Source: Vulcanisaeta souniana JCM 11219 (GTDB taxonomy: Archaea; Thermoproteota; Thermoprotei; Thermoproteales; Thermocladiaceae). Taken from it: a DNA stretch of 64,000 nt. The notes beneath the pieces were generated by a model that was given only the letters and a program-made list of their open reading frames with translations, had not been told where the DNA came from and searched no databases. This document shows positions 1 to 64,000 of the stretch, piece by piece (position 1 is the first letter of the stretch; each line of letters opens with the position of its first letter). The stretch is taken from NCBI RefSeq assembly GCF_026000775.1, contig NZ_AP026830.1, forward strand, positions 1,015,056-1,079,055, read 5' to 3'. The position numbers and the translations under genes were made by a program.

Positions 1-167
1 ACATAGTTATTGAAATCCAATTCCCTGCACCTATAAACAAGGATCCTTAGTGCACCGCCAAACCCAGCCCTCTTAATTGCAGTATTTAGGGCACCCTTGA
101 ACTTATTCAGCGAATCATTACAAACATCCACAACTAAGGTAATGCAATTCTTCTGAACCCTCTTCAC
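1..167 (-). CDS. Unrecognised protein, N-terminal part, cut by window edge
   Basis: An open frame runs on the minus strand from a GTG at 167 to the window edge, about 55 codons. An in-frame TAG lies two codons upstream of the GTG, so the start is well bounded. The protein begins MKRVQKNCITLVVDV and continues with a mixed alpha/beta-looking sequence. I do not recognise the family. It begins 40 bases after the stop of the TGT-like gene on the same strand and may be its operon partner. The call rests only on the uninterrupted frame and plausible composition. Confidence 0.5.
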   Translation of the reverse strand, partial: MKRVQKNCITLVVDVCNDSLNKFKGALNTAIKRAGFGGALRILVYRCRELDFNNY

Positions 168-207
168 GGTACCCTAGAAGACATCAAGCATTAATAAATA
201 TAATCCT

Positions 208-1173
208 TCAGTATGCTCTCTCAAGTACTTCCTTAGCTAATTCATTTGTCACTTCATCATAGATGTTCCTAAACACACCGGAGCCAGGCTTCTCGAAGCT
301 GTTAAGTACTACCCAAGCATTGACCAATGCTCTGTACTCAAAACTGAGTTTAATATCATCGAATCTATCAAGCACAGGAAAACCAGTGCTCCTAAGGAAC
401 TCATAAAGCCTAGCCAAGTCATCACTTGTCGCCTTCTTCCCACCGAAATTAATTGCCCTGCCGCTCACATGCCTCTCACCACCGCCTGGCATGACAACCT
501 TTCCATAGGCCGCCTTAACCCTCCAGGTACTCGTGTCAGTGCTATCAATATTAATCATGCTTAGTATGGGGTTAATTACAGGCGAGCCTAGGCCAAGTAC
601 GTGGATACACAAATCCGTTTCCCGCTTAATCTTCAGTAAAAAACCCAATGCTGTTCTTCGCGAGTTCTTAGGGGCACCCCTACTAATTAATACATAAGGC
701 ACCAAGCCACCTATGGCTATGCACTTGGGGTTGAAGTTTAGGTACTTGAGTAGGTATCTCATTATTATGTCGGTCTTCCAGTGGTAATGGAGGACCGGTA
801 ATACATTATCAAATTTCTTAATCAAATGTTCATAATTATCCAGGGATCTCCTCAACTTAGTCTCTAGATCATGCTCCGAGTCAGTGGGGCTTGGTGGGTA
901 GTCCAGGTTTAGGAAGTACCTGGCGTCCCAAACTTGGTCATAGATCCTGGCTAGTTCTTCTATGTCAGGTATCTTACCGTACCTTAGGAATTGAAAACCA
1001 CCACTATCCATCCACACCTCACCATCATACTGCAGTGAATTCTTTATTGAATGATCCTCTTCGTAAATCCCGCTCCTCAATATATCGAAGGCGTTCACCA
1101 TAAGGGCGGGTACACGAAAGTAAAGCCAAGGCTTCGGCCTCGAATTAATCGGCGTGCCCAGAATTATCCTCAC
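208..1173 (-). CDS. TGT-superfamily (tRNA-guanine transglycosylase-like) protein
   Basis: A 321-residue protein of the tRNA-guanine transglycosylase fold. The base-recognition motif DSGGFQ lies at residues 56-61, and IGGLVPY (154-160) corresponds to the IGGL segment of TGT barrels. A later Asp-rich stretch, DSTDTSTW (210-217), is a candidate for the catalytic aspartate. The Cys/His zinc site and the PUA-type C-terminal domains of archaeosine TGT are not visible, and the protein is shorter than ArcTGT. It therefore resembles the TGT-like/DpdA group that handles 7-deazaguanine bases; whether it acts on tRNA or DNA cannot be told. GTG start, with a TATA-like element about 29 bases upstream (1198-1207), suggests leaderless expression. 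Confidence 0.75.
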   Translation of the reverse strand: MRIILGTPINSRPKPWLYFRVPALMVNAFDILRSGIYEEDHSIKNSLQYDGEVWMDSGGFQFLRYGKIPDIEELARIYDQVWDARYFLNLDYPPSPTDSEHDLETKLRRSLDNYEHLIKKFDNVLPVLHYHWKTDIIMRYLLKYLNFNPKCIAIGGLVPYVLISRGAPKNSRRTALGFLLKIKRETDLCIHVLGLGSPVINPILSMINIDSTDTSTWRVKAAYGKVVMPGGGERHVSGRAINFGGKKATSDDLARLYEFLRSTGFPVLDRFDDIKLSFEYRALVNAWVVLNSFEKPGSGVFRNIYDEVTNELAKEVLERAY

Positions 1174-1240
1174 GCCCCCATTCCACGAGAGTACAATAAA
1201 AGTTTTACCTGGCTTTACATATATACAAATTATACTTGAG

Positions 1241-2845
1241 TTACACCGTAATATTACCCCTCGGCGTAAGCGTAGGTGTCACACCGCCATGTTCCGTTAA
1301 CCTATCCCTCACCTTAATGGGTAATGGCATTGGGACAGCCAATCCAGTTACCAAGGCATCATCCTCATTGAGTACTCTAACTTCCCATAGGTCTTCATCG
1401 GAGATGAACTCCACAATGTTCCTAACGTATTTGAGATCGATGGGGTTTATTATTCTCTTGAAGACCTGGGTTAAGCATTGGCTAAGGACGTCAGGGTGGA
1501 CCTTGGATGGTCTTTGACTGATTATGCAGAGACCGACGCCAAACTTGCGGCCCTCTCTGGCGATCTTTACTAATGTCGATGTGCTCAGTGATGATCCGAC
1601 GGACGGCGCGTAGTTATGGGCTTCCTCAACTACAATGAAGACAGGCTTATTCCTCCTTGTGGCTGATGTGGTAAATACCTTATTCAACACCAAGGCCACT
1701 AGGGCCTGTTGGTCTATTAGGTCTAAACCACTTAAGTCGAGTACGTGTATTCCATATTCCATGAGTTCCTTGATTTCCAGTAGCCTTATCGGTTCATTAC
1801 CATAGAACTCCCCGGGCCTGGTTATGAAAAATGGCCTATTCTCCACTAACATCCTGACCTTAGTCATTAATGTGGATAGAGCTAATTCATTTCCGTAGCC
1901 CCTGACGACCCTACCGCCATTCTTCTCCAGGTCGCTTAGGAACTCCTCCATGCTTGTTAACTCATTATTGCTTATGCTCATGTATTGCCAAGCCTCCTCT
2001 AGGATCCTCCTTTGGGCGTCAGTTAAGCCATAATAGTGATTCAATAATCCCTCCATGAGCCTTAGCGACAGCGACCTGGGGTTAATACCGAACCTGGCAT
2101 ACCTCCTCTCAACACCATACTTGTTCCTAAAGTACTCATCTAGGTTGGTGGTGTCAACCTTGCCCGGCACATAAACCCTAACCAAGTTAGACACATATTT
2201 CGCATTCTCGGTTGATGACCTGGGAACCTGCATTGCCGAGTATTCCCCATGAGGATCAATAATTATTATTGGGATCTCGGCCCTTAATGCTAACTCCTCA
2301 ATAATGACCCCCGCAAGCCAGGACTTACCACCACCGGTTGCAGCCAGTATTGCGCAGTGGTGCGACACCAATTTATTAGCATCTAGTTCCGCCGGTATTG
2401 TTAATGACCTAATATTACCAATTACCAGCCTAACACCATCACCACTAAGCCTAAGCATCCTGCCTAACTCGGGCTCAGTTGGTAGGTAAACGAAGTCCAT
2501 GGGCTTGGGAGGCTTGAGGGGCTTGGAGAAACGCGTGCCAACCCTGTAACCAATTATCGATGCCCTGGCCAGTGTTGACTGAGCTATATACTGAATATCA
2601 ATACCGTAGTCCCTAAAGGTGTTTATCACATCCTCACTACCCAACTGGGCAATGACCCTATCATCCACCAGGTAATTATGCCTAATAACCCTGGTTACCC
2701 TGGCAAGTATTGGGCCATCTGCCTTACTTTCATAATTCTCCAGGGTTACGAAAGTACCCACATTAACCTGATTCTCCGCGTTATCAAATACCCTGAACCA
2801 AAATGCCCTGGGGCTCTGTGCCTTAATGATGACGCCAGCCCTCAC
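1241..2845 (-). CDS. herA: HerA-like bipolar DNA helicase/translocase ATPase
   Basis: A DUF87/HerA-FtsK ATPase, about 534 residues from the chosen start. Counting from that start, an N-terminal beta-barrel (HAS-type) domain is followed by Walker A AATGGGKS near residue 170 and the sister motif IIIIDPHGEY. Walker B with catalytic Glu is FIVVEEAHNY, and a C-terminal SQRPSKV segment follows. HerA forms a hexameric ring that works with the NurA nuclease in end resection; no nurA is present in this window. The frame is open to an ATG at 2926, but the extra 27 residues are AT-rich (NNNKTNN) and unlike family N-termini. The GTG at 2845 gives the usual start (MRAGVIIKAQ) and has an A/T-rich TATA-like stretch upstream. 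Confidence 0.88.
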   Translation of the reverse strand: MRAGVIIKAQSPRAFWFRVFDNAENQVNVGTFVTLENYESKADGPILARVTRVIRHNYLVDDRVIAQLGSEDVINTFRDYGIDIQYIAQSTLARASIIGYRVGTRFSKPLKPPKPMDFVYLPTEPELGRMLRLSGDGVRLVIGNIRSLTIPAELDANKLVSHHCAILAATGGGKSWLAGVIIEELALRAEIPIIIIDPHGEYSAMQVPRSSTENAKYVSNLVRVYVPGKVDTTNLDEYFRNKYGVERRYARFGINPRSLSLRLMEGLLNHYYGLTDAQRRILEEAWQYMSISNNELTSMEEFLSDLEKNGGRVVRGYGNELALSTLMTKVRMLVENRPFFITRPGEFYGNEPIRLLEIKELMEYGIHVLDLSGLDLIDQQALVALVLNKVFTTSATRRNKPVFIVVEEAHNYAPSVGSSLSTSTLVKIAREGRKFGVGLCIISQRPSKVHPDVLSQCLTQVFKRIINPIDLKYVRNIVEFISDEDLWEVRVLNEDDALVTGLAVPMPLPIKVRDRLTEHGGVTPTLTPRGNITV

Positions 2846-2993
2846 GCAATTAACTACAGAATTGTTAGTTTTATTGTTATTAAATAAAATAGGAATAACA
2901 TAAGGCGTTAAAATAATTGAACGCATGGACTAATTATATTTTAATTGTGTACTGGAATAAAGTTTTTAATGAGAGTTCTAATGATAATCCAAT

Positions 2994-3848
2994 GTGGCGG
3001 TTAAGGACTACGTGGTATTGATGAAACCAAGGGTCATTTGGTTGCTTGTACTTGCTGCAGTAGCTGGCTACATCTTTGCTACCGCACCCAGGGTAAACGC
3101 TACACGTGCAGTAGAACTGGCGCTTGTTGGGTTCCTGAGTACCGGTGGTTCAGCAGTATTTAACATGTATTACGAGAGAGGTATAGACGCTCAAATGACA
3201 AGGACGAGGAGTAGACCAATACCTGCAGGCCGTGTAAAGCCAGGTAATGCTTTCATTGAGGCCATTGCTCTATCAATCCTTGGTTTCATCCTATCCTATG
3301 TATGGCTTGGTTTATTACCAATGATCTTCGTAATACTTGGCTGGTTCTTCTACGCAATTGCATATACAGTGTTCCTGAAGTGTAGGAGTTGGGCTAATAT
3401 ACTCATTGGCGGTGTGGCAGGTAATGCTGCATTACTGGCTGGGTGGACTGTAGTTAGGCCCCTGGACCTCGAGGCGCTCCTGCTATCCATGGCCATCTAC
3501 CTATGGATACCTGCGCATATCTGGAGCCTGGTTATTAGGGCTAAGGATGATTATTCAAGGACTTGCATTAGGATGCTGCCCCTTGAGATAAACGAGGATA
3601 AAGCAATGATCCTTGTTGCAGCATTAAACATATTCTCGAACATATACATGTTATTCCTGTACTTATACATGCTCAGTAACATAATTGGCTTGGTAATTCT
3701 GCTCATCACAGTAGCCTGGAGTAGCTATTACAGTGTTAAGGCAATAATCAAACCAAACAGGGAAATATTCTGGCAAATGTTTAAGTCAAGCTCACCAGTA
3801 TTAACCGTTTTCCTAATAATAGGCATGGTATTATCAATAATTAAGTGA
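2994..3848 (+). CDS. ctaB: Protoheme IX farnesyltransferase (heme O synthase)
   Basis: A UbiA-superfamily polytopic membrane prenyltransferase of 284 residues, the normal length. The first Asp-rich motif is NMYYERGIDAQMTRTRSRPI (around residues 57-76), which binds the Mg-farnesyl diphosphate. The second is RAKDDYSRT near residue 185. About eight to nine hydrophobic segments are seen. It would add the farnesyl tail to heme b to give heme O for a heme-copper oxidase. The start is a GTG at 2994; an overlapping ATG two bases upstream is out of frame. The 3' end overlaps the convergent Nre gene by 8 bases. No oxidase subunit gene is in the window. Confidence 0.9.
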   Translation: MAVKDYVVLMKPRVIWLLVLAAVAGYIFATAPRVNATRAVELALVGFLSTGGSAVFNMYYERGIDAQMTRTRSRPIPAGRVKPGNAFIEAIALSILGFILSYVWLGLLPMIFVILGWFFYAIAYTVFLKCRSWANILIGGVAGNAALLAGWTVVRPLDLEALLLSMAIYLWIPAHIWSLVIRAKDDYSRTCIRMLPLEINEDKAMILVAALNIFSNIYMLFLYLYMLSNIIGLVILLITVAWSSYYSVKAIIKPNREIFWQMFKSSSPVLTVFLIIGMVLSIIK

Positions 3849-5010
3849 GGAACCTAACCAGGTTATTCCTAAACTCCCTAATTAGGCGGCTATGGCCAAG
3901 CCATAGACTACCCGTTAGTAATGCATTATTAACGTAATTAATCATCTCATTAGCACTGGAAAACCTCCTTGCATTAACACCCATGCCGTTCCTAACTGCC
4001 TCACGAGCCTGCCAAATACCAAGGGGGACCCTGTAGTCAGGAGTTACCTCTCTAATCGCTATCACTGACGCCTGCATATTGATTTTGTTAAGGTACTCCA
4101 ATATACCAAGTCTAATTGCGTAGAATGCCCCGCCAGTACTCTCCGCATATCCCTTCATGTCCCTTACACTTTCATAATCAGTGAAAACCCTGGGTGAATT
4201 ACCGTCCCTATTCCATACCGAACCTGGCATCTTCAGTTCAATGAGTTCGTACCTCCATGGGCCAGGCATGAGTATTACGAAGTACCTATTTCCCATGTAC
4301 TCCATTTTATGTACCTCAATCTGCTCAACCTCACCATGATCAACAACCTTATTCCTGAGGTAATCACTAATTATCGAGTCGACAGCCGTTATCGACCACC
4401 TTGTTGGTACTAACCTCCTAAACCTCCCATCGCCTAATAACCCAACTGCAAACATGCGCTGTATTCTTGATACGGGTATTGAACTACGATACAACTCAGT
4501 AACTGCTGTCCTAGTGTCCACGTCATGGTCATTGATTAGTCTCTCAACGACACGTTCAGTGCTAACATTAGACGTTATCCTCAGGTCCTTCACCTCACCA
4601 ATATTACCAAGAGGTGCGTGATAATCATCGGCCAATGCCCTAAGCATCAATTTCTTAAGCCTAACCTCAACATCGACAGAATTACGCCCAATACTCAGTT
4701 CCTGAACCCTACTAATAATGGGATTATTAAGTGATTTAATTGAGGCCCTTGTCCTAGTAAGTATTACCCTAGACCTCAACCTAACAATATCCCACTGGGT
4801 AAGGCCACGCCTAAACCACTCCTCTGGATTATCGAGTATTGTCACATCCTCACTATCATTATTAACTAATGCGCCAACATTAATGTATGGATAATTAAAG
4901 GAACCGACAAAATTCCCGGGCGGTGATAAACCACTAAACTCATTCCTTACAATACGCCAAAGCTTGAACTCCCTCCAGAATTCAGGCGGTAATTCGCTAA
5001 ATCTGACCAT
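3841..5010 (-). CDS. Nre-family DNA repair protein
   Basis: A 389-residue member of the archaeal Nre family (DUF650/DUF651). Recognisable blocks are GNFVGSFNYPYINVGALV, NPEEWFRRGLTQWDIVRLRSR, and a central RIQRMFAVGLLGDGRFRRLVPTRW segment followed by the conserved SITAVDSIISDYL region. Nre proteins are linked to repair of damage by mitomycin C in Halobacteria and many bind PCNA through a C-terminal PIP box. Here the N-terminal Cys-rich zinc finger is missing, and the C-terminus (NNLVRFLT) is not a convincing PIP box, so this is an NreB-like or reduced variant. The gene converges on and overlaps ctaB by 8 bases. Confidence 0.8.
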   Translation of the reverse strand: MVRFSELPPEFWREFKLWRIVRNEFSGLSPPGNFVGSFNYPYINVGALVNNDSEDVTILDNPEEWFRRGLTQWDIVRLRSRVILTRTRASIKSLNNPIISRVQELSIGRNSVDVEVRLKKLMLRALADDYHAPLGNIGEVKDLRITSNVSTERVVERLINDHDVDTRTAVTELYRSSIPVSRIQRMFAVGLLGDGRFRRLVPTRWSITAVDSIISDYLRNKVVDHGEVEQIEVHKMEYMGNRYFVILMPGPWRYELIELKMPGSVWNRDGNSPRVFTDYESVRDMKGYAESTGGAFYAIRLGILEYLNKINMQASVIAIREVTPDYRVPLGIWQAREAVRNGMGVNARRFSSANEMINYVNNALLTGSLWLGHSRLIREFRNNLVRFLT

Positions 5011-5187
5011 TGCTAATTCAATATTAACAATCCTGAAAATTAAATAAGTTTGCTGTTAAGTAAGAAGTTGAATAAGGAATTCGCATGAATGCTTTTATAG
5101 TCATTAGTATTTATTTACATGCTAATTAATACAATTATTAAATATTGAGCTTTTAAGTGTAAAAATCAGTGCATTAAGTGCATTTAT

Positions 5188-5235
5188 GTGCTGGTTTATA
5201 TAATTCAATCAACTGAATGAGCTTGGTGATAGGGA
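5188..5235 (+). promoter_or_regulatory. TATA box and Shine-Dalgarno site of the DUF981-like gene
   Basis: A TATA-like element, tttatataat, sits near 5192-5201 and a GGTGAT Shine-Dalgarno match at 5224-5229, 6 bases before the ATG at 5236. This implies a short leader. The rest of 5011-5235 is AT-rich spacer between divergent genes; a short direct repeat (agtgcattaagtgcat) at about 5168-5185 is the only other pattern seen. Confidence 0.5.
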
Positions 5236-5898
5236 ATGGCGGGTCTCTTTATGGATACACTGGACATCTGGCTAATGACACTTGGAATAACACTAATAAC
5301 CGCCGCATACGGCGTCTTTATGATTTTCGTTAGGAGACCTAGAATAGCCACTGATGGATCTAGGGCAGAGACTATTGAGAGGACTCAAGGGGCCACTGTA
5401 TGCATTAATATAAATAAGTGCCTAAGCCTATTTTTCATTAGCGTTGGGATCTACGCGCTGGCCACTGGTCTTTGGGCCACAATGACTTGGCCACTTCCAA
5501 GTTCGTATAACCTGGTCTTTTCCGATGCATGGCCGATATTTGGCCTAGTATCATTAATGCTTGGTTTGGCCATGTACATTGGTGCTGACTTGAGGTACTT
5601 AGCACTACCCATTGCGTTGTTTAGCATTCCTGTTATTGTTTATGGCATCGATATACTGGTGCATGGGCTAACTACGGAACCCCTATTCGCGAGCGCCATG
5701 TACCTATTCCTAGGGATAGCCATGCTAATAAGCCCAGGAGCCATGCTGCCAAGGGGTAATGTAAGTAGGTACGTTGGTGTCCTAGTGATGGTGTTACTAA
5801 TCCTCTCTGGGATTTTGGCATTCTTCATAGGCATAAGCGCCACATTTGAACACACTTTGATTTGGGCTAAGTGGGCTCCCTGGTATGGCGTAGGTTAA
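5236..5898 (+). CDS. DUF981-like polytopic membrane protein
   Basis: A 220-residue integral membrane protein with about seven hydrophobic segments and short loops. The block SVGIYALATGLWATMTWPLPSSYN followed by FSDAWPIFGL resembles the archaeal DUF981 family, whose function is unknown. The N-terminal segment is followed by a short basic loop (RRPRIATDGSRAE). It stands alone between the Nre gene and ThrRS. The start is supported by a GGTGAT Shine-Dalgarno sequence. Nothing in the sequence points to a substrate. Confidence 0.7.
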   Translation: MAGLFMDTLDIWLMTLGITLITAAYGVFMIFVRRPRIATDGSRAETIERTQGATVCININKCLSLFFISVGIYALATGLWATMTWPLPSSYNLVFSDAWPIFGLVSLMLGLAMYIGADLRYLALPIALFSIPVIVYGIDILVHGLTTEPLFASAMYLFLGIAMLISPGAMLPRGNVSRYVGVLVMVLLILSGILAFFIGISATFEHTLIWAKWAPWYGVG

Positions 5899-5959
5899 TA
5901 ACAATGTTGTCTTCATACCTAAAATTAAAATTTAATTCTCCTCTTTATTTATTCTTATT

Positions 5960-6013
5960 AGGTGAAGATAAGGCTGCTGCCTGATAAAGTGATGAGTGGG
6001 AAGAGCACTGAAT
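5960..6013 (+). ncRNA. Box C/D guide sRNA candidate (plus strand, beside thrS 3' end)
   Basis: The order and spacing of elements fit an archaeal C/D sRNA. Box C is gtgaaga (5962-5968, one change from RTGATGA), then a 12-base guide, box D' ctga (5981-5984), a 4-base spacer, box C' gtgatga (5989-5995), a 12-base guide, and box D ctga (6008-6011). An A/T-rich TATA-like stretch (aaaatttaatt, about 5926-5936) lies at the right distance upstream. Such RNAs assemble with L7Ae, Nop5 and fibrillarin to direct 2'-O-methylation five bases upstream of D or D'. The guides would methylate targets complementary to taaggctgctgc and gtgggaagagca; I could not place these in rRNA. No terminal stem is obvious. 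Confidence 0.6.
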
Positions 6014-6015
6014 CC

Positions 6016-7878
6016 TTAGGTAATTATACTGGCTGGTCTCATACTTAGGTACTTAGGCATCGTTAATGGTCTCCTTGGGTAGCCCTTGATCTCCCCCTCA
6101 ATCCTGCCGATGAGCTCGTCGATGCCCATCTCAATGGGTTTCTGAGCACCCCTAACTCTAACGCTCAATTTCCCCGCCTTAGCCTCCCTCTCTCCAATAA
6201 CCACGACATAGGGAACCCAGAAGGTCTCTGCATCCCTAACTCTCTTGGCCAGAGTCTCGTCAAACCTATCATCAACATCAACCCTGATCATAGCCCCCTC
6301 GAGCCTTGAGACAACGTCATTGGCAAAGGTCATGTGCTCCTTACTAATTGGTATAACTCTAACCTGTATTGGCGATATCCAGGTTGGCAATCTCGGCGTC
6401 TCGCCCCTGGTCTCCGTTATTGCCGCAGTGTCGAGGAGCGCATATATGTACCTCTCAACACTGCCTATTATTGCCGTATGTATAATCACTGGGTACTTGA
6501 CCTCCCCATTCTCATCCCTATACTTAATGCCAAACCTCTGGGCATTACCAACGTCGAACTGGAACGTGGCTATTTCCCTAGGTCTCCTCAACTCATCGAC
6601 TATGTGAAACTCAACATTGAGGACCCAGTAATACTTCTGCTCTGGCATTATCCTGATGAGTATTGGCTTGCCCTCACGCCTAGCCAACTCAACTAGGTAG
6701 TCCCTGTGCTCATTGTAGAATTGCTTAGAAACATTGTATAGACTTACGTAATCCCTACCTAATTTCTTAATTTCTCTAAATATTATTTCATGAAGTCTCA
6801 GGGCCACATCCATGGCATTATTGAGGCTCTTCGTAAATATGTGTAGGTCGGGCATGTAGAACCTCCTGAGCCTAAAGCATAGCACTGTCTCGCCGGGTTG
6901 CTCATACCTATAACTATCGGCTACCTCAAGCATACCTATTGGTATGTCCCTATAGCTCAGTACCCAATCCTTTATCATTGCGAATTGCTGGAAGCAAGCG
7001 GCGTATCTCATGATCAATTCGTCCTTGTCGCCCTCCATGGTATACATTCTCTCATTAAACAGCCTTGCATGTTCATCAATGGCTCTCTCTCCACGCCTGA
7101 ACATGTTGGTGCCTCTAATTTTAAACACGGGTATACCAAGCTCATTGGCTAGTCTCCATGCGTAGTCCTCGACGAGTTCCATCATCAATGTGGCTGCTGG
7201 TCCATACCTCATGTGACCCACGTCACTCATGGGTTCCCACTCGAAGCCGAATTTACGGCAATAATCAATGTACCTGGGTTCCTTACCGCCCTCAAGCTCC
7301 CTCTTCAAAACCTCCTTCTCTACCAACGCCTTTAGGTCATCCTCATTGGGCTTAAATTGATACTTTATGGCGTCATATTCCTCGCCGGTGGGCGTCAATA
7401 TTACATAGTAATCCCTACTTACTGTCTGTTGTGTTGCTTGCACACCCATTGTTACTGGACTAAGGGACTTACTGAGTTCCGAGAGTGGGTGGCCGTAGCA
7501 CTTAATGTCGAATGCCTTATAGTAACCAAAGGGTGCCCTTGAGACTGGCACTGGTGATTTCTCCCTCAACCTGCTATGGACAGCCAGCAATATACCCATC
7601 GCCTTGTTGGGTTTTGCGAGATTGGGACTTAGGTGTGCATATGGATAGAGGACTATTTGGGATGCCCTAACCTTGTTCAGTACATCCAGTATTTCATCAA
7701 CCACGTAGTTTATGTAGTTAGCCTCCTCACTGTCATTTTCCTCAACACTCATGAAAACCACGAGTGCATTCTTAGCAGAACCCCTCTCGAGCTCTGGCGT
7801 TAATGGTTCTGGGTTTTCAACGGCCTTATCCCTAACCTGGTATGAGAAGTCCTCCGCATGTATGAATAATAATCTCAT
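6016..7878 (-). CDS. thrS: Threonyl-tRNA synthetase, archaeal type
   Basis: Full-length archaeal ThrRS, about 620 residues, that charges tRNA-Thr. The N-terminal 140 residues (RLLFIHAEDFSYQV...) are the archaeal D-aminoacyl-tRNA-deacylase-like editing domain. The class II core has HMRYGPAATLMMELVEDYAW, the Cys-containing RYAACFQQF segment expected near the zinc site, motif 2-like FRLRRFYMPDLHIF, and GSVERYIYALLD near motif 3. A C-terminal anticodon-binding domain follows (RVIPISKEHM ... PYVVVIGEREA). Some Crenarchaeota split editing and catalytic functions into two genes; here they are one protein. The frame opens at a TTG (7890), but the ATG at 7878 gives the family start MRLLFIHAED and is preferred. 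Confidence 0.94.
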   Translation of the reverse strand: MRLLFIHAEDFSYQVRDKAVENPEPLTPELERGSAKNALVVFMSVEENDSEEANYINYVVDEILDVLNKVRASQIVLYPYAHLSPNLAKPNKAMGILLAVHSRLREKSPVPVSRAPFGYYKAFDIKCYGHPLSELSKSLSPVTMGVQATQQTVSRDYYVILTPTGEEYDAIKYQFKPNEDDLKALVEKEVLKRELEGGKEPRYIDYCRKFGFEWEPMSDVGHMRYGPAATLMMELVEDYAWRLANELGIPVFKIRGTNMFRRGERAIDEHARLFNERMYTMEGDKDELIMRYAACFQQFAMIKDWVLSYRDIPIGMLEVADSYRYEQPGETVLCFRLRRFYMPDLHIFTKSLNNAMDVALRLHEIIFREIKKLGRDYVSLYNVSKQFYNEHRDYLVELARREGKPILIRIMPEQKYYWVLNVEFHIVDELRRPREIATFQFDVGNAQRFGIKYRDENGEVKYPVIIHTAIIGSVERYIYALLDTAAITETRGETPRLPTWISPIQVRVIPISKEHMTFANDVVSRLEGAMIRVDVDDRFDETLAKRVRDAETFWVPYVVVIGEREAKAGKLSVRVRGAQKPIEMGIDELIGRIEGEIKGYPRRPLTMPKYLSMRPASIIT

Positions 7879-7930
7879 TAACAACGGCAAAACAAACTAG
7901 TATTAATTTATTTAGTGTTGGGCATGGCAT

Positions 7931-9097
7931 TCAATCTCTCCACTTAACCCTTGGCCTAAACAACGCCTCAATCCTCTTAACCCTATCAGCGTGTGGTTTC
8001 AGATCCTTGAGCATCATAACTACCTCGTCCTCCATCACCCTCGTAAGTCTATAAATACCGAGTTTAGGCAACACCCTCTTCTCCGGTTCATAGAGTAGGT
8101 CCTCCTCAGGCTCAACCCTAGGATTGGGCAAGTGCATTATTTCCGGTTCATAACCAAGGATTTGCTTAGCTACCCTCCTAATCAGTTCAGCCATTTCATT
8201 CAGAGTCTTTATCTCCCTATAGTGATGAACAGTCCTAAACTCACCAGGTTCTGGTGGGTTCTCAATAAGCGCCGCCAATGCCGTTATCGTATCCTCAAGT
8301 GATGTAAAGCCCTTCTTTTGGAGCCCGCTGCCGTATATAGTCAATGGATGATTAATGACCGCCTCAGCGCAGAACCTGTTTATCACCGTACCCCACACAT
8401 CATCAACATCAAACCTAGTGAATAACTCCTCGGAAACAATGTCCGTCGTTCTAGTCCCATACACAGGGCCCTGGTGAAAATCAGTTATTGTCAAACCCCA
8501 CAGTTTATTCGCATAGAGGAGCATGTATGAATCAAACACCTTACTCCAGTGGTACCAGGAGCCAGCCCACCTGGGGACGACAATCTTATCCCTGATGCCT
8601 TGTATCACGGCGTCGATAAACGCATCCTCAGGTATCCTAAACGCTGGATAACCATACTCACCTAAGGTGCCCATCTTAAGTACGTGAACATCCCTCTTGA
8701 GTTCCTTGATTGCATATATGACGTTTAACGTTGATGTGAGGTTATTAATTACAGTGTGCTTGGCATGCTCTATGTCAATCATCGAGTATGGTGCGGATCT
8801 CTGCTCCGCAAAGTGAACCACTGCATCAGGCCTATGCTTATCCATCGCCTTCCTTATTAGGTAGTAATTAGTGGCATCGCCCTCAATGAATTCTATCCTA
8901 GCGCCAAAGGCCTCCTCTACTGCCTTAATCCTATCCTGCATTGAAAGTATCGGTAGAGCTGAGTCAGAGCCTACTTCAGCCACGGCTTTCCTGGTATATA
9001 AGTTATCAATGCCGACGACTTCGTGACCCCTCCTGACAAGTCTTAACGCCAATGCCCAGCCTAAATATCCATCAATACCAAGTATTAATACCCTCAT
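7931..9097 (-). CDS. agl3: UDP-sulfoquinovose synthase (Agl3/SQD1 family)
   Basis: An extended short-chain dehydrogenase of 388 residues. The N-terminal Rossmann motif is GIDGYLGWALALRL, followed by an acidic IDNLY after the second strand. Family-specific blocks are MGTLGEYGYP, WAGSWYHWSKVFDS with the Tyr-x-x-x-Lys-type pair, DFHQGPVYGTRT and NRFCAEAVINHPLTIYGSG. SQD1 and Sulfolobus Agl3 convert UDP-glucose and sulfite to UDP-sulfoquinovose. In Sulfolobus this sugar goes into the S-layer N-glycan, so a role in cell-surface glycosylation is likely here. No glycosyltransferase is adjacent; the divergent neighbour makes the polyprenyl carrier on which archaeal glycans are built, a suggestive but unproven link. 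Confidence 0.9.
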   Translation of the reverse strand: MRVLILGIDGYLGWALALRLVRRGHEVVGIDNLYTRKAVAEVGSDSALPILSMQDRIKAVEEAFGARIEFIEGDATNYYLIRKAMDKHRPDAVVHFAEQRSAPYSMIDIEHAKHTVINNLTSTLNVIYAIKELKRDVHVLKMGTLGEYGYPAFRIPEDAFIDAVIQGIRDKIVVPRWAGSWYHWSKVFDSYMLLYANKLWGLTITDFHQGPVYGTRTTDIVSEELFTRFDVDDVWGTVINRFCAEAVINHPLTIYGSGLQKKGFTSLEDTITALAALIENPPEPGEFRTVHHYREIKTLNEMAELIRRVAKQILGYEPEIMHLPNPRVEPEEDLLYEPEKRVLPKLGIYRLTRVMEDEVVMMLKDLKPHADRVKRIEALFRPRVKWRD

Positions 9098-9143
9098 TAT
9101 GCCTTCATCCTCGTATTTAGTGATATAAGTTAAATTTATTACC

Positions 9144-9171
9144 TAGCGGTTAAGACCGCAGATTAGGCGAT
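9144..9171. other. Perfect inverted repeat between agl3 and the cis-prenyltransferase gene
   Basis: Between the divergent agl3 and cis-prenyltransferase genes the sequence gcggt-taag-accgc forms a 5-bp perfect stem, flanked by ccta and tagg that can extend it. It lies upstream of the TATA-like element of the plus-strand gene (aactttaaaag, about 9177-9187) and could be an operator for the divergent pair. No known protein-binding motif is recognised. Confidence 0.3.
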
Positions 9172-9212
9172 GCATAACTTTAAAAGGGCAAATACGCCCA
9201 AAAGGCAATAAA

Positions 9213-9929
9213 ATGCCGACAATAGTACCAATGCACATAGGTGTTATACCAGATGGAAATAGGAGGTGGGCTAGAAAGATGGGGTTACCAATAACAGAGG
9301 CCTACAGGGTTGGTTCAGATAAGGTTGAGGATTTCCTGGATTGGTCGCTTGACTTTGGTATAAAGATAGTCACAGTGTACGTATTATCCACAGAGAATTT
9401 CTTCAGGAGATCCAGGTCAGAGTTAGAACTTTTATATAGGTTGCTCAAGGAGAAAATGATTAAGATAAGAAATGACGAGAGAATACATAGGAACAAGATC
9501 AAGGTCAGGGTAATTGGCAGGACTTGGCTATTGCCTGAGGATGTGCGTAGAGAGATAGCGCTAACCGAGGAATATACCGCCGATTACTCCAATCATTACT
9601 TAAATCTAGCAGTGATCTATGGAGGTAGGCAGGAGGTCATTGACGCAATAAAGAGGTTATTTATTGACCTCAATAGCGGGAAAATAGGCGTCAGTGACTT
9701 GGATGAGAATACCTTATTTAAATACCTATACGTTAGCGATGAACCATACCCAGAACCAGACTTGGTAATTAGGACAGGCGGAGAACACAGAATAAGCAAC
9801 TTCCTGTTATATGAAACTGCGTACTCCGAGCTTTACATACTGAATAAGTATTGGCCTGAGATCACGAAGGATGATCTTAAGGAGGCGCTTGATAATTACA
9901 CAAAGAGGGAAAGAAGATTTGGGAAGTGA
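9213..9929 (+). CDS. uppS: Cis-prenyltransferase (undecaprenyl/decaprenyl diphosphate synthase family)
   Basis: A 238-residue UPPS-family enzyme that extends an allylic diphosphate with isopentenyl units in cis to make the long polyprenyl chain of lipid-linked glycan carriers. The start block MHIGVIPDGNRRWARKMGL carries the catalytic Asp of the PDGNRRWA motif. VYVLSTENFFRR, NLAVIYGGRQEVIDA, PDLVIRTGGEHRISNFLLYE and ELYILNKYWPEI are the other conserved regions. The length is normal for the family. A TATA-like box (9177-9187) fits short-leader transcription. In archaea the product is usually phosphorylated to dolichol phosphate-type carriers for N-glycosylation. Confidence 0.93.
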   Translation: MPTIVPMHIGVIPDGNRRWARKMGLPITEAYRVGSDKVEDFLDWSLDFGIKIVTVYVLSTENFFRRSRSELELLYRLLKEKMIKIRNDERIHRNKIKVRVIGRTWLLPEDVRREIALTEEYTADYSNHYLNLAVIYGGRQEVIDAIKRLFIDLNSGKIGVSDLDENTLFKYLYVSDEPYPEPDLVIRTGGEHRISNFLLYETAYSELYILNKYWPEITKDDLKEALDNYTKRERRFGK

Positions 9930-9936
9930 TGATTCA

Positions 9937-10842
9937 CTACTTTAATAATGAAAGTACGTTAACCACCGGTACGGCGCCGTCCTTCGTTATTATGAACGTA
10001 TCCTCGACCTGGGCCACCATGCCCTTGCCATGCTCTATCAACACGGGATACCCATATATGTAGTCCTTCATGTGTAATTCGTGAATTAAATTACCAATCC
10101 CATCACCGAACCTTGGTACTAACCACCTTGGAGTAAATGGCAATGGACCTATTTCATTACTAATGTACGAGAGTACATCGTAGTGAGGATCCTTAGTCCT
10201 TGGGTTCTTTATTAATTGATAGATCGTGACCTGCTCCCCATCGTCCACGTAACCAGCGCCATTAGTGGAGAACGGCTCAACTGCGTAAACCTCTCCATCA
10301 TTAATTCTCTGTTTATCGCCATTGTCATAATTAGGCACGGATTTGCCTGCATGTAATTCATACTTCCTGATCAAGTGACCACTCAAGTTCTTAATGGGCT
10401 TGAACCCATAGGATCTTATCACCCTCTCTATCTGTGCGCCAATTGAGGTTAGAGTAACGCCTGGCTTCATACTCAACTGCGCCGTCTCTAGGGCCTTCAT
10501 TGACGCCTTTATTAATTGGCTATACATTGGATTAAAGGTTACTGTGACGGCGGTGTCCACTATGTAACCATCAATGTGGGCACCAAGGTCTATCTTTATA
10601 ATGGAGCCCTTGGGAATTACTGACTTATCGCCTATAACTGCGGTGTAGTGGGCAGCAATTTCATTTATACTCACATTAACTGGGAACGCGGGCTTCGCCC
10701 CGCTCTGCCTAATCCTGTTTTCCACCCTGTCGCAAAGCTCGAAAATCGGTATCCCCGGTTCTATTATGGACATTGCGTAATTAAGGGCGTCCCTTGCAAT
10801 GGAACCAAGTTTTTCATAAATCTTTAATAAGTCCGTGGACAC
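9937..10842 (-). CDS. map: Methionine aminopeptidase, type II
   Basis: A type II archaeal/eukaryal-like methionine aminopeptidase, about 301 residues, that removes the initiator Met. Metal ligands are visible: the Asp of KIDLGAHIDG and of IVDTAVTV, the His of NLSGHLI, the Glu of YAVEPFS and the Glu of VAQVEDTF. The type II insertion lies between the His and Glu ligands. The frame is open to a TTG at 10902, but a TATA-like element (ctatttaaagg, about 10866-10876) falls inside that extension. The GTG at 10842 sits 29 bases downstream of it, so I prefer this leaderless start (MSTDLLKIYEKLG). Confidence 0.93.
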   Translation of the reverse strand: MSTDLLKIYEKLGSIARDALNYAMSIIEPGIPIFELCDRVENRIRQSGAKPAFPVNVSINEIAAHYTAVIGDKSVIPKGSIIKIDLGAHIDGYIVDTAVTVTFNPMYSQLIKASMKALETAQLSMKPGVTLTSIGAQIERVIRSYGFKPIKNLSGHLIRKYELHAGKSVPNYDNGDKQRINDGEVYAVEPFSTNGAGYVDDGEQVTIYQLIKNPRTKDPHYDVLSYISNEIGPLPFTPRWLVPRFGDGIGNLIHELHMKDYIYGYPVLIEHGKGMVAQVEDTFIITKDGAVPVVNVLSLLK

Positions 10843-10949
10843 GTGGTATGCCGCATTGACTCCTTTAAATAGCCTTGCCCTATTAGTAATTGTTTTTGCC
10901 AAGAGAAACTATTTTAACCTAGTTTAATCTTGAAATACTTGGTGTCGTA

Positions 10950-12320
10950 ATGGGAGCCTTAACCATAGTAGCTAAGTATTTAATAATTGCGAATGTGGAG
11001 GTTCAGGGAACAGTGGAGAAGTACGACATAATAGGCGCATTGTTCAGTCAAACAGAGGGTTTGTTGGGTAATGAACTTGATCTTAGGGAGCTTCAAATGA
11101 ATGGTAGGATTGGTAGGATAGAGGTTGAGGCGGAGTATAAGGGTGATAGGACCATTGGTAAGGTCTACATTCCATCAAATCTGGATAGGTATGAAACAGC
11201 CCTTGTGGCTGCAATGATAGAGACCGTGGACAAGGTGGGTCCCTACAACGCCAAGGTTCAGGTTGTTGAGATTAGGGATTTGAGGGAGGAAAAAAGGAAG
11301 AGGGTTTTCGATAGGGCTAGGGAATTGCTTAAGCTTGTTGAGCATGAGGCGTTGCCTGACACTAAGGAGTTAATTACGAAATTCATGGAGAGCATTAGGG
11401 AAACTGAGGTGGTTGAGTATGGGCCTGAGAAATTGCCAGCGGGACCTGAGGTTGATAAGGCGGACACGATAATAATTGTTGAGGGCAGGGCTGATGTACT
11501 TAATTTAGTGAAGCATGGGTTCAAGAACGTAATAGGCCTAGGCGGTTCAAGTGGTGGTGTTCCAAAGACCGTGATAGAGCTAAGTAGGAAGAAGACTACA
11601 GTGGCCTTTGTAGATGGTGATAGGGGTGGCGAAATGTTACTTAAGGAATTGCTTAAGTATGCCGACATTGACTACATTGCCAGGGCACCGCCTGGTAAGG
11701 AAGTTGAGCAGTTGACGGCCAAGGAAATAACGAAGGCGCTCAGGAATAAGATACCCACTGAGGAATACCTAGCGAGCCTTGAGAAGAGGGAGAGAAAGTT
11801 AATTGAGGAGGCAAGGCAGTCACAACAGGAGGTACCACAGCCGCAAGCAATAGAGGTATCAATACAGGAACAAACACAGCCACAGCCAGCGGAGAAGGTC
11901 CAAGTAATACAACAGCCAGTACAGCAACCACAACAACCCCAGATCGTGGCAACATCACAACCTCCAAATCCACAACCATCGCAGTCTCCACAGGTAAGTC
12001 TTGAATTGCCGCAATTACCACAAAATGTCGTTGATGAGATGAAGAAGCTAAGTGGTACCCTTGAGGCGATTATTTATGATGATCACTGGACAGAGATAAA
12101 GAGGATACCCGTTAGAGACTTAGTGGATACGCTTCAGCAACTAACCAACGCATATGCAGTCGTTTTTGATGGCGTATGCACACAGCGTCTCGTTGACGTA
12201 GCATCAAGTAAAGGCGTCAAGCTATTGTTAATGTCAAGGGTGGGTAATATAACGAAGGTGCCCACTGACATGCTAATACTAACAATAGATGAATACTTAA
12301 GTAAGGCTGGAAGTAAGTAG
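10950..12320 (+). CDS. dnaG: DnaG-like primase, archaeal
   Basis: Archaeal DnaG of 456 residues. The Toprim domain carries IIIVEGRADVLNL (Glu178) and FVDGDRGG (Asp222, Asp224), the expected metal-binding acidic residues. In archaea DnaG associates with the exosome as well as having primase activity. Residues about 290-358 form a low-complexity Gln/Pro-rich linker (more than half Q or P) before a well-conserved C-terminal domain; this linker is unusually long. The ATG at 10950 lies about 26 bases after agtttaatc, so leaderless transcription is likely. It is divergent from map and converges on the DNA polymerase gene. Confidence 0.92.
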   Translation: MGALTIVAKYLIIANVEVQGTVEKYDIIGALFSQTEGLLGNELDLRELQMNGRIGRIEVEAEYKGDRTIGKVYIPSNLDRYETALVAAMIETVDKVGPYNAKVQVVEIRDLREEKRKRVFDRARELLKLVEHEALPDTKELITKFMESIRETEVVEYGPEKLPAGPEVDKADTIIIVEGRADVLNLVKHGFKNVIGLGGSSGGVPKTVIELSRKKTTVAFVDGDRGGEMLLKELLKYADIDYIARAPPGKEVEQLTAKEITKALRNKIPTEEYLASLEKRERKLIEEARQSQQEVPQPQAIEVSIQEQTQPQPAEKVQVIQQPVQQPQQPQIVATSQPPNPQPSQSPQVSLELPQLPQNVVDEMKKLSGTLEAIIYDDHWTEIKRIPVRDLVDTLQQLTNAYAVVFDGVCTQRLVDVASSKGVKLLLMSRVGNITKVPTDMLILTIDEYLSKAGSK

Positions 12321-12365
12321 TGATTTCAGTTATCTTAAAACATTTTAAAAATAATGCATTGAAAA

Positions 12366-14720
12366 TTAAGAAAAGTAATCAAGTATTGATTTACCAGTCT
12401 TTCCCATCATCAACTGTGACTCCTTAACTCCCAGAACCTCCAGTATTCTCATGGCGGCAGGCACAATCTGCTTCTCAACATAGTAATCAATATCGATTTC
12501 CCTATTATCCTTAACAAGCATGTATGGCTTTACCCTATATGCTAGTTTTGCGCCACCGCCCTTGACAATAACGTAACCTACTATGTCGCCCTTACCAACC
12601 TTATAACCAGCCTCAACTAATTGCCTTGCTGCCGCAACATGAGGAGTTAATACCTTATAATCATCCAGGGACTTATCAAGGGTTTTCCATATGATCACAT
12701 CATCAATATTAAATTGATATGCCTTAACCTTGTCAATTATGGACTTAACATAAGAAACCGCCCTATCAACATCACCCGTGGATAGGACTATCTCGGCAAC
12801 TCTCTCCTGGACATCCTTGGCAATCTCAGCCCAATCACCCCTAACTGCCTCAAAACCAACAATATCGATCTCACCACTAACCGTCAAGCCAACATACCTC
12901 TTCTTAGCCTCAGTAAACAAAACCCTCCTATACACCTTATCAACCTTCACTTCAAACCCAAGCTCATTATTGATATAATCAATTAGGGCCTCAACCTTAT
13001 CACTAATATTCCTAACAAATAAGCTATCAGTATCACCATAAATAATTGGAAGACCTAAGGACCTAGCCTTCTCAATAACAGTCTTAAGTAAGTTCCTGCC
13101 CCACGCAGTGACCGACTCTGCGACTTCACGCCTATACCATCTAGCCCCTAACCAACCGCAGTAACCATACATGGCATTAGCCATAACCTTAAGCGCCCTC
13201 TGTCTCTCGTTCAAAAGAACCCACTCAGGGCTATTCTCTGGATAACCCCTCATTAACTCCCTAACCCTACGCCTACTATCAACTAAAACCCTAAGTAGTC
13301 CTGGATACAATCCCTCTGGTGCTTTTCTAAATTTGTAACTAACCTCAGGGGCCACATTGCAATCACCACAGTCCCCATGTACCAAAGTATCTGGTGAAAC
13401 GTTATACTTCATCATAATATTTGGATACATACTTGAGAAATCAATCACCGCAATATCTTCATGAAGGCCAGGCCTGGGCTCGAGCACCACAGCACCTTTG
13501 TAGGTCTCGTAGGGCCTCTCCTCACGGTTGGGCGCCAATTCGCCCCTCTTAACGGCCTCATAGAATATCATCCACTCAACCCTAGCACCAACACTAGCCG
13601 CACCTACTTGATCTAGTGGAAGCCCTGATATTGATGATAATTGAATAGCAAATGGAAGAAGTTTCTCAGCTAAGCCATAAGTACTTACTATATCATCCCT
13701 GGCGTACTTAAGGAGTTGATCGCGCTTAGACTCATCATCCCAGTATTCATGTATTCTATGGCCAGGTATTAAAACACGTTCATCCCTCTTCATTATTCCA
13801 AAGAACTCCGCAGCCCTATCGAGACTCTTCACCTTTATTTCGTTAATTTCCTCAATGAAGTTATAAAGATCGACATTAGCCCTACCAATTATTGACCAAT
13901 GCCCATAAACACTGGGCTCAGGTGGACTACCCATTCTGGATAATGCCAGTTTAACGCCGACCCTGGAGGATCTATTCACCAAGTAGGGCCAATCGAAGCC
14001 ATTATTGTTGTAGCCAACAACAATGTCTGGGTCGTACCTCCTAAAGTAGTCAAGGAATTCCCTAATTACCTTACTATCGTTCTTGCCATCATCAGCCACA
14101 AACATCTTAATGCCATCCTCCTTAGTCATAGTGGATATTATTATCACGGGATCCCTATCAGGGCTCGGCATGCCTCTTGGATTATAGACCTCAATATCAA
14201 AAACAAGTATCCTAAAACTAGGTAATCTATGTTCCTCAATCATCCTGGGTCTTGTCTTGGCAAGGCAAACCAAGTCAACTTGGTAATTACCCTTAACCTC
14301 CTCACACTGATCAACAACAACCCAATTACTTGGCTTAATACTCATATCCAGCAGATACCTCTGTGAGAACCTAATATCGGCCTCAAGTACATCCTCAACA
14401 CCCGGAATCTCCGCGGCAAGTTCCCTGAGTTCCCTAATCTTCTCAGGGATTGTTGCAGTTACCTTAATTGCATCTACCTCATTACCAAATAACCTGCGCT
14501 TAACTACCTCTACGCTTAACACTCTACCCTCAAACTTACGCTTGACATTAGTGAATACGGCATTAACATCACCAGATGCTAATACATAGAAGTAGGGTCT
14601 AAAGGACCTGTCTAGGACAAGAGCCCTCTTGCCATCATTAGTAATACCGAATAATCTAATCTCCGGCGCATTACCAACTATGCCATAAGTTACGTCCAAT
14701 AGCCAAAGGGTTAATCCCAT
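12366..14720 (-). CDS. polB: Family B DNA polymerase
   Basis: A replicative-type family B DNA polymerase of 784 residues. The 3'-5' exonuclease motifs are complete: FDIEVYN (174-180), VGYNNNGFDWPYL (235-247) and YARDDIVSTYGL (339-350). Polymerase motifs are DFSSMYPNI (427-435), KVMANAMYGYCG (511-522) and YGDTDS (561-566). The length is nearer to crenarchaeal PolB3 than to the longer PolB1. A Cys pair (CGDC) after motif A may form a disulfide or metal site, as in other hyperthermophile polymerases. The gene lies tail-to-tail with dnaG, 45 bases apart. Confidence 0.94.
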   Translation of the reverse strand: MGLTLWLLDVTYGIVGNAPEIRLFGITNDGKRALVLDRSFRPYFYVLASGDVNAVFTNVKRKFEGRVLSVEVVKRRLFGNEVDAIKVTATIPEKIRELRELAAEIPGVEDVLEADIRFSQRYLLDMSIKPSNWVVVDQCEEVKGNYQVDLVCLAKTRPRMIEEHRLPSFRILVFDIEVYNPRGMPSPDRDPVIIISTMTKEDGIKMFVADDGKNDSKVIREFLDYFRRYDPDIVVGYNNNGFDWPYLVNRSSRVGVKLALSRMGSPPEPSVYGHWSIIGRANVDLYNFIEEINEIKVKSLDRAAEFFGIMKRDERVLIPGHRIHEYWDDESKRDQLLKYARDDIVSTYGLAEKLLPFAIQLSSISGLPLDQVGAASVGARVEWMIFYEAVKRGELAPNREERPYETYKGAVVLEPRPGLHEDIAVIDFSSMYPNIMMKYNVSPDTLVHGDCGDCNVAPEVSYKFRKAPEGLYPGLLRVLVDSRRRVRELMRGYPENSPEWVLLNERQRALKVMANAMYGYCGWLGARWYRREVAESVTAWGRNLLKTVIEKARSLGLPIIYGDTDSLFVRNISDKVEALIDYINNELGFEVKVDKVYRRVLFTEAKKRYVGLTVSGEIDIVGFEAVRGDWAEIAKDVQERVAEIVLSTGDVDRAVSYVKSIIDKVKAYQFNIDDVIIWKTLDKSLDDYKVLTPHVAAARQLVEAGYKVGKGDIVGYVIVKGGGAKLAYRVKPYMLVKDNREIDIDYYVEKQIVPAAMRILEVLGVKESQLMMGKTGKSILDYFS

Positions 14721-14799
14721 TAATTAGAATCAAAACAACAAATATCTTAAACTTACTCCTCATGTTTTAATAACGGCGTCCCAGGGCAAGGCAATTGTT

Positions 14800-15264
14800 C
14801 TAAATAGGTAACCTTGGGTCCTCCTTAATTACCTTAGCAACTATCAATGTTGAGGTCCTCTCAACCTCCTCCATGTTCATTATTTGTTCAAGGATCCTAA
14901 GAATCTCGTCCTTACCACTGGCCCTAACCTGCATTACAAAGTCCCACTCACCAAATATGTAGTATACGGTGGTAACGCCGCCAATATTCGCCAGTTTCTG
15001 CCCGATTTTCTCATGATAGCCAGGCCCGTACTTAGCCTTAACGAGTATCACGGCCACGTAGTCCTTACCCATCTTCTCAGGGCTTAGCTTAGCGTGGCAA
15101 CCAAGTATTATGCCCAACCTCTCAAGCTTCTTAATCCTATAGTATACGGTGGATTTCGAGATCTTCAGCTTATTAGCCATTTCATCTAGGGTAATCCTGC
15201 AGTCGTCCTGTAACATCTTCAGTATCTCAAGATCGGTCTGGTCAACCTCCTCGGTTATTGACAT
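14800..15264 (-). CDS. Lrp/AsnC-family transcriptional regulator
   Basis: A 154-residue feast/famine regulator. Residues about 10-58 are the winged helix-turn-helix (LKISKSTVYYRIKKLERLGII), and the C-terminal part is the RAM ligand-binding domain (YVAVILVKAKYG ... YYIFGEWDFVMQVRA). Such proteins form dimers and octamers that bind DNA on one face and respond to amino acids. Upstream is a 260-base AT-rich divergent region with two perfect palindromes (see 15388-15422), so self-regulation is likely. The target amino acid cannot be read from sequence. Confidence 0.88.
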   Translation of the reverse strand: MSITEEVDQTDLEILKMLQDDCRITLDEMANKLKISKSTVYYRIKKLERLGIILGCHAKLSPEKMGKDYVAVILVKAKYGPGYHEKIGQKLANIGGVTTVYYIFGEWDFVMQVRASGKDEILRILEQIMNMEEVERTSTLIVAKVIKEDPRLPI

Positions 15265-15387
15265 TAGGTGGACTTAAATGTACTTATTTAAAAAACATTC
15301 GCTTGTTATAAAAATATTCATTCTATACCTGGTTACTTTATATAATTATTGTATATACGTACGAATTATGAAATCAATTAATGATTA

Positions 15388-15422
15388 TCATGTACATGAG
15401 AACGTAAATAGTTCATGCATGA
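15388..15422. promoter_or_regulatory. Paired perfect palindromes, candidate operator
   Basis: In the 263-base spacer between the Lrp-type gene and UPF0147, tcatgtacatga (15388-15399) and tcatgcatga (15413-15422) are perfect palindromes sharing the TCATG half-site, with centres 24 bases apart. Further ccatga and tatgaa half-sites follow. Lrp-family octamers often bind arrays of spaced palindromes near their own promoter. TATA-like runs are nearby on both strands (for example tttatataat near 15341). Confidence 0.45.
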
Positions 15423-15533
15423 TAAATCCATGAAAAAATATGAAATTTATGACCTAATTAATGAATTAATCAAAGAAAATGTTTTTATATTGGTTATTAA
15501 CGATTGTTCAATCAATAGGCTTTTCTGGTGATG

Positions 15534-15833
15534 GTTATGTCAAGTAAGCAAGCCCCTGGTTTAAGCAAGGATGAGACGGATGAGAGAATAAAGCAAGCCC
15601 TCTATTATTTAACTAGGGTCATCCAGGACATGGGCATACCTAGAAATATCAGGAGGGCTGCCAGCGAGGCTGCCAGGATACTAATGGACCCAGGCATGAG
15701 CCCAGGCCTAAAGGCAGCAACAGTGATTAGCATACTTGATGAGGCATTGGCAGACCCAAACATGCCGCTTTTTAGTAGGGTTATTTTCTGGCAGGTTATT
15801 TCACTACTTGAGCAGATAAAGGACTCTGTATAG
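15534..15833 (+). CDS. UPF0147 family protein
   Basis: A helical protein of about 99 residues matching the archaeal UPF0147 family, with blocks RNIRRAASEAARILMDPGMSPGLKAATVISILDEALADPNMP. The family is small and widespread in archaea without a settled biochemical role. A GGTGATGG Shine-Dalgarno match lies just before the ATG at 15534, which I prefer to the ATG two codons upstream (15528). A TATA box (tttttatatt, about 15484-15493) precedes it. The stop is one base from the stop of the convergent malic enzyme gene. Confidence 0.85.
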   Translation, partial: VMSSKQAPGLSKDETDERIKQALYYLTRVIQDMGIPRNIRRAASEAARILMDPGMSPGLKAATVISILDEALADPNMPLFSRVIFWQVISLLEQIKDSV

Positions 15834-15834
15834 A

Positions 15835-17166
15835 TTATGTTAAATCGCTCAATAAATCCCTTATTAATCCCCTCCCAAATAGTGTCTCGATCATCATCCT
15901 AGCCGCGGCTATAATCTCCTTAGCTCTCTCATACTCCTCTCTCCAGGACAATGGCTTCCTTGCTATACCTTGTTCCGTAGCCTTAACTGCAACAGCCGCA
16001 GCAACCCTCGGGTAGAAGTCCCACTCCTCCATGGTTGGCAGTATCTTGTCTGCACTTAATTTATCGCCAACGAAATTAGCAATTTCCTGCGCCGCAGCTA
16101 GTATCATTTCATCAGTTATTGTCCTGACCCTGGCATCCAATGCACCCCTGAATACGCCAGGAAATACAAGGGAATTATTGACTTGGTTGGGGAAGTCGCT
16201 CCTGCCAGTGGCCACAACCTTAGCACCAGCCTCCTTGGCCTCCCAGGGCCAGATCTCGGGTATTGGGTTTGCCAGCGCGAATACTATTGGGTCCTTATTC
16301 ATAGACCTAACCCACTCCTTCTTAATCACGCCTGGTCCCTGGACCGATGCGGCAACCACAGCGTCGGCACCGACAAGAGCCTCCTTAATACCGCCCCTTC
16401 TTCTCTCTGCATTGGTCTTTATTGCTAAATCATACTTCCAAGGATTGGTAAGCATCAGCTTGTCCATATCCTCCCTCTCAGGGTGCAGTATTCCCTTACT
16501 ATCAACGAGCATTATATTGCCTGGTTTAACGCCGTACTTAATCAATATCCTGGCTGCCGCTATATTCGACGCACCGGCACCAATGAACACTATTGTGGAA
16601 TCCTCAATCCTCTTACCAACAACCTTAAAGGCGTTAATTAACCCAGCCAGTATTGCGCCGGCTGTTCCCTGTTGGTCATCATGCCAAACAGCAATCCTTA
16701 GTTCCTCCCTTAATTTATCTAAGACATAGAAGCACTTTGGTGATTCGGTATCTTCAAGGTTGATCCCGCCGAAGGCAGGTTCTATCGCCTTACCAATGTT
16801 AACAAGGTCATCCTGGGTACTAGCCCTTACGGGAAGTGGTATAGCATCAACACCACCAAGGTACTTAAAGAGGAGGGATTTGCCTTCCATAACAGGCATC
16901 GCAGCCTCCGGGCCAACATTACCAAGCCCAAGGACCCTACTACCATCGGTCAATATCGCAATTGCGTTCCACCTCCATGTGTAATCAAAGGACTTGTCAA
17001 CATCCGCATTTATTTCCTTTGAAACAGCTGCCACGCCTGGTGTATACCATATCGAGAAGTCCTGCAGGCTCCTAACCGGCACCTTAGGGAGAACCATTAT
17101 TTTCCCTCCATACCTCTTCGAGGCCTCAATTGCTACCTTAAACCATTTATTTGATTCCTCACCCAT
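15835..17166 (-). CDS. maeB: Malic enzyme (NAD(P)-dependent malate dehydrogenase, decarboxylating)
   Basis: A 443-residue malic enzyme that converts malate to pyruvate and CO2 while reducing NAD(P). Conserved blocks are [80 protein letters not shown], and the nucleotide-binding [17 protein letters not shown]. The phosphotransacetylase domain of bacterial MaeB proteins is absent. A minus-strand TATA-like element (about 17189-17198) lies 27 bases before the ATG at 17166, consistent with a leaderless transcript. Cofactor preference is not assignable by eye. Confidence 0.93.
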
Positions 17167-17269
17167 CGATTGTTATGCGCCAGAGGATTTATATTGATTT
17201 CTAAAGATGAATTCGGCAATCGCTTAGTATAGAATTTATGCGTCAATCATTCATATGCATGCAAATAAA

Positions 17270-18316
17270 TTAATTATCACCCTTAACAACATGGACACTA
17301 TCCCTGGGTATCCTAAGCATCACCTTCTCGCCAGGTTTAAAGGCAACCCTTGAAAAGGCAACAAGCGATAGGTCATTATCTACAGCAACCAAAACGCTAT
17401 AACCAAGCCTATTCCTAATAATCTCACGAACAACGCCTCCAACCACATTATAATGATCATTATTATCACTAACCCCCAGTACCTCGATCCACTCAGGCCT
17501 TATACATACGTAAACCTCCCCATCAACTTCTCCATTAACATTAAGTGAAATGCCATTGCCCAACCTAACCAAACTTCCGTTCTCCGTTCTCTCCGCTAAA
17601 CCCTTAATTACGTTTTGAAAACCAAGAAAGCGCGCCGTAAAGACCCTACTCGGTCTAGTAAATACTTGCTCTGGGTCTCCCTCCTCCACGACCTTACCCT
17701 CATTAATTATTAATAATTTATCAGCTAATGAGTAAGCCTCATCCCAGTCATGAGTCACGTGTATAACGGTTATTCCATACCTCCCAGGCAACTCCTTTAA
17801 TAAGGGGATTATTCTCTCCTTGGTATCTCTATCAAGCATTGATAGAGGCTCGTCAAGTAATAAAACCCTAGGTTTAACAACAAGGGCCCTCGCCAAAGCA
17901 ACCCTCTGTTGCTCACCACCACTAAGATTAATAGCCCTCCTATTGAGTAAATAATCAATACCTAGGTCCTTGGCCATTTCCTGAACCAACCTACGCCTTT
18001 CTTTCTTAGGCACACCCCTGAATTTAAGTCCATACTCAATATTTTCATAAACAGTCATATGATCAAAAATGGCATAGCCCTGCGGTACATAGGACACGTC
18101 CCGATTCTCCGGCGGTTCATAAGTCACATCAGCGCCATCTATAAACACACCACCCTCACTCACCCTGTAAATACCGGCAATAATCTTCAATAACGTGCTC
18201 TTACCAGAACCAGTGGGACCAAGCACTATATTGTATGTATTGCGCTTGAAAACGACATTTACTGGGCCGAATGTGAAATACCTTAAATGTACAGTAACCC
18301 CCCGTAACTCAACCAT
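17270..18316 (-). CDS. ABC transporter ATPase, tungstate/molybdate type
   Basis: The ATPase of a WtpABC/ModABC-type importer, 348 residues from the preferred start. Walker A is GPTGSGKST, the Q-loop YVPQGYAIFDH, the signature LSGGEQQRVALARAL, Walker B RVLLLDEP and the H-loop VIHVTHDWDEA. A C-terminal TOBE-like regulatory domain follows residue 240. The frame opens at 18361, but that would bury the start deep in the permease gene; the ATG at 18316 overlaps the permease stop by 8 bases (ATGGTTGA) and has GGTGGT upstream. Translational coupling is likely. Sulfate, phosphate or thiosulfate importers use similar ATPases, so the substrate is taken from the whole operon. Confidence 0.88.
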   Translation of the reverse strand: MVELRGVTVHLRYFTFGPVNVVFKRNTYNIVLGPTGSGKSTLLKIIAGIYRVSEGGVFIDGADVTYEPPENRDVSYVPQGYAIFDHMTVYENIEYGLKFRGVPKKERRRLVQEMAKDLGIDYLLNRRAINLSGGEQQRVALARALVVKPRVLLLDEPLSMLDRDTKERIIPLLKELPGRYGITVIHVTHDWDEAYSLADKLLIINEGKVVEEGDPEQVFTRPSRVFTARFLGFQNVIKGLAERTENGSLVRLGNGISLNVNGEVDGEVYVCIRPEWIEVLGVSDNNDHYNVVGGVVREIIRNRLGYSVLVAVDNDLSLVAFSRVAFKPGEKVMLRIPRDSVHVVKGDN

Positions 18317-19130
18317 GCCAGGCATTACCACCACCCAGGCTAACCAAAATCCTATATGCAACGAAAATTATCAGCATAATGACCACAAGCGCTGCTGAAA
18401 ATTCCACGGCATTCACCAAACCAATGCCCACATAACTCTCATAAATGTACACAGAGGCTGGGTAAACGAGGTTTCTGCCAAATAACACATAGTAGGCTAC
18501 AATGAATAGGGCACCGGCCTCAGACACCGACCTGGCCCATGATAATATTGCGCCTGTGGCCATCGGCCTCCAGATCCTTGGCAGTATTATTGACGTGAAC
18601 ACCCTTAATCGACCCGCACCCAGTGTTCTAGCCACGGCCTCCATGTCAGGACTTACCATCCTAATTGATGCCTCAACAACTCTTATGTAGTATGTGGATG
18701 ACAGGAAGGCCACGGCAGCTGTAGCCCCCCACAACGTATTAATGAAGTTTATGCCATGCGCCTTCAGGAAGGGACCAAGGCCATAACGCGATGCGAAGGC
18801 TAGAACAATCATTATACCCACTATTATGTGTGGTATCATTATCGGTACATCAATCAAGGCATCAACAACGCTCTTCAGGTGAAACTCGTACCTAGCCATC
18901 ACGTATGCTATTGGCGTACCCATTATGATTGCCACCAGGGCTGATAATGTGGACATGACCACGGTAACCTCAATAGCCTGAATGAAACTAATTACCGAAA
19001 GTGCCCTTGGGATCATTGGAAGACCAAGAACTATTAGTAGGGCCAGCGGATATATTATGAGAATTGAGAAAATGAAAATCGAGACCAGCAGTATTAGGAA
19101 AATGAAAATGTTTCGTTTTAATAAATGCAT
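18309..19130 (-). CDS. ABC transporter permease, tungstate/molybdate type
   Basis: A permease of about 273 residues with six hydrophobic segments and the inner-membrane component EAA loop VARTLGAGRLRVFTSIILPRIWRP, which docks on the ATPase. The family resembles WtpB/ModB. The frame opens at 19172 inside the binding-protein gene; the ATG at 19130 is preferred because TAAGGGACTT, a Shine-Dalgarno-like stretch, lies just upstream and it leaves a 13-base gap from the preceding stop. It is the middle gene of a three-gene minus-strand operon. Confidence 0.88.
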   Translation of the reverse strand: MHLLKRNIFIFLILLVSIFIFSILIIYPLALLIVLGLPMIPRALSVISFIQAIEVTVVMSTLSALVAIIMGTPIAYVMARYEFHLKSVVDALIDVPIMIPHIIVGIMIVLAFASRYGLGPFLKAHGINFINTLWGATAAVAFLSSTYYIRVVEASIRMVSPDMEAVARTLGAGRLRVFTSIILPRIWRPMATGAILSWARSVSEAGALFIVAYYVLFGRNLVYPASVYIYESYVGIGLVNAVEFSAALVVIMLIIFVAYRILVSLGGGNAWHG

Positions 19131-19143
19131 ACTTTTAAGTCCC

Positions 19144-20325
19144 TTAGCCCTGGCTTGGGAATATGGATGCATACTGCGGGTACTGGCTTAGTGGTGCAAC
19201 AAAGGGTTTAATTGCATTAGGCACAGCACTGTAATTACCATAGACTATACCAGGTATTATGGGTACAATACCATTCTCCTCAAGTATCTTTTGACCAATT
19301 GGACTATAGAGCAGTAGTAAGAAGTACTCTGCGGCCTGCTTATTTGGTGCCTGGAATGGCACTGTTATTGTATAAACCACTGGATTGCACGCAAAGGTCT
19401 TTGTGACCCCATTCTCAGTCCAAGTAACATTAACCTGGTGGTAGTAATTGACGTAACTTAGATTACCGAGATTTATGAATGGAGGTAGTGTTATGAACAC
19501 GGTATTATGATATGTCTGTGTTTGCGGTATTGCATTGCTCTCGTAAGCCGAGAGTATGAAGTCCACCTGCCCAGAGGTCATTAGTGTTAGTAGGTCTATC
19601 TCCGTGTTTCTCATCATGTACTTACTTGGGTTCCCATAAATAGCGTTGTATAGATATGAGGCATTATTAAAGAAGGTGAGGCCGGCCAGCTTAACGACAC
19701 ATTGGGCTTGGTAACCAGATGGATCCGTGAATGGGTTTGAGACACCAACAACTGTGCTTGAGTTAAGGGCTATTATCTGCCAGATCTCTTGCCAGGTCTC
19801 ATTGTACTGCGCAGACATTGGTGGGTATGACTGTGCTTGCTGCCATAGTTGGTAGACCTCCTGACCGGCTGTGGTGTTTAGGTCAACTATTATGACCATC
19901 TGTGTTATGCCGAAGGCTATTTCGTAATTAGTGTAGTTGGGGAATAGTACGGAGGGTATTGTTGTTGTGTCCGCAGAAGCCACAACACTGAATTGCTGAG
20001 TGGTTGCCTCAGTATGGGCGACCTCACCACTGCCCTTAAACATGGCAGGGGCTATCGTTATGGTTGGGTACATGCTCTGCATTACATTAAGTATATCACC
20101 AAAGGCAAACTTTAGTGTGCCAGCGGCACCAACTGCGAAGGGTGCGGTTGATACCGTGGTTGTCGTATTAGCCGTGGTGGTAACAGGGGTGGTCACATTA
20201 ACATATTTAGTAACAGTAACTGTCTTGGTAACAACCTTAGGTGGCATTACTGCATAGCCAATCGCTATACCAACCACAAGACCTACTATTAATCCAATGA
20301 CTAACCAAACGGTTGTGCTTGCCAT
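19144..20325 (-). CDS. ABC transporter substrate-binding lipoprotein-like protein, WtpA type
   Basis: A 393-residue extracellular binding protein. The N-terminus is one membrane helix (VWLVIGLIVGLVVGIAIGYAV) acting as a signal anchor, then a Thr/Val-rich linker (residues about 32-62) suited to a cell-surface stalk. The binding domain has FKGSGEVAHTEA and GVSNPFTDPSGYQAQ, which resemble the oxyanion-binding blocks of WtpA/ModA. It starts the operon with permease and ATPase behind it. Tungstate is the likely ligand in a Thermoproteaceae hyperthermophile with tungsten enzymes, but molybdate cannot be excluded. Confidence 0.85.
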   Translation of the reverse strand: MASTTVWLVIGLIVGLVVGIAIGYAVMPPKVVTKTVTVTKYVNVTTPVTTTANTTTTVSTAPFAVGAAGTLKFAFGDILNVMQSMYPTITIAPAMFKGSGEVAHTEATTQQFSVVASADTTTIPSVLFPNYTNYEIAFGITQMVIIVDLNTTAGQEVYQLWQQAQSYPPMSAQYNETWQEIWQIIALNSSTVVGVSNPFTDPSGYQAQCVVKLAGLTFFNNASYLYNAIYGNPSKYMMRNTEIDLLTLMTSGQVDFILSAYESNAIPQTQTYHNTVFITLPPFINLGNLSYVNYYHQVNVTWTENGVTKTFACNPVVYTITVPFQAPNKQAAEYFLLLLYSPIGQKILEENGIVPIIPGIVYGNYSAVPNAIKPFVAPLSQYPQYASIFPSQG

Positions 20326-20412
20326 ACGCCTGGATTAATTTTTTCTTGTATTAAAGTTTTATTTTTTATCTGATAATTGATAATTAACATTCAATTTTTA
20401 AATAAATTATGA

Positions 20413-21942
20413 TCACTCTGGCGGTATCTCTGTATAGGCTACTGATATGTCTATGCCATACCTCCTCAGACTAATGTAGCGGGATACTAAATACACCGCT
20501 ATACCGAGTATTACGGCGCCGAGTTCAACGCCGTAGGCCAGCCAATTACCGCCCCAAATCTGTGGATAGGCAAGGAACTCGTAGGTTATGTATGCCATAA
20601 CACCAAACATTAGTGCGCCAAAGATCCCTAAAATAACCCTGGACCTACTGTTTACATTAAATGATGAATACTTGAGTGTTGCTATTATGACTGCTGCAAC
20701 GCCAACTACCATGTAATAGATTACTGCCTCGACGACAGCCCCGTAAAGCGCAGTGAATGTGTTATAGATAATGCCTGCTGCGGCTATTAAAGCTGCCGTT
20801 ATCACTAGGTCGAATGTGTGTGCGTATATTGGTGTTCCGAATCTTGGGCTTACGTAGGCGAAGACGCTTGGCCATACCCTGTCAAAGGCAAGGGCAAACC
20901 AATACCTAACAACTACGATGGCGCCATAGGCCAAAACAGCCAGGTACCACGTGACTGATGAAATGCCAATAAACCAACTCAATGCTGCATTGTGTGATGC
21001 AACCATGGCGATCGTCCAGAAATTCAAAATGCCATTAATGTTATAGTTCGACAAGGCAGCGGTAACGAAATTAAAACCAAGCGAATAATACATGGCCTCA
21101 AACCCGAGGGTTAGGAATATCAGTGAGAATAGGAATGCCATTGGTACATTCCAATGAAGGGCATTCTTACCCTTTATCTCGGAGGCAATTGCCGGTCCCG
21201 CGTTTAGCCATGGGTAAACATATATTGCGAAAAAGGGTAGTAGCATCAGTATTGTGCTCATGGAGAAGTAAGGCCCTGTATAGCTACTGGCTACCTTAGA
21301 GTAGGTGTAGCCGCTCGGTAGTAGTGAGGATACTGCACTGATGATCTGGGCCTTAGGTGTTGCGAAGAGCACTACTATAGCTGCCAATAATCCAAGAAGT
21401 GATATTGCGGTTAATGCCGTCATTAATTTAACTCCGTATTTAGTCCCAAGTATGTTTACAATGACTATCACGGCGAAGAAGGCAATACCTATGCCCACCT
21501 CCTCTATTGTGGAAAGGGAGATGTTAACACCGAGTATTGGTAGTACTGCCTGCAGTTGAAAAACTGATGAGAAGGCTATTAATGCGTAGTACGTTAGGCT
21601 TTCTATTATGAAGCCGAAGACAAGGCCATTGGTTAGCCAGGCCAATTTGGGTCCTAGGGCTCTGCCTAGCCATACGTAGTCGCCGCCTACCCTAGGTATG
21701 TACCTGATTAATGTGGAGTAAACGATTACCTGCGGTAATGCAAAGAGGGCAGCTATGAGGGAGGCATATACAAGGTTTGCGCCTGCCACGGTTGGTAATG
21801 CGGCCAGTGTAAAGCCTATGGATGCCAGTGCTGCTCCTATGGACATGTTGGCAATATTTATTGAAACGGCATCCCAAAGATTTGCTGACTTGACTAAACC
21901 CGTGGACTCCCTAACGAAGACTCCGTATTCCTTGCTCATCAT
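20413..21942 (-). CDS. APC-superfamily amino acid permease
   Basis: A 509-residue transporter with about twelve hydrophobic segments. The N-terminal block LWDAVSINIANMSIGAALASIGFTL and IRYIPRVGGDYVWLGRALGPKLAW contain the GG(S/D)Y-type substrate-binding turn typical of APC amino acid/polyamine permeases. A large hydrophobic insertion with MYYSLGFNF lies between helices. The substrate is unknown. It stands alone in a minus-strand transcription unit, divergent from the CYTH gene; an AT-rich 87-base spacer separates it from the ABC operon downstream. Confidence 0.85.
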   Translation of the reverse strand: MMSKEYGVFVRESTGLVKSANLWDAVSINIANMSIGAALASIGFTLAALPTVAGANLVYASLIAALFALPQVIVYSTLIRYIPRVGGDYVWLGRALGPKLAWLTNGLVFGFIIESLTYYALIAFSSVFQLQAVLPILGVNISLSTIEEVGIGIAFFAVIVIVNILGTKYGVKLMTALTAISLLGLLAAIVVLFATPKAQIISAVSSLLPSGYTYSKVASSYTGPYFSMSTILMLLPFFAIYVYPWLNAGPAIASEIKGKNALHWNVPMAFLFSLIFLTLGFEAMYYSLGFNFVTAALSNYNINGILNFWTIAMVASHNAALSWFIGISSVTWYLAVLAYGAIVVVRYWFALAFDRVWPSVFAYVSPRFGTPIYAHTFDLVITAALIAAAGIIYNTFTALYGAVVEAVIYYMVVGVAAVIIATLKYSSFNVNSRSRVILGIFGALMFGVMAYITYEFLAYPQIWGGNWLAYGVELGAVILGIAVYLVSRYISLRRYGIDISVAYTEIPPE

Positions 21943-22064
21943 TATTGCATTTATTTTAAATTATTAATAAACCCTATGCCTAGATTTCCCGTTTATTGTT
22001 TAAACAATTATTTAAATAACAATCAAGACATACCTTAAAAAGGAGAAATCAGTGTGCATACACC

Positions 22065-22613
22065 GTGTTTGAGGTTGAGGTTAAATACAGGGTACCTAAC
22101 CATGATGCAATTAGGGATAGACTGAAGGCATTGAATGCGAAGTTTCTTGAGCACACTGAAGAGACAGATATATACCTCAACAGTCCATTAAGGGATTTCG
22201 CAAAAACAGACGAGGCGCTCAGGGTTAGGGTCTATGGCGACGGCACTGTGGTACTAACGTATAAGGGCCCACGCATTGGTAATGTTGGGAAAACCAGGGA
22301 GGAACTGAGCGTCACAGCAAATGACCTTGACAGTCTCCTAGAGATCCTCAGGAGACTTGACTTTAGGGAAGTGGCTAAGGTCGTGAAGAGGAGGGATATT
22401 TATAACTATGAGAATTTCACAATATACCTGGACACGGTTGAGGACCTGGGAAGCTTTGTTGAGGTTGAGACAATGGTTAATGACAAGGAATTGATTAATA
22501 GAGCAACCGATGAGGTGCTTCAATTTGGCGATAAACTTGGCCTTAAGAGGGAGTGGATCGAGAAAAGGACCTACCTAGAGCTAGTTCTTGAACGGGGAAA
22601 CGAACGTAGGTAG
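22065..22613 (+). CDS. CYTH-domain protein (CyaB-like / triphosphate tunnel enzyme)
   Basis: A 182-residue single-domain CYTH protein. The signature ExExK is seen at the N-terminus (EVEVKYR), followed by acidic and basic strand residues such as EALRVRVYGDGTVVLTYKGP and FVEVETMV of the triphosphate tunnel. Family members act as class IV adenylate cyclases, thiamine triphosphatases or inorganic triphosphatases; which one applies here is open. The GTG at 22065 lies about 29 bases from a TATA-like element (ccttaaaaagg, 22032-22042), so it is probably leaderless. It precedes the GlmU-like gene by 34 bases, and the two may be co-transcribed. Confidence 0.85.
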   Translation: MFEVEVKYRVPNHDAIRDRLKALNAKFLEHTEETDIYLNSPLRDFAKTDEALRVRVYGDGTVVLTYKGPRIGNVGKTREELSVTANDLDSLLEILRRLDFREVAKVVKRRDIYNYENFTIYLDTVEDLGSFVEVETMVNDKELINRATDEVLQFGDKLGLKREWIEKRTYLELVLERGNERR

Positions 22614-22647
22614 ACCTTAAATAATTCACTACTGGTTAACATAACAT

Positions 22648-23829
22648 ATGAATTTTGATAACGTTGTTTTGATCGAGGATGACTACAGGGGTTATTACCC
22701 GATCTCGATTAGCACGCCGCTTAGTGATTTAATTGTTGGTGGGCTTCGTTACTATGAACACATTGTCCTATGGCTCATGAGCATGGGGCACAGTGCTGAT
22801 TTATACGTGGTTACTCGTGATTACTTGGCAAGGAATTGGCGGGGCACGACTGAGTCACTATTATCCAGGCTTAACCTAAGGTATTCAATAAGGTATGTAA
22901 GTGATATTAAGGACATTAGTGGTTCATCAATCATGATAAATACCTCCGTCGTTCCCCAAATAGACATTCTAAACAGGACATTAAATGAACTTACCCCAAG
23001 CACTGAGATCAAATGCGGCGATAGGTTGTTAATTAAGGTTGTAAATAATACTAATGACTTAGTGAACAATAATGTAATTGATAATTGCGATTTGCCTACA
23101 TTCAGTGGTATTTGGTCATTAATTAGGTGGAACACCGAACTCCTACGTAGTAACTCCAAGTATTTAATAAGGGTGCTTGGGGATAGGTCCGTAAATTCTG
23201 ACATATCACGTGGTGCGATCATTGATGAAAGGGCAGGTAATGTAATAACAATAGGCTCATCCATTGAGCCACTGACTTATGTCAAAGGGCCATCACTATT
23301 GGGGCCTGGCACCAGGGTGTTGCCTCACGCATATGTCAGGGAGGGTACGGTTCTATACATGGATAATGCGGTTGGCGGTGAGGTCAAGAACTCAATAATG
23401 GACATGCATAGTCTCAAGGAACACTTTAGTTACCTGGGTGATTCCTACGTGGGTAGGTGGGTCAACATTGGAGCTGGTTCCGTAACGTCTAACCTGAAGA
23501 ACACCATTGGTAATATTAGGTATATGGGCATTGACACCGGCATGATTAAGCTTGGTTCAATAATTGGTGATTGGGTTAAGGTAGGGATTAACACGTCAAT
23601 AATGAGTGGTAAGTACATTGGACAAGGAAGCAGTATTGTTGGTCTAGTTAGGGATAATATTCCGCCTTTCAGGATATGCGTGAACAATGATTGTGAGAAG
23701 CTAAGGATTGATAAGGTGATTGAGATTTACAGGAGATTTGCTGAGCTGAGGAGGATGAGTGTTAATGAAAACGAGATTTCACTAATAAGGGCTGTTTATG
23801 ATTTTTCACTCCATGAAGCGTCTTCTTAA
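22648..23829 (+). CDS. GlmU-like left-handed beta-helix sugar nucleotidyltransferase
   Basis: A 393-residue protein resembling the alternative GlmU group (TIGR03991-like), in which a shortened N-terminal nucleotidyltransferase-like region (MNFDNVVLIEDDYRGYYPIS) is joined to a hexapeptide-repeat beta-helix. The helix runs from about residue 210 to 345, with GPSLLGPGTRVLPHAYVREGTVLY, ... YVGRWVNIGAGSVTSNLKN and WVKVGINTSIMSG. It should act on sugar-1-phosphates such as GlcNAc-1-P or their acetylation. The classic LxxGxGxRM nucleotidyltransferase signature is not visible, so uridylyltransferase activity is uncertain. Its last 24 bases overlap the convergent Lhr gene. Confidence 0.75.
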   Translation: MNFDNVVLIEDDYRGYYPISISTPLSDLIVGGLRYYEHIVLWLMSMGHSADLYVVTRDYLARNWRGTTESLLSRLNLRYSIRYVSDIKDISGSSIMINTSVVPQIDILNRTLNELTPSTEIKCGDRLLIKVVNNTNDLVNNNVIDNCDLPTFSGIWSLIRWNTELLRSNSKYLIRVLGDRSVNSDISRGAIIDERAGNVITIGSSIEPLTYVKGPSLLGPGTRVLPHAYVREGTVLYMDNAVGGEVKNSIMDMHSLKEHFSYLGDSYVGRWVNIGAGSVTSNLKNTIGNIRYMGIDTGMIKLGSIIGDWVKVGINTSIMSGKYIGQGSSIVGLVRDNIPPFRICVNNDCEKLRIDKVIEIYRRFAELRRMSVNENEISLIRAVYDFSLHEASS

Positions 23830-26727
23830 TTCCCTCTTTTCCAGCTCATGAATCACGAGTACCAACCTATCGATATTACTTATCTTCGGCAAGAATTCCT
23901 CGATATCATCAATCCTAACCCTACTTGATAATGCAAGCACTGCTAGCTTTCCATATTTACCAACGAGGTCGGCGGTCCTGTTTATGTATTGTATAATCTC
24001 CTCATCATCAGACCTTACCCTACCCTCCCTCCACCTCTCTACGACCTGCCTTATCTTCTCCTCATCAACCCTCAGTGCGCCAAGTCTCTCAGAACCACAG
24101 TTGGGGCATTTTGGTTTGTCAGGTAAGTCCTTGTTTCTGGCAGAGCCGACCCAACCACAGTTAAGGCATACAAGGGTCACTGACTCGTTTAGTAACCTTG
24201 CCTTAACGCTCTCCCTAACTAGTTTATCAAGTCTCTCCGGTGCCATGACCTCAAGCCTATGGCTTATCTTATCAACGATCTCCCTGCCCATTGGGCTAAA
24301 CTCATTCCCTTCTATCGTAACTAATCTCCTATCGCCATTACTCAATGATTTTAGGAATGAGTAGGTATTGTCTAGGTCAAAATCTCTCGTTAGGACCTCC
24401 TTAAGTGTCTCGGTAAATACCGGGGACCCCTTGTAAAGCTCCACTAGGTTCGTTATTGCTAAATCACTCATTTCCCTATCCTTCTTAACAACATTGAATC
24501 GTCTGGCAACGTGGACAAACTTCCTCTTGAAAATCCCTGTCCTTATTATAGCCCTGATTGCGTAATCTATGAATGTCTTATCATCCATATTGGCTATATC
24601 CATTATTGTTTGAGTGACCAATGTAGTATCGATACCAGGTCTCGGTAATTGCAGTACTACGGCGTAGGCATCCTGCTGGACACCCACTGGATAACCAAGT
24701 CTCTCGGTTAGCACTTCACCAAGCATCCTGGCCACTGTCCTGTTAACAAGAGTACCGCCATGCGTATACAACACTATTAAATCACCAACGCGCTCAAGGA
24801 GGACAAGCCTATGGGAAGGCACTGGAACACCGCTCTCGATGTGCTCCATGACCTTATTAACAACATACTTAATGGTATCCATAGACGCACCTAATTTTGA
24901 GGAGAGCAACTCAGTGGTTGTCTCAGGCCCCACCTTAGTAACGTAGTTACTAACTTCCTCCTTGATGATGCCAACATCCTGAGCCACTTCGAACGGCACC
25001 GGGATCTCCTCACCGACCCAAGACGGTATTGCCCCAACGGTGTCCTTGGCAGGAACAACATATATGGTATCACCAACAATCTTCTGGAGAACCCAAACGC
25101 CGCCTCTAAACACGAACTTTATCCCTGGTTCACCATACTCAGCCACAAAGGCTTCATCTAGCACCCCAATGGGTTCATCACTTGTTTGGTTAATGACTAG
25201 GTAATGCTTTTCATCGGGTATCATGGACATCTGCTCAAAGAAGTACCTATACAACTCCCTCCTAGCCCTGAAGCCACTTGGCTTAAGCACAGTGCCGTCA
25301 TTCTCAACGAAGTAAGCAAGCCTAGGATTCAACACCTCACTCATGAACCTCAGGATACCCTTAAGTTCCTCAATCGATAACTTCCTGTATGGGTAAGCCC
25401 CCCTTATTACGTTATAAAGCTCATCAATGGTCCACCTATTCTTAATCATCAACAAACTAACTATCTGATGAACAAGCACATCGTATGGCTTATCAGGGAT
25501 TTGCGTAGCCTCAAGGAGCCCTGACTTAGCTCTGTTAACTATGGCGATTGCCTCAAGTGTATCATTTAAATCCTCAGTGATTACCACACCCCTAGGGACC
25601 TTATCAAGCCTATGACCACTCCTACCAATCCTCTGAACAAGCCTAACAACTTGGTGAGGCGATAGGTACTGGATCACGAAGTCCACGTGGCCGATATCAA
25701 TACCTAACTCGAGACTTGACGTTGCTATCACAGCCTTCAATTTACCGTCCTTAAAGGCTCTCTCCGTGGTTATCCTAGAGACCTTAGACAGTGAACTATG
25801 GTGTATACCAATGGATTCATAACCAAGCATGGCAAACCTATACATGAGCAGTTCAGCCATTGATCGTGTATTAACAAAGATTATTGTTGAACCATTCCCA
25901 CTCACTAAGTCCCTAATGATCCTAAGCCTAGTGACTGCATCTGGGTATAAGTAAACGTTCTTAGCCATCTCCTCATCCTCCTTGGTAGGTGTCGGGTGAA
26001 TAACATCCATCTTCATTTCCCTGACTATACTTGATTGTACGATGTCGCACTCATCATCACCAACGAGGAACTTGGCAACCTCCTCGGGACTACCCACAGT
26101 AGCTGATAAACCAATTATTTGTGGTTTCCTACCAATCAACCACTTAATCCTCTCGAGTGTTAAGGTTAATTGCGTACCTCTCTTATCCTCGGCCAGTTCA
26201 TGAATTTCATCAATGATTATCCACCTAAGCTTCATTAGGTGTTCCCTTAGTCTCTTGCCTGACAAAATAGCCTGAAGGGTTTCAGGGGTTGTTATGAGCA
26301 TCTGCGGTGGATCCCTACTCTGCTTAACCCTATCGCTTTGGTCAGTATCCCCATGCCTAACACCAACCTTAATACCAACCCTCTCACCCCACCAAACAAG
26401 CCTATCAAGCAAGTCCCTATTTAACGCCCTGAGGGGTGTAACGTAGAGTATGTATATACCCTTATCAGTAAACTCACCCTTATCCATACCCCACCTAAGC
26501 ATTGAGAGGACTGGTAAAACGGCAGCCTCTGTTTTACCGCTACCTGTCGGTGCAATTATCAACACATTACGACCACTGAGTATCTTGGGAATGGCCAGCC
26601 TTTGAGGCTCCGTCGCCCTTAGAAAGCCCCTCTCTGCTAATGCAGTTTGAACCAGGGGATGGAGTAATTTATAGGTATTATCCAATTCCCCTTTTGGAGA
26701 TATAGTAGTTTCTGTACTGCTTTTCAT
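23806..26727 (-). CDS. lhr: Lhr-like superfamily 2 helicase
   Basis: A large helicase of about 973 residues. Motif I is APTGSGKT, motif Ia TPLRALNRDL, motif II DEIH, motif III LSATVG, motif V SLELGIDIG and motif VI QRIGRSGHR. The Lhr winged-helix and core domains follow, then a C-terminal zinc-ribbon (CLNCGWVG ... CPNCGSERL) seen in archaeal Lhr-type helicases. These 3'-5' helicases act on branched DNA and RNA-DNA hybrids in repair. The frame opens at a TTG (26745); the ATG at 26727 is preferred on codon grounds. It converges on the GlmU-like gene. Confidence 0.92.
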   Translation of the reverse strand: MKSSTETTISPKGELDNTYKLLHPLVQTALAERGFLRATEPQRLAIPKILSGRNVLIIAPTGSGKTEAAVLPVLSMLRWGMDKGEFTDKGIYILYVTPLRALNRDLLDRLVWWGERVGIKVGVRHGDTDQSDRVKQSRDPPQMLITTPETLQAILSGKRLREHLMKLRWIIIDEIHELAEDKRGTQLTLTLERIKWLIGRKPQIIGLSATVGSPEEVAKFLVGDDECDIVQSSIVREMKMDVIHPTPTKEDEEMAKNVYLYPDAVTRLRIIRDLVSGNGSTIIFVNTRSMAELLMYRFAMLGYESIGIHHSSLSKVSRITTERAFKDGKLKAVIATSSLELGIDIGHVDFVIQYLSPHQVVRLVQRIGRSGHRLDKVPRGVVITEDLNDTLEAIAIVNRAKSGLLEATQIPDKPYDVLVHQIVSLLMIKNRWTIDELYNVIRGAYPYRKLSIEELKGILRFMSEVLNPRLAYFVENDGTVLKPSGFRARRELYRYFFEQMSMIPDEKHYLVINQTSDEPIGVLDEAFVAEYGEPGIKFVFRGGVWVLQKIVGDTIYVVPAKDTVGAIPSWVGEEIPVPFEVAQDVGIIKEEVSNYVTKVGPETTTELLSSKLGASMDTIKYVVNKVMEHIESGVPVPSHRLVLLERVGDLIVLYTHGGTLVNRTVARMLGEVLTERLGYPVGVQQDAYAVVLQLPRPGIDTTLVTQTIMDIANMDDKTFIDYAIRAIIRTGIFKRKFVHVARRFNVVKKDREMSDLAITNLVELYKGSPVFTETLKEVLTRDFDLDNTYSFLKSLSNGDRRLVTIEGNEFSPMGREIVDKISHRLEVMAPERLDKLVRESVKARLLNESVTLVCLNCGWVGSARNKDLPDKPKCPNCGSERLGALRVDEEKIRQVVERWREGRVRSDDEEIIQYINRTADLVGKYGKLAVLALSSRVRIDDIEEFLPKISNIDRLVLVIHELEKRELRRRFME

Positions 26728-26891
26728 TGGATCAACACTATACAATTAACACCATGGTACCCAACCCGTTTTAAACCATTTGCTTCAGTTAAAGTGAAAG
26801 TCATATTCACGAAACTTATAAATAACCTGCGAAATAGAAAATGTAACACTTAAATTACGAGCAACATCAGTTAACAATATTAATGCGTAAG

Positions 26892-26903
26892 CCTAATATT
26901 AGG
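26892..26903. promoter_or_regulatory. Palindrome overlapping the TATA position of the zinc-ribbon gene
   Basis: cctaatattagg is a perfect 12-base palindrome, nearly extended by aag/ctt. It lies 20-31 bases upstream of the ATG at 26923, where a TATA box is expected for a leaderless gene, so a bound repressor would block it. A separate TATA-like element, cttataaat, lies at about 26815-26823. Confidence 0.35.
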
Positions 26904-26922
26904 GCTTGATAGTCATTGATTA

Positions 26923-27102
26923 ATGCTTAAGTGTAGTGCTTGTGGTTCCACCAGGGTAACGGTACTCATTAACGGAAAACCATACTGTAAATACTGCGGT
27001 ACAAAGATCCTAAGGACTCACCTGGTGAGGACATTATTAAACATGAAGCGTGAGGGATTAATAACATCGATAATAAACATCGAGAATTACGAAGACTCCT
27101 AG
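26923..27102 (+). CDS. Small zinc-ribbon protein (59 residues)
   Basis: This gene is below the size of most ORF calls. From ATG at 26923 to TAG at 27102 it encodes 59 residues beginning MLKCSACGSTRVTVLINGKP. Two knuckles, CSAC (residues 4-7) and CKYC (22-25), form a four-Cys zinc ribbon, followed by a basic helix (RTHLVRTLLNMKREGL). Similar minimal ribbons are found in ribosomal, RNA polymerase or regulatory proteins; I cannot assign this one. The palindrome at the TATA position suggests regulated expression. It precedes the membrane protein at 27144 by 41 bases. Confidence 0.75.
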   Translation: MLKCSACGSTRVTVLINGKPYCKYCGTKILRTHLVRTLLNMKREGLITSIINIENYEDS

Positions 27103-27143
27103 TAAGAAAACTAAAATAAAACCCAGTATACATCCCTTCACTA

Positions 27144-27902
27144 ATGATGAATAGGTATGGTACATTCCCCTCGGCATTACTACTTGGAGTGATCCTAACT
27201 CTTGTAATGATCGCCGCGGTAACCCATGCAGAGGCTGGTGTAACTACGAACCAAGTAAATAATGCCATTGTTGAGGCACTGGAAAGATGCGGTGTAAATC
27301 CATACACTGTATCCGTAACGGAAATCACGCCAATAGTACAAAACGGCTCAATAACAATAGAAGCAGCGCTTAGTAATAATTATAACCTTAAAATAGTGAT
27401 GAACCTAACGAACAAATTAATACCAGTTAGTGACATAAATATAGCGGTAACTCATAACTCAGAAATTTGCAATTCAACAATCCAAATACCTAATCCACCA
27501 GGCAACTACAGCAATACAGTTCTGGAGGCAAATCATTTTATTGAGGTGATTTCATACACAGGTTCTTCACCCATGACAACCAGTAGCATGAACACGTTGG
27601 TCGTATATGGCACAAGTATTGACTCGGTAATAGTCATACCAAATATGACGGCCTATACAGGCAATATAGTGTGCAATACGGGATCCCCAACAACACCAAT
27701 CTACATAGTTGGGCTTAATAAGCCAATGCCGATTATGTACATAATACAGCCATCAAGGCCCATTACATCACTACTATGCAGGTATAGCCAAACCATGGGC
27801 GGTAGTTACCTATTAATGGCATTACTAATAGGTATAACTGCAGCCTTGATTTATGAATCAATATTAGTAATAATTAAGGTATACCACCCAACACATCCCT
27901 AA
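27144..27902 (+). CDS. Membrane-anchored extracellular protein, unrecognised
   Basis: A 252-residue protein with an N-terminal signal sequence (ALLLGVILTLVMIAAVTHAEAG) and a C-terminal membrane helix (SYLLMALLIGITAALIYESILVIIKV), so most of it should be outside the cell. The ectodomain is rich in Thr, Asn and Ser with several N-x-S/T sites for N-glycosylation, and has about four Cys that could form disulfides. No known domain is recognised. The ATG doublet at 27144 lies in an AT-rich spacer. Its position behind the zinc-ribbon protein may be an operon, but this is inference. Confidence 0.7.
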   Translation: MMNRYGTFPSALLLGVILTLVMIAAVTHAEAGVTTNQVNNAIVEALERCGVNPYTVSVTEITPIVQNGSITIEAALSNNYNLKIVMNLTNKLIPVSDINIAVTHNSEICNSTIQIPNPPGNYSNTVLEANHFIEVISYTGSSPMTTSSMNTLVVYGTSIDSVIVIPNMTAYTGNIVCNTGSPTTPIYIVGLNKPMPIMYIIQPSRPITSLLCRYSQTMGGSYLLMALLIGITAALIYESILVIIKVYHPTHP

Positions 27903-27927
27903 TTATGGACTGTTTCAGATCTAATGC

Positions 27928-28012
27928 ATGTTTAAATACTTTTGAAACGAACTAGAAGCAAACCCGTTAAGGTAAACGCTTGTTGGGAATAAGGCAATGA
28001 AGAAAACCCAAG
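27928..28012 (+). promoter_or_regulatory. TATA-like element with no plus-strand gene behind it
   Basis: atgtttaaatac (27928-27939) is a good archaeal TATA box on the plus strand, and the predicted start near 27962 faces the antisense side of the XTP pyrophosphatase gene. No plus-strand ORF, box C/D motif or strong hairpin follows. It could drive an antisense RNA, or read as minus-strand promoter because the core is symmetric. Confidence 0.25.
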
Positions 28013-28576
28013 CTATCCCTTGCCCAGTAGCCAATTACCTAACGCCCTGAATGCCAAGGCCCTATGAGATAATTTGTTCTTGATCTCCGGTCCTAGTTCC
28101 GCAAAGGTTTTGTTGTAACCACTTGGTATGAATATTGGGTCAAAGCCGAAGCCCTCAGAACCCCTGGGTTCCATGGCTATACTACCACGCACAACACCAA
28201 TAAATAACTTTATAGGTATCTGAGGACCGCATAGACCAACTACTGATTTAAAGTATGCCGATCTATCGTTAATACCGTTCATAAGCTTTAGAATACCGGT
28301 AAGCCCTATCGTCTTATAAACGTATGATGAGTAAGGGCCTGGAAACCCATTTAATTTATTAATGAATAAGCCATCATCCTCAACAACAAAGTACTCACTA
28401 ATGCCTCCAGTGCATATGTTGGTTAAGGCATTATTAACTATATCCTCAAGGTTATCGCTCTGGATCTCTATCTTCCTATGGTTAAGATCCATGACGAGTT
28501 CAATACTGAATTCCCTAAGGACCAAAGAAGCCTCATGAAGCTTACCCTCATTGCTTGTCACGAAGAATACTCTCAT
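28013..28576 (-). CDS. XTP/dITP pyrophosphatase (HAM1/RdgB family)
   Basis: A 187-residue house-cleaning enzyme that hydrolyses ITP, dITP and XTP to monophosphates. The start block FFVTSNEGKLHEASLVL is the phosphate-binding SNxxK loop. VEDDGLFINKLNGFPGPYSSYV carries the catalytic acidic residues, and GFGFDPIFIPSGYNKTFAELGPE and KNKLSHRALAF complete the family signature. A TATA-like stretch near 28599-28611 lies 29 bases before the ATG at 28576, a leaderless arrangement. It follows the disulfide oxidoreductase gene on the same strand by 34 bases. Confidence 0.93.
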   Translation of the reverse strand: MRVFFVTSNEGKLHEASLVLREFSIELVMDLNHRKIEIQSDNLEDIVNNALTNICTGGISEYFVVEDDGLFINKLNGFPGPYSSYVYKTIGLTGILKLMNGINDRSAYFKSVVGLCGPQIPIKLFIGVVRGSIAMEPRGSEGFGFDPIFIPSGYNKTFAELGPEIKNKLSHRALAFRALGNWLLGKG

Positions 28577-28610
28577 GGCCTAATTTTACGGTGTTACACC
28601 ATATTTAAAA

Positions 28611-29363
28611 CTATTGCGAACCAACACCACTATAATCAAGCACCTTCTTTAATAAATCACTCTCCGGCGGAACCCCTATGAACTCCACATTACCAACGTC
28701 CTGATCCTCCCTCTTTAGTACCACCGTGGGTACTGCAGTAACCTGGTAAGCATCAGCTATGTCGCTCTCCTCATAGGCCTCCACTGTTATCGAGACAACC
28801 TTACCCTTACTGTCATAGGCAAACATGTTCGCCATTAGGACCGCGTATGGGCAGTATGGACATGATGGCGTGACCACTGTTAAAACCTCGACCTTCTTGC
28901 TATTGTCTGCGCTCATTAAGGCCTCAAGCCCCTTTTTGGTCTTTGGCCTTAGCTTGGTCTCACCAACTGATATCCTGACTATGGTCTCTATGAAAGCCCT
29001 AACTTCTTCACCAAGTGGCGCACCCAGGTACTTAATTGCGCCATCGAGTAGGTATATTACGGGAACCCTTGGTAGCTCTACATTGTACTTCGCAAACAAT
29101 CCATTGTTCTCCTCATACTTGATTTTTTTCAGTATTAGCTTCCCAGGTGGTGCTAATTCGGCAAGTAGGTCCAGTAGCTCCTCGGTTGGAACACACCAAT
29201 TAGTGTCCCTGTTACCGCAGGTATTGCTTGTGAAGAATAATACCTCCACCGGATTCTTCATTTGTGATAATATCTCCTTTATTATCTCCTTTGTTTCCTC
29301 ATCAACCTCTATGTGGGGCACCTCCGATGTGCCCTGTGGCTTCTCGAAGGGTGTTGCAGACAT
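28611..29363 (-). CDS. Protein disulfide oxidoreductase (tandem thioredoxin/glutaredoxin fold)
   Basis: A protein of about 250 residues made of two thioredoxin-like units, as in the archaeal PDO that forms and shuffles cytoplasmic disulfides. The second unit has the canonical CPYC active site (residues 168-171) and the cis-Pro VTAVPTVVL. The first unit has Cys49 and Cys57 separated by seven residues (C-GNRDTNW-C) instead of two, so its redox loop is expanded; IYLLDG and VPRVPVIYL keep the fold. The frame opens upstream at 29408, but TATA box ctttttataggg lies at about 29388-29399, inside that extension. The ATG at 29363 is the leaderless start. Confidence 0.88.
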   Translation of the reverse strand: MSATPFEKPQGTSEVPHIEVDEETKEIIKEILSQMKNPVEVLFFTSNTCGNRDTNWCVPTEELLDLLAELAPPGKLILKKIKYEENNGLFAKYNVELPRVPVIYLLDGAIKYLGAPLGEEVRAFIETIVRISVGETKLRPKTKKGLEALMSADNSKKVEVLTVVTPSCPYCPYAVLMANMFAYDSKGKVVSITVEAYEESDIADAYQVTAVPTVVLKREDQDVGNVEFIGVPPESDLLKKVLDYSGVGSQ

Positions 29364-29387
29364 TCTATCTTCGTGGAGAATACCCCT

Positions 29388-29399
29388 ATAAAAAGCCTT
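29388..29399 (-). promoter_or_regulatory. TATA box of the disulfide oxidoreductase gene
   Basis: On the minus strand gctttttatagg reads as a strong TATA element centred about 30 bases before the ATG at 29363. It rules out the longer upstream start. Confidence 0.6.
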
Positions 29400-29430
29400 T
29401 TTTCCCATTTATTTTCAATAGTAAAAGGAT

Positions 29431-29877
29431 CTACCTACTCCTCCTTGTTCTTCTCCTTGCGCTCTTCTTCTTGCCCTTGGACCTCGATTTCTTCCTCCTG
29501 CCCTTCTTCCTAGACTTACTCCTCGCCTTCCTAGTTTCCTCAACCTCACTCGCTGCCTTATCGACTAACTCCTTGATAATGCCACCCTCAATCCATGAAT
29601 TTGCCTTGCCGATTTCATTATCCACCAAGTCATTAATTAGGGACTGACCGACCTGGTCCACGCCAACCAATAACACCTTAGCAAGGGCCTTATTACCATC
29701 AAGACTTACTATACTTGAAAACTCCTCGCCAAGCTTCTCCCTAATGTACTTCCTCAACTTCCTATATTTCTCCTCGCTAAATCCCCTAACGTACAAGGTT
29801 TCCAACAGATACATTTGTTCATCCTTAGCAAAGATAAACTTCAAATCATCACCCCCAATATCCTTGATCACGTCCAC
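29431..29877 (-). CDS. Protein with highly basic Lys/Arg/Ser C-terminal tail, unrecognised
   Basis: A 148-residue protein. Residues 1-115 form a folded alpha/beta-looking region (LKFIFAKDEQMYLLETLYVRGFSEE ... VLLVGVDQVGQSLINDLVDNEIG), and the last 33 residues are almost all Lys, Arg, Ser and Gly (SRKKGRRKKSRSKGKKKS). Such a tail suggests nucleic acid or ribosome binding. The GTG at 29877 lies about 29 bases from ggtttattag on the minus strand, so it is probably leaderless. It lies just before the non-coding region that holds the C/D sRNA. I do not recognise the family. Confidence 0.75.
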   Translation of the reverse strand: MDVIKDIGGDDLKFIFAKDEQMYLLETLYVRGFSEEKYRKLRKYIREKLGEEFSSIVSLDGNKALAKVLLVGVDQVGQSLINDLVDNEIGKANSWIEGGIIKELVDKAASEVEETRKARSKSRKKGRRKKSRSKGKKKSARRRTRRSR

Positions 29878-29954
29878 GCCCCAAGAACCTAATCAAGCAC
29901 TAATAAACCTTACATCGTACCTATTTACCTAGTTAAGCGATAATTAATCCTAAA

Positions 29955-30015
29955 GCCTTCAGTACTTAAAGGATTCCTCATCAAGTCAGTGAGGTGAAGC
30001 ATCTTCATCATTGTA
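29955..30015 (-). ncRNA. Box C/D guide sRNA with a 16S rRNA-matching D guide
   Basis: All four boxes are present on the minus strand. Box C is atgatga (30011-30005), a 15-base guide follows, box D' is ctga (29989-29986), then two bases, box C' tgatgag (29983-29977), a 14-base guide, and box D ctga (29962-29959). The D guide contains tccttaagt-type sequence: its tcctttaagt segment is complementary over ten bases to acuuaaagga of archaeal 16S rRNA, the conserved 907-926 region. By the N+5 rule the target is the second U of acuu (E. coli position 912). The D' guide (agatgcttcacctca) has no target I can name. A TATA element (ttatttaaat, about 30030-30040) lies upstream. Confidence 0.8.
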
Positions 30016-30085
30016 CAATCCACATACGTATTTAAATAACTTTTCGTCCAACTACTAGCAATCCAGCACGCCTTCCGCATTACCA

Positions 30086-30236
30086 GTAATACCAAGTCGT
30101 GAATGGCAGTACGCAATCAGCGCCCTCATTCGCAGAGAATGATGCCTCGGCGATCACCTCGTAACTCATTACTCCCGTCACACCACCAACCAACTCGAGT
30201 ACCCTATTCCATGTAGTCAGCGCGGAGCCTATTATC
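30086..30236 (-). pseudogene. Possible gene fragment, 48-residue protein-like frame
   Basis: On the minus strand one frame reads LIIGSALTTWNRVLELVGG, then VTGVMSYEVIAEASFSANE and GADCVLPFTTWYYW before a stop at about 30088. It is open for roughly 48 codons and looks protein-like, but its upstream side runs into an AT-rich TATA-like stretch and has no ordinary start except an internal ATG. It may be a decayed or very short gene. The rest of 30237-30543 is AT-rich and shows nothing firm. Confidence 0.3.
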
Positions 30237-30543
30237 AGGCGGCAAGGACAAATAATGGAGCATAAATTTTTGATGCATTAAATATTGGTATTATTAAGTC
30301 AAATGAAGGGCAGTAATTGCCGCGAACCAATGAGCCACAAATACTTTTAACCATGTAATTAATCATGTAATAGGTGATGCAAGGACTTAAGTACTGATGG
30401 ATGAGGAGGAACCCACGTGCTGACCATTTCTTCAATCCTTGATCCTCGAACATGAACACTCATACCTTAATTAAATTACCAAACCCACATTACCCAAGCG
30501 TAACGAGTACCTCCGGGATAATAATCATGTTTATCCAAAGGAG

Positions 30544-30795
30544 TTATACTAGGCCTAATCGTCCAAGTAAGTCATAGGCATTGTTCTCCGGTGCTAGCTT
30601 AACATACGCCTTCTTTTCACCGGTCATTGTTATTAGTGTGTTCACACCTTCGACCTTTACGCCATAAGTCTTCTCAACGTAATCCCTAATTTCCTTCTTA
30701 GTGGTGTCCCTGGGCACGATTATGGTTATCTTATTCTCCCTCTCGGCAAGCCTAAGGCTCTTCTCTGTTAATACGAATCTCACTATCACACCCAT
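30544..30795 (-). CDS. rpl23: Ribosomal protein uL23
   Basis: Large-subunit protein uL23, 83 residues, normal archaeal size. Typical blocks are VIVRFVLTEKSLRLAERENKITIIV, KEIRDYVEKTYGVKVEGVNTLITMTGEKKAYVKLAP and a final DLLGRLGLV. It binds 23S rRNA beside the exit tunnel, where SRP docks. The ATG at 30795 overlaps the uL4 stop (TGATG), so the two genes are translationally coupled; the extra codon upstream (GTG at 30798) is not needed. It is the last gene of the uL3-uL4-uL23 operon; uL2, which usually follows, is absent here. Confidence 0.95.
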   Translation of the reverse strand: MGVIVRFVLTEKSLRLAERENKITIIVPRDTTKKEIRDYVEKTYGVKVEGVNTLITMTGEKKAYVKLAPENNAYDLLGRLGLV

Positions 30796-31625
30796 CACCC
30801 CATGAATAAGCCCTTTCTCAATTCTTCAATCGCGCCTAGGGTCCATAGTGTTAACCTACCAGGAACACCACCAGGCGCTAGGTATAGTACGCTAAGGTTC
30901 CTCACTGGGACCACATCAACACCCGGTAAATTCCTTGCAACTCTAATCACTGGCGAGTCCGTGGATGGCACAACAATGAGCACACTCTTACCCTCCTTAT
31001 ATCTTCTACCCCTCATCTTACCCTTGCCGGACCTGATCCTAATCCTTTCCGCAACCCTCTCAATGTCATCCCAAAGCCCTAATGACATGAGGGTCTTCTT
31101 GAGGTCTGTCATTACGCCTATTCTTCCAAGGTCATCATTAACCACTAAAGGTATCTGCGGAACCTTATCAACCAAGTGCCCCCTGGCGATCACTAGATCC
31201 TTTATTGCAGTTGATGCTATGGCAGACCTAATGGCCTTCCTACGCTCCCTCTTATTGATTTTCTCATGTAGGATCTTCTCAACCTTAGGTGGGTGGGCTC
31301 TCCTACCCTTGACAACGTTTGGCGCTATCCTTGCCGTTGGCCAGAGACTGCCCTTGACCCTGGGAACCCTGGCAATACCTAGTCCTATGCCGAAGCTCAC
31401 GGCCGTAGTTCTATTGCCAGCCATTGGGTCAGTGCCCTTGGGCTGTAGTCTAGCTGTTAAAGCACTGAGGTAAGCCCTTAGTATTAAGTCAGGTCTTATT
31501 GATTCGAGGAATTGCGGTGGCAGTGTCACATCACCAATGGTACTGCCACTTAGGTCGAACACCTTCACTGTAGTCGGCACCGTGTAGACCGGCCTTATCA
31601 GTGGTGATAAGTCTAGGGACACCAT
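30795..31625 (-). CDS. rpl4: Ribosomal protein uL4
   Basis: uL4, about 276 residues from the preferred start. The tunnel-loop region is RTTAVSFGIGLGIARVPRVKG, with RRAHPPKVEKILHEKINKRERRKAIRSAIAST following, both hallmarks of archaeal L4. Three starts are possible: 31661, 31631 (ATGA overlapping the uL3 stop) and 31625. A GGGTG stretch seven bases upstream favours 31625 (MVSLDLSPLIRP). It binds 23S rRNA and lines the exit tunnel. The gene overlaps uL3 by a few bases at its start and uL23 at its stop. Confidence 0.94.
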   Translation of the reverse strand: MVSLDLSPLIRPVYTVPTTVKVFDLSGSTIGDVTLPPQFLESIRPDLILRAYLSALTARLQPKGTDPMAGNRTTAVSFGIGLGIARVPRVKGSLWPTARIAPNVVKGRRAHPPKVEKILHEKINKRERRKAIRSAIASTAIKDLVIARGHLVDKVPQIPLVVNDDLGRIGVMTDLKKTLMSLGLWDDIERVAERIRIRSGKGKMRGRRYKEGKSVLIVVPSTDSPVIRVARNLPGVDVVPVRNLSVLYLAPGGVPGRLTLWTLGAIEELRKGLFMG

Positions 31626-31627
31626 GC

Positions 31628-32656
31628 TCATGCACCCTGCAACTGCTGTGTTGATAACCAAACTATTTGAATCTTACCGGTTGGGTAGGTCTGTGGCCTT
31701 GGTCTCACCGGGAACCTAAGGGTCACCAGTCTCTTGACTATGCCGGGTACTGTACCATCAAGGACTATGTATTGTCCTTTAATAATGCCGTAGTGTGGGA
31801 AGCCCGAGCTTGGTGTTACCTCAACGCCGTTAAGGCCTATCTTGAGTATCCTTTTGTTATACTCAGTCCTCTTGTGTAGTCCCATCTGCCCTGGTCTTGG
31901 CGTTGTGAAGGTTAGGGCAGGATTCTGTGGGCCAATGGCGCCGATCCTCCTATAGCCCTTCCTATGCTTGTGCCACTTTGGTAGTATCTTGACATTGAAC
32001 CTCTTAACTACACCCTGCCATCCCTTACCCTTGGTTATCGCCGCTACGTCAACGTACTGACCCTCGCTAAACACATCCGTCACATTAATATCCTTACCAA
32101 GCACAGATTCTGCGTATTTAATTAATTGATTAGCATCATCAACACCACCAATGGGTATTTCTAAAAGCTCAGGGGTTTTCTTACCAATGCCACTAAGCCT
32201 TGGTTGTGTTGCTACAAGCGCCCTGATTTCCGTAATAACGTCTACATTATCAAGTATTCTCTTCATCATTTCCTCCTTATTAAACTTCTCAGGGAGTGTT
32301 GATATTCTCCTGGCAATGTCCTTTGGCACGTTGGGCATCCAGACCTCACCAAGGCTTAGCTTTAGGTTCCTCCAGGGGTCATAGGTGTATGCCCTAAAGG
32401 CTATTACCTTAATTGGCGGCGCATCCAGTATGGTGACTGGTCTAATAATCTCCTTGCTGTAGAATGGACTTGTTGGTCTATCATCAATCATAACAACATG
32501 CGCCATGCCAGCCTTATAGGCAGCAAATCCAAGCAATATGGGCTTACCGCCATGCGGGTCAGGCCACACGCTGAACTTAGCCACTAGGGACTCGGCACGT
32601 TTCCTTGGGTAGTAAGCCATGGATCCACGCTTAGGCCTATGAATCTTTAAACCCAT
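31628..32656 (-). CDS. rpl3: Ribosomal protein uL3
   Basis: uL3, 342 residues, normal archaeal length. The start MGLKIHRPKRGSMAYYPRKRA and the WPDPHGGKPILLGFAAYKAGM block are typical. The core QYVDVAAITKGKGWQGVVKRF and the loop GYRRIGAIGPQNPALTFTTPRPGQMG reach the peptidyl transferase centre. It is the first gene of the uL3-uL4-uL23 operon and starts under its own promoter: tttttaaatag is a minus-strand TATA element about 26-30 bases upstream. Confidence 0.95.
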   Translation of the reverse strand: MGLKIHRPKRGSMAYYPRKRAESLVAKFSVWPDPHGGKPILLGFAAYKAGMAHVVMIDDRPTSPFYSKEIIRPVTILDAPPIKVIAFRAYTYDPWRNLKLSLGEVWMPNVPKDIARRISTLPEKFNKEEMMKRILDNVDVITEIRALVATQPRLSGIGKKTPELLEIPIGGVDDANQLIKYAESVLGKDINVTDVFSEGQYVDVAAITKGKGWQGVVKRFNVKILPKWHKHRKGYRRIGAIGPQNPALTFTTPRPGQMGLHKRTEYNKRILKIGLNGVEVTPSSGFPHYGIIKGQYIVLDGTVPGIVKRLVTLRFPVRPRPQTYPTGKIQIVWLSTQQLQGA

Positions 32657-32802
32657 AGTTCAGCCTACGTAGTCACAACCCTATTTAAAAATTATTAGTT
32701 CCCTCCAGCTTGACAACTTCCTCACAGGTTTATTACTTGCTTTGCCCAAACCATTGGCTGGTGGCCATTCCTGGTCAGCCGAAGGAACCGAGTTGTTCCT
32801 CA
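32657..32802 (-). promoter_or_regulatory. Promoter and structured leader region of the uL3 operon
   Basis: A minus-strand TATA element (tttttaaatag, about 32681-32691) serves uL3. Upstream, a hairpin ggaac-aactcg-gttcc and a gtgatga ... ctga pair (box C-like and D-like) occur in the spacer between the SPOUT gene and uL3. The C-to-D distance is too long for an ordinary C/D sRNA, and no C' box is seen. It may be a K-turn or structured leader bound by a ribosomal protein, but this is speculative. Confidence 0.35.
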
Positions 32803-33663
32803 TCACGGTAATGAACCACGTAGGTACCTAATGACGTTTATTATTGATAGGACGGCAATAACAGCCTCCTCGGTTCTTACGGTCTCAACACCTTGACCAG
32901 GTATGAAATTAATAAATGGGTATCTTTTCAAAGCCTCCTCTATGCCCTCGGCCCTGAGGATCTCATCAACGCCATGATACGGGGAACCAAAGACCACAAG
33001 AACCTTATCTCGGCTAATGATGTTCCTTAGGTTATCCATGGCATCCTTAATATTCATGCCCTCCTTACCCGTTAAAATCACATAGTCATAGTCATTAAAC
33101 AACCCATTCAAATCCCCAACCTCTGGGTAAAAACCCCAATAGATGTTTAGGCGGTCCCTTGGAACAACATGCGCCCTATACGTGTCGTCCCTGGTGGTTG
33201 GGGCGTCAATTTGAACAACAACCCTCGTACCCAGTGGCATTGGTCTCGGTACCTTAGCATAGACTTCATTGCCGATCTTAATTATCGAGAAGTAGCCATC
33301 CCACCTAACCACGACCCCCTCCCTATACTCACCCCTTTGCGGTTTGCCCTCCGGTGCATGATTGGGGGTCTTTAATGGCGGTAGTAAACCAACGTACTTA
33401 AGGTCTCTGTCGAGCTTAAACAAGTCCTTCCTTAGGTATGGTGGTGCCGAGAGATATTGGAGATTCTTGTTTATGAAAACAGCCCGATCCCTATCACCAA
33501 CCAGCCTATGCCTGTACACAATGATCTTGTTTACCTGAAACATAGCAGCGCCCCTACCAACATAACCGATCTTCCTCACCGCCTCCCGATCATCAGGAAC
33601 CTCGGCAAGGAAGTCACTGGGTATTGCAATATCAATAATTGGTTTTAACCTTGAAACCCTCAT
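32803..33663 (-). CDS. SPOUT-family RNA methyltransferase (COG2106/SPOUT1 type)
   Basis: A 286-residue protein of the COG2106 group (putative RNA uridine N3- or SPOUT1-like methyltransferase). The start VSRLKPIIDIAIPSDFL is followed by residues NKIIVYRHR, an OB-like inserted domain (GVVVRWDGYFSIIKIGNEVYAKVPRPMPLGTRVVVQI) and the C-terminal trefoil-knot region with KVLVVFGSPYHGVDEIL and FINFIPGQGVETVRTEEA. This gene lies next to uL3 in many archaea, and its human relative is a centrosome/mitotic RNA methyltransferase; the archaeal target is probably rRNA. It follows the 44-residue ORF by 26 bases. Confidence 0.85.
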   Translation of the reverse strand: MRVSRLKPIIDIAIPSDFLAEVPDDREAVRKIGYVGRGAAMFQVNKIIVYRHRLVGDRDRAVFINKNLQYLSAPPYLRKDLFKLDRDLKYVGLLPPLKTPNHAPEGKPQRGEYREGVVVRWDGYFSIIKIGNEVYAKVPRPMPLGTRVVVQIDAPTTRDDTYRAHVVPRDRLNIYWGFYPEVGDLNGLFNDYDYVILTGKEGMNIKDAMDNLRNIISRDKVLVVFGSPYHGVDEILRAEGIEEALKRYPFINFIPGQGVETVRTEEAVIAVLSIINVIRYLRGSLP

Positions 33664-33689
33664 TTTAACACCATGACTTTAAAACAAAA

Positions 33690-33824
33690 CTACTTCTTAC
33701 CTCCGCCCTTGCCCTGCTTATCCTGCTGTGCGCCACCTTGTGCGGACTCAGCAGTTGCCCTACCCATCCTTCTTTCCTCCTCCTCACTCGTTATGAATAG
33801 GCTAGTCCTTTGTTTACCGCCCAC
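33690..33824 (-). CDS. Small basic low-complexity protein (44 residues)
   Basis: A leaderless-looking mini-gene upstream of the SPOUT methyltransferase. From GTG at 33824 to TAG at 33690 it encodes MGGKQRTSLFITSEEEERRM, then GRATAESAQGGAQQDKQGK and GGGKK. A TATA element (tttataaat, about 33847-33857) lies about 28 bases upstream. The N-terminal half could be a short helix and the tail is Gln/Gly/Lys-rich. It may be a ribosome- or RNA-associated peptide, but I recognise no family and it could be a non-coding stretch. Confidence 0.5.
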   Translation of the reverse strand: MGGKQRTSLFITSEEEERRMGRATAESAQGGAQQDKQGKGGGKK

Positions 33825-34002
33825 GGTAATTACAAATACGGGCTTAATTTATAAACTTTTTCACGTTTAGGGCCCCGCCTCTCCAAAGGGAAAGAGTGGC
33901 TTCAATTGGGCATAAACGTCGCAGCAAGCGTGGTGGTATCAAATAATACTTGGCTACTTCACAAGAGGAACTAAGGAGGACTGTCTCTACCTACGGAGGA
34001 AG

Positions 34003-34167
34003 ATGACTGGGGTTCAATCCACCATTGGTGAGTATAAGGATGTGTTGTACTATGGTGCGTATATTGAATTGAATAAAGTGAAGCATAGGTTACTTCATGA
34101 GTCGGCGTGTCTACAATCTAACCTGGGTTACCCATTCAGTATTGCGCAGGATAGGTCTACCCTTTAA
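34003..34167 (+). CDS. Short ORF, possible gene fragment
   Basis: A 54-residue frame begins MTGVQSTIGEYKDVLYYGAY and ends SIAQDRSTL. The same frame stays open upstream for about 30 codons (YFTRGTKEDCLYLRRK) without a start, which suggests the 5' part of a decayed gene or a longer protein with a non-standard start. It lies in the 350-base gap between the 44-residue ORF and secY and faces secY. No family is recognised. The rest of 33860-34000 shows no further feature. Confidence 0.35.
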   Translation: MTGVQSTIGEYKDVLYYGAYIELNKVKHRLLHESACLQSNLGYPFSIAQDRSTL

Positions 34168-34182
34168 GATGGGGGAAGGAGG

Positions 34183-35622
34183 TTATTCTTTACCAAGGAG
34201 CCTCTTGAGCCCTGGGTAAATCTCAAACAACTGCTCCTGCATCGCCAGTGAGTAGTACTGTATTATTATCTCCACGACAAGTATTAATCCAATGCCACCG
34301 CCGAAGACACCAGCTATATCACCAAGGGCGGCTATGACACCAACAATTAAGCCACTTATTACTGTTAGCATCCTCACATACCTATCAAGGAATCTGGCGA
34401 TCACCCTAGCACTCGGCCTAAAACCAGGTATTTGCATACCACCTTGAATTATGTACTTAGCCTGATCCTCAGCACTAAGTCCAGCTAGGTTCACCCAGAC
34501 TATTGCGAAGACCACCGACAGTACAGCGTACATCACTATATGCACCGCTATGTAGGCAGCATCGATGTTCCTAGGTACGACAGTGAAGTAATAAAGCAGG
34601 GAGTTCGGGCATGGTATTAAACCAACGGTTGTAGAGTGCGCACACGCCAGCCAATTAAGGAAGGGATTGGCATTGGCCTTGTTATACGCGCTCCAAATAA
34701 GTGTTAGGCCTTCACCAACGAGGTAAACGGTGTATGCCGTGAATATTATGGGGAGCACCGAAACGTACATGAGCTTCAACGGCACTGAATACCTATAACC
34801 CCTGTACTGAACCAGGGCTACTGGTATTGACACCTCCATTAATTCCAGGTATAGTACTATCAATGCCAGGGCTATTGTTGCTATTAAGCCAGTGAGACTC
34901 GGGAGATTAACCTGGTAAAGGATAGTCATTAGGTAACTCAATTTCCCCGCTATTGCATAGTATATTGCCGTTGCCAAGGCTGGTATTGCGCCATAGGGTA
35001 TTGTGGAACCCGGTAGTATGAAGGGTGAGAATGTCATAGCAAACATTTGCTTAACTATAGTAACAAGGATAAATAGCGATATACCACTACCTAGGCCCCA
35101 GCCCTTGGATATTAAGTCATCCATGAGGATTATGATGAGGGTGGCTACCAGTAATTGAATGATAATCAAGACACCACCAAGTGCATTAACGGGGATCAAC
35201 TGACCACTCGTAACCAGGGCTATTGATTCAAGGAGCCCAAAGACAATTGCCAAGAGCTTAAGCAATGCATTGAATTTTGCCTGATCCTCCGGGTCCTCAA
35301 GATCCACGTTAATCATGTCAGAGAAAACAAGAATCTCAAGTATTATGCCAGCCACCACTATTGGCGTTATACCCAACTGGGCAAGTGATCCAAAGGTTAT
35401 GCCCAGTATTGAGGCTATGGCTGGTGACATGAAAAAAGACGGTGTAGTGGGACTAAGCCCGTAGAGAGGCGTTATTGACATGAGGAGGTACACGGTTATC
35501 GAGAGAAAGGTCCAGAACAACCTAGAACCCATACTGAGGGCTTCCTTTGGTTTAGGGACCGTTGGCATGAGGCGTAGTATAGGTTCCACAACATCTATGA
35601 ACCTACGCCCGCCACTAGCCAT
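34183..35622 (-). CDS. secY: Preprotein translocase subunit SecY
   Basis: SecY/Sec61-alpha channel, 479 residues with ten hydrophobic segments. The N-terminus carries RFIDVVEPILRLMPTVPKPKEALSMGSRLFWTF, the plug/TM2 region is LYGLSPTTPSFFMSPAIASILGITFG, and the TM7 region and cytoplasmic loop VALVQYRGYRYSVPLKLMYVSVLPIIFTAY carry basic ribosome-contact residues. The C-terminal part GGMQIPGFRPSARVIARFLDRYV is the conserved loop between TM8 and TM9. It overlaps the end of uL15 by 8 bases, so the two are translationally coupled. SRP RNA lies 5 kb away, a coincidence of location. Confidence 0.95.
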   Translation of the reverse strand: MASGGRRFIDVVEPILRLMPTVPKPKEALSMGSRLFWTFLSITVYLLMSITPLYGLSPTTPSFFMSPAIASILGITFGSLAQLGITPIVVAGIILEILVFSDMINVDLEDPEDQAKFNALLKLLAIVFGLLESIALVTSGQLIPVNALGGVLIIIQLLVATLIIILMDDLISKGWGLGSGISLFILVTIVKQMFAMTFSPFILPGSTIPYGAIPALATAIYYAIAGKLSYLMTILYQVNLPSLTGLIATIALALIVLYLELMEVSIPVALVQYRGYRYSVPLKLMYVSVLPIIFTAYTVYLVGEGLTLIWSAYNKANANPFLNWLACAHSTTVGLIPCPNSLLYYFTVVPRNIDAAYIAVHIVMYAVLSVVFAIVWVNLAGLSAEDQAKYIIQGGMQIPGFRPSARVIARFLDRYVRMLTVISGLIVGVIAALGDIAGVFGGGIGLILVVEIIIQYYSLAMQEQLFEIYPGLKRLLGKE

Positions 35623-36088
35623 GCACTACCCCCCTGACGAGCTCCACGGAACCACCCACGGCCCTGACCTTCTCCTCGGCCTTCCTGGAGATCCACACTG
35701 CTTTAATAATCATAGGTTTAGTGACGCGCCCCCTACCCAGTAACTTGTTAAAACCGAGCTTCGTGAGGTCAATGACGTACTTACCATCGGCCACCTGAGC
35801 CAGACCTTTACTAACTAACTCATCAAGCATCATCTCGAGCTCTCCAACATTAATGCCAAGCTTGGCGGCAACTATCGTATTGGGCTGCTTAAAGCCATGC
35901 TTTCCAAAGAATGGATAACCATTAGTGTCCTCGGCATATTTCATGACGAGAGACCACTTATGTTTATGAAGACCTGACTTACCCCTGCCACCACTTGAGC
36001 CACTCTTTCTATGCTGGCCAACCCTACCCCAACTATGCGTTCTCAAGCCCCTGTACTTCCTCGACTTTCTCTCAAATCTCCTAACCAT
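35615..36088 (-). CDS. rpl15: Ribosomal protein uL15
   Basis: uL15, 157 residues, typical for archaea. The N-terminal tail RRFERKSRKYRGLRTHSWGR is very basic, and the glycine-rich RNA-binding stretch is GSSGGRGKSGLHKHKWSLVMKY. A folded C-terminus follows (VADGKYVIDLTKLGFNKLLGRGRV). The stop overlaps the secY start. A minus-strand TATA-like stretch at about 36113-36123 suggests that uL15-secY have their own promoter rather than running on from uL30. Confidence 0.94.
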   Translation of the reverse strand: MVRRFERKSRKYRGLRTHSWGRVGQHRKSGSSGGRGKSGLHKHKWSLVMKYAEDTNGYPFFGKHGFKQPNTIVAAKLGINVGELEMMLDELVSKGLAQVADGKYVIDLTKLGFNKLLGRGRVTKPMIIKAVWISRKAEEKVRAVGGSVELVRGVVHG

Positions 36089-36240
36089 GACTACGATTGA
36101 TTATTGAAAGCCTTAATAAATTTTACGACTATCCCTTGCCCATACAGGCAACGCATCGTTATAAAACACCTAAATTGATCAAACAAATAATTGATTCGTC
36201 TATTAGGTTGTAAACAGGAAACGGAAGGATTTAGGCTGGG

Positions 36241-36795
36241 TCATAGCATTCTAAGTATTAATTCGTTAATTGCAATGCCTCTATAGCCCAAGTCGCCACC
36301 CTCGTTATAACTCTTCTTAATGCCCCTGAGCCCTCCAGATGGTGGATGGAGCCTAAAGAATGGCTTTAGCTTAGGTATGCATAGAACTTTATTGTCTGCC
36401 TTGGGCCATGGTTTATTGTCAGGACACGCCAGTTGATTAACCTCACCCATTATGTACGCCAGTGCGAATTCATCAATGCTTGACCAACCATACTTCTTAA
36501 TCCAATCATCAGTGAGCGGCTTATCACCAACAAGCCTACCCCTCCTCCTCAGTAGTTCCGTTAGGGTGTCGGCATCCACCTCACCCCAAGTAACCCAATC
36601 TTTGATGGTCTTAAGCATACCTAGGTAGGCTGGTCTCTCATCGATGATGACGCATGCATATCTTCTCCTTAACCTAAGTATTTCAAGGGCCCTCTCAACT
36701 TCCGGCGACGTGTCGGCTAAACCCTTGAGCCTTATTACGGCTATCCGCGTATACAGGGTATTCTTTCCTTGTTGAATGCCCTCCTGAACCTGCAT
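36241..36795 (-). CDS. rpl30: Ribosomal protein uL30
   Basis: uL30, 184 residues. The conserved core is RIAVIRLKGLADTSPEVERALEILRLRRRYACVIID, then KTIKDWVTWGEVDADTLTELLRRRGRL, and the archaeal C-terminal extension FFRLHPPSGGLRGIKKSYNEGGDLGYRG. It belongs to the uS5-uL30-uL15-secY order seen in archaeal spc-type clusters. The gap to uL15 is 152 bases, longer than the usual coupling in this cluster. That gap holds only AT-rich spacer and a promoter-like stretch. Confidence 0.93.
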   Translation of the reverse strand: MQVQEGIQQGKNTLYTRIAVIRLKGLADTSPEVERALEILRLRRRYACVIIDERPAYLGMLKTIKDWVTWGEVDADTLTELLRRRGRLVGDKPLTDDWIKKYGWSSIDEFALAYIMGEVNQLACPDNKPWPKADNKVLCIPKLKPFFRLHPPSGGLRGIKKSYNEGGDLGYRGIAINELILRML

Positions 36796-36844
36796 AATCA
36801 GACGCTCAATAAACCTATAATTATTAAACTTTAGCCCTCCCGCT

Positions 36845-37456
36845 TTAAATGGAGAATGCGTAGGTCTTTCTTAGTGCGTCGTATGTCGCCTTAACCAGGT
36901 TGTGGGTGGTTCTTGTCTCGCCCCAGGTGTATGACCAAATGTCCTTAACACCAGCGAGTCTAAGGACAGTTTTAGCTGCGTCCGCGGCCACTAAACCAAC
37001 ACCCTTGGGTGCTGGTATTAGGAGGACCTTCACACTGCCACTCTTGCCAACTACCTTAAACGGTATGCTGTGGGGCTCGTCACAGGAGCAGTGCCAGGAG
37101 CCACAACCCCTCCTGACAGGCACTATGTTTAGTTTAGCAACCCTAATGGCCTTCTCGATTGCTTGGTTAACCTGCTTACCCTTACCCATGCCAATGCCCA
37201 CATAACCATCCTCATTGCCAATAACCACAGCCACCTGGAACTGACTAACCTCACCGGCATCCGTCTGCCTCTGTACAATGTTTATGCTAACAACCTCATG
37301 CCTAAGGTTTGGCAGGAAGAAGTCAATTATCTCAGGCTCCTTAATGGGTAGGTTAAGTCTGAATATGTCATCTATTGATCTAACCTTTCCATCCTTAACT
37401 AACCTACCAACCCACGTCTTAGGCTGCCAAGCCTCAGCAGCAGACTCGGTACTCAT
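36845..37456 (-). CDS. rps5: Ribosomal protein uS5
   Basis: uS5, about 203 residues from the preferred start. The RNA-binding core is VSINIVQRQTDAGEVSQFQVAVVIGNEDGYVGIGMGKGK, then VRRGCGSWHCSCDEPHSIPF with Cys residues seen in archaeal S5, and the C-terminal SVKVLLIPAPKGVGLVAADAAKTVLRLAGVKDI. The frame is open to 37480, but a TATA box (tttttaaat, about 37480-37489) overlaps that ATG. The ATG at 37456 (MSTESAAEAWQPKTW) lies about 29 bases downstream and is the likely leaderless start. Confidence 0.94.
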   Translation of the reverse strand: MSTESAAEAWQPKTWVGRLVKDGKVRSIDDIFRLNLPIKEPEIIDFFLPNLRHEVVSINIVQRQTDAGEVSQFQVAVVIGNEDGYVGIGMGKGKQVNQAIEKAIRVAKLNIVPVRRGCGSWHCSCDEPHSIPFKVVGKSGSVKVLLIPAPKGVGLVAADAAKTVLRLAGVKDIWSYTWGETRTTHNLVKATYDALRKTYAFSI

Positions 37457-37479
37457 TGACCAAAAACGTAACTGAGCCA

Positions 37480-37489
37480 TTTAAAAATA
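37480..37489 (-). promoter_or_regulatory. TATA box of the uS5 operon
   Basis: A minus-strand atatttttaaat stretch sits about 29 bases before the uS5 ATG at 37456 and overlaps the alternative upstream ATG, which argues for the shorter protein. Confidence 0.55.
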
Positions 37490-37609
37490 TTTACATCGTG
37501 AGAATTAACCACGTTAGGTATTGATCATTGATCCTGGGCCATTACAATACGCAACTCGTAATAAGTGATGCAGTTCCTTATTAACTGAAGTGAGCATTGA
37601 AGCATTGAT

Positions 37610-38041
37610 ATGGCGCTGGATAGGTTGATTGCGGAGACAATGCTATTAATAGGCTCGATATACCTGGGATACGTCCTATTCACTGTACTGGGGCACATGA
37701 CGCCTGTGTTGTCATTAACGAATTCCATGAACCAGATGGCAAGTGCAAGCATTTACGTACCTGACGCGGTGATAGTAAGTAATGAGACAGGTAATCAATT
37801 ATACCTGGTCATTTACAATAATGGCCGCATACCAATAACCCTAAGGGAAGTATATATAGAGAATCAGGGAAACTCGACACCCATAGACATAGGTAATGTA
37901 TACCTAACCCCGGGTAATTACATTGTGCTTCACTATGAGACACACTATACCCAGTGCAGGGTTAACATAGTCTTCTGCGTGGCAAACACCACAATATGCA
38001 TGATGTATGACACAAATACCACCCAGTACGTTATTTCATAG
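37610..38041 (+). CDS. Pilin/archaellum-like extracellular protein
   Basis: A 143-residue protein with an N-terminal membrane helix (LIAETMLLIGSIYLGYVLFTVLG) followed by a Thr/Asn-rich beta-like domain with two Cys near the end (CRVNIVFC, then CMMYD). The arrangement resembles archaellum FlaF/FlaG-type and pseudopilin-like proteins: a hydrophobic N-terminus without a long signal, then an extracellular beta domain. A lysine/glycine processing site is not clear. It leads the plus-strand set 37610-40066 with the pilin-like gene and the ATPase. Several N-x-S/T sites suggest N-glycosylation. Confidence 0.6.
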   Translation: MALDRLIAETMLLIGSIYLGYVLFTVLGHMTPVLSLTNSMNQMASASIYVPDAVIVSNETGNQLYLVIYNNGRIPITLREVYIENQGNSTPIDIGNVYLTPGNYIVLHYETHYTQCRVNIVFCVANTTICMMYDTNTTQYVIS

Positions 38042-38089
38042 GCTTTTAACCATTAGTGACTTAAATACCAACCTGAGACTAACCTAGTG

Positions 38090-38539
38090 ATGTATTACGG
38101 GAATAATACAAGAAAAATAAACAGACAAAAAAGAGGAGACCTGAGTGGACCAATATATACAATACTCATGATAGTCTTCGTAATAGTGGCCGCGATAATG
38201 CTGTATAACTACTTCCAGTCAAGAACCTCTGTACTAACCACCCAGGCGCAAATAAGCATAGTCAACCCACAATTGGCTGGAAACGTTTATTCAGTAACCG
38301 TGGAGAACATAGGGACGACACCGGTAACAATAACCTCAATATCAATATACCCACAAAACTCACAAACACCAATGGTAACACAAACATTAAGCACCACCAT
38401 AAATCCAGGGCAATCAACGAGCATAGTGGGTACAGCATCAAACCAGTTCATAACTGGTAATAAATACATAGTCGTCGTTGAGGGATACGCACAGGGTAAT
38501 CAGGAGGTTGCCACGGAAAGCATAGCCATATCGCAATAG
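38090..38539 (+). CDS. Archaeal type IV pilin-like protein
   Basis: About 149 residues with a class III signal peptide pattern: basic N-terminus (KINRQKRGD), then a hydrophobic assembly helix (SGPIYTILMIVFVIVAAIMLYNYF) and an extracellular beta domain rich in Thr, Val and Asn. Cleavage would fall near the RG-D junction by a PibD-type peptidase, not encoded in this window. TATA-like cttaaatac (38060-38068) lies 26 bases before the ATG at 38090, so it is leaderless; GTG at 38087 is an alternative. Its neighbours, a pilin-like protein and a secretion ATPase, support a surface pilus. Confidence 0.75.
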   Translation: MYYGNNTRKINRQKRGDLSGPIYTILMIVFVIVAAIMLYNYFQSRTSVLTTQAQISIVNPQLAGNVYSVTVENIGTTPVTITSISIYPQNSQTPMVTQTLSTTINPGQSTSIVGTASNQFITGNKYIVVVEGYAQGNQEVATESIAISQ

Positions 38540-38755
38540 GTTAAATACTCAACCAGGTCAGGGTGAATATCAAAATTATCTAAGGGCTTCCCTAGTACGG
38601 TTTTATTGACTTTTTGCTCTACACGATGGCACTTATGATCAGCCTTACATTAACCCATCCTCCCCATAATGCCAAGCATAGAATGGGTACTCTAAATGAG
38701 TATGGGAAAGAGATTGTATTAGTGGCTTATATCTTGAGTTGAGGATCATTAATTG

Positions 38756-40066
38756 ATGAGCAGCTACATGGTTTCTGTACAGATTGAGGGATTTGCATTT
38801 AAGATACCGGTTTCCATAACTGCTAAGGAGAATGCCTACTATTACGTAGTGAAGGAGCCCAAGTGCAATGAACAGTGCCAGGAGTTGAGGGGTAGGATCA
38901 TTGACATTATGAGGCAACGCAGTATAACAATACTTGATGCGGTGAATGAGTCGTTAAGGGACTTGGGCAATAGGCAATTGATGGAATCAATCATTTACTA
39001 CATATTAAGGGACCTGAGGGGATATGGACCAGTAACAGTACCACTTTTTGACCCAGGTATTGAAGAAATTGAACTAAATAATTGGCTTTATCCAATAACC
39101 GTCGTCCACAGAGACCTTCCGGGGATCAGGTTAATAACGAATATTAGGTTTAACTCCGAGGTTGAGGCCAAGGATTTCATAATGAGCATGAGCAAGAGGG
39201 GACTACCGAGATCAGTCTCGTTACTAAAGCCTTACCTGGAAACCATATTGCCCGAGGGGCATAGGTTCACGGGAACCATTGGCGAAATAACCATAGGACC
39301 GACGTTCAGCATAAGGAAATTCCCACCAGAACCAATGACCCTTGAGGAACTAATAGTAAGGGAAACACTGAGGCCCAGTGTGGCAGCCTACCTATGGCTA
39401 ATTGCCGAGCTTAAGGGCTTCATAATGATTAATGGTCCAATGAGTAGTGGAAAAACAACACTACTCAGCGCCATAGTCAGCAAGTTACCCATGTATTCAA
39501 AGATAATAACCATAGAGGACACGCCGGAAATACGCTTACCACATCCACACTGGGTTAGAATGTTTACCAGGGAGAATGAGGATGAGAAATCCAGGATAGA
39601 GATGTTCGATCTGGTTAAACTAGCCGTAAGGTATAGACCTGACTATATAATAGTTGGGGAGACCAGGGGCGATGAAATACACGCGTTATTTCAGGCGTCC
39701 GCATTGGGGCATGGCATGCTAACCACATTCCACGCATCAACACCTGAGGAATTATTGATAAGGCTCATAAACCCACCACTTAATGTAAACATGGGTAACC
39801 TACAGTTACTATCTACCGTGGTTTTCATGACCATAAGGAACGGCAAGAGGGTTATTAGGGACGTCGTAGAACCAATAATCAACAATAATTCAGTGGAATT
39901 CAAAAGCATACTTACAAGCACCGGCGATATAGACATTAACAAAAGCCACAAACTAAAGGCATTGAGCAAGGCCTATGGAATAGATGCAGAGCAGGAAATC
40001 GCAAGAAGAGAAAAAATGCTAATGGAAAGAAAAGTCACTGACTTCGAAATTGAGGAAATACAATAA
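38756..40066 (+). CDS. Type II/IV secretion or pilus assembly ATPase (GspE/TadA/AapE-like)
   Basis: About 436 residues. Walker A is GPMSSGKTTLL (near residue 225), the Asp box is ITIEDTPEIRLPH, Walker B region is YIIVGETRGDEIHALFQAS, and the His box is GHGMLTTFHA. N-terminal domain (IDIMRQRSITILDAVNESLRDL) matches the VirB11/GspE superfamily. It powers assembly of a type IV pilus or similar apparatus. The likely membrane platform is the TadC-like gene at 43528, 3.5 kb away and on the opposite strand. The ATG at 38756 is preferred to the TTG one codon before it. Confidence 0.9.
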   Translation: MSSYMVSVQIEGFAFKIPVSITAKENAYYYVVKEPKCNEQCQELRGRIIDIMRQRSITILDAVNESLRDLGNRQLMESIIYYILRDLRGYGPVTVPLFDPGIEEIELNNWLYPITVVHRDLPGIRLITNIRFNSEVEAKDFIMSMSKRGLPRSVSLLKPYLETILPEGHRFTGTIGEITIGPTFSIRKFPPEPMTLEELIVRETLRPSVAAYLWLIAELKGFIMINGPMSSGKTTLLSAIVSKLPMYSKIITIEDTPEIRLPHPHWVRMFTRENEDEKSRIEMFDLVKLAVRYRPDYIIVGETRGDEIHALFQASALGHGMLTTFHASTPEELLIRLINPPLNVNMGNLQLLSTVVFMTIRNGKRVIRDVVEPIINNNSVEFKSILTSTGDIDINKSHKLKALSKAYGIDAEQEIARREKMLMERKVTDFEIEEIQ

Positions 40067-40404
40067 CCTATAATGACCCCCCATCAAATCCTATACTCCA
40101 GAATACCCTAACTGTTTATACCGCTAGTAAACGGAAATCATCACCATTCAAAGACTTCAATACCCAATGCCATCAACAACCATACACGCTACTAATTTAA
40201 TGGCAACCATAAAACCAAACTCATCTGCATGAAACATACATAATCCATGATTAAACTCTCAATAAAGACACGCATTTTACCACAAAGGAAGAAGTGCTGA
40301 ACCTTATTAAAGTCATTGGTACTAAACCATTGGAAATATTAACAGAATCAAGCGTTAGGAATGACGATAAAAACAACTCACTGGCACTGAGAAACTAAAG
40401 GAAT
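40067..40404. other. Mostly non-coding stretch with a possible gene fragment
   Basis: This 338-base gap has no complete gene. Near 40265-40399 on the plus strand a frame reads HFTTKEEVLNLIKVIGTKPLEILTESS and stops, with no clear start; it has the look of an HTH regulator N-terminus and may be decayed. The rest is AT-rich. The 3' end of the SRP RNA gene (minus strand) begins just past it. Confidence 0.3.
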
Positions 40405-40725
40405 GGGACCCAACCCCGTGTATTGCCTTGGACGGTAAACTAGGATTCACGCCAGCCCGTTCTCCAACCGGCAACCCCCCTGAACGCGCCCACCCCGACT
40501 TAGGGCCGCTCCCTCCCGGGCCTAACCCGGTTCGTCGGGTTCCGTAGTCGACCAACCCTACGGTTGATCGGCTACGGCGTGGACGCCCCAGGGGACCGGT
40601 TATCATTGAGGTACTGGCGTGACCCTAGTTTATCGTCCAAGGCAACGCACGGGTTTCGGCCTCCGAGCCCATCGGCCTAGGTTTTGCCCAGGGGAGGGCT
40701 GGGTAGGCCCTCCAGGCCTGGTCCC
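40405..40725 (-). ncRNA. ffs: Signal recognition particle RNA (7S RNA)
   Basis: A GC-rich island of about 320 bases in AT-rich DNA, on the minus strand. Helix 8 has the conserved bulge/loop taggcccgggagggagcgg with a GGGA tetraloop in place of GGAA, the SRP54-binding site. Helix 6 has caacc-gtag-ggttg with a GUAG (GNAR) loop for SRP19. The long helix 5 pairs ccttggacgataaactag near the 5' side with ctagtttaccgtccaagg near the 3' side. The ends, gggacc and gggtccc, pair as helix 1. With SecY in the same window, it targets membrane and secreted proteins. Nothing in it codes for protein. Confidence 0.9.
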
Positions 40726-40747
40726 TTTGTTTATTTTATCGTTGGAG

Positions 40748-40758
40748 AAATAAACTTT
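40748..40758 (-). promoter_or_regulatory. TATA box of the SRP RNA gene
   Basis: On the minus strand aaagtttattt lies about 28 bases before the predicted 5' end (40725), the spacing expected for an archaeal TATA box and start site. Confidence 0.6.
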
Positions 40759-40810
40759 TCTATTTGGGTTTGGGCGGTAGGTTTATTTTCTTCTGCTCGT
40801 TGTTTACTTG

Positions 40811-41422
40811 ATGAGTGGTTCTGTCATTAATGGATTTGTTAGGTCGTTAATTGGCGATGTTAGTGGTGATGTTGTTAAGGAGGTTGTTAGGATCGGTTAT
40901 GCGGTTGCTTCCTTCGTTGTTTATGGCGTGGCTTCATTGATGAAGGAGGGTAAGGGTGTTAGGCTTTCCCTTGTTGTTTCTCTATCGAGGGTTTTTAATG
41001 CTGGTTTTATGAGGGATGTTTTCGAGGTTTTAATTGCATCTCAGGGCGATGGCGACGATGTTATTGACGCCGCTGGTTTTGTTTCTGAGGTCTACATGAT
41101 TAAGCGGGTTTATGGTAATGAAAGAGATCAGTTAAAACCTAGTTTTCTGAGTCCTGTTAAGGTTGATCATGATGTTTACATGGCTGTTTATAACGATGTT
41201 AGGAATTACATTAATGATTTCGAGGATAAGAATAACATTGCCTTTGGGTTTGTTGGTAATGCTATGGCCGTGTTGTTAACCACAATAATCATTATGCTAA
41301 TAATAGGTATGTGCCAGGGAACGAGGAGTGAGGGTTATCCTGACGGTATTAGGGACTTCCTAAACTATGCATTGACGCAGGGCACCCACATGGCCCTTTC
41401 CGAATTACTTAGTCACGGATAA
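40811..41422 (+). CDS. Unrecognised helical membrane-linked protein
   Basis: About 203 residues, not recognised. Residues 1-60 are hydrophobic and valine-rich (VVKEVVRIGYAVASFVVYGVASLM), the middle is charged, and one clear membrane helix (AVLLTTIIIMLIIGMC) lies near residue 160. The base composition is unusual: the coding strand is rich in G and T (runs of gtt, ggt, gat) beside its neighbours. The ATG at 40811 lies 26 bases from a TATA element (gtttatttt, 40781-40789). It shares a promoter region with the divergent SRP RNA gene. Confidence 0.65.
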   Translation: MSGSVINGFVRSLIGDVSGDVVKEVVRIGYAVASFVVYGVASLMKEGKGVRLSLVVSLSRVFNAGFMRDVFEVLIASQGDGDDVIDAAGFVSEVYMIKRVYGNERDQLKPSFLSPVKVDHDVYMAVYNDVRNYINDFEDKNNIAFGFVGNAMAVLLTTIIIMLIIGMCQGTRSEGYPDGIRDFLNYALTQGTHMALSELLSHG

Positions 41423-41452
41423 GGTTTTAACTGGGTATTAATCAGGTATTGC

Positions 41453-41932
41453 GTGGTTGATGAGGTTATTGAGGCTAGGGATTACGTGGCTCAATTAATC
41501 AATAAGGGTTGGTTTAGGCACGCCGTTGGTGAACGGGGCATCAGGCGCATCATCACCCTATTGAGGTTTATTGACCTTAATTACAGGAGGTGCTCTGCGA
41601 ACCTTGATCTGGACCTCCTAATTAATCTACTCGATGATTACTATAATACAGAGGGCAGGATTAGGTACTTCGTTAGGGAGTTGATGAGGGTTCAGGGCTA
41701 TGATAATGTGGCTAGACAATTAATAAATGCCTACCCAGTACTACCGCCAGACCTTAGGGAGTTCCTTGATAAGGTAGCGAAGTCCCTACCCTCTGACGCA
41801 ACTCCTGGGGCTTTGGTTGAGCAGGCAATTAATGAATTAATGAAGGAATTGGAGAGTTTTAGAGAGAGGCTGATTTCCATTGTTAATGCCGCCAGGTCCC
41901 AATGCCCTAAAGCTTATAACCAAACCTCCTAA
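41453..41932 (+). CDS. Unrecognised all-helical protein
   Basis: A 159-residue predicted helical cytoplasmic protein, for example [33 protein letters not shown] and [20 protein letters not shown], with a repeat-like heptad spacing near the C-terminus. It follows the previous gene after 30 bases and probably forms an operon; a TATA-like ggttttaac lies about 26 bases before the GTG at 41453, so it may also have its own promoter. Its last 26 bases overlap the convergent adenosine kinase gene. No known family is recognised. Confidence 0.65.
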
Positions 41933-42404
41933 TTAATTCCCTGCGCTCCTTGATATCAGTATCGCCCTCAACACCAAGTGGTGAATGACCATCAACAACA
42001 CCAACCACGCCCCTCCTCTCTGGCGCTATCTCCGCTACAATAACGGAAAGTGGGTTCGCAGTGGCTGCGTATATGTTCACCACCTCAACCACGTGTCTCA
42101 ACGCATTTAATACGTTTATTGGCCATGCATTTCTCAGGTAAATCACGAACGTATGACCGGCGGCTATTTTCCTGCACAGGTCTATGGCTAATTTCCTCAA
42201 CTCCTCATCAGTACCCTCATGTCTAATCAGTCTCTTTCCAGACGCCTCGCAGAAGGCCAGGCCGAACTTAATATTCGGTACTGAGTTCACGAGGGCCTCG
42301 TAAATGTCCTCCAGAGTCTTTATGAAGTGGCTGTGGCCTATTATTACGTTTGTACCCTCTGGAATTGGTACATCTATTACCTCGAACTTAATTCCCTGGG
42401 ACAT
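41907..42404 (-). CDS. Adenosine-specific kinase family protein
   Basis: A 165-residue protein of the adenosine-specific kinase family. Conserved blocks are [87 protein letters not shown] and [17 protein letters not shown]. Family members bind adenosine phosphates and are reported to phosphorylate adenosine specifically. The length is normal. It converges on the helical protein gene and overlaps it by 26 bases. Confidence 0.9.
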
Positions 42405-42865
42405 TATTATTTAAGACGCAGGGATTTACTTTAAGCATTACTATGACCTTCTCCCTTGTCCTGAGGGGATGCTTCTATGTTGGAGATCCCGTGTGCTAAC
42501 CCCTGGGATGAGAGTTAATGGTTTTACACAGTTTGTTATTACGTTGTAGCTCATTATTCTATGCCTTTACTACCACTACATGCCCTATTTTCCTGACTAT
42601 GTTTATTGATGCATTGATGGCCCACCTGAGGACCAATTTAAACCGAACTAGGGACCTAGCTTAGTTAAAAACGCGGGAACTAAGATAATAAGCATTTTCA
42701 TTAGCCCATTAAGCAGAGTTTACTAAAACTAATCCCACGTCAATACCAACGACTGAGGGCAGTAACTGTTAAGGAAATCAAGAAAAGAACCACGCATGCG
42801 CACATTAGGAATGGGAAATATGAATAATACCGAAGAATGCACAACTCGCCACGAATAACGGGACT
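42405..42865. other. Intergenic region with possible transposase debris
   Basis: This 461-base stretch has no convincing gene. On the minus strand a short frame near 42709-42753 reads VVGIDVGLVLVNSA, which resembles the VGIDVG motif of IS605-type TnpB, but is only 15 codons. On the plus strand short ATG frames end within 20 codons. Degenerate transposon remains are possible but weakly supported. Confidence 0.25.
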
Positions 42866-43321
42866 TTAGGTATGACCGTAATGTAATTTCTTGATTATAT
42901 AACCCAGTGTATCGAGTAATTCACTTGGCATGTAGCCCTTCTTCGTTCTTTTTAGCTTAACCTTGTTTTCTCCATGTACTATTCTTACGTTCTTTTTCGT
43001 GATGATTATCGTCACAGTCTTCATGAGGTCCACGTACGGCTCATAGGTAAACTTGCTGCCACTGTATAGGTACCTGCCTAAAAACGTGTAGTAATTGGTG
43101 CCGGTCATGCTAATAACCCTACTAATTATTGGCGAGAACGCGAAGAGAAGCTTTCCGAACCTTTCATCATCGAGCCTTGTGTATGTATTATTATTAATTA
43201 TTACTGAAAGTAACACGCCATTTACCACTTGGGAGGCGAATAAGCCATCTGGGCCGGTGATACTTAGCGCTCTAATTCCGTGTCCTTTGGTGAATGACAT
43301 TAGGCCGGTCAGGACGGCCAT
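42866..43321 (-). CDS. Unrecognised protein paired with a zinc protein
   Basis: A 151-residue alpha/beta protein, not recognised. It has a central strand-rich part (GIRALSITGPDGLFASQVVNGVLLSVIINN) and ends with a Lys-rich region (ITKKNVRIVHGENKVKLKRTKKG). The ATG at 43321 comes one base after the stop of the 50-residue zinc protein, so the two are almost certainly an operon and may act together. No membrane segment is seen. Confidence 0.7.
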   Translation of the reverse strand: MAVLTGLMSFTKGHGIRALSITGPDGLFASQVVNGVLLSVIINNNTYTRLDDERFGKLLFAFSPIISRVISMTGTNYYTFLGRYLYSGSKFTYEPYVDLMKTVTIIITKKNVRIVHGENKVKLKRTKKGYMPSELLDTLGYIIKKLHYGHT

Positions 43322-43322
43322 G

Positions 43323-43475
43323 TTATTTTGCCTCTAATGGTGTCCCATCCGCTGGGCACTTATGGAAGGTCTTCTTGGCGCATGTTGGGCAGTATATAGC
43401 GTGGCACTTTGGGCATACGTAGTAATCATCATACTTAAATAATTTCTTACCGCACCTCCAGCATCTGCCAATCAT
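43323..43475 (-). CDS. Small double zinc-knuckle protein (50 residues)
   Basis: A mini-gene missed by size cut-offs. From ATG at 43475 to TAA at 43323 it encodes 50 residues beginning MIGRCWRCGKKLFKYDDY. Cys pairs CWRC (5-8), CPKC (21-24), CPTC (29-32) and a final HKC (39-40) could bind two zinc ions, like a RING- or treble-clef-like mini-domain. TATA-like tttaaaag lies at about 43521-43528. It precedes the unrecognised gene at 42866 by one base. Function unknown; a role in nucleic acid or protein contact is likely. Confidence 0.75.
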   Translation of the reverse strand: MIGRCWRCGKKLFKYDDYYVCPKCHAIYCPTCAKKTFHKCPADGTPLEAK

Positions 43476-43527
43476 CAATGTCTTAGATACGTACACAACT
43501 ACGCCTGGTCCTGGCGCTTTTAAAGTC

Positions 43528-45072
43528 TTACGCTATAATGGGTATTTCCGCAGCGGCAAACATCAGGGCTAGGGTTAACGGTATGGGTATTACCGACTTT
43601 ATTGACGGATTGAGTGTCAAGTCACTGAGTAGTGAGGATAGCAACGTCACAGACATACTTATTATGTATGCCACAATTAATAGAGGCATTAGTATTGCAT
43701 TGAGGTTGGGAATTGTAAGACCAACCAGTGTGTATGGGGCGTTCTTTATCACCGAGCTTAGTGACGAAACAACGAACTTGCCTATGTACGTGACGCCGGC
43801 AAACACAAAGGGCAATGAGTAATTAAGTAATTGTAGAGATCTCGCATTGTAATTAATGTTCATGATCAACGCCTTCAACTCCAAAAACACCTCCACGAGC
43901 TTATCCAATGCTCTTGATGGAGAACCTAGGTTTGAAACTTCCCTCAGTAAGTTAATGGCATATTTAATAATCCAGGGTCCATCGATCTTGACATCACCGC
44001 TGAATCGGGCGATCCTTCGTAAATACGTAAGTAACGTCCTTGGATATGGATTATCCAACACCCTCTCAATTGCTGTGCCAATACCAACCCCAGCCTTTAC
44101 GATTTCAGATATGTCGCGGATCACATCAGGCAGTGAAAGGACTGAACTCTTAATATCATTAATTCTCTGCGTAACTAGGATAGAGAAAAGCACCGGTGGT
44201 ATTACCAAGGATATTAAGCCGTTGATCCCGAGGTAAATTATAGCCACTGCGCTAAGTAGCGCTGAGGACCCTATTATTATGTACATGTTTCTATCGTGCT
44301 TAAGGTCCATGCGTATTATATATGGTATTGACTGGTAAACCCTCATTATGAAGGCTGGAAGTAATAATGATACTGCCGGCATTATGTATAGTATTGCGTA
44401 ATTTAGACCAAGTATTGTCGTTATGATTATAAAAAGAATCAGTATCATTACTGAGGAGACCACGGCAAGTACAATATCAATTATCTGCTTCGATAAAGCA
44501 GATAACCTACTATTAAGCATTGATAAGTATGTACTCTCGACACTCCTAACGTAATTAGTTACATCACCACTATAGCTCCACACAGACACATAACCATTCA
44601 TAAATCTCTGGAACTCAATGCTCGGATGAGACCTTGCCCTTAGTTGCATGGCCTTTGTCAATGAATTAGTGGTTAAAGAATACCTCTTAATCAAGAGCCA
44701 CTCCCTATTAATCCACTTAAGGCCAACCCTACCACTTATCTCAAATGCGTGAGTTATGTCACCGCCAATATCATGTACTATATCGAGTAAAACCATGAAA
44801 AATGGCAGTTCCCACTCAACATTCTCCTTAACCGAGTTAACAGAGTATGATGCCCAGACAACCGTTAACACGATTGGTATTGCAGGTACTGGTATTGAAG
44901 TTAATGATATCATCAATGACTTGGTTACCAGATATGTTATTACTGGTACCGGCATTAATGATAATACCATTTTCTCAACGATTGATGCGATCCTACCTGG
45001 ATTCCATGAATAACCACCGGCAATAGCCTTATTACTCAGATAATCCTTAATTACGCGTCCCAGCGTCTTCAC
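43528..45072 (-). CDS. TadC-like pilus/secretion membrane platform protein
   Basis: A 514-residue membrane protein of the type II secretion F / TadC superfamily with two repeats of the T2SSF domain, each with two or three hydrophobic helices. Typical segments are ELPFFMVLLDIVHDIGGDITHAFEISGR in the first repeat and SLPDVIRDISEIVKAGVGIGTAIERV in the second. It forms the inner-membrane base of the pilus system with the ATPase (38756). Unusually, it sits on the opposite strand with about 3.5 kb of other genes between them. Confidence 0.82.
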   Translation of the reverse strand: MKTLGRVIKDYLSNKAIAGGYSWNPGRIASIVEKMVLSLMPVPVITYLVTKSLMISLTSIPVPAIPIVLTVVWASYSVNSVKENVEWELPFFMVLLDIVHDIGGDITHAFEISGRVGLKWINREWLLIKRYSLTTNSLTKAMQLRARSHPSIEFQRFMNGYVSVWSYSGDVTNYVRSVESTYLSMLNSRLSALSKQIIDIVLAVVSSVMILILFIIITTILGLNYAILYIMPAVSLLLPAFIMRVYQSIPYIIRMDLKHDRNMYIIIGSSALLSAVAIIYLGINGLISLVIPPVLFSILVTQRINDIKSSVLSLPDVIRDISEIVKAGVGIGTAIERVLDNPYPRTLLTYLRRIARFSGDVKIDGPWIIKYAINLLREVSNLGSPSRALDKLVEVFLELKALIMNINYNARSLQLLNYSLPFVFAGVTYIGKFVVSSLSSVIKNAPYTLVGLTIPNLNAILMPLLIVAYIISMSVTLLSSLLSDLTLNPSIKSVIPIPLTLALMFAAAEIPIIA

Positions 45073-45105
45073 GTAATAATATACTCAATTTCCCTTAAAA
45101 GGCAC

Positions 45106-46035
45106 TTACGCAATCAAGCCCCTAAGTGCCTTAATTACTGATTGATTAACATAAACCTCGGTGTATTTGGTGGGTATCGTGTTAGAACACGTTATTGACG
45201 AAACACCTGCCTCAAGCATCCTTGAATCAGCCATATTAAGCAATAGGCAGTGCGTGGCAATTGCATACACCCTAGTGGCACCCATCGACTTAAGTATCCT
45301 TGTTGCCTCTATTATTGTGCCCCCAGTCGCGATTATATCATCTATTATGAAAACCTCTTTACCAGTCACGTCTAGTTCCTTGGGCTTCATGGTAATCTCC
45401 CCAGTAACCCTGTCACGGAACTTCTCAAGGTAACTAAAGGGAATGCCTAAGTACTCGCTGACCTTCTTGACCCTCCATAATGAACCAATATCTGGACTCA
45501 GCAAAACGGCATTGCTAACATTGCCTATTTTACCTGCGTATAGATCGAATGGTTCTACGTTAATGCAACGCATGTTAGGCGCCTTGAAGGCGTCCGGTTT
45601 ATGTACATCAACGGTAATTAAGGAGGATGCACCAAGTAATGATAGTAGTGAGAGTATTGTATTTAGACTAATTGGTTCTCCATCCCTAAACCTCTTGTCC
45701 TGTCGTGAGTACGGCAGGTAGGGTAAAACAATATGGATATTCTTAATGCCCATATCACGTGCAGCGTGTATTGCAAGCATTGTTTGAATCAACCTGTTGT
45801 TCTGCTCGGGGTAAGCTCTTTGGATTAATATTAGTCCTTCGTATGTAGTAATGTCAATTGGGTACCTAATGTACGACTCCCCGTCAGGGAATTGCTTAGT
45901 TTCAAGGGTTACATGATTAAGTCCCAGGGTATTAGCTACCTCGTTACCCATGTCAGAGGACCAGGGAAATGATGCAACCAGGTACTTCTCCACGATTAAG
46001 TGTGTGTTCCTTAATTTTAAAGGGTTTATCCTCAT
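45106..46035 (-). CDS. prs: Ribose-phosphate pyrophosphokinase (PRPP synthetase)
   Basis: PRPP synthetase, 309 residues, making phosphoribosyl pyrophosphate for nucleotide, His and NAD synthesis. The substrate loop is PYLPYSRQDKRFRDGEPIS. ITVDVHKPDAF replaces the usual TVDxHxxQxxxFF. The PRPP-binding loop is EVFIIDDIIATGGTIIEA. The ATG at 46035 overlaps the stop of the UPF0201 gene (ATGA), so the two are translationally coupled. Confidence 0.93.
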   Translation of the reverse strand: MRINPLKLRNTHLIVEKYLVASFPWSSDMGNEVANTLGLNHVTLETKQFPDGESYIRYPIDITTYEGLILIQRAYPEQNNRLIQTMLAIHAARDMGIKNIHIVLPYLPYSRQDKRFRDGEPISLNTILSLLSLLGASSLITVDVHKPDAFKAPNMRCINVEPFDLYAGKIGNVSNAVLLSPDIGSLWRVKKVSEYLGIPFSYLEKFRDRVTGEITMKPKELDVTGKEVFIIDDIIATGGTIIEATRILKSMGATRVYAIATHCLLLNMADSRMLEAGVSSITCSNTIPTKYTEVYVNQSVIKALRGLIA

Positions 46036-46466
46036 GGATCCTCAGGAGGGGGTGTCTCGTAGAGTCTCCTTCCCCTTGAGGTCCTCGGTGCCAACCAATC
46101 AATTAATCTACGTGGGTCATTGGTCTCTACTATAAACGTTATGGGTCCCAGGGGACTCTCATTCTCTTCTGTGACGAAGGTCAGTACGCCGGCATACGCC
46201 GCCTGTTTATGTAAGTGAAATACTACCCTATTGTCCTCCATGCCTTTTATAAGCACTGACCTTGCGCTATCCTCAATACCCTGCTCCTTTATCAAATTAT
46301 GAACCCTAATTAGTGATTTAAAACCAAGGCCCAGGGCAACCAGGTACTTCTTACCTTCGCTCTCCTCAACCCTTAGATCATCGTAGATAAACACATTACT
46401 AAGTGCCCTCCTGACCTTCTCCTCATCCTCCGTAGGCCTAACCTCAACCCAAACCTCAGCCCTCAC
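46032..46466 (-). CDS. UPF0201 family protein
   Basis: About 144 residues matching the archaeal UPF0201 (DUF54-like) family of predicted RNA-binding proteins. The start MRAEVWVEVRPTEDEEKVRRALSNVF and the C-terminal block SPLGPITFIVETNDPRRLIDWLAP are typical. The frame opens at TTG 46481, but the GTG at 46466 gives the usual N-terminus and lies about 26 bases from a TATA-like element (46487-46497). It is first in an operon with prs. Confidence 0.78.
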   Translation of the reverse strand: MRAEVWVEVRPTEDEEKVRRALSNVFIYDDLRVEESEGKKYLVALGLGFKSLIRVHNLIKEQGIEDSARSVLIKGMEDNRVVFHLHKQAAYAGVLTFVTEENESPLGPITFIVETNDPRRLIDWLAPRTSRGRRLYETPPPEDP

Positions 46467-46552
46467 GCTATGCGTGAACAATCGAGTATTTATTAGGATT
46501 AGGTGTCGTGCACATTAATCTTTAAATATTTTAGTTAAAGTCTGTGCCTCGT

Positions 46553-47251
46553 ATGAAGACGCTGTTTTTCGAGGTACTCAATACATTGGTCAGGCTGACG
46601 CATTTTGAGACTGAAGGCGCCAGGCTGATAAGGGATGAATTAAACATGAGGATACCACTCGAGGAATTGGCAAATCAATTCAGAAAGGAGTGGGAGGACA
46701 GGTATAATGTTTTGATGAGTAAGGGTGTCTACAGGTCATTGAGACAATTGGCCAGGGAGACCATGATATCACTACTCAGGAAGTATTCCCTAAGCCTCAG
46801 CCCGGCAGAACTTGATTACTTCGGTAATGCCTTATCATCACTCGTTGTGGAGACCTCAGAATTATACCCAGACGTCATTGATGCAATCAACGCATTGTCA
46901 CAAATGAACGTACCCATGTACATACTCACAAACCTAGACAACGATATAGCTAAGAAAATACTACTCAGGAATAACTTATTGAGGTACTTCAAGGGAGTTG
47001 TTAGTTCGGACTTAACAAAAACTGGTAAACCAGCGGTCAAGATATTCCAGGCGGCCCTAAATAGGGCTGGGGTTTCACCAAACGACGCCCTAATAGTAAG
47101 CGGGTTGGTTGAGGACGTGATTGGCGCCAAATTCCTTGACCTAAAGGTCGTGTTTGTAAGGAGAGTTGATGTGCAATTACCCGTTAAGCCATTTTACGAA
47201 ATAACAACGCTATCGCAATTACCAGAGATAATTAATAAAATTAATCAGTGA
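46553..47251 (+). CDS. HAD-superfamily protein lacking the catalytic aspartate
   Basis: A HAD-like (haloacid dehalogenase fold) protein of about 232 residues. The overall layout is kept: motif II ILTNLD, motif III Lys in [14 protein letters not shown] and motif IV region VEDVIGAK. But motif I reads FFEVLNTL instead of the DxDx(T/V), so the nucleophile Asp is Glu (residue 7) and the second Asp is Asn. Motif IV also lacks the GDS start. It probably cannot hydrolyse phosphate in the normal way. The ATG at 46553 fits the TATA box (tttaaatatt, 46521-46530) better than the GTG at 46544. Confidence 0.75.
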
Positions 47252-47718
47252 CCGCCCTTAGCCCTAACGGCCTCATGTCTCCTCTTCTCGGCCCTCTCCT
47301 TGGCCTTCTTTCTCCACTTGTGAACGTGGGTCTCCCTCAAGCCAACGCTCATTAAGCCCCTCATTTTACGGCCAGCGGGGGTTAACGCCCTAAATACCCT
47401 GCCCTTCTTGCGCTTTATCCTAATTACCCTAGGCAATACTGGTTCTGGTGGCAATGCCTCGCCACTGATTACCTTACCTAGCCATTCCCTAAGCCTTTGA
47501 ACGTTAATATCCCAAACACTATCCCTATTAAGGTCAACCCTAATGCCCAGTAGCCTAGCCTCACTAATCGTTAACCCAACGGCTTTAACCTCACCAACTG
47601 AGAAGCCCCTACCAATCCTCCATTCACTGCCTAAAACGCCACCATTACTAATCAGCCTAGGCTTCTTAACGAGTGGATCCGGCGGTGGTAATACTTGTGG
47701 TTGCATTGATTGAGACAT
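47245..47718 (-). CDS. rpl13e: Ribosomal protein eL13
   Basis: eL13, 157 residues, with the archaeal blocks [29 protein letters not shown] and [17 protein letters not shown] very basic C-terminal region ([27 protein letters not shown]) binds rRNA. eL13 is found mainly in Crenarchaeota and eukaryotes. A minus-strand TATA element (gcttaaaag, 47741-47749) lies 26 bases before the ATG at 47718, so it is leaderless. Its last bases overlap the end of the convergent HAD-like gene by 7 bases. Confidence 0.93.
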
Positions 47719-47800
47719 CCATACACGTGATCAACACCCCCTTTTAAGCATTAATACCTCACAGCGCTAATTGAGAGAATGCTTAATTAATGCTTCGATA

Positions 47801-48163
47801 ATGGGTAGAATGATGTATAGGTTATTCACGTACATGGCCTTGATACGGTACGTGGAGTTCATACTTATAATACTTGATTTAGCCTATTTGGGAATACTCA
47901 ATCCATTAAATAAATACCTCGTTATAATATTAATGACTGCAATTGTATACTCATTATTGGCTATATCAAATTACTCATTTACAACAGGTACATGGATAAC
48001 GCTACTCCTGGTACTCGCCATAATGGCTTCGGACACCGCACTACTCGCCCTAACAGTAATATCCCCAATTATTTCAGCCATTGGCCTATACACGGCGTGC
48101 TTTGTAAACATCATACTCGACATATTGGTAGTCGTAATAGTCATAGAACTAGTAAGGAGATAA
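47801..48163 (+). CDS. Small four-helix membrane protein, unrecognised
   Basis: About 120 residues with four strongly hydrophobic helices and almost no loops, for example FILIILDLAYLGIL, YLVIILMTAIVYSLLAIS, TLLLVLAIMASDTALLALTV and FVNIILDILVVVIVIEL. The frame starts at TTG 47771, but ATG 47801 (MGRMMYRLFTYMALIRYVEF) is the more ordinary start. It converges with the minus-strand gene at 48149 and overlaps it by 15 bases. Function unknown; perhaps a small membrane chaperone or antiporter-like subunit. Confidence 0.6.
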   Translation: MGRMMYRLFTYMALIRYVEFILIILDLAYLGILNPLNKYLVIILMTAIVYSLLAISNYSFTTGTWITLLLVLAIMASDTALLALTVISPIISAIGLYTACFVNIILDILVVVIVIELVRR

Positions 48164-48520
48164 TACGACCATGCCTCTAACAGGGTAATCACCCAAACGC
48201 CCGGTGACCACTGCATCAATTATGATCCTCACGTCTGAATCGCCAATGATGCCCTTATTATTAATGATCTTAATGGTATTCCCATGCACCTCCACGTCTA
48301 TACCCTCCGTTAAGGACCTTGCGTTGATAATCTCTATTTTCATTAATGATGGGTATATAGGCAGAGCAAGCTCGCGAAACGCAGACACCTTAACCTTCTT
48401 TCTTATTACCCGAGAGACTGTAATGACTACCCTGTAGTCATTAACAAGGGCCGTAAACACCGAGAAACCTAGGATCAGTATTATTATGGATACGACCAAG
48501 TCAATTATTTCAAATGCCAT
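48149..48520 (-). CDS. Membrane-anchored small protein, unrecognised
   Basis: A 123-residue protein with one N-terminal helix (IIDLVVSIIILILGFSVFTAL) and a beta-rich tail (KIEIINARSLTEGIDVEVHGNTIKIINNKG). It overlaps the start of the HIT gene by 11 bases (48510-48520), so it is coupled to that operon at its 5' end. It resembles small archaeal DUF proteins with a signal anchor but I cannot name one. The beta-rich domain should lie on one side of the membrane. Confidence 0.6.
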   Translation of the reverse strand: MAFEIIDLVVSIIILILGFSVFTALVNDYRVVITVSRVIRKKVKVSAFRELALPIYPSLMKIEIINARSLTEGIDVEVHGNTIKIINNKGIIGDSDVRIIIDAVVTGRLGDYPVRGMVVLSPY

Positions 48521-48905
48521 ACTCCCTCACTGCACTCTTAATCCTACTAACGGAGTCCTTAACGGTTTCTGGGACGACCTTAACATTGTAGAACAACGTC
48601 ATGAAGCTCACATCGCCATTCCAACGAGGGACCACTTGAATATATACGTGGGGCGACAGGGAAATTCCTATGTTAAAGCCATGTGGATTGTAGACCCTTT
48701 GTAGGATCCCTACGAATTTCCTCGTAATACCCATAAGCTCAGTGAATTGTGACTTATCAATTTCATTAATTGATCTGTGTTCGAGCAATGCAATTATTAA
48801 ATGACCATTATTGAATGGTTGAGGATTATGAAAAACAACAACCTCCCTATTCCTCATTATTATCAATTCCTCATTACTACTCATCTCACATACCATGCAC
48901 TTCAT
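48510..48905 (-). CDS. HIT-family nucleotide hydrolase/transferase with altered motif
   Basis: A 131-residue HIT-fold protein. N-terminal CMVC (residues 3-6) matches the optional zinc site. FHNPQPFNNGHLIIALLEHR and the VVPRWNGD motif are kept. The histidine triad H-x-H-x-H reads HVYIQ (residues 86-90): the middle His is Tyr and the third, catalytic, His is Gln. Gln at the last position recalls Ap4A phosphorylase/GalT-type members, where Gln or His differ, but Tyr in the middle is unusual. The loop before the triad is also short. Activity is uncertain. Confidence 0.8.
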   Translation of the reverse strand: MKCMVCEMSSNEELIIMRNREVVVFHNPQPFNNGHLIIALLEHRSINEIDKSQFTELMGITRKFVGILQRVYNPHGFNIGISLSPHVYIQVVPRWNGDVSFMTLFYNVKVVPETVKDSVSRIKSAVREYGI

Positions 48906-48952
48906 TGAATCAGAGAGAAAAAGGAAAAATTAAATATTTTAAGGTTTTGGGA

Positions 48953-49963
48953 CTACTTTATTGGTATTTTAATGTTCAATTCCCTTGCCAACTCCTTGTA
49001 CCTGTTCCTAACCGTGACCTCCGTGACCTGGGCAGCCATGGCAACCTCCTTCTGGGTTCTAACCTCACCACGGAGCAATGAGGCTATGTAAACAGCGGCC
49101 GCCGCAAGCCCAGCTGGGTCCTTACCCGCAGTTAAACCCCTCTTTTTCGCCTGCTCAAGTATGTTAAGGGCCTCCTTAAGTATCTCACCGCTAAGCTTCA
49201 ACTGCTCAACAATCCTGGGAACATAAAGCTTAGGATCACTGAGCGGTAACCTAACGCCCAATTCCCTGGCTATAAGCCTAAAGCACCTAGCAACCTCCTT
49301 CCTACTCGCCCTTGTGTATTGACTAATCTCGTCAAGGCTCCTGGGCATCCCAATCTTCCTACAGGCCATGTGCAGACAGGCCGCAACAATGGCCTCAACA
49401 CTCCTACCCCTAACCAGCCCCTTCGTTAATACCTGCTCATAGACGCCCATGGCCTCATCAACACACGCCTTAGGTATACCTAATTGTGATGATATCCTGC
49501 TCAACTCATTCATTGCCTGAATTACATTACGCTCGTAACTCGTTTGAACCCTAACCCTCTGCTGCCACTTCCTATACTTCAGTATCTCAAGCTTTCTCTT
49601 TATGTCTAGTTCCTTACCGCTGGCATCCTTGGTTGCCCAATCAATTGTTGTCGTTAAAGCCTCACTTGTTAACCTATTAAGCGGGCCACCGGCCCTAGCC
49701 CGGCTCTCCTTCTCCTCGGCCGTGAATGCTCTCCATTCCGGTCTCAGGTCAATGACATGCTCAAGTACCACTGAGCCACATTTTGCGCAGATGACTTGAC
49801 CATTTTCATAATCAAAGATGAAGGTTGTTGAGCCGCAGTATGGGCATACCAATTTCTCCTCCCCTTCAGACTTAAATTCTATGATCTTGCCTGATACTCT
49901 CAACTTACTTAATAAATTAGTATTACCCTGTTGGTCCTTCTTTTCCTGTTCGGGGTTAGACAT
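48953..49963 (-). CDS. tfb: Transcription initiation factor B (TFB)
   Basis: TFB, 336 residues, the archaeal TFIIB. The N-terminal zinc ribbon is CPYCGSTTFIFDYENGQVICAKCG, followed by the B-reader region (IDLRPEWRAFTAEEKESRARAGGPLNRL). Two cyclin repeats follow: one with CLHMACRKIGMPRSLDEIS and the second with AAAAVYIASLLRGEVRTQKEVA. TFB binds BRE/TBP/TATA and recruits RNA polymerase. It belongs to a minus-strand run with radA, a GTPase, rfcS and the HIT gene. Confidence 0.95.
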   Translation of the reverse strand: MSNPEQEKKDQQGNTNLLSKLRVSGKIIEFKSEGEEKLVCPYCGSTTFIFDYENGQVICAKCGSVVLEHVIDLRPEWRAFTAEEKESRARAGGPLNRLTSEALTTTIDWATKDASGKELDIKRKLEILKYRKWQQRVRVQTSYERNVIQAMNELSRISSQLGIPKACVDEAMGVYEQVLTKGLVRGRSVEAIVAACLHMACRKIGMPRSLDEISQYTRASRKEVARCFRLIARELGVRLPLSDPKLYVPRIVEQLKLSGEILKEALNILEQAKKRGLTAGKDPAGLAAAAVYIASLLRGEVRTQKEVAMAAQVTEVTVRNRYKELARELNIKIPIK

Positions 49964-50030
49964 AAATATCCCCTATTAAAGCTTTTCGCGTATTGCTTAA
50001 ATATTTATAAACCTTTCTCTCCATAAAAAG

Positions 50031-51014
50031 TTATTTAGCGCCCTCACGAAGAAGTCTCCTAATCCTAGCCAGTAACCCATAAACCTGCAACTCACCACTT
50101 GAACCCCTGAGCAACCTATAGTGATGCTCACCAGTGATATACACAGCCTTAGGCTTCAATTCCTCGGGAACCTTCAACTGCGAGGTGGCAGAAACAACCT
50201 CTCTATGAATTATCTTAATGATATCAAGTGGGTCAGCGCCCTCGTCCTTTATCAATGTCATGACCTCCCTCACGGCTTTGCCGAAATCACCGATAACCGC
50301 CTCCGTTACTATTGCCCTAACCCTGGTTGGACTGACCTTACCCAAAGCCCTATACACTGCCTCCTCATCCACCGAACCACCAAGGGCCGCCGCTGCCTGT
50401 AGTGTGTTTATTGCTCTTCTCATGTCTCCTTGGCTTATGTCCCAGATGGCCTCTAGGGCTTCGTCGGTTACCTTAACGCCCTCCCTTGAGGCAATATCCC
50501 TAAGCCTACCAAGCACCGCATCCCTAGGCAATGGAGAAAACCTAAACATAGCACAACGAGACTGTATTGGCTCGATTATTCCGGATGGGTAATTCGCCAA
50601 TAGAATGAATCTAACGGATGACGTGTACATTTCCATTATCCTCCTAAGGGCTTGTTGGGCGTCGGAGGTCATGTTATCAGCCTCATCAAGAATAATCAAT
50701 CTAAATGGGGCTTTCACAGTGGGTACCGTCTTCGCGAACTCCTTAACCTTTTCCCTAATCATCGCAATTCCTCTTTCGTCGCTTGCATTCAGCTCCAGGA
50801 CGTTCTCACGCCAAGCATCACCATAAAGCTCATGGGCTATGGCAAGGGCCATGGTGGTCTTACCAGTACCAGGAGGACCAAAGAATAATAGGTGAGGCAG
50901 ATCACCGAGAGTGAGCAGCTCCTTCATTCTGGCCTTAACGTGATCCTGGTCGATAATGTCATCAATCCTAGAAGGCCTATACTTCTCAACCCAAAGAACC
51001 TCCTCTGCGGACAT
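50031..51014 (-). CDS. rfcS: Replication factor C small subunit
   Basis: RFC small subunit, 327 residues. The start MSAEEVLWVEKYRPSRIDDI is the RFC box, Walker A is GPPGTGKTTMA, Walker B LIILDEADNMT, the SRC motif is QSRCAMFRFSPL and sensor 2 is GDMRRAINTLQ. RFC opens the PCNA clamp and loads it at primer ends. Only one small subunit gene is in the window; the large subunit is elsewhere. It lies between the coiled-coil protein gene (upstream) and tfb (downstream). Confidence 0.95.
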   Translation of the reverse strand: MSAEEVLWVEKYRPSRIDDIIDQDHVKARMKELLTLGDLPHLLFFGPPGTGKTTMALAIAHELYGDAWRENVLELNASDERGIAMIREKVKEFAKTVPTVKAPFRLIILDEADNMTSDAQQALRRIMEMYTSSVRFILLANYPSGIIEPIQSRCAMFRFSPLPRDAVLGRLRDIASREGVKVTDEALEAIWDISQGDMRRAINTLQAAAALGGSVDEEAVYRALGKVSPTRVRAIVTEAVIGDFGKAVREVMTLIKDEGADPLDIIKIIHREVVSATSQLKVPEELKPKAVYITGEHHYRLLRGSSGELQVYGLLARIRRLLREGAK

Positions 51015-51039
51015 TGTGCTTATTTAGTATCACTTTTCC

Positions 51040-51513
51040 TTAAATAAATTCCTTTGCAGTATCCGAGATTACATACTTATTGTCCCTAAGCAAGACGTAA
51101 CCCAACCTATTCAACATGGTCAGTAATTCATACTCTCTGTCGCTGAGTTTGTTGATTTCATTAATAGAAATTGGTAATTTACTTAGCAATCTCCTAATAA
51201 TTTCCTTGGTCGTGACGACCTCCCTGTTGGCAGACTCATCCCTAAGTAAAATAACCCTCCCACTATCTATTAACCTCTTAAGGAGTCTCTTGGACAACAC
51301 ATCCTTGGTATCAAGGAATAAACTCTCATTAATCAACCTGAGTAATCCACTGCCAAACTGCTGCGTTCCAGTTGATGAGGATTGTTGTTTAATTCCCTGC
51401 TCACGCAACTCCCTCAATTCATCTTTGACTAGGTCTAGCTCACCCTCAATTGACTCAAGCCGCTCCAGGACCTCCCTAAGTAACCTAATGCACTCACTGT
51501 ACGTTGAACTCAT
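51040..51513 (-). CDS. Coiled-coil plus winged-helix-like protein, unrecognised
   Basis: A 157-residue protein. Residues 1-35 form a strong coiled coil (RLLREVLERLESIEGELDLVKDELRELREQ), then a Gln/Ser linker (QQSSSTGTQQF), and residues 65-157 read as a winged-helix-like domain (LLTMLNRLGYVLLRDNKYVISDTAKEFI). It sits 25 bases upstream of rfcS and 39 bases after the GTPase, so it is probably part of the operon. A regulator or clamp-loader partner is possible but unsupported. No family is recognised. Confidence 0.65.
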   Translation of the reverse strand: MSSTYSECIRLLREVLERLESIEGELDLVKDELRELREQGIKQQSSSTGTQQFGSGLLRLINESLFLDTKDVLSKRLLKRLIDSGRVILLRDESANREVVTTKEIIRRLLSKLPISINEINKLSDREYELLTMLNRLGYVLLRDNKYVISDTAKEFI

Positions 51514-51552
51514 TATTCACAAACTAAGACTGTTAATTATAGGGCTTTACCT

Positions 51553-52737
51553 TCATAATGATGAGTGTATCTCAACAATATCACCATCATTAAGCACGTA
51601 ATTAATACCAACCCTCTTTATACCTGCCGGGTACTTATCAATTCTCCAAACCCTGGCGTACTTGAAGCCCTCGTAAAACCTACTATGGATCTTCCTGGCT
51701 AGGTCACCGACTGTCGAACCTCGCTTCAAAATGAAGGGCTTTGTTGAGTACGTATCGGCATCAGGCTCCTTAGTATAAATCCTTATTAAATCCATAACCC
51801 TCAACAGTGATTCACTGAGTAGCCTAGGATCAATGGCGCATTTACTAAGGGATGCCGTTAATGTAATTACCTCATTCCTTAACCTACCAACAATGTAATC
51901 AACATAATCCTTATCCGCTAAATCGACTTTATTTATCAGAACAAGCGATGGTTTATACACGATGTCCTTAAATATTGATTCCTCAACATCATCCAGTGTC
52001 GCCTCGCCATTAATCGTAACCAAGGCATTACTAATGCCATAATTCGCCAGTAGCTTTTTTACATCCTCCGCGGTACCATTCAACAACCTACCAATGACCT
52101 GAATACCACCTGTTGGTCTCCTCTCTATGGTTACGAAACCCCTGGGCCTAATTACATAAATACCATTTTCCCTAAGTATATTCTTCAGGGCGCTGTATTG
52201 AACCTCAACATCACCAGTGGCATCAAGAACCATTATTGCACTATCCGCATTCCTAATCATCGAAAGCGCCATGGCATTAACATCGGAGTCAACGTCTTCA
52301 ATGTTTATTGATGGTAGCTTCACCAATTGAAAGTAAATATTATCATAAATAAACATGCCAGGTATTGGCTCAAGTGATGAGAATGGCACTTCATCAGGCT
52401 CAACCCTAACATTGGTCAAGCACCTCAGTAGGCTTGACTTACCTGATGATGGAGGCCCAATAACAACCACCTGCGCATCTCCCTCCTTCTCCACATAATA
52501 ACGTATACTGCCTCCACCGCCCGACCTCAGTGATTTCTCCTTGACCTTCTTCTCCTCTATTTCCCTTCGTAACTGAGCCATCCTCCTCCTAGCCCAATGA
52601 ACCAGGTTCTCCGTACCCTTATGCTTAGGCACAGCACTAAGGAACTCCTCAAGTGCCCTCAACTTCTCCTCAGGCGTCTTAGCCTCCATGACCTTCTCCC
52701 ACTTCTTCCCAGCCTCAGGTGGTAGATTAGCAGGCAT
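51553..52737 (-). CDS. DRG/Obg-like GTP-binding protein with TGS domain
   Basis: A 394-residue TRAFAC GTPase of the DRG group. G1 is GPPSSGKSSLL, the G4 motif is NKVD, and the C-terminus is a TGS domain (FILKRGSTVGDLARKIHSRFYEGFKYARV). An N-terminal helical arm with basic residues precedes the G domain, as in DRG proteins that bind ribosomes. The G3 position is LVKLPSI without the usual DxxG Asp, so GTP hydrolysis may differ from most members. It lies between radA and the coiled-coil gene. Confidence 0.85.
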   Translation of the reverse strand: MPANLPPEAGKKWEKVMEAKTPEEKLRALEEFLSAVPKHKGTENLVHWARRRMAQLRREIEEKKVKEKSLRSGGGGSIRYYVEKEGDAQVVVIGPPSSGKSSLLRCLTNVRVEPDEVPFSSLEPIPGMFIYDNIYFQLVKLPSINIEDVDSDVNAMALSMIRNADSAIMVLDATGDVEVQYSALKNILRENGIYVIRPRGFVTIERRPTGGIQVIGRLLNGTAEDVKKLLANYGISNALVTINGEATLDDVEESIFKDIVYKPSLVLINKVDLADKDYVDYIVGRLRNEVITLTASLSKCAIDPRLLSESLLRVMDLIRIYTKEPDADTYSTKPFILKRGSTVGDLARKIHSRFYEGFKYARVWRIDKYPAGIKRVGINYVLNDGDIVEIHSSL

Positions 52738-52788
52738 TACCAGTAATTACCTAGGAAGCTATGAGTTAAATAAATTATTTAAACGTCA

Positions 52789-53745
52789 CTAAACATCCTC
52801 AATCCCCTTATCCGTAATCCTAAACATGGCACTGGCCTTGAAGGGAAGTCTAGGCGAGTCCAGGACCTCCATGACTTTTACATCCTCCTTAGATTTCCTA
52901 AGGAATAATCTATGGGTAACCGCGTGGGCGAGCACATTACCGCCGGCCGGCCTCTTAACCTCGATGTAGCCCATCGGCACGTCAAGAACTTGGTTTGTGA
53001 GAACTACATAAACATTATAGACCTTCGCAATCCTCATCAACCAATCAAGTATGTAATTAAGCCTCTGCTGCCTCTCAGCCAGCCTCTCCCTACCCTTAAA
53101 CTCAGCCCTGTAAAGGGCGATTATCGAGTCAACAACAATGAGCTTGGCGTTGGCCTGCTCCACGAGCTTAACAACATCAAACTTGATCCTATCCTCTAGA
53201 TCGGCTGCATTGATTACCTTAACCACATAAATATTATCCAAAGCCTCATTAGGGTCTAGATCGAACCTCTGGGCAATATTAACGATCCTACTTGGGGAGA
53301 AGGCCTCCTCGGTATCTAGGTAAACAGCAGCACCGCCAACGCCGCCCTTATCCTGACTTAATTGAACAGTTACTGAGAGTTGATGACAAAGCTGTGTCTT
53401 ACCAGTGCCAAATTCACCGGCGAATTCGTAAATAGCCTTGGGCTCTAAGCCGCTCTGCAGTAGCTCATCAATAGCCCTAACATTAGTCCTCAACCTAATG
53501 ATATTCCCAAAGTTTTTGGCAATGTCGGTGGCCCTTGAAACCCTATTATTACCAAAGACAATGTCCCTTGCAGCCCTCAGTATCTTCTCAACCCTGTCCG
53601 GCGTCATGTCCGTTAATTCAATGAGTTCCTCAGGATTGAAAAGCGCCAGGTGCCTCACGCCCAATACTCCCTTGGACTTCAGTAACTGAGCCGTCTTTGG
53701 TCCAATACCCTCCAAATCCTCTAAATCCACATTATCCTGAACCAT
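52789..53745 (-). CDS. radA: DNA repair and recombination protein RadA
   Basis: RadA recombinase, 318 residues. The N-terminal helix-hairpin-helix domain reads LEDLEGIGPKTAQLLKSKGV. Walker A is GEFGTGKTQLCHQLSVTVQL and Walker B KLIVVDSIIALYRAEFKGR; the L1/L2 loops fall around VYVVLTNQVLDVPMGYIEVKRPAGGNVLAHAVTHRLFLRK. It forms the filament for strand exchange. The gene begins the minus-strand run radA-GTPase-coiled coil-rfcS-tfb-HIT, which pools recombination, replication and transcription functions. Confidence 0.95.
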   Translation of the reverse strand: MVQDNVDLEDLEGIGPKTAQLLKSKGVLGVRHLALFNPEELIELTDMTPDRVEKILRAARDIVFGNNRVSRATDIAKNFGNIIRLRTNVRAIDELLQSGLEPKAIYEFAGEFGTGKTQLCHQLSVTVQLSQDKGGVGGAAVYLDTEEAFSPSRIVNIAQRFDLDPNEALDNIYVVKVINAADLEDRIKFDVVKLVEQANAKLIVVDSIIALYRAEFKGRERLAERQQRLNYILDWLMRIAKVYNVYVVLTNQVLDVPMGYIEVKRPAGGNVLAHAVTHRLFLRKSKEDVKVMEVLDSPRLPFKASAMFRITDKGIEDV

Positions 53746-53827
53746 ACGAAACTCTGCATTATTTACCCGATAAATAATAAATAGGTATTTGTTAAGAATT
53801 AAAAACCAAGCCTATTAACAAAACAAC

Positions 53828-54757
53828 GTGCTCAACATAGCCAACATAATCGGTGATTTATTCCTAGTGGTATTCCCAATAACAATGATCATTGGATACA
53901 TGCTTAGGGCCAGGGTTAGGCAACTCGGAATTGGCAATTACCTACAGTATGTTGTTATGGTACTGGTATTCACAATGGCCCTTTGGGCTGGCAACATTGT
54001 GGCCAGTAACTACGTTTTCTACATAATACTTTACTCAATAATATATGCACTATTCTCCATAGTAACAAGCCTAGCCTTAACTATACCCATCAGCCTAATC
54101 CTCGGTACAAGGCACGTTAAGGAAATCCACACGGGTAATAACGCGAAGATCAATGTGAAGTTACCACTGGTATTACTGATCATCCTGGTCATTGGATGGC
54201 TACTTGGTTATTATGTGAGGTATGGGCCAATGATTAATTACCTTAATTACCTAATCACGTTTGAATTACTTACATTAATACTGGTGATTGGCCTTGATAT
54301 TGGCTCTTCAATAAACACATCACTCCTTGCCCAGGGATACCTAGGCATAGTAATTGCCATCGTCTCTTTATTGGGCAGTTCCATCAGTGGATTAGTACTG
54401 CATTACCTGGTTAAAATACCGTTAACAGCATCCCTCGGAATATCGATGGGCATGGGTTGGTACTCATTAACAGGGCCCCTCCTCAGTGTCAGGTTTGGGC
54501 CGGCAATAGGCACATTGGCCTTTCTGGCTAATTTCCTTAGGGAGCAATTAACATACCTATTGGTACCCTCAATGGTGATTATTGGCTTTAGGGACATCGC
54601 CTTAATATCCATTGGTGGTGCCACGTCCATGGATGACACACTGCCCATCTATAGGCTTTACATGGGTGAGACCAGTGGCTTTATAGCATTCGTAAGCGGT
54701 TTCGTAATAACAATAATATTACCAGAATTACTACCTTACGTAATAACAATCAAATAG
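53828..54757 (+). CDS. lysO: LysO-like lysine exporter (DUF340 family)
   Basis: A 309-residue membrane protein with about nine to ten hydrophobic segments. The family signature is seen in SISGLVLHYLVKIPLTASLGISMGMGWYSLTGPLLSVRFGPAIGTLAFLANFLREQLTYLLVPSM, with the conserved GMGWYSL and FLANFLRE blocks. Bacterial LysO (YbjE) exports lysine; the archaeal substrate is assumed by homology only. It stands alone on the plus strand between radA and the CBS gene, divergent from radA and convergent with the CBS gene. Confidence 0.85.
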   Translation: MLNIANIIGDLFLVVFPITMIIGYMLRARVRQLGIGNYLQYVVMVLVFTMALWAGNIVASNYVFYIILYSIIYALFSIVTSLALTIPISLILGTRHVKEIHTGNNAKINVKLPLVLLIILVIGWLLGYYVRYGPMINYLNYLITFELLTLILVIGLDIGSSINTSLLAQGYLGIVIAIVSLLGSSISGLVLHYLVKIPLTASLGISMGMGWYSLTGPLLSVRFGPAIGTLAFLANFLREQLTYLLVPSMVIIGFRDIALISIGGATSMDDTLPIYRLYMGETSGFIAFVSGFVITIILPELLPYVITIK

Positions 54758-54759
54758 GA

Positions 54760-55233
54760 CTAGATTCCCTCATCGATGTTTATGATGTCCCTGATCATAC
54801 TAACCTCCTCCTCCGTAGCGCCCAGCCTACTTATGTCCATGTCAACTAGTAGTCTCGCCAACGCTATCGCCGCATCCCTAATTGATATTATTCCGATTAT
54901 CCTACCATCCTCATCAACTATCGGCAAGTGCCTAATACCGTGCTTAGCCATTATGTGCACAGCCTTTATTAAGCTTGCATCCTCCTCAATAACTATGACG
55001 TCCTTGGTCATGACGTCACCGACAGTCAACGCATCAATATTAACATTATTCGCTATCAGCCTCAAAAGGTCCCTCTCAGTGAATACCCCAATTACCCTAC
55101 CCTCCTCATTAGTCACTATTATTGAACCAATATTCCCCTCATTCATAATCTTAATAACCTTAATCAAGGATTCATCATCCCTCACTGTTATGGGTACCTC
55201 CTTCATCACATCCCTAACACGTGGTATTGCCAT
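54760..55233 (-). CDS. Tandem CBS-domain protein
   Basis: A 157-residue protein made of two CBS domains, the first with IRVRDVMKEVPITVRDDESLIKVIKIMNEGNIGSIIV and the second with VGDVMTKDVIVIEEDASLIKAVHIMAKHGIRHLPIVDEDGRIIGIIS. Such modules bind adenosine nucleotides and act as energy sensors, either alone or by docking on other proteins. No catalytic domain is attached. It lies next to the ATPase subunit I gene (66 bases) and shares its direction, which may be an operon. Confidence 0.92.
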   Translation of the reverse strand: MAIPRVRDVMKEVPITVRDDESLIKVIKIMNEGNIGSIIVTNEEGRVIGVFTERDLLRLIANNVNIDALTVGDVMTKDVIVIEEDASLIKAVHIMAKHGIRHLPIVDEDGRIIGIISIRDAAIALARLLVDMDISRLGATEEEVSMIRDIINIDEGI

Positions 55234-55299
55234 ATGAATAAATGACCGGAGGATCTATATATACTTTATTAAGCTATTTTTACCACTAAGCAACTCTCA

Positions 55300-57825
55300 C
55301 TACACTGCAATAGTTAGCCTAACCCACCTTAAGCCCAGTGTGAACGGCATAAACAATGTGCCTGCGCCACTGAAGAACTTTGTGTACATTTCGTAAAAGT
55401 GAAGCCTTAGGCTTTGTACAAAGGCCACAAAGCCCTCGCCAAGTATTATTATTAGGTTAAACACTATTAATACGATTAAGCCAGTTGGGGTTAATAATCC
55501 CAGTGAGGCGGCCCAGGCGTAAGTCATTGCCGTGAAAACCGCGTGCATAATCGCCACTATGCTCAGCCTCATGAAGGATATCGTATTGGTTAGGCTCGGT
55601 ATTGCAGCCTCAGCACTAACCTCAACAGCCAATTGGGCAGCACTGAACCCGGGAACACCCCTATACTTAGCCCTGAAGTAAAATAGTGAATACATTAATA
55701 TTGCGAGCATGGCAAATACGGCATATGCCCAATACCACATTAAGCCCTCTATTGCATTGAATAGGGGATACAATGGTTGCAGCAATGGAGTCTCCTCACC
55801 AATTCTTATGACAGGTATGAACCCAGGACCCATCAGAGCAAGTACTAGGAATAGAAAGAAGAAGAATAACGGTACATAAAAACCAATGGCCAAATCCCTC
55901 TCTCCACCTCTATAGGCATTAACCACCTTAAGCGCGAACGCCAATAATAATGACACTATGCCAACCATTATTGACACGGCCAACATCGCATAAATAGAGT
56001 CAGAAAGTACCTCCAATGCCGTGCCACCAACATGAACCAGCCTGAAGGGTGCTGGTAATACCTCCATTCCAAATATTGTACCGCTCTCCACAAACGTGAA
56101 AATCATCGACCAAATACCCGCCATGAGGAACACTAACCCCCAAATCGAGTACTTACCACCAAATATCGAACGCAGGAAGGCATTGGACCCCTTATAACGG
56201 GACCTATACAGGGCATAACCGAAGAGGGACAGTACTATGCCGTGGCCCAGGTCTGGGTACATCCAGCCGTAGAAGGCTGGGAATAGGATGAAGGTTAGTA
56301 TTATTGGGCTTATCTCGGTGTACTTAGGTACGCCGTACATATACGTTATCTTCTTAAAGGCATCAACAGGCCTTGGGTACTCCTCAAGTGTTGGTGCCTT
56401 CTCAGGCTCTATCTCCTTGACGTATACCACCTTACTTTCCTTCCTCACCTTAGCATCCACAGCCAGTTTACTCAATAGCGATGTTAGTAATGCATCGAAC
56501 CTGCTTGATAAACCCTCCTTAACATAACCAGCAATCGTCACCACATCACCACCGACCCTATTAATTCCCTCAACTCCATATGTGGAGACCTCGTTGTATT
56601 CCTTCACGAACTCCTCCTGCTCCTTCTCCAACTCCCTTAACCTAGACCTTAAATCAGCCAGTTCTCTACCCGTTAAGTCATACGCCGACTTTACATTCAT
56701 TAGGTAATCCCTATTCACCTCATAAACCTCTTTGCCAAGTAGTGAAGCATCTAGATTCTCTGGGGGTTCCACAATCATGAGTATTGACACATCCGTGCCC
56801 TCGACATCCCACTTGGTATACATGAACCCCTTAATGGCTTCCTCATTTACACCGCCCCTAATTGCAAATACCCTAGTCCTCAACCTACTGAGTCCCCCAA
56901 GTGTAATGCCATTCCTCTTCATATACCCCAGAACCTCATGTACAACCTCCAACTCCCTAATTCTACTCTTTGTACCATTTATTGAATTAATAATTTGTAC
57001 TAATCTATCGCCAACGTCCTTACCCTCGGGAATCGCCGAATCCATGTACTGCCTAACAATGTTTGTTATTGAATCAGAAAGATCAATAATTGCGTAGGCC
57101 CTGTCACTGACCTTAGTCAGGAAGTCCCGGAAGTCCTGTTCCAGCTTCGTTAACCTACCCTCTAGCTCCGCTAACCTACCTTTCATTGCACTTAAATCAA
57201 TAGAACCGGACACCTCAAGAGGATTAACATTAAATAATTTGTACGTACTTAATAATCCCTGCCTTGCCCATTCTGGGTATATCACCAGTGAGTAAAATCT
57301 GTCCTGTACCCTTATTGGCAAGGTCTCTGCATTGTAATTAGCAACAGCTTCCTTGAATTCATTGAAGTCCTCCTCACCAATGGGTACTATGTCAACTAGG
57401 AAGTGCCTTAGCTTTTCCACCACGACGCCACCCACCGATGTCAGAACGTCAACAAGGCCCCTCAACTTATTGTACTCAATTCTAACACCTTCGATTGAGC
57501 CTAGGTACTGCCTTATCCTGGTGAGTAGGTCATCACCATCCTCAATTATGTACTCAACGAGTTCATCGAATAAACCAACCTTTACCTCATGCGTTGTTGG
57601 CGGTGGTGGTATCGAGTACTGGGCGAGAATCCTACCTAGCTCCCTGGATATGTCCTCAACCCTCCTAATCCTCTCTGAGTACTTACCTGGTACCTTGGGC
57701 GCTGGTATTATGCCGGGCCTTGTTATTGGCATGAAGTAACCAGTGTTACCGATATTCATCAATAAGTCAAAGGCGTACTCTGACGGTAGTGCAATCTTGT
57801 ACTCAATAAGTCTCACTATTGGCAT
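55300..57825 (-). CDS. atpI: A/V-type ATP synthase subunit I (a)
   Basis: An 841-residue subunit a/I, at the long end of archaeal sizes. The N-terminal half is a soluble, coiled-coil-containing stalk part (for example RLAELEGRLTKLEQDFRDFLTKV). The C-terminal half has about eight hydrophobic helices. The essential proton-path arginine lies in TNTISFMRLSIVAIMHAVFTAMTYAW. It forms the stator and half-channels next to the K ring. None of the other A-ATPase subunit genes is in the window, which is common in Thermoproteales where they are scattered. Confidence 0.92.
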   Translation of the reverse strand: MPIVRLIEYKIALPSEYAFDLLMNIGNTGYFMPITRPGIIPAPKVPGKYSERIRRVEDISRELGRILAQYSIPPPPTTHEVKVGLFDELVEYIIEDGDDLLTRIRQYLGSIEGVRIEYNKLRGLVDVLTSVGGVVVEKLRHFLVDIVPIGEEDFNEFKEAVANYNAETLPIRVQDRFYSLVIYPEWARQGLLSTYKLFNVNPLEVSGSIDLSAMKGRLAELEGRLTKLEQDFRDFLTKVSDRAYAIIDLSDSITNIVRQYMDSAIPEGKDVGDRLVQIINSINGTKSRIRELEVVHEVLGYMKRNGITLGGLSRLRTRVFAIRGGVNEEAIKGFMYTKWDVEGTDVSILMIVEPPENLDASLLGKEVYEVNRDYLMNVKSAYDLTGRELADLRSRLRELEKEQEEFVKEYNEVSTYGVEGINRVGGDVVTIAGYVKEGLSSRFDALLTSLLSKLAVDAKVRKESKVVYVKEIEPEKAPTLEEYPRPVDAFKKITYMYGVPKYTEISPIILTFILFPAFYGWMYPDLGHGIVLSLFGYALYRSRYKGSNAFLRSIFGGKYSIWGLVFLMAGIWSMIFTFVESGTIFGMEVLPAPFRLVHVGGTALEVLSDSIYAMLAVSIMVGIVSLLLAFALKVVNAYRGGERDLAIGFYVPLFFFFLFLVLALMGPGFIPVIRIGEETPLLQPLYPLFNAIEGLMWYWAYAVFAMLAILMYSLFYFRAKYRGVPGFSAAQLAVEVSAEAAIPSLTNTISFMRLSIVAIMHAVFTAMTYAWAASLGLLTPTGLIVLIVFNLIIILGEGFVAFVQSLRLHFYEMYTKFFSGAGTLFMPFTLGLRWVRLTIAV

Positions 57826-57930
57826 TCAACAACCAAGGGACCGTTGTGGAATTTAAGCATTATTCCTCCAGAGCTTCGTCACGACAATCCACGGAAGTAG
57901 CATTTAAAAATGCCTGGCTAATTTACATAC

Positions 57931-58212
57931 GTGTCAACGCAGGTAAAGTCCATAAAGGCAAGGATATACTCAATAAGGAGGGGCTCCTTTGGTTATTCTA
58001 GGGACGCTATAGTCATTATACCAGGAGTGGAATCCATGGTAGACGCCGTGAAATTCATAAATTCAAAGGTGGTTTGGAGATCAAGGGCTGGCGCCGAGAT
58101 CGTGGGTAGCGTAATTAGGGTTTGGGGCAAGCACGGTCAATTGCTTGTTAGATTTAGGCGCGGGTTGCCGGGGCAGGCATTGGGCGATGCCGTTGACTTG
58201 GTACCTAAGTAA
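57931..58212 (+). CDS. rpl35ae: Ribosomal protein eL33 (L35Ae)
   Basis: eL33, 93 residues. The core is ARIYSIRRGSFGYSRDAIVIIPGVESMVDAVKFINSKVVWRSRAGAEIVGSVIRVWGKHGQLLVRFRRGLPGQALGDAVDLV, with the KHG and RFRRGLPG blocks that identify the family. GTG start at 57931 lies about 26 bases from a TATA-like element (catttaaaaatgc, 57901-57913), so it is leaderless. It stands alone, divergent from the ATPase gene. Confidence 0.93.
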   Translation: MSTQVKSIKARIYSIRRGSFGYSRDAIVIIPGVESMVDAVKFINSKVVWRSRAGAEIVGSVIRVWGKHGQLLVRFRRGLPGQALGDAVDLVPK

Positions 58213-58236
58213 AACGGGGATTATTTTTAATTTAGG

Positions 58237-58995
58237 TCATGACTTGCATGGTGGTCTTGCGGGATCAATTATTTTATAACCAAATAATAGGCAAACACCC
58301 GTATTTGAACCAAAGTAGATGCACTCCCTGCAATCATTAGGCCTTCCCATAACAAGCTTTACCTTGGTCTGCGATGCCAGGGGCTGCAACTGCACGGTCT
58401 GTACCTGCAGTCTCTCACTAATTGTGGTCATTCCTTCCTGCTGCGTTGGTTGTCTAGTCTCCATTTCTTCAGTTGGTTGTTTGGTCTCTACTTGCGTGGG
58501 TGGCGGTGGAGGGGGTGATGGAGGCGGTGGCGGTGGGGATGATGGCGGTGGCGCTTGCTGTGTCTGTGTTGCTCGTATGCTTGGTTGTGGCATTATAGGT
58601 TGCACCGGCTGCATCGTGGGTGGTTGCATTGGTGCTTGCGGTGACAGTACAGCTATTACCTCGTCCATGACCGTTTGCTTAACTGTATCTGGTGGCGGTA
58701 GTTGCCCTTCATATATCTTCTTACCGTTAATTATCAAAGCCGGTAGTGCCCTAATGCCGTCCTGTCTCATTGACTTGACTAGGTATATGAGGTTCTGCGG
58801 TATTTGCCCCTCGGGCATACTTAATGCATTAATGGCTGCGTCTACCGCCTCAGGCTTTATCCTAATGAATGTTGCATTAACATTCTTCTCACTACCCTTG
58901 AACTTCTCTCTGACTTCGGATACAACGTTTCTAATAACGTTTTCGTAAGTCTCATCCTTGCCAACAACCATGTAAAACTTGATCATGACTGGCAT
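58237..58995 (-). CDS. Thioredoxin-like protein with proline-rich linker and Cys-rich tail
   Basis: A 252-residue protein of three parts. Residues 1-120 form a thioredoxin-like fold without the usual CxxC (IRALPALIINGKKIYEGQLPP marks the cis-Pro/last strands). Residues about 122-180 are Pro/Gln-rich, with blocks of consecutive prolines. The final 40 residues carry four Cys (DCRECIYFGSNTGVC ... PPCKS), suited to bind a metal. It is the last gene of the rqcH-Mut7C-AMMECR1 minus-strand run. It could be a redox or metal scaffold; no known protein has this layout to my eye. Confidence 0.7.
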   Translation of the reverse strand: MPVMIKFYMVVGKDETYENVIRNVVSEVREKFKGSEKNVNATFIRIKPEAVDAAINALSMPEGQIPQNLIYLVKSMRQDGIRALPALIINGKKIYEGQLPPPDTVKQTVMDEVIAVLSPQAPMQPPTMQPVQPIMPQPSIRATQTQQAPPPSSPPPPPPSPPPPPPTQVETKQPTEEMETRQPTQQEGMTTISERLQVQTVQLQPLASQTKVKLVMGRPNDCRECIYFGSNTGVCLLFGYKIIDPARPPCKS

Positions 58996-59063
58996 ATACC
59001 TCGATTTTAGATTGTATTCCGATATTAATAAATCTTTAGTGTCTAAAATAACACCGAGTAATA

Positions 59064-59756
59064 CTATCTATTCGCTACTGGCAGCTTTACACCATTTTCC
59101 AAGAATCTATTAAGGTAGAGCTTGCGCTCAACTACGTCTCCATCTGGCCGTAATTCATATATTATCTGCGTCTCAAAGGCCCTAATGCTCATGGGCTCAC
59201 ATATCTTTAATCGTTCGCATAACTCATTAATGAAACCCTCATTATTAAGGAGCTTGCCTGTCCTTTGGTGATACCCCTCGGCAAGCTCCACAACCTTCTG
59301 CGGGAGTATTATTGTGGCCTTTCCTGAATCAACTATGTAAAGCCCATGATAACCAAGCACCATACTATTCCTGACCCAGTCACCATCGACGTCGATTGGT
59401 GGGGACGCTATCGTGATTTCAAGAACGCAATTCTTAACCTCAGCAACGGATATTGGTGAGAATCTTGGGTCGTAAAATGCGGCGTATAAAGCAGCGGTTA
59501 CAGAGTCCTCTAGCAGGTTTTTCATGGGCCTTATCGTACCCATGCTACCCCTAAGGACCCTCTTAATCATGCCGTCTGAGTACATGAGCTTCTCAATGGA
59601 CACGAACACGCCCAGCTTCAGTTCGGCTATCTTAACTAGGTGCGTTGGGTCAATGTTATACTCAGCCTTAACACTGAGTCTCTCAAGGATCTTGGCCCTC
59701 AGGTACTTAACTAGACTTGAGTATTCCTTCTCATTAAGCGGCCTGAATAACTGCAT
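59064..59756 (-). CDS. AMMECR1-domain protein
   Basis: About 230 residues, with the AMMECR1 fold blocks LRGSMGTIRPMKNLLEDSVTAALYAAFYDPRFSPISVAEV and LEITIASPPIDV. Family members carry LRGCIGT; here the Cys is replaced by Ser. AMMECR1 proteins occur with radical SAM (AmmeMemoRadiSam) and Memo domains in some archaea and are of unknown biochemistry. The frame opens at TTG 59777, but the ATG at 59756 (MQLFRPLNEKEYSSLVKYL) is the better start; a TATA-like stretch lies at about 59784-59793. Confidence 0.85.
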   Translation of the reverse strand: MQLFRPLNEKEYSSLVKYLRAKILERLSVKAEYNIDPTHLVKIAELKLGVFVSIEKLMYSDGMIKRVLRGSMGTIRPMKNLLEDSVTAALYAAFYDPRFSPISVAEVKNCVLEITIASPPIDVDGDWVRNSMVLGYHGLYIVDSGKATIILPQKVVELAEGYHQRTGKLLNNEGFINELCERLKICEPMSIRAFETQIIYELRPDGDVVERKLYLNRFLENGVKLPVANR

Positions 59757-59804
59757 GCAATTACGCACTATATGCAATAGGTTTATATCAGTTGGTTTCT
59801 TTGT

Positions 59805-60350
59805 TTATTCATGAAATATTAGTAAATTATTGTTAACGCAGGAGACTTTGAGTTCGCTTAAAATGCCCCGGGCTATCTCCAGTTCCCTCCTTATACGAGC
59901 ATGGTGACTCCCAACCCAGTAAACCCTGCCGCAACCAGTGCATAACCAGAAGTCACTATGCCTGAGCAATACGTTATTCGGCACCTTATTAATCACGGCC
60001 TCCCTACTAACCTTAATAAGTCTCGAGCCACAGACAGGGCATAGACTCCTATTCATATCCAGCGATAGTGGAAAACTCAATACCAGTGATAGTATGGAGA
60101 GCCACTCAACGCGACTCGTGGTGATCAGTAATAGGCTTAACCGTGTCCTTTTCCTGAACAACTCCTTGTCCCTGGTAACTAATAGTTGGTTCACACCGAG
60201 CAACTCGTTATCACTAAAATTCGGACTGTAAACAGCCCTAACACCCAGCATTCTCAACCACCTAACTAACCAACCAAGCATTGAGTCCACGACAACCTCA
60301 TCATCAGCCACAGGCAATGAAACGCATGTATTTAACCTAGCAACCTCCAA
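59805..60350 (-). CDS. Mut7-C PIN-like RNase with zinc ribbon
   Basis: A 181-residue Mut7-C (DUF82) protein. The nuclease part starts VVVDSMLGWLVRWLRMLGVRAVYSP with catalytic Asp residues and continues with LLVTRDKELFRKR; then a zinc ribbon CPVCGSRL ... CTGCGRVYWVGSHHARI. Mut7-C domains are predicted RNases related to PIN. The start is a TTG at 60350, only 6 bases after the rqcH stop; an in-frame TGA lies just upstream. The close spacing to rqcH suggests one transcript and a shared role with stalled ribosomes or their mRNAs. Confidence 0.85.
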   Translation of the reverse strand: MEVARLNTCVSLPVADDEVVVDSMLGWLVRWLRMLGVRAVYSPNFSDNELLGVNQLLVTRDKELFRKRTRLSLLLITTSRVEWLSILSLVLSFPLSLDMNRSLCPVCGSRLIKVSREAVINKVPNNVLLRHSDFWLCTGCGRVYWVGSHHARIRRELEIARGILSELKVSCVNNNLLIFHE

Positions 60351-60356
60351 GCCGCA

Positions 60357-62360
60357 TCACTTTAACTCCCTTATTTTGTCCCAGGGCACTGGGTTCCCTT
60401 CGTAAAACCCATCAATAATTGAGGGGCCGGGCACGGCATCAACCACGTTGCTTAGGTTAATCACCTTAACGAAACCGGGTACCCTAGCCCTAAATGCATT
60501 ATAAATCTCCTTGCTTAATTCAACCCTATCCCTAGACCCCGGCCTTAGCACGGCATAGTAATTAACCAATGAGCCTATCACCCTAGGTGGTGCTGTGATC
60601 AACCTAAGCAATGACACATCATCCAGGTGATCAACCCTGACACCAATACCTAGACCAAGTTCCACATTCCTAACCCAACCCCTTGTGCCGTAAATCATAA
60701 AGCTACCCTTGCCCAAGTACTCACCGGATGGCGCCTTCTTGGTGACCTGCTCACCCCTGACATAAAACACGTCGAGTACGGATAAGCCCATGACCCAGGC
60801 CCTGGAGTAGGATACGGCGTATTGGGCTGCCTCGTACACATCATCATCACTGGCCACATCACTTGGACCGGCTAATCTTATCACTACGGCCGCGGCACCC
60901 GGTATATCGGCATGGACAAAGACATCCCAAGGCCTCAGGTAATGCCTCACAATTACCTCATTCTGCGTCGCGTCCCTACCCGCTATTACTAGCCTGCCAC
61001 CACTGGTTACAAACCATCTAAACCTCTCAAACCACTCCCTGGCCCCATAAACAACACGAATGGACTTCTCTCTAATGCTCTCCATCAACTTCTCACCCTC
61101 AGCCTTAAGTTCCTCGATTCTCTCCTTAAGCTGGTTCATGACCTCCTCGGCATTTCTCGCCTTACGCTCAAGCTCCTTAGCCCTATTGAAGAGACCGTTG
61201 ATTAATTCACCAACGCTTGAGTTTAGCGGTATCGAGACTACAACGCCGTTAATATCGAGTAGTACAGCCTTACTCCTGGGGTCGAAACCCTTAACCTTAA
61301 TTCCCTGATATTCCATGCCCTTAACTACGTCCTGGAACTCATCCTTATATGAGACCCAGTAATTCCTGAGAATACCCAGTAATTCCTCAATGACGTACTT
61401 CCAATTAAGCACGGTCTCCGCCTTAACCCTAAGTTCCTCAGAGCCCTTCTTAAAACCCTCAATGCTCATGGCCAGTTCATCAATGCTCCTCTCAAGCTTA
61501 GTTATTTCACCCGTAATACCGTTAAGCCTCCTCTGGGTTTCCTCATTAACCTCAATCTCGTGGAAGTACTCATCAACGGCCTCATTAAACCTACTAAACC
61601 GCCTCGTACCATCATGCTTTACCGAGAGGTACTTAATTGGTGTCACCGTTATTGGCATACCGTTGTTGTAATAAATCATGGGCTCCAGGTCACCCTTGAT
61701 CACCGAGTTTATCATCAACCTCACCACCGAAACAATAATACCTAGGTCAATGGAATTAATAGGCGCCGTACAGTTAATTGACGCCCTAGCACACACCTCG
61801 TTAGCCACCTCACCACCTAAACCCAGGCCTCTGGCTATTGCCTTACCCACCGTGTCATAATTACGCAGTGCATTGGCCACATTTTCATAATCATCAGTAG
61901 GCCTGGTAAAGCCCTGGGGCGGAGGCTTATACTCAAGGCCATTACTTATCACTCGATCCTTACCCCTATAAGTCCTTAAAACCCACCTAATTATGTTGTT
62001 GTTATCCACATATATGGCGTTCCACGGCTCCAGTAACTCGATAATTAGGGAACCACCATCAAACACAAGCCTTATTATCCTGTCAAAGTTTAGGACATTT
62101 ACATCCTTTAACCTCGAGTTCTCAATGAACTGCCTGAGTATCGTGACCCCCTCGGCACCGTGCTCAAGGACATAACTAGTTAGTCCAAACCTATGGGAGT
62201 TTGCGATTATGAAGTACTTCTCGGGGCCCTTTCTGAACCTCAGCAACAACGAGTCGCCCATTGTGTATACCTTATCGATTATGGATCCCCTCAATTCAGT
62301 AAGCTCAGTAACCACGGCAAGTAGGTCCAGGACGTTTAATGACTTTTTATAACTAGCCAT
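60357..62360 (-). CDS. rqcH: RqcH/NEMF-type ribosome quality control protein
   Basis: A 667-residue NFACT protein (RqcH/Rqc2/NEMF/FbpA group). It has an NFACT-N domain with FDRII (Asp-Arg of the catalytic pair), two helix-hairpin-helix/coiled-coil parts (RELEEL-like segment KELERKARNAEEVMNQLKERIEEL), and the NFACT-R domain GRDATQNEVIVRHYLRPWDVFVHADIPGAAAVVI. In bacteria RqcH adds poly-Ala tails to stalled 50S-peptidyl-tRNA; archaeal homologues bind the large subunit. A Mut7-C nuclease and AMMECR1 genes follow in the same run. Confidence 0.9.
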   Translation of the reverse strand: MASYKKSLNVLDLLAVVTELTELRGSIIDKVYTMGDSLLLRFRKGPEKYFIIANSHRFGLTSYVLEHGAEGVTILRQFIENSRLKDVNVLNFDRIIRLVFDGGSLIIELLEPWNAIYVDNNNIIRWVLRTYRGKDRVISNGLEYKPPPQGFTRPTDDYENVANALRNYDTVGKAIARGLGLGGEVANEVCARASINCTAPINSIDLGIIVSVVRLMINSVIKGDLEPMIYYNNGMPITVTPIKYLSVKHDGTRRFSRFNEAVDEYFHEIEVNEETQRRLNGITGEITKLERSIDELAMSIEGFKKGSEELRVKAETVLNWKYVIEELLGILRNYWVSYKDEFQDVVKGMEYQGIKVKGFDPRSKAVLLDINGVVVSIPLNSSVGELINGLFNRAKELERKARNAEEVMNQLKERIEELKAEGEKLMESIREKSIRVVYGAREWFERFRWFVTSGGRLVIAGRDATQNEVIVRHYLRPWDVFVHADIPGAAAVVIRLAGPSDVASDDDVYEAAQYAVSYSRAWVMGLSVLDVFYVRGEQVTKKAPSGEYLGKGSFMIYGTRGWVRNVELGLGIGVRVDHLDDVSLLRLITAPPRVIGSLVNYYAVLRPGSRDRVELSKEIYNAFRARVPGFVKVINLSNVVDAVPGPSIIDGFYEGNPVPWDKIRELK

Positions 62361-62404
62361 TGCTCATTTTTAGTAAAGGGCAAACACCCTTTTTAAAGGC
62401 GATT

Positions 62405-62665
62405 TCACCTCTTCGTGGTTGCTGAATCACCCTTCTCCCTAAGTAATTCGATTAATTCGTTAATGGACTCCCTCAGGGACTTGATCTCCTTTATTAACTC
62501 ATCAGTGCCTTCGAACTCGACCTTAAACCTAACGCCACTTGATTGCTCATAATCCTCCACATCACCAACGCGTCTCTTGATCCTACCCTTCCCATTGCTG
62601 TCCCCATCATCAGTTAACTCCTGAAGTAATTCCTCGAGATCCACCTTCTTCTTCCTACCGAACAT
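62405..62665 (-). CDS. Small charged coiled-coil protein, unrecognised
   Basis: An 86-residue protein beginning MFGRKKKVDLEELLQELTDD, with a basic start, acidic linker and a C-terminal helix likely to form a coiled coil (ELIKEIKSLRESINELIELLREKG). The ATG at 62665 is about 25 bases from a TATA-like stretch (cttattaac, about 62685-62693), so the longer start at 62683 is not needed. It lies 45 bases before rqcH on the same strand. Function unknown; perhaps a small partner or regulator. Confidence 0.55.
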   Translation of the reverse strand: MFGRKKKVDLEELLQELTDDGDSNGKGRIKRRVGDVEDYEQSSGVRFKVEFEGTDELIKEIKSLRESINELIELLREKGDSATTKR

Positions 62666-62721
62666 ACAAACTAAATGCCTCAAGTAAGTTAATAAGCCAC
62701 TGATGATTTCTTAATAAAGAC

Positions 62722-63768
62722 ATGATTGGGGTTATTTATGACTATGCATACCTAGAGCATAGGCCTCCCGGGAACCATGTGGAGAGACCAGATAGGGTTG
62801 TCTCAATAATAAAGGCGGTAAATGGTTTAGCCCCTGTGGAGAGACCTATTAAGGATGTGGATGAATGGTTGCTTAAGGTTCATGATGCGGATTACGTAAG
62901 TAAGATAGACCAAGTGTGCAGCGAGGGTTATGTATTTATAGATGCGGATACGTACGTAAGTCCAGGGACTTGCAGAGCAGCAAGGCTGGCCGTGGGCGCG
63001 GTCCTTAGGGGCATTGATAAGGTGTTGAGCGGTGAGTGGAATGCTGCCTATGCAATTGTTAGACCGCCTGGTCACCACGTTGGCCGTAATGGTAAGGCAT
63101 TGATGGCCCCCACCCAAGGCTTCTGCATATTCAATAATACAGCTGTTGGTGCTGTTTATGCCCTGGAGCACGGTGCCGGTAAGGTGGCTATACTCGATGT
63201 TGATGCCCATCACGGTAACGGGACCCAGGAAATCTTCTACAGCGATCCGAGGGTGTTGTACCTGAGCCTTCACCAGGATCCATTGACGATTTATCCAGGC
63301 ACCGGGTTTATAGACGAGGTTGGTGAGGGGTATGGCGAGGGGTTCAATGTTAATGTACCGCTGCCGCCATTCACGGCAGATGACGCTTATCAAGTCGCCC
63401 TTAATGGCATTGTATGGCCAATAATCGAGGAATTCAAGCCACGACTAATCCTAGTGTCGCTGGGTTTCGACGCCCATGAACTAGACGGCATAACCAACCT
63501 AAGGCTCTCCCTAAATACATACGCAGAGGTCTTTAGGAGGTTGAGGGACTTTATTGGTAGGGTTGGGGGTGTGGTGTTTGTCCTTGAGGGTGGTTACAAC
63601 AATGATGTGTTAAGCAGGGGCTCTGTACTACTCATGAACATCATGAGTAATAAGGAGATGGAGATCGATGAGGGGATCACTCGGACAGAACCCAGGGTGC
63701 TTGCCCGTGTAAACTCAGTAATTAGGGATGTAATTAGTACTCAAAGGGTGTATTGGCACTTGGGATGA
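62722..63768 (+). CDS. Histone deacetylase/acetoin utilisation family protein
   Basis: A 348-residue arginase-deacetylase-fold enzyme. Zinc ligands are visible: the DVDAHHGNGTQ motif (Asp, His) and GFDAHELDG (Asp); the catalytic His pair is in RPPGHHVGRNGK, and the Tyr-containing VLEGGYNNDVL closes the site. It probably deacetylates lysines or small amides such as acetylpolyamines; substrate is not shown. Thermoproteaceae lack histones in general, so the target may be another protein such as Alba. The ATG at 62722 is preferred. Confidence 0.9.
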   Translation: MIGVIYDYAYLEHRPPGNHVERPDRVVSIIKAVNGLAPVERPIKDVDEWLLKVHDADYVSKIDQVCSEGYVFIDADTYVSPGTCRAARLAVGAVLRGIDKVLSGEWNAAYAIVRPPGHHVGRNGKALMAPTQGFCIFNNTAVGAVYALEHGAGKVAILDVDAHHGNGTQEIFYSDPRVLYLSLHQDPLTIYPGTGFIDEVGEGYGEGFNVNVPLPPFTADDAYQVALNGIVWPIIEEFKPRLILVSLGFDAHELDGITNLRLSLNTYAEVFRRLRDFIGRVGGVVFVLEGGYNNDVLSRGSVLLMNIMSNKEMEIDEGITRTEPRVLARVNSVIRDVISTQRVYWHLG

Positions 63769-63802
63769 AAACGTTTAAATGCTCATTGATCAGTTTAGTT
63801 CC

Positions 63803-63858
63803 TTGCATGATGATGCTGGGCTGGATGAGCAGTGATTTAGGTTAATAGCGCTGATCGC
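63803..63858 (+). ncRNA. Weak box C/D sRNA candidate
   Basis: After a TATA element (gtttaaatg, about 63774-63782), the predicted start near 63803 is followed at once by box C atgatga (63807-63813) and, 38 bases later, by box D ctga (63851-63854), the right total length for a C/D sRNA. The internal boxes are degenerate: gtgattt (63832-63838) could be C' and ctgg (63821-63824) D'. The candidate D guide is aggttaatagcg. No useful ORF starts here. Weaker than the other two candidates. Confidence 0.35.
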
Positions 63859-63904
63859 TTTCCTGTGAGTTAGTGATTTATTTCCCATCTACGTAATAAC
63901 TAAC

Positions 63905-64000
63905 GTGGTAAGACCTCAATACCTAGTAGTCATGGTGACGCTAATGGCATTGCTAGGTATTGCCTTAGTCTTACATGCCCAGCAAACTCAACTACCCATA
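63905..64000 (+). CDS. Secreted or membrane protein, N-terminal part, cut by window edge
   Basis: From GTG at 63905 the frame is open to the end of the window, 32 codons. It reads MVRPQYLVVMVTLMALLGI, then ALVLHAQQTQLPI, a typical signal peptide (basic n-region, hydrophobic core, AQ cleavage-like end). A TATA-like element, gatttattt (63875-63883), lies about 26 bases upstream, in keeping with leaderless transcription. The mature protein lies outside the window. Confidence 0.6.
   Translation, partial: MVRPQYLVVMVTLMALLGIALVLHAQQTQLPI

Follow-up and report, generated by a model that had tools for sequence, protein, structure and literature searches.

Does the intergenic gap between rpL23 and a neighboring 148-aa gene of Vulcanisaeta souniana encode a double-guide box C/D sRNA, and if so, which rRNA nucleotides would its two guides select for methylation? 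Double-guide C/D sRNAs have been catalogued in seven archaea (PMC4644070) and reviewed (PMC7994747). A first-pass annotation of the 64,000-nucleotide stretch of DNA analyzed here (the window) had proposed such an RNA at this locus, with a D guide directed at U912 of 16S rRNA (E. coli numbering), a D' guide whose target it called unknown and, possibly, a second, undescribed methylation.

A box C/D sRNA gene in the rpL23 intergenic gap

The minus strand does carry the motif in the proposed place, at 30011-29959 (the C box starts at 30011 or 30008, depending on how the boxes are read, and the D box ends at 29959). Read 5' to 3' from 30011 to 29959, its sequence is AUGAUGAAGAUGCUUCACCUCACUGACUUGAUGAGGAAUCCUUUAAGUACUGA. 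The gap that houses it spans ~660 bp and is bounded by rpL23 (30544-30798; Pfam PF00276) and by the 148-aa gene (29431-29877), which has no Pfam match, is of unknown family and is followed by a thioredoxin-like gene. The upstream TATA box of the first-pass annotation was recovered as the TATA-like sequence TTTAAATA at 30036-30029 on the same strand; counted from first base to first base, it starts 28 nt before the C box of the 12-nt reading given below.

All four boxes occur in the right order under two overlapping readings. The most obvious boxes, all on the minus strand, are AUGAUGA (C, 30005-30011), CUGA (D', 29986-29989), UUGAUGA (C', 29978-29984) and CUGA (D, 29959-29962), and they leave guides of 15 nt, whereas the C and C' boxes of relatives lie 3 nt further in, at AUGAAGA (30002-30008) and AUGAGGA (29975-29981), and leave two canonical 12-nt guides. 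Inter-box spacing of 10-12 nt is conserved in archaeal C/D RNAs and required for methylation (PMC3608112); the 12 + 12 nt given by the relatives' boxes falls within this range, and the 15-nt reading falls outside it. Among 31 distinct orthologs, the sequence aligned with the inner C box has the form RTGANG(A/T) in 30, and that aligned with the inner C' box is of RTGANGA type in 30, while AUGAUGA and UUGAUGA are found in 3 and 4, respectively. The D box is CTGA in 29/31 and CGGA in 2/31; the D' box, assigned from the sequence, appears in relatives as C-GA or in degenerate forms. Judging from these comparisons, AUGAAGA at 30008-30002 and AUGAGGA at 29981-29975 are more likely to be the true C and C' boxes. 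The first-pass annotation, which listed no coordinates for its four boxes, was right about their presence; relative to the most obvious boxes, C and C' probably move inward by 3 nt.

With these boxes, the D' guide would be UGCUUCACCUCA (29990-30001) and the D guide AUCCUUUAAGUA (29963-29974), both on the minus strand. The D'-C' spacer between the two halves, CUUG (29982-29985, minus strand), varies in sequence and length among relatives. A coding role for an overlapping 63-aa ORF was considered and rejected because of single-base indels in this spacer among orthologs.

Scanning both strands of the window for C/D architecture returned three elements, this sRNA and two others, against a mean of 0.025 per window in 40 composition-matched random windows. 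The covariance search with C/D models that the first-pass annotation had suggested as a check was run on Rfam; it produced weak matches to the element, and none of the families reached its gathering score. Such sub-threshold scores are expected, since the C/D class is defined by short boxes. Shared box architecture gives a weak match to sR41 (18 bits versus a gathering score of 54) and another to sR1 (13.5 bits versus 45), and the sRNA is a member of neither family. Only one match anywhere in the window exceeded the gathering score of its Rfam family, that to an archaeal signal recognition particle RNA at 40402-40728 on the minus strand.

Both of the other elements returned by the scan are on the plus strand. 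The candidate at 30374-30423 reads GTGATGC AAGGACTTAAGTA CTGA tgg ATGAGGA GGAACCCACGTG CTGA and has a weak match to Rfam sR5 (19 bits). In the T-arm of four tRNA-Leu, its D guide forms 11 contiguous pairs (9 Watson-Crick [WC]); this guide also forms 9 WC pairs with Lys and Arg tRNAs, and its D' guide forms 8 WC pairs at 16S position 1049. The candidate at 5962-6011, which reads GTGAAGA TAAGGCTGCTGC CTGA taaa GTGATGA GTGGGAAGAGCA CTGA, sits in a gap that precedes the 3' end of a minus-strand ORF of 624 aa. The two guides of this candidate match the organism's own 23S rRNA at 2674 (9 WC) and 2653 (9 WC + 1 G-U), 21 nt apart; it is possibly a 23S double guide, with tRNA-Arg as a rival target of its D' guide.

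Two predicted targets 31 nt apart in 16S rRNA

The 2.43-Mb genome carries one 16S and one 23S gene. At 873-882 of this 16S lies ACUUAAAGGA, all ten bases of which are paired by the D guide in a contiguous WC run, as the first-pass annotation had stated. The guide nucleotide at N+5, five positions upstream of the D box, pairs with U876, equivalent to E. coli U912, and the earlier prediction of this nucleotide holds in orthologs as well. The D' guide is not an orphan, contrary to that annotation: when it was compared with the organism's own 16S, 23S and tRNAs, a check that the annotation had itself recommended, its best target was 16S G907. It forms ten contiguous pairs, nine WC and one G-U, with 16S 904-913 (GGGGUGAAGC); the G-U falls at N+3, and N+5 falls on G907, equivalent to E. 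coli G942. The N+5 targets are identical in the 12-nt and 15-nt box readings, and the pairing was unchanged when recomputed with the 12-nt guides. U876 and G907 are 31 nt apart, inside the 100-nt limit for double guides.

When aligned with an E. coli 16S copy that falls 23 nt short of the standard 1542, positions 876 and 907 correspond to its positions 889 and 919. We take 876 to be E. coli 912 and 907 to be 942, a numbering anchored on the universally used C912, and U912 lies at the base of helix 27 and G942 at the start of helix 29. Earlier predictions of archaeal targets called for at least nine consecutive WC pairs including N+5, a rule relaxed for double guides within 100 nt (PMC4644070). 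The D guide passes the strict rule, and the D' guide passes the relaxed double-guide rule only, as a G-U interrupts its run of 10. Two further sets of targets were considered. Those of the D guide in tRNAs were rejected, the best, of 9 pairs, lying in the 5'-flanking sequence of a tRNA-Arg gene, and 23S position 840, where the D' guide forms 10 contiguous pairs (8 WC), ranks below the 16S match.

How often such matches arise by chance was assessed by shuffling each guide 1500 times and counting as a success at least 10 contiguous pairs, at least 9 of them WC, running through N+5 in 16S or 23S. Singly, the shuffled D guide succeeded in 28/1500 trials and the shuffled D' guide in 227/1500, but none of 1500 paired shuffles placed both targets within 100 nt. 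The D' match is therefore weak alone, whereas the guide pair is strong. It is the proximity of the D' target to the D target, together with its conservation, that points to G907 as the probable D' site.

Conservation across the order

When 40 relatives were searched by BLAST with an 81-base query, orthologs came from two families of the order. In most of the distant relatives, the match was limited to bases 24-72 of the 81, that is, to the sRNA proper. One of the two, the order's other main family, is, we assume, the one holding Pyrobaculum and Thermoproteus. A sequence-only model built from 18 orthologs retrieved full-length copies (E <= 2.8e-11) from 33 of 45 genomes in the order; some of the 45 supplied sequences to the model and match by construction, and matches independent of model building include those in G029-G031, G033, G035, G037, G039, G040 and G042. 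Vulcanisaeta distributa JCM 11216 and other Vulcanisaeta are among the carriers, and the V. souniana genome has a single full-length copy. Outside the order, the model found a full-length copy in none of the 36 genomes of the class that were searched. About one-quarter of the genomes of the order, some of them incomplete assemblies, had no detected full-length copy, so the sRNA may be dispensable.

Conservation follows the predicted anatomy. Across the 18 aligned orthologs, the box cores, the D' core GCUUCACC and the D core CUUUAA are invariant, and variation falls at nucleotide 1 of the guide and in the spacer. Several orthologs have C in place of U at N+3 of the D' guide (GCUUCACCCC), which turns the G-U pair with 16S into G-C. 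A TATA-like element precedes the C box by 20-40 nt in 26 of the 31 distinct orthologs, compared with 7% for randomly chosen places in these loci, and the order rpL23, sRNA, 148-aa gene, thioredoxin-like gene is retained in several genomes of the genus.

Related and rearranged guides

Another family of the order has an sRNA with the guide pair swapped, seen in L034 (4660-4770) and L117: there, the D' guide AUCCUUUAAGUC is directed at 16S 912 and the D guide GAUUCACCCCUUG at the 942 region. Circular rearrangement of guides has a precedent in Mka sR88 (PMC4644070). L147, L149, L150, L151 and L154 contain a sister sRNA. Its D' guide (GCUUYACC or ACUUCACC) is related to the present one, but its D guide, ACUCCAAU, matches 16S AUUGGAGU, slightly further downstream; in G011, this sister is the sole match to the model. 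Outside the order, L148 (G064) has a different sRNA, in which a U912-type D guide (GGCCUUUAAGUG) is accompanied by a D' guide that fits 16S GAGUACGGCC just upstream, so that the same site is served with another partner. Besides L148, U912 guides with other partners recur elsewhere in archaea in L042, L043, L045 and L047.

The occurrence of the 912 and 942 guides together in both orders, along with the recurrence of U912 guides with other partners, raises the thought that selection has favored the pairing of these two guides itself, as a clamp over the 16S neck. We hold this only as a speculation, and a rather doubtful one; if true, such a neck clamp would imply that a guide pair for neck folding arose repeatedly or was circularly permuted.

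Proposed function and alternative explanations

We are highly confident that this locus encodes a canonical archaeal box C/D sRNA whose two 12-nt guides are predicted to direct methylation of 16S U876 and G907, a reading drawn from sequence comparison. The genes for fibrillarin (PF01269, E = 1.6e-102) and Nop5 (PF01798, E = 5.5e-68) are adjacent to each other. Once transcribed, the RNA, expected to be ~50-60 nt long, would fold into two kink-turn-like motifs, C/D and C'/D', and L7Ae, Nop5 and fibrillarin would bind both of them, giving an assembled RNP. With the D guide on 16S 873-882, fibrillarin would 2'-O-methylate U876 (E. coli U912), and with the D' guide on 904-913, it would act on G907 (E. 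coli G942). As the two sites lie on either side of the 5' strand of the neck helix, the pairing may also help to order the folding of that helix.

That last role could be the principal one, with the RNA serving chiefly as a folding chaperone that clamps around the 16S neck and with one or both methylations incidental or absent. A chaperone function has been proposed for double guides (PMC4644070), both guides touch sequences that bracket the neck strand, and guides to the same two regions recur in swapped order in L034 and L117. However, the N+5 nucleotides of both guides are WC-paired and conserved, as methylation requires, and the two roles are compatible rather than exclusive; we consider it unlikely that chaperoning is the main activity. 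We regard as distinctly improbable the proposal that the D guide alone is functional and that the D' guide has another target, such as 23S position 840 (its next best match) or an RNA, such as an mRNA, outside the searched set of 16S, 23S and all but ten lower-scoring tRNA genes. About one-third of catalogued sRNAs do lack significant complementarity to 16S and 23S (PMC4644070), but here the 16S match is the better one, lies 31 nt from the D target and has a core that is invariant in the aligned orthologs, and the U-to-C change at N+3 in several of these makes a G-C pair with 16S.

That the boxes arose by chance in intergenic DNA and give no RNA product is scarcely credible. Conservation extends across the order and is confined to the sRNA, the position of the TATA-like element is conserved, C/D elements are expected at a rate of only 0.025 per random window, and the joint target match was seen in 0/1500 shuffles. 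The reading that we prefer remains a double-guide sRNA for two 16S methylations. Of the second, undescribed methylation that the first-pass annotation had raised, a second site is supported as a prediction, but the D' guide that would direct it is the ordinary partner in a double guide.

Relation to known archaeal C/D sRNAs

In common with other archaeal double-guide C/D sRNAs, this sRNA has C, D', C' and D boxes, guides of ~12 nt and targets predicted by the N+5 rule. It also resembles them in having two targets <100 nt apart in one rRNA and in addressing the hotspot at the 16S neck and helix 27, and we see no mechanistic difference. The highest densities of predicted methylation in archaeal 16S are at helices 3, 18 and 27 (PMC4644070), and the predicted U912 and G942 sites adjoin that high-density region. 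Neither PMC4644070 nor PMC7994747 mentions the genus Vulcanisaeta or names position 912 in its main text, the per-site tables being left to the supplements. For Pyrobaculum, 110 families of C/D sRNAs are attributed to Lui et al. 2018 in PMC7994747. As far as that summary allows, one of these families is probably the ortholog of the present sRNA, because orthologs extend to the order's other main family, and the sRNA has probably already been catalogued in other Thermoproteales.

The sRNA is real and ordinary. It belongs to a large known class, is conserved throughout its order and leaves the understanding of C/D guides unchanged. What it adds is a well-supported guide for two sites of predicted 16S methylation, both close to the decoding-centre neck of an archaeal ribosome and, as a pair, conserved across an order.
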